Position numbers and translations under genes: made by a program
Source of the DNA: an uncultured euryarchaeote
GTDB lineage: Archaea > Thermoplasmatota > Poseidoniia > Poseidoniales > Thalassarchaeaceae
NCBI GenBank assembly: GCA_937897085.1
Contig: CALCOR010000138.1
Span: 1-15,289, forward strand
Length of the DNA: 15,289 bases
Direction of reading: 5' to 3'
The notes under the pieces: generated by a model
The model's input: the letters and a program-made list of their open reading frames with translations, nothing else
The model's database searches: none
Told to the model about the DNA's origin: nothing
In this document: piece by piece, positions 1 through 15,289 of the stretch
How positions within the stretch are numbered: the stretch's first letter is position 1
Layout of the letters: each line of letters starts with the position of its first letter

Positions 1-1056
1 ATGCACATGGTGGAAGCGTTCCAGCAGGCACTCGTGGACCAGCGCAACGGATACTCTCCCTCTTACGGTCTTGATGAGACACGTGAGGCGATCGCCGCCG
101 ACGAGACTCGCAAGGGCTGGAACTGCACACGCGACGACGTCTATGTGACCACCGGGGTGTCCGAAGCGCTGCAGATCATCTTCGCCTCGTTCCTGAGCGA
201 TGGCGAGAAGTTGCTCACCCCCGGGCCGCACTACCCACCGTACATGGCCTACCCGCAACTGTTCGGTGGCCAGACCATCGAGTACCGGCTGCGCCAGGAC
301 TCTGACTGGAGCATCGACTTCGACGATGTCGAGGCGAAGATGGACGACTCGGTCAGGCTGCTGGTGCTCATCAATCCGAACAACCCGACGGGGAACGTCG
401 CTGGACCCGAGGAGATTGACCGGTTGCTGGAAATCGCCGGCCGCTGGCCGCTATGCACGATAGTGGCCGACGAGATCTACGACGGTCTCGACTTCACTGG
501 GAGGCAAGTCTCCTGCGCGTCGAGATCGAATGGTGTCCCGGTCATCACCCTCAATGGCGTGTCGAAGAACTACTACGCTCCGGGATGGCGCGTCGGCTAC
601 ATGGCATGGCACGATCCCGATGGCCGGATGGTCGATGTGCGCGATGGAGCCGAGCGGCTTCTGCGCAGCCGTCTGTGTGCCTCGACCCCCGCACAACTCG
701 GATACCTCGCGGGGCTGACCTCGGACAACGGCTGGATGGACGGATATCGTGAGGGGTTGCTCAGGCGGCGCGATCTGTGTGTCGAGCGCATAGCTGGAAT
801 AGAGGGACTCGAGGTGGAGGCGCCTGGAGGATCTTTCTACATGTTAGTGCGACTGACGGATGCCCACTGGGCGGCAGATGACAAGAAGTTCGTACTCGAT
901 CTGCTGCACGAAGAGCACGTCCTCTTGGTGCATGGCTCCGGTTTTTCTCCGGAGTACGGCAGCGGACACTTCCGGCTGGTTTTCCTTCCCGACACCGATG
1001 TGCTCAACGAGGCGTTCGACCGCATCGATCGCTTCCTGCAGCACCACCGCGGATGA
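1..1056 (+). CDS. AlaA-type class I/II aminotransferase, 5'-truncated by window edge
   Basis: This is a fold type I PLP enzyme that transfers an amino group between an amino acid and a 2-oxo acid, most likely alanine/pyruvate with glutamate/2-oxoglutarate, in the cytoplasm. Numbering from base 1, the motif NPNNPTGN is at residues 125-132, DEIYDGLDF starts at 157 with the cofactor-binding Asp157 and Tyr160, and the Schiff-base Lys189 lies in NGVSKNYYAPGWRVGY. Arg325 in HFRLVFLP should bind the substrate carboxylate. The segment RLCASTPAQ (near 227-235) resembles RLCANVPAQ of E. coli AlaA as recalled, which is why alanine transaminase is preferred over aspartate transaminase. The reading frame is open to base 1, and the 351 visible residues begin at the RNGYSPSYGLDETR segment. 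That segment normally follows some 45-55 residues, so the ATG at base 1 is probably internal and the true start lies upstream. The gene ends in TGA 115 bases before the next gene. Family call firm, substrate less so. Confidence 0.88.
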   Translation: MHMVEAFQQALVDQRNGYSPSYGLDETREAIAADETRKGWNCTRDDVYVTTGVSEALQIIFASFLSDGEKLLTPGPHYPPYMAYPQLFGGQTIEYRLRQDSDWSIDFDDVEAKMDDSVRLLVLINPNNPTGNVAGPEEIDRLLEIAGRWPLCTIVADEIYDGLDFTGRQVSCASRSNGVPVITLNGVSKNYYAPGWRVGYMAWHDPDGRMVDVRDGAERLLRSRLCASTPAQLGYLAGLTSDNGWMDGYREGLLRRRDLCVERIAGIEGLEVEAPGGSFYMLVRLTDAHWAADDKKFVLDLLHEEHVLLVHGSGFSPEYGSGHFRLVFLPDTDVLNEAFDRIDRFLQHHRG

Positions 1057-1063
1057 GGGTTCT

Positions 1064-1115
1064 CCTCGCACACGAGGGTGCGGCGAGCATGTGTGCACGT
1101 CGCCAAGGCGACGTG
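1064..1115. repeat. Two adjacent palindromes in the gap after the aminotransferase gene
   Basis: Two inverted repeats lie close together. The first is CCTCG-CACA-CGAGG at 1064-1077, a 5-bp stem. The second has arms CACGTCGCC (1096-1104) and GGCGACGTG (1107-1115), a perfect 9-bp stem around AA. There is no T-run after either, so this is not an obvious intrinsic or archaeal-type terminator. It could be a transcript 3'-end stabiliser, a protein-binding palindrome or a copy of a dispersed intergenic repeat. No second copy was noticed in this window. Confidence 0.5.
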
Positions 1116-1151
1116 GGCAGCCGAAATGGATTAGTGAGTGAGGGTGCCGAG

Positions 1152-1190
1152 ATGACAGCGGAGCGGAGGCCATGCGAGCAGCGCGAGTAG
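1152..1190 (+). promoter_or_regulatory. Possible 12-codon leader ORF overlapping the next gene's start
   Basis: ATG at 1152 opens a 12-codon frame (MTAERRPCEQRE) ending in TAG at 1188-1190. GAGGG at 1140-1144 sits 7 bases before this ATG, an ideal ribosome-binding spacing. The larger gene starting at 1172 in another frame has GGAGG only 2 bases before its ATG. Translation of the short frame could therefore be coupled to that of the large gene. It may equally be chance: a weak BRE/TATA-like stretch (CGAAATGGATTAG, 1122-1134) would place the transcript start near or past 1152 and leave the short frame untranslated. Confidence 0.15.
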
Positions 1191-4100
1191 GCAGGAAGAG
1201 CGCCGCGTGCATGCTGTTCGGGACTCTGCTTGCTCCGGTCGTCTCGGCCGAGACGGTCATCGTCAGCGCCGATGTGTTCGACCCGATGCTGCTGCTCCCG
1301 TTGTTGATCGCCGTGGTCAGTGCGCTCGCCCTCTGGAGAGGGTTGCTGCCGTTGTCGCTATCCAACCTGCAGGTCGCCTTCGAGATCGACGATGACCTCT
1401 ACGAGGTGCACCGCTTGACCAAGAACAGAGACGATGTGTTCGACCTGCTCCGTGCCCCGGGAGTCGGTGTGGGGATGATCGCCTACCTGCTGGCGATGGC
1501 GGGTATCATGCTCATCGTCGCCGAACTGCTGTTCAGCCCCGGGACGTTCTACGAGCCGGTCATTTACATGATGGCGCTGCTGGTTGGATTCCCAATCATC
1601 ATCTCCCCATTCGTCACCCTCTATGCCCAACTCGGACGTGGTAAGAGCGAACGGGTACGAGAGCGACTAGCCGTTCGCATGTACGGTGGCATCACGACCG
1701 TCCTTGTGGTGGTCCTTCTGACCGCGGCAGTGCTGTTCATCGGTTGGAAGGAGTCCAACGAATGGGAGAATCAGGAGGTGTTCGTCCGCTGGGCCGGTTA
1801 TGCCCTGCTCACCTTCATGGCCCCGACCATCTTCGCTTACGGCCGCATCATGGGGGCGTCCTGGAACACGCTGCTGCTCAACAAGTGGCGAACGGTCAGG
1901 GGGCAACTCACACCGATGGATCCTGACCCGCCTGGGTTCACCAAGCGACTAGTATCGATGATTATCGTCCTCTTCCTCGCTACGATGCCCATCGTCGCCA
2001 TCAACGGCATCATGACACTCGCCTACGTCCAACTCGAACAGCCGGCGCACACCAACGAACTGCTCGACCTCGGGGGAATCATCGGGTGGGAGATCTTCAA
2101 GATTGTAGAGGACAACCCCGTATTGCAGAAACTCATCTCGCTGAAGATGCTCAGGATAACCCTCGCCTCCTACCTGATGCTGAACGTCGCCATCGTCGGG
2201 CTCGCCTTCATCTTCGAGTTGACTCGCAACCTCTTCCTAGGAGGACAGACCTTCGGGGGAATCGGTGGCGTGACCATCGCACAACCGCGGGAGATCCGCT
2301 CTGAGAGGGCTGTGCAGGGGAGGGTGCTCTACTTCGGGTTGGCTGGTTTCAGTGGCTATACCGTGCTGCTGCTGGTCATGCAGACGTACAAGGAGTTCAA
2401 CCACCTGATGCCCTATGGTGGTTCCACCCCCTTCCTCTCCGAAGAGTTGCTGCTTGCAGAGACATGGCAGTTCATCGCCGCCGGCCAAGCCGTGTTCATG
2501 CTCACCTGGTTGATGAGTCTCTCCCGCTTCGGAAAGTTGCGCCAGTTGCGCTTCGACCTCTCGCCTGACGAGCGCCGCGAGGGTGAGATTATGTCAGGCG
2601 GCGGGGACTGGATGCGCCGGCACATCTCCAGCGCGGCGTACAGCGACAACGTCGCCGCGCTGCGCCAGTTCAGGGAGGAGAAGATAGAGGGCGACCCGTC
2701 GATGGTGCGGCTGGAGAAGAGTCGCGCGCGGATGCTCGAATGCGGATTGCGCGGCCTATGGCCCGAGGCTATCGATACGGCCCGTAAGGTGCTCGCCCAA
2801 CAGGGAGGCGATGATGATGAGGCTAGGATGGTGATTGCCGCAGGGCAGATCTCCTGTCGCAGACTCGACGCCGCTCGGGAGGCAATACGCGGCATGGAAC
2901 AGCCAGACGGCTATGACGAACCGGAATTACTGTCGTTCATCGCCGAGTGGCTCGATCCGTGGAACGGCACAGTTGACATGGACGACCTGTATGACTGGGA
3001 GAACGTCAGTTGCTTGGACTTGTTGTCAGACATGCAACGAAGGCTCCGCTCGTGGGACCCCAAGACGCAGATCGACAACAGCCATTCAGACAACATCGCG
3101 CTGCATGGCATGCTGAGTTCAGTCGCACAGTTGCGCGCGCAGAGGCGCGGCGAGGAGGCACTGGCACTGGCACTCGACTGCGTCAGGCTCGACCCGAACG
3201 GTGCTAAATCACGCATTGCTGTGGCGCTCTGCCTCATCGACTCAGGTGACTGGTTCGAGGCGATGGATGTGTTCGAGGAGCTGCAGGCGTCCCATTCCGA
3301 TGATCCGCGCGTGCGTGCGCTTGGTGGAATATTGGCTTTCGACTGCCCAACGGAGGAGATGGAATCTGCTCTCGCAGTGGGTAGCGACATCGAGAAGAAA
3401 CGCTGGATCGACGATGCACCTGTCAACCCTGTGGCCGCCCTGAACACAAAGCGTGGTGAGGATGAGGCCCTCAATGCAAATGTGTTCATCGCTGGTCACG
3501 AGGCGATCGAACGGAATGTCTCGCCCAGATACAAGGAGCCGATCATATATCTGGTACTGAACTACGGTGTGTTCATACCCATCTGGATCATCATTGGACT
3601 GCTCGCGTACGCGCGTACTGAAGATACCGTGGTCAGCATCGTGTTGGCCGCCTCATTGATCACCCTGCAGCTGTTCTACCGTCGATTCAGGCGTCAGCAA
3701 CGGCGCATCATCAGGCACCGTGACCAGAAGGCGATGATCACCTATGCCAAGCGGCTGCGTCGACTCAAGGTCAACTTGGACCTATCTCGTATCCCAGTCG
3801 GCACGCACCTGCTGCTCTCGGGTCTGCTGGTGACCATCAACGGGGTGGTCTATGACCTCGGGATGCCGGCATGGCTCGTGGTACGCCTGCCAAAGGAGAG
3901 AGAGCGGACATTCCGCAATCGGGTCAGAGGACGGGTGAGAGAACTTCGCACTAAGCAACTTGCCCGCACGGAACCGCTTCCCGATGAGTGGTGGGACAAG
4001 CGACCCAAGCCCATGGAGCAGGACATGCGCGTACTCGAGAAACTAATCGGGCCGGCGGCCTACCGCGGACGGCAGTTGCGCGGTTCCATGGCATCTGCGA

Positions 4101-4276
4101 CCGCCACTGGAGGAAGGGTGGGCGATCGCGTGCCCGTTATGCAGACCGACCCCGGGGCGCGTAACATTCCAACGCATTCGATCAAAGAGGAACTCGATGG
4201 GCCACGCCGCCCGACCTCCAAGCCCGGACACCACTTCCAAGGCGGTGGCGTCACCAACACGGAAGACAATGATTGA
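1172..4276 (+). CDS. Large polytopic membrane protein with central TPR-like region, function unknown
   Basis: I do not recognise this 1034-residue protein as a named family. The N-terminus looks like a signal peptide (basic residues 2-9, hydrophobic core about 13-23, VVSA-ET cleavage-like site near 26). Hydrophobic segments follow near residues 37-58, 98-120, 127-153, 172-192, 206-228, 259-287, 327-356, 382-405 and 430-455. Residues about 457-785 form a long hydrophilic helical region. It holds TPR-like pairs, clearest near 508-580 and 640-740 (for example EEALALALDCVRLDPN, then GDWFEAMDVFEEL). Two more membrane helices lie near 789-812 and 817-838, and an Arg/Lys-rich tail runs to the end. 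The layout suggests a membrane scaffold or assembly protein that exposes a TPR partner-binding face, probably to the cytoplasm; no catalytic motif is visible. The start is uncertain: ATG 1172 has GGAGG only 2 bases away, and ATG 1211 (residue 14) is in frame but would shorten the signal peptide. The next gene follows after 68 bases and may be co-transcribed. Confidence 0.85.
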   Translation: MRAARVGRKSAACMLFGTLLAPVVSAETVIVSADVFDPMLLLPLLIAVVSALALWRGLLPLSLSNLQVAFEIDDDLYEVHRLTKNRDDVFDLLRAPGVGVGMIAYLLAMAGIMLIVAELLFSPGTFYEPVIYMMALLVGFPIIISPFVTLYAQLGRGKSERVRERLAVRMYGGITTVLVVVLLTAAVLFIGWKESNEWENQEVFVRWAGYALLTFMAPTIFAYGRIMGASWNTLLLNKWRTVRGQLTPMDPDPPGFTKRLVSMIIVLFLATMPIVAINGIMTLAYVQLEQPAHTNELLDLGGIIGWEIFKIVEDNPVLQKLISLKMLRITLASYLMLNVAIVGLAFIFELTRNLFLGGQTFGGIGGVTIAQPREIRSERAVQGRVLYFGLAGFSGYTVLLLVMQTYKEFNHLMPYGGSTPFLSEELLLAETWQFIAAGQAVFMLTWLMSLSRFGKLRQLRFDLSPDERREGEIMSGGGDWMRRHISSAAYSDNVAALRQFREEKIEGDPSMVRLEKSRARMLECGLRGLWPEAIDTARKVLAQQGGDDDEARMVIAAGQISCRRLDAAREAIRGMEQPDGYDEPELLSFIAEWLDPWNGTVDMDDLYDWENVSCLDLLSDMQRRLRSWDPKTQIDNSHSDNIALHGMLSSVAQLRAQRRGEEALALALDCVRLDPNGAKSRIAVALCLIDSGDWFEAMDVFEELQASHSDDPRVRALGGILAFDCPTEEMESALAVGSDIEKKRWIDDAPVNPVAALNTKRGEDEALNANVFIAGHEAIERNVSPRYKEPIIYLVLNYGVFIPIWIIIGLLAYARTEDTVVSIVLAASLITLQLFYRRFRRQQRRIIRHRDQKAMITYAKRLRRLKVNLDLSRIPVGTHLLLSGLLVTINGVVYDLGMPAWLVVRLPKERERTFRNRVRGRVRELRTKQLARTEPLPDEWWDKRPKPMEQDMRVLEKLIGPAAYRGRQLRGSMASATATGGRVGDRVPVMQTDPGARNIPTHSIKEELDGPRRPTSKPGHHFQGGGVTNTEDND

Positions 4277-4344
4277 CCCCCGAGATGCCCTGCGGACCAC
4301 GGCAGCACGAAACATCCTTGTTCGAGGCTTGCTGAACCGATGTC

Positions 4345-5448
4345 GTGCCCTTGGTAGACGACGCCGTGGAGGCGAGCGATGAACTGGCCGCCGAATTGCA
4401 GGAGAGATACCTGGCTACTGCGTCGGGGATGCTGGTCGAGCAATCCGGTCAACGGCAGCCTGTGTGGGCCTGTCCCGTAAGTGAGTTCGAACTATGGCTG
4501 GGCGCTCTCGAAGGCATGCTCGACATGCCGCTCGGGCGTAGATTGGCGCACGCGGCGGCGGAGAGCGAAGAATGGCGCATGCAAGCAGCGGATAGGAAGC
4601 CACCTAATCCTCTGTTCGGCAAGGAGAAGAAGCGACTGGTCTGGCTGAATGAGGACTGGCACCAACGAGGGATGGGTGAGATCTCTCTGCTCGAGAGCGA
4701 ACCCGGAGAGGTTTCCTTGGTTGTGCGGCGCAGACCTCACCCTGCACTGGCGGCGGGAATCACATGCGCGGCGTGGGAGCGGATACAGAAGCAGAGGTAC
4801 CGCTTCCGATGGACCGATGGAGGTAGTGGTGAATCTCTGATCACCCTCGAACCCGATCGTCGTGAGATCCCTTCCTCTGCGGCGATGTCTCCGTCATGGG
4901 ATGAGGTGCCGGCGTCGACCACTGTCGCTACCGGACCACATCCATTCCTGCTCTCGTACAACGAAGGGGGTGACTGGACTGTTGACGGTGTGCGCATGCT
5001 CGCGCTCGCGAGAGACCTGCTGCTGCGCTTCGAGGATGTGGTTCTGCCCCACCTAGCGGACAAGGAGCGTTCAAGTGACCCCAGAGTCGGCTGGACCGGA
5101 GTCGATGATCGTGACCGTTTGCTGTTCTGGGACGCACTTGCCGAAGTAGGTAGAGTGAAGTTCGTCGCCACGGGCGAGATGGTGCTCGTTGCTGCGCCTA
5201 CAGACTGGGTGGATGTTGGGCGCCGATTCCTCTCCACTTCTGGCATGGGAACGATCACGACGGCCGAGAGCCTCGACGATATGGGTGGTGTGCGATTGAC
5301 GGCGGACAACCTGTTCCACCCCGCACTGGCAATCGGTATCCTGCTAGGTGCGTGGGAGCGCGCCGAAGCTCGCCCAGCAGGGGCGGCATGGACCAGTTCA
5401 GAGCATGGTCATACAATCGAATTGACCTCACTCAGGGACATCGCATGA
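4345..5448 (+). CDS. Soluble protein with internal duplication, function unknown
   Basis: I do not recognise this protein of about 367 residues. It has no signal peptide or membrane helix, is rich in Trp and acidic residues, and should be cytoplasmic. The clearest feature is an internal repeat. HPALAAGITCAAWER begins at residue 132 and HPALAIGILLGAWER at residue 325. Each is followed some 10 residues later by a Trp-containing stretch with a G..(L)I.LE/L pattern and then by R(R/D)(E/D)I or LRDI. Each copy thus looks like a small alpha/beta domain with a conserved His-Pro-Ala-Leu...Ala-Trp-Glu-Arg helix. A distant link to V4R-like ligand-sensing domains crossed my mind but is not supported by a full motif. 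The start is unsure: an in-frame stop at 4333-4335 limits it, GTG 4345 is the first candidate, GTG 4366 and ATG 4429 are alternatives, and none has a good ribosome-binding site. Proximity to the upstream membrane protein hints at a shared task, which is inference. Confidence 0.75.
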   Translation: MPLVDDAVEASDELAAELQERYLATASGMLVEQSGQRQPVWACPVSEFELWLGALEGMLDMPLGRRLAHAAAESEEWRMQAADRKPPNPLFGKEKKRLVWLNEDWHQRGMGEISLLESEPGEVSLVVRRRPHPALAAGITCAAWERIQKQRYRFRWTDGGSGESLITLEPDRREIPSSAAMSPSWDEVPASTTVATGPHPFLLSYNEGGDWTVDGVRMLALARDLLLRFEDVVLPHLADKERSSDPRVGWTGVDDRDRLLFWDALAEVGRVKFVATGEMVLVAAPTDWVDVGRRFLSTSGMGTITTAESLDDMGGVRLTADNLFHPALAIGILLGAWERAEARPAGAAWTSSEHGHTIELTSLRDIA

Positions 5449-5476
5449 GTTCAACAATGGTGCAGGGTGTGTCAAG

Positions 5477-5503
5477 TGATACTCTATCTAATGAATGATA
5501 CTC
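5477..5503. repeat. Direct repeat TGATACTC, two copies 19 bases apart
   Basis: TGATACTC occurs at 5477-5484 and again at 5496-5503. The 19-base offset is close to two helical turns, so both copies would face the same side of the DNA, as expected for a paired regulator site. The stretch between is AT-rich. Its position upstream of the TSP3 gene suits an operator, but two 8-mers alone are modest evidence. Confidence 0.35.
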
Positions 5504-5570
5504 CGATAACTGGCTTGAAACCCCGAAAAACGGAGCGCTGCGGCGATGCGGCTCCCGACACGGCATCGCT

Positions 5571-5583
5571 CAAACCTTAAACA
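5571..5583 (+). promoter_or_regulatory. Possible archaeal BRE/TATA-type promoter
   Basis: CAAACCTTAAACA has a purine-rich BRE-like part followed by a TTAAA core. If used, transcription would begin about 25 bases downstream, near 5604, giving a leader of roughly 24-30 bases before the TSP3 gene. The match to the archaeal TATA consensus is partial, and the call assumes an archaeal host. Confidence 0.3.
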
Positions 5584-5609
5584 CAGAACGTTGAGTCGAG
5601 CGACGTGAA

Positions 5610-5625
5610 CGGCCTCAGGCCGAGG
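5610..5625 (+). promoter_or_regulatory. Start-proximal hairpin overlapping the ribosome-binding site
   Basis: CGGCCT (5610-5615) and AGGCCG (5617-5622) form an inverted repeat around one base. Alternatively CCTC (5613-5616) can pair with GAGG (5622-5625), the likely ribosome-binding site of the TSP3 gene. Either fold would partly hide the site and could damp translation. The stems are short, so the effect is uncertain. Confidence 0.35.
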
Positions 5626-5627
5626 AT

Positions 5628-8600
5628 ATGAACATGACCCTAACACACAATCAATGGGCAGTCGTGGCGATTACCGTCACTCTCTGCCTAGCGGGAACCT
5701 ACAGCATGGCCAGCGCGATGATGAGCACTGCCATTGACTTCGAGCCTGGAGCCGACGACATCCTCGACGAGGATTCCGGAGACATGGACCCCGGAGAGGA
5801 CACGGATGAGGATGGGCTTCCCGATCGGATGGAACGTACGCAGTACGGCACCGACCCGCTCGACTGGGATACTGATGGCGACGGGATGAGTGACGGCTAT
5901 GAGGTCGAGAACGGACTCAACCCGCTCGACAGCGGCGATGCCGGTCTCGAGGACATCATCATCGACACCGTGACCGACGGCAGTGCTGATGTACAGGACG
6001 CCAACGAAACCTGGCCGGACCCGGACAACGGGCCGCTGGGAGACCCGGACAAGGATGGACTGGTTAACATCGAGGAGATGGAACTCGGGACCGACCCGCG
6101 GCGCAATGACACCGACGGAGATGGGCTCAACGACAAGTGGGAATCCCTTCACACCTTCACGATGACCACCGCCTCCGGCGAGGTCGAACTCCTCAACCCA
6201 CTCAATGGCAACTGGGACTGCATCCTGCTCGACCCGGAGTCAGAGGCGAACCTCGAACAGACACTGGGCGCAGAGACATGGCTGGCGCTGGCGAACTTCG
6301 CCGACCAGCACTCCTGCGACCAGGTGCTCGACTTCGATTCCGATGGTCTGCCGAACTACGTCGAGGAGCGCTACGGCACGAACCCGCTCTCCGAGGATAG
6401 CGACGGTGACCTGATTCATGATGAGGTGGAGATCACCAAGGTGCCCATGCCGCTCGAGGTGGTATGCGGTCTTCCCGTACTCACCCCCCCCACGGAGAAC
6501 GGTCCGTTCACTGCCATGCTGAACGCCATGCCTAGCACGGTCAATCCCGACGACTGGTTCCTGCAGGACATGGATGGCGACGGGCGCAACAACGGCCCAG
6601 GGGACTGGGACACCGATGGGGATGGCATGCCTGACGGCTTCGAGTTCTGCTACGACAGCATCCTCAACCCGGCCAATGCGTCGGACGCATTCGGTGACGA
6701 CGATCAAGATGGTCTGAACAACCGCGCTGAGTATGACGTCGCCCGCACCTGGGGAGCGGCCAACTTCACCAACCCGCTGAAGTTCGACACCGATGAGGAT
6801 GGGATGCCGGACGGATGGGAGGCGGAGAACGGTCTGCACCCAGTGGACGGCAGCAACGCCGACGAGGACCCTGACATGGATGGATGGGATGTGGACGGAG
6901 ACGGAAGGGTGCGCTACTCAGATCTGGTGGGAGTGGCACGCGTCCATTCGATTCCGGTGCAGTTGATGGACTGGGTCGATGTGAACCAGACCGTCGCCTA
7001 CGCCAAGGTGACGCACGCTGGCGGCACCCAGGAGACTGTTCCACTCAAGGCGAACAGTGCCGGATACGTCTACGAGATTCCAGCGCTCGAATTGCTCAAC
7101 GGCCCATCGAACGATAACGAAGTCACCAGCAGAAACTACGTCTGGGTGATTATCGTCGAACCTGAGGAGATGTTCACGAACACCGAGGAGTACCAAGCTC
7201 GAGACCGCGATCGTGACGGAATCATCGACGGGCGTTCTACCGACCCGCTCAATCCGGACACCGACGGTGATGGACTGAAGGACGGCATCGAGGTAGGCGG
7301 CTGGACCATCCTCGTGGTGAGCAGGGGCGTACACAACGTGCTGGTCACCAGCGATCCCGGGGACGTCGACACCGATGACGATGGCCTGACCGACTGGCGC
7401 GAATTCTCCGAGACCTTCACCAATGCCTCGAACAAGGACACCGACAGCGATGGACTGGAGGATTACGTGGAATCGATCGACGGATTCCTGTGGGAGGGTG
7501 AGTCCTACTTCACCAACGCCAGCATGTTCGACACGGACATCGATGGCCTCGAGGACGGCGAGGAGGTGATTCCCGGTGCGGACAACTACATCACCAACGC
7601 CAATGACTCTGATTCGGATGATGACGGTCTCAAGGACGGGAACGAGGTGCTGCACATCCCGCGCCCGTGGCAGATGGCGACCAACCCGCTGGTCAATGAC
7701 ACCGACATGGATGGCATGCTAGACGGCTGGGAGATGCAGATCGAGTCGACGATGGATAATACCCACTCACACTCACTCTGGGTGACGATGAACAACTGGA
7801 TGCCTCCGGGTTGTGATGACATGCAGCAATGTGGTCGAGGGCCTGGTGGCTGGATCTGGTTGAACAGCATCCAGGGATTCGCCAGCTTCGGAGACAAGAA
7901 CAACGACGGGGAGCCTGACCCGAGGTACTTCGTCCACGAGATGAACTTGACTGGATTCACCATGCCGAACACCGGAGGGCGCTGGGCTCTCGACCCGGCA
8001 TGGGGCACGATGCTCGACGCTGATTACGACATCGACAACGATACCCTCCCTAACGAACTCGAAGGGCCAGATCGGTGGGACACCAACCCCGTGGACGACG
8101 ACACCGACGGTGATCGTCTCCCCGATGGATGGGAGGTGCGCTACAGCGCTCAGGCGATATCGGAAGGGCTGGTGGACAACGCTTCGCTCGAACAACTCGG
8201 CGCCCGCGGCCCGATGGACCCGTCGGTGGCCGACAGCGATCAGGACGGCATCCCCGATGGTGAGGAGGACTTCGACCACGATGGGCTCAACCGCACTGCC
8301 ATGCTGAACAAGTTCTGTCCCAGATGGGACGATCCGACCTCGAGCTACTGCCACATCGACCCCGATGACCCCGAGGGATCGAAGTTCTACGACGACCTCG
8401 AGAACTTCACCAACTACGAGGAGATGCTGAATGGGACCAACCCAGTCCACAATGACTCGGATCTCTGCCCAGATGGATCCTCCTGCCCAGACGGATGGGA
8501 AGATGGCCCTGAGGTCTACCACAGGGACAGCGACGGGGACAGCATGTTCGATGGTTGGGAGTACTACTTCCGCTTCGATCCATTCGATTCAGGTGACGCA

Positions 8601-8717
8601 CTGCTCGATGTCGATTCTGACGGATTCACCAACAGGTGTGAACACGAATGGAACACCAACCCGAAACGGGGCGACAGTTATCCCGGACAAGGCCAACTCT
8701 GCGATAATTTCGCGTAA
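5628..8717 (+). CDS. Secreted thrombospondin type 3 (TSP3) calcium-binding repeat protein
   Basis: This protein of 1029 residues is almost entirely built of Asp-rich TSP3-type loops, which bind calcium and stack into stiff rods. About two dozen loops can be read, such as DTDEDGLPD, DTDGDGMSD, DTDGDGLND, DTDDDGLTD and DSDQDGIPD, usually followed by GWE, Y/EE or N(T/N)P spacers (for example YGTDPLDWDTDGDG). A signal peptide lies near residues 10-30 (hydrophobic core AVVAITVTLCLAGTY, then SMASA). Residues about 445-515 lack the loops and read like a beta-sandwich insert. No C-terminal membrane anchor or sorting motif is seen, so it is probably released or held non-covalently at the cell surface. 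ATG 5634 lies 8 bases after GAGG and is a better-spaced start than ATG 5628 (2 bases); they differ by two residues. Expected role is structural or adhesive, or binding of a partner; no enzyme domain is visible. The gap upstream suggests its own promoter. Confidence 0.9.
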   Translation: MNMTLTHNQWAVVAITVTLCLAGTYSMASAMMSTAIDFEPGADDILDEDSGDMDPGEDTDEDGLPDRMERTQYGTDPLDWDTDGDGMSDGYEVENGLNPLDSGDAGLEDIIIDTVTDGSADVQDANETWPDPDNGPLGDPDKDGLVNIEEMELGTDPRRNDTDGDGLNDKWESLHTFTMTTASGEVELLNPLNGNWDCILLDPESEANLEQTLGAETWLALANFADQHSCDQVLDFDSDGLPNYVEERYGTNPLSEDSDGDLIHDEVEITKVPMPLEVVCGLPVLTPPTENGPFTAMLNAMPSTVNPDDWFLQDMDGDGRNNGPGDWDTDGDGMPDGFEFCYDSILNPANASDAFGDDDQDGLNNRAEYDVARTWGAANFTNPLKFDTDEDGMPDGWEAENGLHPVDGSNADEDPDMDGWDVDGDGRVRYSDLVGVARVHSIPVQLMDWVDVNQTVAYAKVTHAGGTQETVPLKANSAGYVYEIPALELLNGPSNDNEVTSRNYVWVIIVEPEEMFTNTEEYQARDRDRDGIIDGRSTDPLNPDTDGDGLKDGIEVGGWTILVVSRGVHNVLVTSDPGDVDTDDDGLTDWREFSETFTNASNKDTDSDGLEDYVESIDGFLWEGESYFTNASMFDTDIDGLEDGEEVIPGADNYITNANDSDSDDDGLKDGNEVLHIPRPWQMATNPLVNDTDMDGMLDGWEMQIESTMDNTHSHSLWVTMNNWMPPGCDDMQQCGRGPGGWIWLNSIQGFASFGDKNNDGEPDPRYFVHEMNLTGFTMPNTGGRWALDPAWGTMLDADYDIDNDTLPNELEGPDRWDTNPVDDDTDGDRLPDGWEVRYSAQAISEGLVDNASLEQLGARGPMDPSVADSDQDGIPDGEEDFDHDGLNRTAMLNKFCPRWDDPTSSYCHIDPDDPEGSKFYDDLENFTNYEEMLNGTNPVHNDSDLCPDGSSCPDGWEDGPEVYHRDSDGDSMFDGWEYYFRFDPFDSGDALLDVDSDGFTNRCEHEWNTNPKRGDSYPGQGQLCDNFA

Positions 8718-8815
8718 CCGTGACTTCAGGTCATCGCGCGGATGCTGATTGAGCGATGGCGGGGTTGCACAACTGCCGTCATGATTGAAAGCAGAGCAGT
8801 GTCGGAGGCTTGGCG

Positions 8816-10468
8816 ATGAGGGTCATTCGCGGTGTTCTCGCACTGCTGCTCGTGCTGCTGATGTTCACCTCCTCCGGGGCCATTGTCCCCGCAGTGGATC
8901 TCGGCATGACCAACGCTGCCGCGGGGGAACTGGACAATCCGCCTGTGGTGGGAATCTCCCAGCAGCATGGGGCGGTGTTCAACGACACGGTGGTCATCCA
9001 CGGCATGGTGCACGACGAAGCGGTGCCCGCCGATCTGCAGTGGGAGTTGCTCAGTGACGGGGAGGTGCTGGTGGAGGAATCGATGCTCGATTCGCTGTTC
9101 GAGGCCACCAGCGGCCAAGACGGGCGGAGTTCATGGCACTGGACAGCCACGTTCGACATCTCCGCCTGGAACCCGTGCGCCTGCCAGTTCCTGGTCAGGG
9201 CCATCGATGCGTCCGCACAACTCGCAGAGGACCGACTGCTCCTGTTCGGACGCTCGGAAGGCGATGAACTGCCACCGAACCTGCTGCTCGAGACACCTTC
9301 GATGGGCAGCATCTGGCGCGGAGAACTTGTCCTTACGGGAGTGGCGTTCGACGACGATGGCTCGGCACCCGAGATGGAATGGGCTGTGCTGGCGTTCAAT
9401 CAGGCCCAGTATGCCTGTGCGCGGGGCAGCCTGTCGCAATCATTGCCCATCGATGACTGGAACACCGCTCCCGAGGCGGTCTTCCCCAACGGCGGGTTCA
9501 GAATCGTCACCCCGACCGACGATCTCGAAGACGGGTGGTTACTGCTGTTGGTTCGCGCTCACGACGGGCTCGGCAACTACTCATCTGTCGCATGCACGTC
9601 CATAGCCTTGCAGAACAAGCCACCCATAGCCGAGTTGGTCGGGCCGTCGCAATCCAACGAGTCCGAGCGGGTCACATTCGATGCCAGCGCCTCGGACGAC
9701 CCTAGTTGGGGACGAGAAGGGCTGCAGTTCACCTTCCTCATCCACCGGGAAGGAGGGATAGGGGCCCCGGAGATGGAACAGGGGGAGCGGCAGGTCACCT
9801 TCACCCCGGTACGCGAGGGGAATTACACTGTCTCAGTCATAGTCACGGACACCTCGGGGCTCAGCGCTGTGAACAGCACCACGCTGCAAGTCAGCAACGT
9901 GGCGCCGCACGCAGTTGCCACAGTGGACGGCATTCCCTTCGACGCCAACTCGGTGATCAGGTTGTCGGACTCGAAGCAGTGGATTCTGGATGCGAGCGGG
10001 ACCGAGGACACGGAGAACGACCAAGGCTCGCTCATCTACACCTGGTACATCGATGGCGACCCGCTGTTCCTTGGGGAGACGCGCGCGCTGATGCGCGCGC
10101 AGATCACGGATGATTCGAAGACCCACTCGCTGGCGTTGTCCGTCGAGGATGACGATGGGGTGCGGGACTCGCTCAGCACACGATTCGGCATCGTGGACAC
10201 CCCCTCCGACCCACTCTACGAGGAGCCTTTGGGCTGGAGCGGACGCATCCAGTCAGCGGTAGGTGGTTTCCTCAACATGCTGCTGCTGTTCACGCTGGCG
10301 ATGGTCGTCATCGCCTTCGTGACGGCCAGGCTGACGAGCGGGGAGCGCGAAGGAGACATCCCTCGTTGGATTCCCAAGAGGATGCGCGAACAGAGGGATG
10401 ACGAGGATGACGATTCCGGGGCTGAACCTGAATCAGATGAGGAAGAAGACACTGCTTTCGATGACTGA
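8816..10468 (+). CDS. PKD/Ig-like surface protein with C-terminal membrane anchor
   Basis: This is a type I membrane protein of 550 residues. It has a signal peptide (residues 1 to about 22, core VLALLLVLLMF), then two regions that read like Ig-type beta-sandwiches (about 30-140 and 145-265). Two PKD-like domains follow, about 267-360 (opening NKPPIAELVGP, with VTFDASASDDP) and about 362-465 (opening NVAPHAVATV, with WILDASGTED). One transmembrane helix lies at about 480-506. A cytoplasmic tail of about 45 residues begins with basic residues and ends in a run of Asp and Glu. PKD domains usually act as extracellular spacers or in protein or glycan contact, so this is probably a cell-surface receptor or scaffold. 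ATG 8816 is chosen because GGAGG (8804-8808) lies 7 bases upstream; a TTG at 8810 would add two residues but is only 1 base from that site. The aminopeptidase gene starts 14 bases after its stop, suggesting one transcript. Confidence 0.88.
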   Translation: MRVIRGVLALLLVLLMFTSSGAIVPAVDLGMTNAAAGELDNPPVVGISQQHGAVFNDTVVIHGMVHDEAVPADLQWELLSDGEVLVEESMLDSLFEATSGQDGRSSWHWTATFDISAWNPCACQFLVRAIDASAQLAEDRLLLFGRSEGDELPPNLLLETPSMGSIWRGELVLTGVAFDDDGSAPEMEWAVLAFNQAQYACARGSLSQSLPIDDWNTAPEAVFPNGGFRIVTPTDDLEDGWLLLLVRAHDGLGNYSSVACTSIALQNKPPIAELVGPSQSNESERVTFDASASDDPSWGREGLQFTFLIHREGGIGAPEMEQGERQVTFTPVREGNYTVSVIVTDTSGLSAVNSTTLQVSNVAPHAVATVDGIPFDANSVIRLSDSKQWILDASGTEDTENDQGSLIYTWYIDGDPLFLGETRALMRAQITDDSKTHSLALSVEDDDGVRDSLSTRFGIVDTPSDPLYEEPLGWSGRIQSAVGGFLNMLLLFTLAMVVIAFVTARLTSGEREGDIPRWIPKRMREQRDDEDDDSGAEPESDEEEDTAFDD

Positions 10469-10482
10469 AGGGTTGAAGCGAG

Positions 10483-11868
10483 ATGTTCAGTCTCGCCGGC
10501 CCGATGAGCGAGGAGCATGGCCTCACCGTAGGTGAGGCGCCGCCGCCTGTGAGCCACGCCGAACTGCGTGAGCGACAGCAGGCTCTGATGGCACATCTCC
10601 CCACGGATGCACTGCTGCTGATCGTCAACAATCCCAAGGCCATCCGCTCCCGTGATGTCGAATACCCCTATCGAGCCAACAGCGACATGCTCTATCTGGT
10701 GGGCTGGGATGAACCGAACGCAGTCGCCTGCCTGTACAATGGCGGCGACGGCTGGAAGACCCGGCTGTACGTGCCACCACGCGATGTGCTGGCCGAGACG
10801 TGGACTGGACTGCGCCCCGGGGTCGAGGGCGCGTTGGCTGATTGGCCGGTCGATGAGGCCGCTTCGGTCGACGAACTGGAGGATGGGCTGAAACCGCTGC
10901 TCGACGCATGTAGGTCGGTCTACCACATCCGCGGGCTTTCGGACAGGGTCGACAAACTGGTCGATTCAGCACTGCTCGAACAGAGTCGCGACCGCCAGCG
11001 CAAGGGAAGCGGTCCTGCCGATCTGTGCGATCCGAGGCCGCTGCTCTCAGAGATGCGGCTCATCAAGTCCGAATCCGAGTTGTCCCAGATGCGCCACGCC
11101 TGCCAGATCTCATCATTGGCTCACGTGAAGGCGATGCGCGGTAGTACTGGTGGAGTAGCCGAATACCAGCTGCAATCCCTCATCGAGGGCTGCTTCCTGT
11201 GGCATGGGAGCCGCTGGGCCTATCCGAGCATCGTGGGCGGGGGCGACAATGCCACCATCCTGCACTATCAGGACAATGACGGCACCGTTGCCGACGGTGA
11301 CCTCGTGCTCATCGACGCGGGCTGCGAGGTGAACGGCTACGCGGCGGACATCACACGGACATGGCCTGTCAACGGCAAGTTCAGCGACGCCCAGCGGGAG
11401 ATCTACCAGATAGTGCTGAACGCACAACTGGCCGCAATCGACGCCTGCCGAGTGGGCAACCCCTACGACGCTCCGCACACTGCTGCCAAGGAGTCCATGG
11501 CTCAAGGGCTGCTCGACCTGGGAGTGTTGGCAGGCCCGAGTCTGAAGCAGGCGCTCAGCGTTGAGCAGCTGGGGCTGTGGTACATGCACAACACCGGACA
11601 TTGGATCGGACTGGATGTCCACGACGTGGGAGTCTACCGACCTGATGACGAACCGCGTGAGTTCGAGCCGGGAATGGTGATCACGGTGGAGCCCGGACTC
11701 TACTTCGGCGCTTGGCGAGGGGATGTGCAGTGTCCCGAGAGATATGCCGGCATCGGTGTGCGTATCGAGGATGATGTGCTCATCACCGACGGTGAGCCGG
11801 ACATCCTGACAGCCGCCTGCCCGAAGGAAGTGGCGGAACTGGAAGCGCTGATCGGGACGAACGCCTGA
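10483..11868 (+). CDS. pepP: Xaa-Pro aminopeptidase, M24B family (PepP-type)
   Basis: This metallopeptidase removes an N-terminal residue that precedes proline, in the cytoplasm, usually with two manganese ions. The N-terminal aminopeptidase P domain (about 20-170) shows the typical RDVEYPYRANSDMLYLVGW segment. The C-terminal pita-bread domain keeps all five metal ligands: Asp278 (LIDAG), Asp289 (ADITRTWPVNG), His373 (TGHWIGLDVHDVG), Glu403 (VEPGLYF) and Glu429 (GVRIEDDVLI). His380 in the same HWIGLDVHD motif corresponds to the second conserved active-site His. The length of 461 fits PepP (about 440). ATG 10483 is taken as the start; ATG 10504 (residue 8) is an alternative, and neither has a strong ribosome-binding site at ideal spacing. 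It lies 14 bases after the PKD protein gene and 12 bases before the radical SAM gene, so co-transcription is likely, though no shared pathway is evident. It fits a lifestyle based on peptide use. Confidence 0.95.
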   Translation: MFSLAGPMSEEHGLTVGEAPPPVSHAELRERQQALMAHLPTDALLLIVNNPKAIRSRDVEYPYRANSDMLYLVGWDEPNAVACLYNGGDGWKTRLYVPPRDVLAETWTGLRPGVEGALADWPVDEAASVDELEDGLKPLLDACRSVYHIRGLSDRVDKLVDSALLEQSRDRQRKGSGPADLCDPRPLLSEMRLIKSESELSQMRHACQISSLAHVKAMRGSTGGVAEYQLQSLIEGCFLWHGSRWAYPSIVGGGDNATILHYQDNDGTVADGDLVLIDAGCEVNGYAADITRTWPVNGKFSDAQREIYQIVLNAQLAAIDACRVGNPYDAPHTAAKESMAQGLLDLGVLAGPSLKQALSVEQLGLWYMHNTGHWIGLDVHDVGVYRPDDEPREFEPGMVITVEPGLYFGAWRGDVQCPERYAGIGVRIEDDVLITDGEPDILTAACPKEVAELEALIGTNA

Positions 11869-11880
11869 GGTGGTGACGAC

Positions 11881-13053
11881 ATGCAGTGGCAGGACATTCT
11901 GGCTGCACAGTCAGAAGCGGGTGCGGCGCGGCTGACGGAGGAGGAGGCTACAATCCTCTACGAGAAGGCGGATCTGGCGGAACTTCAGCAGGCGGCGCTC
12001 GACCGCAGGCGAACCCAGGTCCCCGGTGGCGTGGTCAGCTACATGGTCGACCGCAACGTCAACTACACCAACGTCTGCACCATCAACTGCCAGTTCTGCT
12101 CCTTCTACCGCCCACCCGGTCACGCTGAGACATACACCCAGACCTACGAGCAGATCAGCGAGCGAGTGCGCGAACTCGAGGACATCGAGGGAGTGCGCAT
12201 CCTGATGCAAGGGGGAGTTCATCCCGACCTGCCCATAGAGTGGTACGAGGACCTGTTGCGCCACCTGCGCACCAACCACCCCACCATCGCACTCGACTGC
12301 TTTTCGCCCATCGAGATCGAGGGCATCGCCGATGTCACTGAATTGTCCACTCTCGAGGTGTTGCGCCGCTTCCAGGAGTGCGGAATGCACGGGCTTCCAG
12401 GTGGAGGAGCAGAGATGCTGGTAGACGAGGTGCGCCTCGACGTATCGCCCAAGAAGGGCTCCGCCGACAACTGGCTGCGGGTGATGTCCGAGGCGCAGAG
12501 CCTCGGGATGACCACCTCGGCGACCAACGTGTTCGGCTTCGGCGAGACTGAAGCCCAGCGGGTCCGTCACATGGCGCGTGTGCGCGAGGTGCAGGACGAT
12601 GCGCTGGCGAACGGTTGGGTCGGATTCACCTCGTTCATCTCGTGGCCGGTGATGCTCGAGACCAACGTGTTCGGGAAGCGCAACCGCGGACGCAACCGCT
12701 ACGAGTTGGGTGCCAGCCCGACCGAGTATCTCCGGCATGTCGCCGTCTCACGCCTGTTCTTCGACAACATCGAGCACATCCAGGCATCCTGGCCCACTAT
12801 GGGCATCGAGGTGGCACAGATGGCGCTGTTCGGCGGCGCTGATGATGCTGGCTCGACGATGATGGAGGAGAACGTCGTCTCCGCCTCAGGAACGCGCAAG
12901 GTGCTGGCGACCGAACTTGAGCTGCAGGAGACAATCCTCAGGGCCGGATTCACCCCGAGACGCCGGGATTCCGACTACAACCTGCTCGACACGCCCGACC
13001 TTGAGATCGATGTGCAGGCATTCCCATGCCCACCGCCGTTGCAACCGGTGTGA
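11881..13053 (+). CDS. mqnC: MqnC-like radical SAM enzyme (dehypoxanthine futalosine cyclase family)
   Basis: MqnC cyclises dehypoxanthine futalosine in the futalosine route to menaquinone, using S-adenosylmethionine and a 4Fe-4S cluster. The cluster cysteines are Cys66, Cys70 and Cys73 (CTINCQFCSFYR). Family blocks follow in order: QGGVHPDLPIEWYEDLL (about 110-126), PGGGAEMLVDEVR (173-185), the SPKK segment, a HIQASW block and STMMEENVVSASG near the end. These separate MqnC from CofH and MqnE, which lack the PGGGAE and EENVVSAAG-type signatures. The length of 390 is normal. The start is supported by GAGGTGGTGA (11867-11876), 4 bases before the ATG. Some pocket residues differ from MqnC as recalled: MHGLPG for LDSIPG, ATNVFG for ATMMFG, and FISWPVMLETN (252-262) for FIPWTFQPGNT. 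Function as a true MqnC is therefore likely but not proven. It is the last gene of the presumed cluster and converges with the next gene, 3 bases from its stop. Confidence 0.85.
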   Translation: MQWQDILAAQSEAGAARLTEEEATILYEKADLAELQQAALDRRRTQVPGGVVSYMVDRNVNYTNVCTINCQFCSFYRPPGHAETYTQTYEQISERVRELEDIEGVRILMQGGVHPDLPIEWYEDLLRHLRTNHPTIALDCFSPIEIEGIADVTELSTLEVLRRFQECGMHGLPGGGAEMLVDEVRLDVSPKKGSADNWLRVMSEAQSLGMTTSATNVFGFGETEAQRVRHMARVREVQDDALANGWVGFTSFISWPVMLETNVFGKRNRGRNRYELGASPTEYLRHVAVSRLFFDNIEHIQASWPTMGIEVAQMALFGGADDAGSTMMEENVVSASGTRKVLATELELQETILRAGFTPRRRDSDYNLLDTPDLEIDVQAFPCPPPLQPV

Positions 13054-13056
13054 ACA

Positions 13057-15289
13057 TCACTTGTCGGTCGCCAGCCGCTCATCGCGAGCGATCCGTTGCT
13101 GCGTCTGCGGTGTGCCTGTCTCCTGCGATTGTGGGCCGTAGCACGGTTGTCCCGCATCGGCATCGAACGCGGGGGCGATGTTGGAGATGTTCTCGTAATA
13201 GACGATCATGATGTTCGCCCGGATGTTCGGATTGCTGCTCGTCTCGGTGTACTGCTGGCCGTTCCACAGCCCTTGGTAGAGCATGTCGTTGGCTCCATTG
13301 GTGTTGACCCAGCCGGTGATGTCGTGCAGCCACAGATCGGTCTGCTGACCGGGGCACCAGCCAGCCCTGCCGTACGGCCAGGAGCCGTACTGGTTGGCCA
13401 CCGTCCCTTCATCCATCGTCTTCTTGCACCCCTGCCGGTCGCTGCCCACACTGGAGTTCCCCGCCATCGGATGGTCCTCGGTGGCGTCGTTGCCGTTCAT
13501 CGAGAAGCGGTGTTCGTGGTTGCAGAACTCGGCGCAGTTGTTCGGGTCGTTGCCGAATCCGTGGCCGGTGACCCAGGAAACGATCTCGACCTTGTCGAAG
13601 GAGCTGCTGGAGTTGACCGCGTGAACCCGCTTGTAGCGGGACTGGTTGTTGTAATCCGAGTTGAAGGTGCCACCGCTGAATGCCAATTCCCCGCGGACCG
13701 GACGCATGCCGTCGTCATCCCAGGTGGAGAGAATGATGCTCACATTGAGCCATCCACCGTTGGCTCCCGAGTAGCGGAAGCGACGCTCGCCACCGTCCTT
13801 GATGAGCCACAGCAGAGGGGATGTGTCTGTGATCCATTTTCCTTCTCGACCGTAAGTCGTGATGTACCTACCTAGCTCGGTTCCACACACGCTCGAGTTG
13901 TCGGCATCGCAGATGTAGAGGTACTGGATGTAGTCCCACTCATGGCAGCCCCCATAACGGTCGGTCGAGCCGTCCCCATCGTCGTCGATTCCGTAGCGAT
14001 CCCTGTGCTCGCTGCAGGCGTGGTGCATGTAGACCTCCATGGTGTTGAATCCCTGCATCGTGCTGGCGTTGGGCAAGGTGCCGTTCAGGTAGGAGGTATG
14101 TCCTCCGCCCCAGCCCCCGGAGTGCCGCTCCCCCGCCCAGATGTCGATGACCGTGACAGCCGGGTCCGTGCGGCGAAGTTCGACTTCGAACTCCTTGTTC
14201 CACATGTCGGGCTCATTAGCGATGTAATCCAATCTATAGCAACATGAACTGCTCTGCCAGTCGAACAGACTGCCAAGCTCACGCCAGCGCTGGAAGCGGT
14301 CGATTCCGTAGTAGAACTTGCTCCAGTCACCGATGACGTCGCGCAGGCTGCCATCGACATCCCAGCCCCTCTCGTTGACGTAATGGAGGCGTCCGCTCCA
14401 GCTGTCGCGGACCTCCTGCGGTTGGTTGCCGAGCCACGAATCCACCCTCGCTTTCATGCCTGAGATGTCGTTGGCGTAGTCACTGTCGTAGGAGCCGAAG
14501 AAGATGTGCGTGTTCAAGGGGGTCGCGCCCAGTAAATCTCCGACGTTCTGACCCCACAGATTGGATATGTAGGAGTTCGATTTCTGGTTGAAGATGAACA
14601 GGTAGGTGTGGTTGCCGTCCCAAGCATCCTGGATGCGCCAGTTACCTGATGTCGTCTGGATCATCATCGTCCCGACGCGGCCGAACCGATCGGTGGTGTA
14701 GGGCCCGCTCCCATTCCAGGGCACCGGATGCTGCAGAACGTTGCACCCAGCGGCATCCACAGTCCATTTCTGCTGACTGCCCGGACACTGGTCGACGTTG
14801 GCGAACACGCCGTCTCCATCCAAGTCAGCACATCCTTGTTCGTTGGCAATCATCCCGGTTGGCGTGCCAGGACACAGGTCGAGGTCATCTGTCACGCCGT
14901 CGCCGTCAGTGTCCCGCTGGTAGTCAGCGCAGCCAGATTCGTCTACCGGAGCACCCAGCGTGGTGTCGGGGCAGGTGTCATTGGTGTCGAGGACGAGGTC
15001 ATTGTCGTCGTCCTCATCCTCATCGCTGTCGCGGCAGCCGTCGTCGTCGCTATCGGTGCTAGCGTCTGGCACCCAGCCAATCACCCCCTTCGGGCAGTCG
15101 TCGAGGTGATCAGGAATCGAGTCGGAGTCGTCGTCGTCATCTTCACTGGAATCCTTGCATCCATCTCTGTCGTGGTCGTTGGCGAAGGTGGAGGACCACC
15201 CGTAGGGCGAGTCGAGGCAGGAGTCCACAGCGTCGATGATTCCGTCGCCGTCGTCGTCATCGTCCTCGGTCGCATTCAGACAGCCGTCA
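13057..15289 (-). CDS. Secreted PNGase F-like N-glycan amidase with TSP3 repeats, 5'-truncated
   Basis: The 743 visible residues open with cysteine-containing TSP3 calcium-binding repeats (bases about 15289-14743, units such as DTDGDGVTDDLDLCPGTP). A unique region of about 225 residues follows (14742 to about 14070), including RLHYVNERGWD and GIDRFQRWRELGSL. The two beta-sandwich halves of peptide-N-glycosidase F come last (about 14065-13670 and 13650-13180). That enzyme cuts N-glycans from asparagine, turning it to aspartate. Matches to the Flavobacterium enzyme as recalled: CHEWD (catalytic Asp60; codon 13933-13935), ELGRYITTYG, NCAEFC (Glu206; codon 13528-13530) and RAGWCPG (Arg248, Trp251). 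Cys counterparts of the 51-56, 204-208 and 231-252 disulfides are all present. Glu118 appears replaced by Ser (LSTW; codon 13726-13728), and a 22-residue loop with IDDDGDGSTD sits between the first Cys pair. The GTG at 15226-15228 is not the start: the frame stays open with more Asp-rich repeat sequence to base 15289, so the signal peptide lies outside the window. Twelve N-X-S/T sites are present. Confidence 0.85.
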   Translation of the reverse strand, partial: DGCLNATEDDDDDGDGIIDAVDSCLDSPYGWSSTFANDHDRDGCKDSSEDDDDDSDSIPDHLDDCPKGVIGWVPDASTDSDDDGCRDSDEDEDDDNDLVLDTNDTCPDTTLGAPVDESGCADYQRDTDGDGVTDDLDLCPGTPTGMIANEQGCADLDGDGVFANVDQCPGSQQKWTVDAAGCNVLQHPVPWNGSGPYTTDRFGRVGTMMIQTTSGNWRIQDAWDGNHTYLFIFNQKSNSYISNLWGQNVGDLLGATPLNTHIFFGSYDSDYANDISGMKARVDSWLGNQPQEVRDSWSGRLHYVNERGWDVDGSLRDVIGDWSKFYYGIDRFQRWRELGSLFDWQSSSCCYRLDYIANEPDMWNKEFEVELRRTDPAVTVIDIWAGERHSGGWGGGHTSYLNGTLPNASTMQGFNTMEVYMHHACSEHRDRYGIDDDGDGSTDRYGGCHEWDYIQYLYICDADNSSVCGTELGRYITTYGREGKWITDTSPLLWLIKDGGERRFRYSGANGGWLNVSIILSTWDDDGMRPVRGELAFSGGTFNSDYNNQSRYKRVHAVNSSSSFDKVEIVSWVTGHGFGNDPNNCAEFCNHEHRFSMNGNDATEDHPMAGNSSVGSDRQGCKKTMDEGTVANQYGSWPYGRAGWCPGQQTDLWLHDITGWVNTNGANDMLYQGLWNGQQYTETSSNPNIRANIMIVYYENISNIAPAFDADAGQPCYGPQSQETGTPQTQQRIARDERLATDK

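Follow-up and report, generated by a model that had tools for sequence, protein, structure and literature searches.

The question raised by this locus is whether a marine archaeon encodes a peptide:N-glycanase (PNGase) and, if so, what use it would make of the enzyme. The window analysed was one whole contig (C138; 15,289 nucleotides) of a genome of 1,873,081 bases in 376 contigs that is 85% complete. Its minus strand carries, at positions 13057–15288, an open reading frame (ORF) of 743 amino acids with an open 5' end; the contig breaks off before a start codon is reached. The motifs CHEWD, ELGRYIT, NCAEFC and RAGWCPG, from which the original prediction had proposed a PNGase F-type deglycosylase, were all located in this ORF and in the order found in PNGase F. 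Judged from sequence, the product is probably an extracellular peptide:N-glycanase, held by a lipid anchor, of Marine Group II (MGII) archaea, which would strip the glycoproteins of algae and other eukaryotes.

From N- to C-terminus the ORF was divided into TSP3-type repeats, a thioredoxin-like domain and a double jelly roll, all on the minus strand. The Asp-rich stalk repeats, presumably calcium-binding, occupy 14755–15288 (boundary drawn by eye; the N-terminal part lies past the contig end). The predicted junction with TSP3 repeats was borne out: TSP_3 scored 17.1 bits in the window ORF, below the cut-off of 25, and 30.4 bits, above the cut-off, in the best homologue (P0001). The thioredoxin-like domain (14167–14706) lies between the repeats and the PNGase domain; its CXXC motif is absent from the window protein and from every row of an alignment of 76 sequences (A1; 0/76), the source of all residue counts given below over 76. 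The PNGase F-type double jelly-roll domain was delimited by fold comparison at 13183–14163. It had been placed at 13057–14070, an interval that holds the motifs but whose upper limit cuts the first jelly roll. The Pfam model for the C-terminal domain, PF09113 (N-glycanase_C), matched residues 546–671 (13276–13653) with 63.4 bits (E = 2.5e-17; curated cut-off 25) and 67.2 bits at the DNA level. The N-terminal model PF09112, likewise proposed for a search, gave no match in the window ORF at E ≤ 1, and the N-terminal jelly roll was visible only through fold comparison with solved PNGases, in which the two adjacent jelly rolls that had been forecast were both present. A PA domain was sought with Pfam in the same ORF and no match was obtained.

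The best solved relative in a single-sequence search was zebrafish Ngly2 (Si:dkey-256h2.1; PDB 9lwg), a lysosomal acid PNGase (E = 1.5e-37), and model residues 24–528 were aligned to 9lwg residues 51–662 by structure. Because the PNGase domain follows a thioredoxin-like domain, which lacks CXXC in both proteins, the structure is matched best by Ngly2 and less well by PNGase F. Ngly2 carries a PA domain inserted in its thioredoxin-like domain, whereas the archaeal protein has none and the corresponding stretch of Ngly2 is passed over in the profile alignment; Ngly2 is lysosomal, whereas the archaeal relatives resemble lipoproteins and bear a TSP3 stalk. With PNGase F of Flavobacterium/Elizabethkingia (1pnf, 1pgs, 3pms) the window protein shares two jelly rolls, Asp60, Glu206, the six disulfide cysteines and an Arg ahead of the GWC motif, at 16–17% identity over the aligned structure, and the 76-sequence profile was aligned to 1pnf residues 5–280 (E = 2.8e-21). 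PNGase F differs in having no thioredoxin-like domain, no fourth Cys pair and no TGHG, and its Glu118 has no counterpart in the window protein. PNGase F-II (4r4x, 4r4z) and the plant/insect-type PNGase (7zgn) have different N-terminal parts and a lower structural match. The label "PNGase F-type" was thus upheld for fold and catalytic residues, but the closest solved relative is the zebrafish enzyme and not that of Flavobacterium; as to the accompanying view that the known enzymes are mainly bacterial, the family is by now known from outside bacteria as well.

Four active-site residues were invariant in the alignment (76/76 each): catalytic Asp452 (13933–13935; profile-aligned to PNGase F Asp60 and Ngly2 Asp421), catalytic Glu587 (13528–13530; PNGase F Glu206, Ngly2 Glu555), His576 in the TGHG motif (13561–13563; His546 in Ngly2, Trp in PNGase F) and Arg641 (13366–13368; its PNGase F counterpart we take to be Arg248). 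All four codons are on the minus strand. Trp644 and Phe588 were also invariant (76/76). The predicted cysteine counterparts of all three PNGase F disulfides were recovered as six residues kept in 76/76 rows (C425/C448, C585/C589 and C621/C645, presumably paired as in PNGase F). A further pair, C460/C468 (74/76 and 76/76), has aligned cysteines in Ngly2 and none in PNGase F. Among the best 120 of 549 homologues, EWD was kept in 119 (QWD in P0023), C[AS]EFC in 120, TGHG in 119 (SGHG in P0081) and [RG][AG]GWC in 120.

The mutants D421A and E555A of Ngly2 are described as losing all activity (PMC12753239), and for PNGase F less than 0.10% activity in E118Q and less than 0.01% in E206Q is given (PMC9102325). 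The column of PNGase F Glu118 holds Ser in the window protein and Glu in 6/76 rows, which counts partly against activity; Ngly2, although active, is likewise without this Glu and has Lys at the aligned place. The acid optimum of Ngly2 has been attributed, as a suggestion, to active-site His422 and His546 (PMC12753239). The His546 counterpart is kept in 76/76, but the His422 column holds Tyr (61), Arg (10), Phe (3) or another residue (2), with Tyr in the window. The column nearest Ngly2 Trp480, which is poorly aligned, holds Trp in 17/76. Codons were compared with those of a copy from the same genus (91.3% identity, 552 codons), with dN 0.051 and dS 0.304; dS was saturated against three other copies. 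The PNGase coding sequence is under purifying selection.

The N-terminus absent from the window copy was examined in its longer relatives. P0001 (1053 residues, 94% identical over the searched region) begins with a hydrophobic segment and ASGC, continues with an Ig-like stretch (Big_13, 24.3 bits, below the cut-off of 27) and the TSP3 repeats, and ends with the part equivalent to the window protein. Among the best 120 of the 549 homologues, 109 had at least 950 residues. A lipobox-like motif was found in 66/109 of these with a strict pattern, in 80/109 when Pro was allowed, and in 105/109 when both pattern and start were relaxed, as against 204/2180 shuffled sequences. No C-terminal membrane helix was detected by hydropathy in the 109, and DxDxDG motifs had a median of 10 per protein. 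Because the longer relatives carry this lipobox-like start, we infer export and anchoring for the window copy too, which is probably a tethered surface enzyme. P0044 and P0045 extend about 200 residues further at the C-terminal side of the PNGase domain than is usual (307 residues, where the median tail is 100), with no credible match for this extra tail in Pfam or the PDB.

The distribution was determined in 145 related genomes, 89 from the family of the window (f1) and 56 from a second family (f2). PF09113 was found in 69/145: in 20/89 f1 genomes, confined to four of 11 genera (g1, g2, g4 and g7), and in 49/56 f2 genomes. The absences are partly gaps, since the genomes are incomplete. In a draw across the phylum 77/389 genomes were positive, all within the class of the window and four of them from family f3. 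In a search of named genomes 406 relatives were confirmed. Among the best 80 of these, 68 bore the names Poseidoniales, Poseidoniaceae, Thalassarchaeaceae, Poseidonia, Thalassarchaeum, Marine Group II or Euryarchaeota, in keeping with the MGII context that had been proposed; a further 11 carried the name Myxococcales, Myxococcota or Deltaproteobacteria, and the last that of Rhodobiaceae. Archaeal-type PNGase genes occur in L109 (AH-558-G13, named Deltaproteobacteria), which groups with L108 inside the archaeal clade, and in L175 (the Rhodobiaceae record); both are probably misnamed. One bin with a contamination estimate of 4% holds two full-size PNGase ORFs of 1097 and 1052 residues (G064:C97 and G064:C130), compatible with two copies or two strains. 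In a single-contig genome (L039; G089:C1) the PNGase is encoded in two pieces, of 424 and 552 residues, through sequencing error or decay.

Twenty-five PNGase loci were compared, the window included, of which 22 came from the order and three from the four f3 genomes. The usual order is topoisomerase I, an FAD protein, a 360-residue protein and the PNGase, followed by a convergent radical SAM gene and then by genes for aminopeptidase P, a protein of PKD type and one with TSP3 repeats. On the plus strand of the window the CofH/MqnC-type radical SAM protein (PF19288, PF04055) was assigned to 11881–13053 and the M24 aminopeptidase P (PF00557, PF05195) to 10483–11868, the cluster of each recurring in 21/25 loci. 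The TSP3-rich protein of 1029 residues at 5628–8717 is also part of the conserved locus (19/25), as are the FAD protein (20/25) and the 360-residue protein (18/25). Additional genes stood between the PNGase and radical SAM genes in three loci, two loci were without the 360-residue protein, and the f3 loci were arranged wholly differently. The radical SAM neighbour was present at 21/22 PNGase loci of the order, which represent 22 of the 69 genomes with a PNGase; the stretch for the remaining locus measures 3.7 kb.

The radical SAM protein was then used as a query in 24 genomes with no PNGase match, and 22 gave a match. Fourteen looked orthologous (13 at 64–73% identity and one contig-end piece at 98%) and their loci were compared; the other eight genomes, with paralogue-like matches (30–39%) or contig-end pieces, were left out. 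In 11/14 the gene for the 360-residue protein abuts the radical SAM gene with no PNGase between them, the two being separated by -6 to +7 bases. The contig of G001 stops at the would-be PNGase site, and in G062 other genes lie there. The G101 locus (L097:6893-7780) has a 296-residue ORF that keeps the lipobox, the Ig-like stretch and the first TSP3 part with no enzyme domain, and looks like the remnant of a decayed PNGase gene. The most economical interpretation is inheritance at a single locus, with the gene lost repeatedly. An acquisition peculiar to the window genome was rejected, given the conserved radical SAM neighbour and the empty sites in other genomes. Contamination of the bin was argued against by the same locus in many MAGs and by relatives in L118, L128 and L138, records with single-cell-like names and no mention of a MAG in their titles.

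The origin of the gene was addressed with a tree of 59 sequences and 476 columns, in which several deep branches were weak. MGII, f1 and f2 (including L108 and L109) were each recovered as a clade with support 100, and MGII with P0202 and P0212 with support 86; a group of these with f3, P0193 and a Myxococcales locus (L101) had support 98, and the grouping of fish with five PA-bearing proteins 92. Topologies were tested on a thinned set of 49 sequences. A single clade of MGII and fish, that is, direct kinship with the animal Ngly2, was rejected (p-AU 0.00053), and the MGII protein is therefore an Ngly2-like relative and not Ngly2 itself. One clade of MGII, the same-class f3 sequences and P0193 was not rejected (p-AU 0.461), but MGII and f3 without P0193 were (p-AU 0.000118). 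The data are compatible with one or two entries into archaea. When the tree was rooted on fish, the archaeal clade sat among bacterial proteins called "peptide-N-glycosidase F-related"; the direction from bacteria to archaea depends on this rooting and on rows with no named host. These bacterial proteins (P0139 of Vulgatibacter; Myxococcales loci L099–L102) have the two-domain core in common with the archaeal ones, and a Cys near residue 18, nearly invariant in a mixed alignment (A2), fits a lipobox. Their ORFs are shorter (602–759 residues in ten loci with bacterial names, against about 1,000 or more in archaea), and the four examined with Pfam (P0139, P0147, P0150 and P0169) had no long TSP3 stalk.

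For the proposed role, the same 145 genomes were surveyed for glycan genes. The STT3/AglB oligosaccharyltransferase was matched in 134/145, so N-glycans of the archaea's own are likely; many of the STT3-matching ORFs are about 3,100–3,300 residues long, and AglB is usually far shorter. The PNGase might then act on the archaeon's own N-glycosylated surface proteins, trimming or recycling them during growth or a change of adhesion, and a tethered enzyme would indeed meet its own surface first. This is unlikely, as STT3 was about equally present with PNGase (65/69) and without it (69/76), and as the profiles used revealed no established pathway to a chitobiose core among the 145: Alg14 was matched in 0/145, and GT28, the class of Alg13 and archaeal Agl24, in 7/145 at E ≤ 0.001 and 5/145 above the cut-off, all weakly, against 13/14 controls. 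The Alg14 result is weak evidence, since the same model matches just 1/14 control genomes, and other transferases could make the core. The lack of Alg14, the few weak GT28 matches and the even spread of STT3 nevertheless favour foreign glycoproteins as substrates over remodelling of the cell's own surface.

It is quite unlikely that the freed N-glycans are the prize, to be imported and eaten with a GH38 alpha-mannosidase as the next step. GH38 was found in 26/145 genomes, including a fragment at a contig end in the window genome, and some lineages may accordingly use mannose. In f1 it was confined to the four PNGase-holding genera, with 16 genomes having both genes, four PNGase only, eight GH38 only and 61 neither (Fisher p = 1.3e-8, a value that overstates the link because members of one genus are related and do not count as independent samples). 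However, f2 has PNGase in 49/56 and GH38 in 2/56, no signal peptide was seen by eye in the four GH38 ORFs with a visible start, and the other glycosidases sought were nearly undetected (GH92 0/145 above the cut-off, with one weak match containing stops; GH20 1/145). In L032, L033, L034 and L036 the GH38 gene adjoins a conserved gene for a protein of about 365 residues. The sole GH20 beta-hexosaminidase above the cut-off (G062:C62:5511-6560; E = 6.3e-117) is in a genome in which no PNGase was found. A PNGase-like fold that has ceased to be catalytic and binds glycans, as an adhesin on particles, would accord with the missing Glu118 equivalent and with the link of thrombospondin genes to adhesion in the order (PMC6461757), but it is very unlikely, because Asp452, Glu587, Arg641 and His576 are kept in 76/76, more than binding alone would require, and the counterparts of the two acids are essential in Ngly2.

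As GH92, GH20 and the chitobiose enzymes were nearly undetected, deglycosylation of foreign glycoproteins as an aid to proteolysis is favoured as the best reading of the role, and a proteolytic habit has been reported for the order (PMC6461757, PMC9723583). The presence of GH38 and the lack of Glu118 speak partly against it. So do the neighbours: the aminopeptidase P, on the opposite strand, is the only peptidase at the locus, and the remaining annotated neighbours give no pointer to glycans. Under the favoured reading the protein would be exported and then anchored at the lipobox-like Cys of its longer relatives, and the weakly Ig-like stretch and TSP3 stalk would hold the catalytic part off the membrane. 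The thioredoxin-like domain without CXXC may serve dimerisation, a proposal borrowed from Ngly2. The double jelly roll would hydrolyse the GlcNAc–Asn amide bond by means of two essential acids, Asp452 and Glu587, so that the glycan is set free and Asp remains in the chain. The PA domain of Ngly2 has been proposed to restrict substrates to flexible peptides (PMC12753239); having none, the archaeal enzyme should also act on glycoproteins that are more constrained. It would probably serve mainly to deglycosylate proteins from algae and other eukaryotes and thereby make their chains accessible to peptidases, while most of the released sugar would go unconsumed.

The domain is known to automatic annotation, since several copies are already named "peptide-N-glycosidase F-related protein" by NCBI. 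In the open-access literature searched, no paper combining "PNGase" and "Poseidoniales" was retrieved and none of the titles listed concerned an archaeal PNGase; the word archaea does not occur in the Ngly2 paper (PMC12753239). What is new here is the prediction, for an archaeal order, of a tethered PNGase that resembles Ngly2 but has no PA domain. A wider proposal is offered tentatively, as one that may or may not hold in all its parts: that this would be the first N-glycanase recognised in Archaea, tethered, PA-less and Ngly2-like, near-ubiquitous in f2 (probably Poseidoniaceae), inherited at one locus, of Myxococcota-type bacterial origin and active at seawater pH despite the invariant His, and that it would open phytoplankton and animal glycoproteins to archaeal proteolysis.

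Among the planktonic archaea of surface waters, Marine Group II are described as the most abundant (PMC6461757). If the prediction is correct, a surface N-glycanase, encoded in 49/56 f2 genomes, would supply a first step in the use of glycoproteins by these archaea, which are described as protein eaters. The archaeal enzymes, which keep His546 and have neither His422 nor PA, would also provide a natural test of the proposals made for Ngly2 on the acid optimum and on restriction by PA (PMC12753239). The enzyme would release free N-glycans into seawater, and it may help MGII to eat the glycoproteins of algae and animals.
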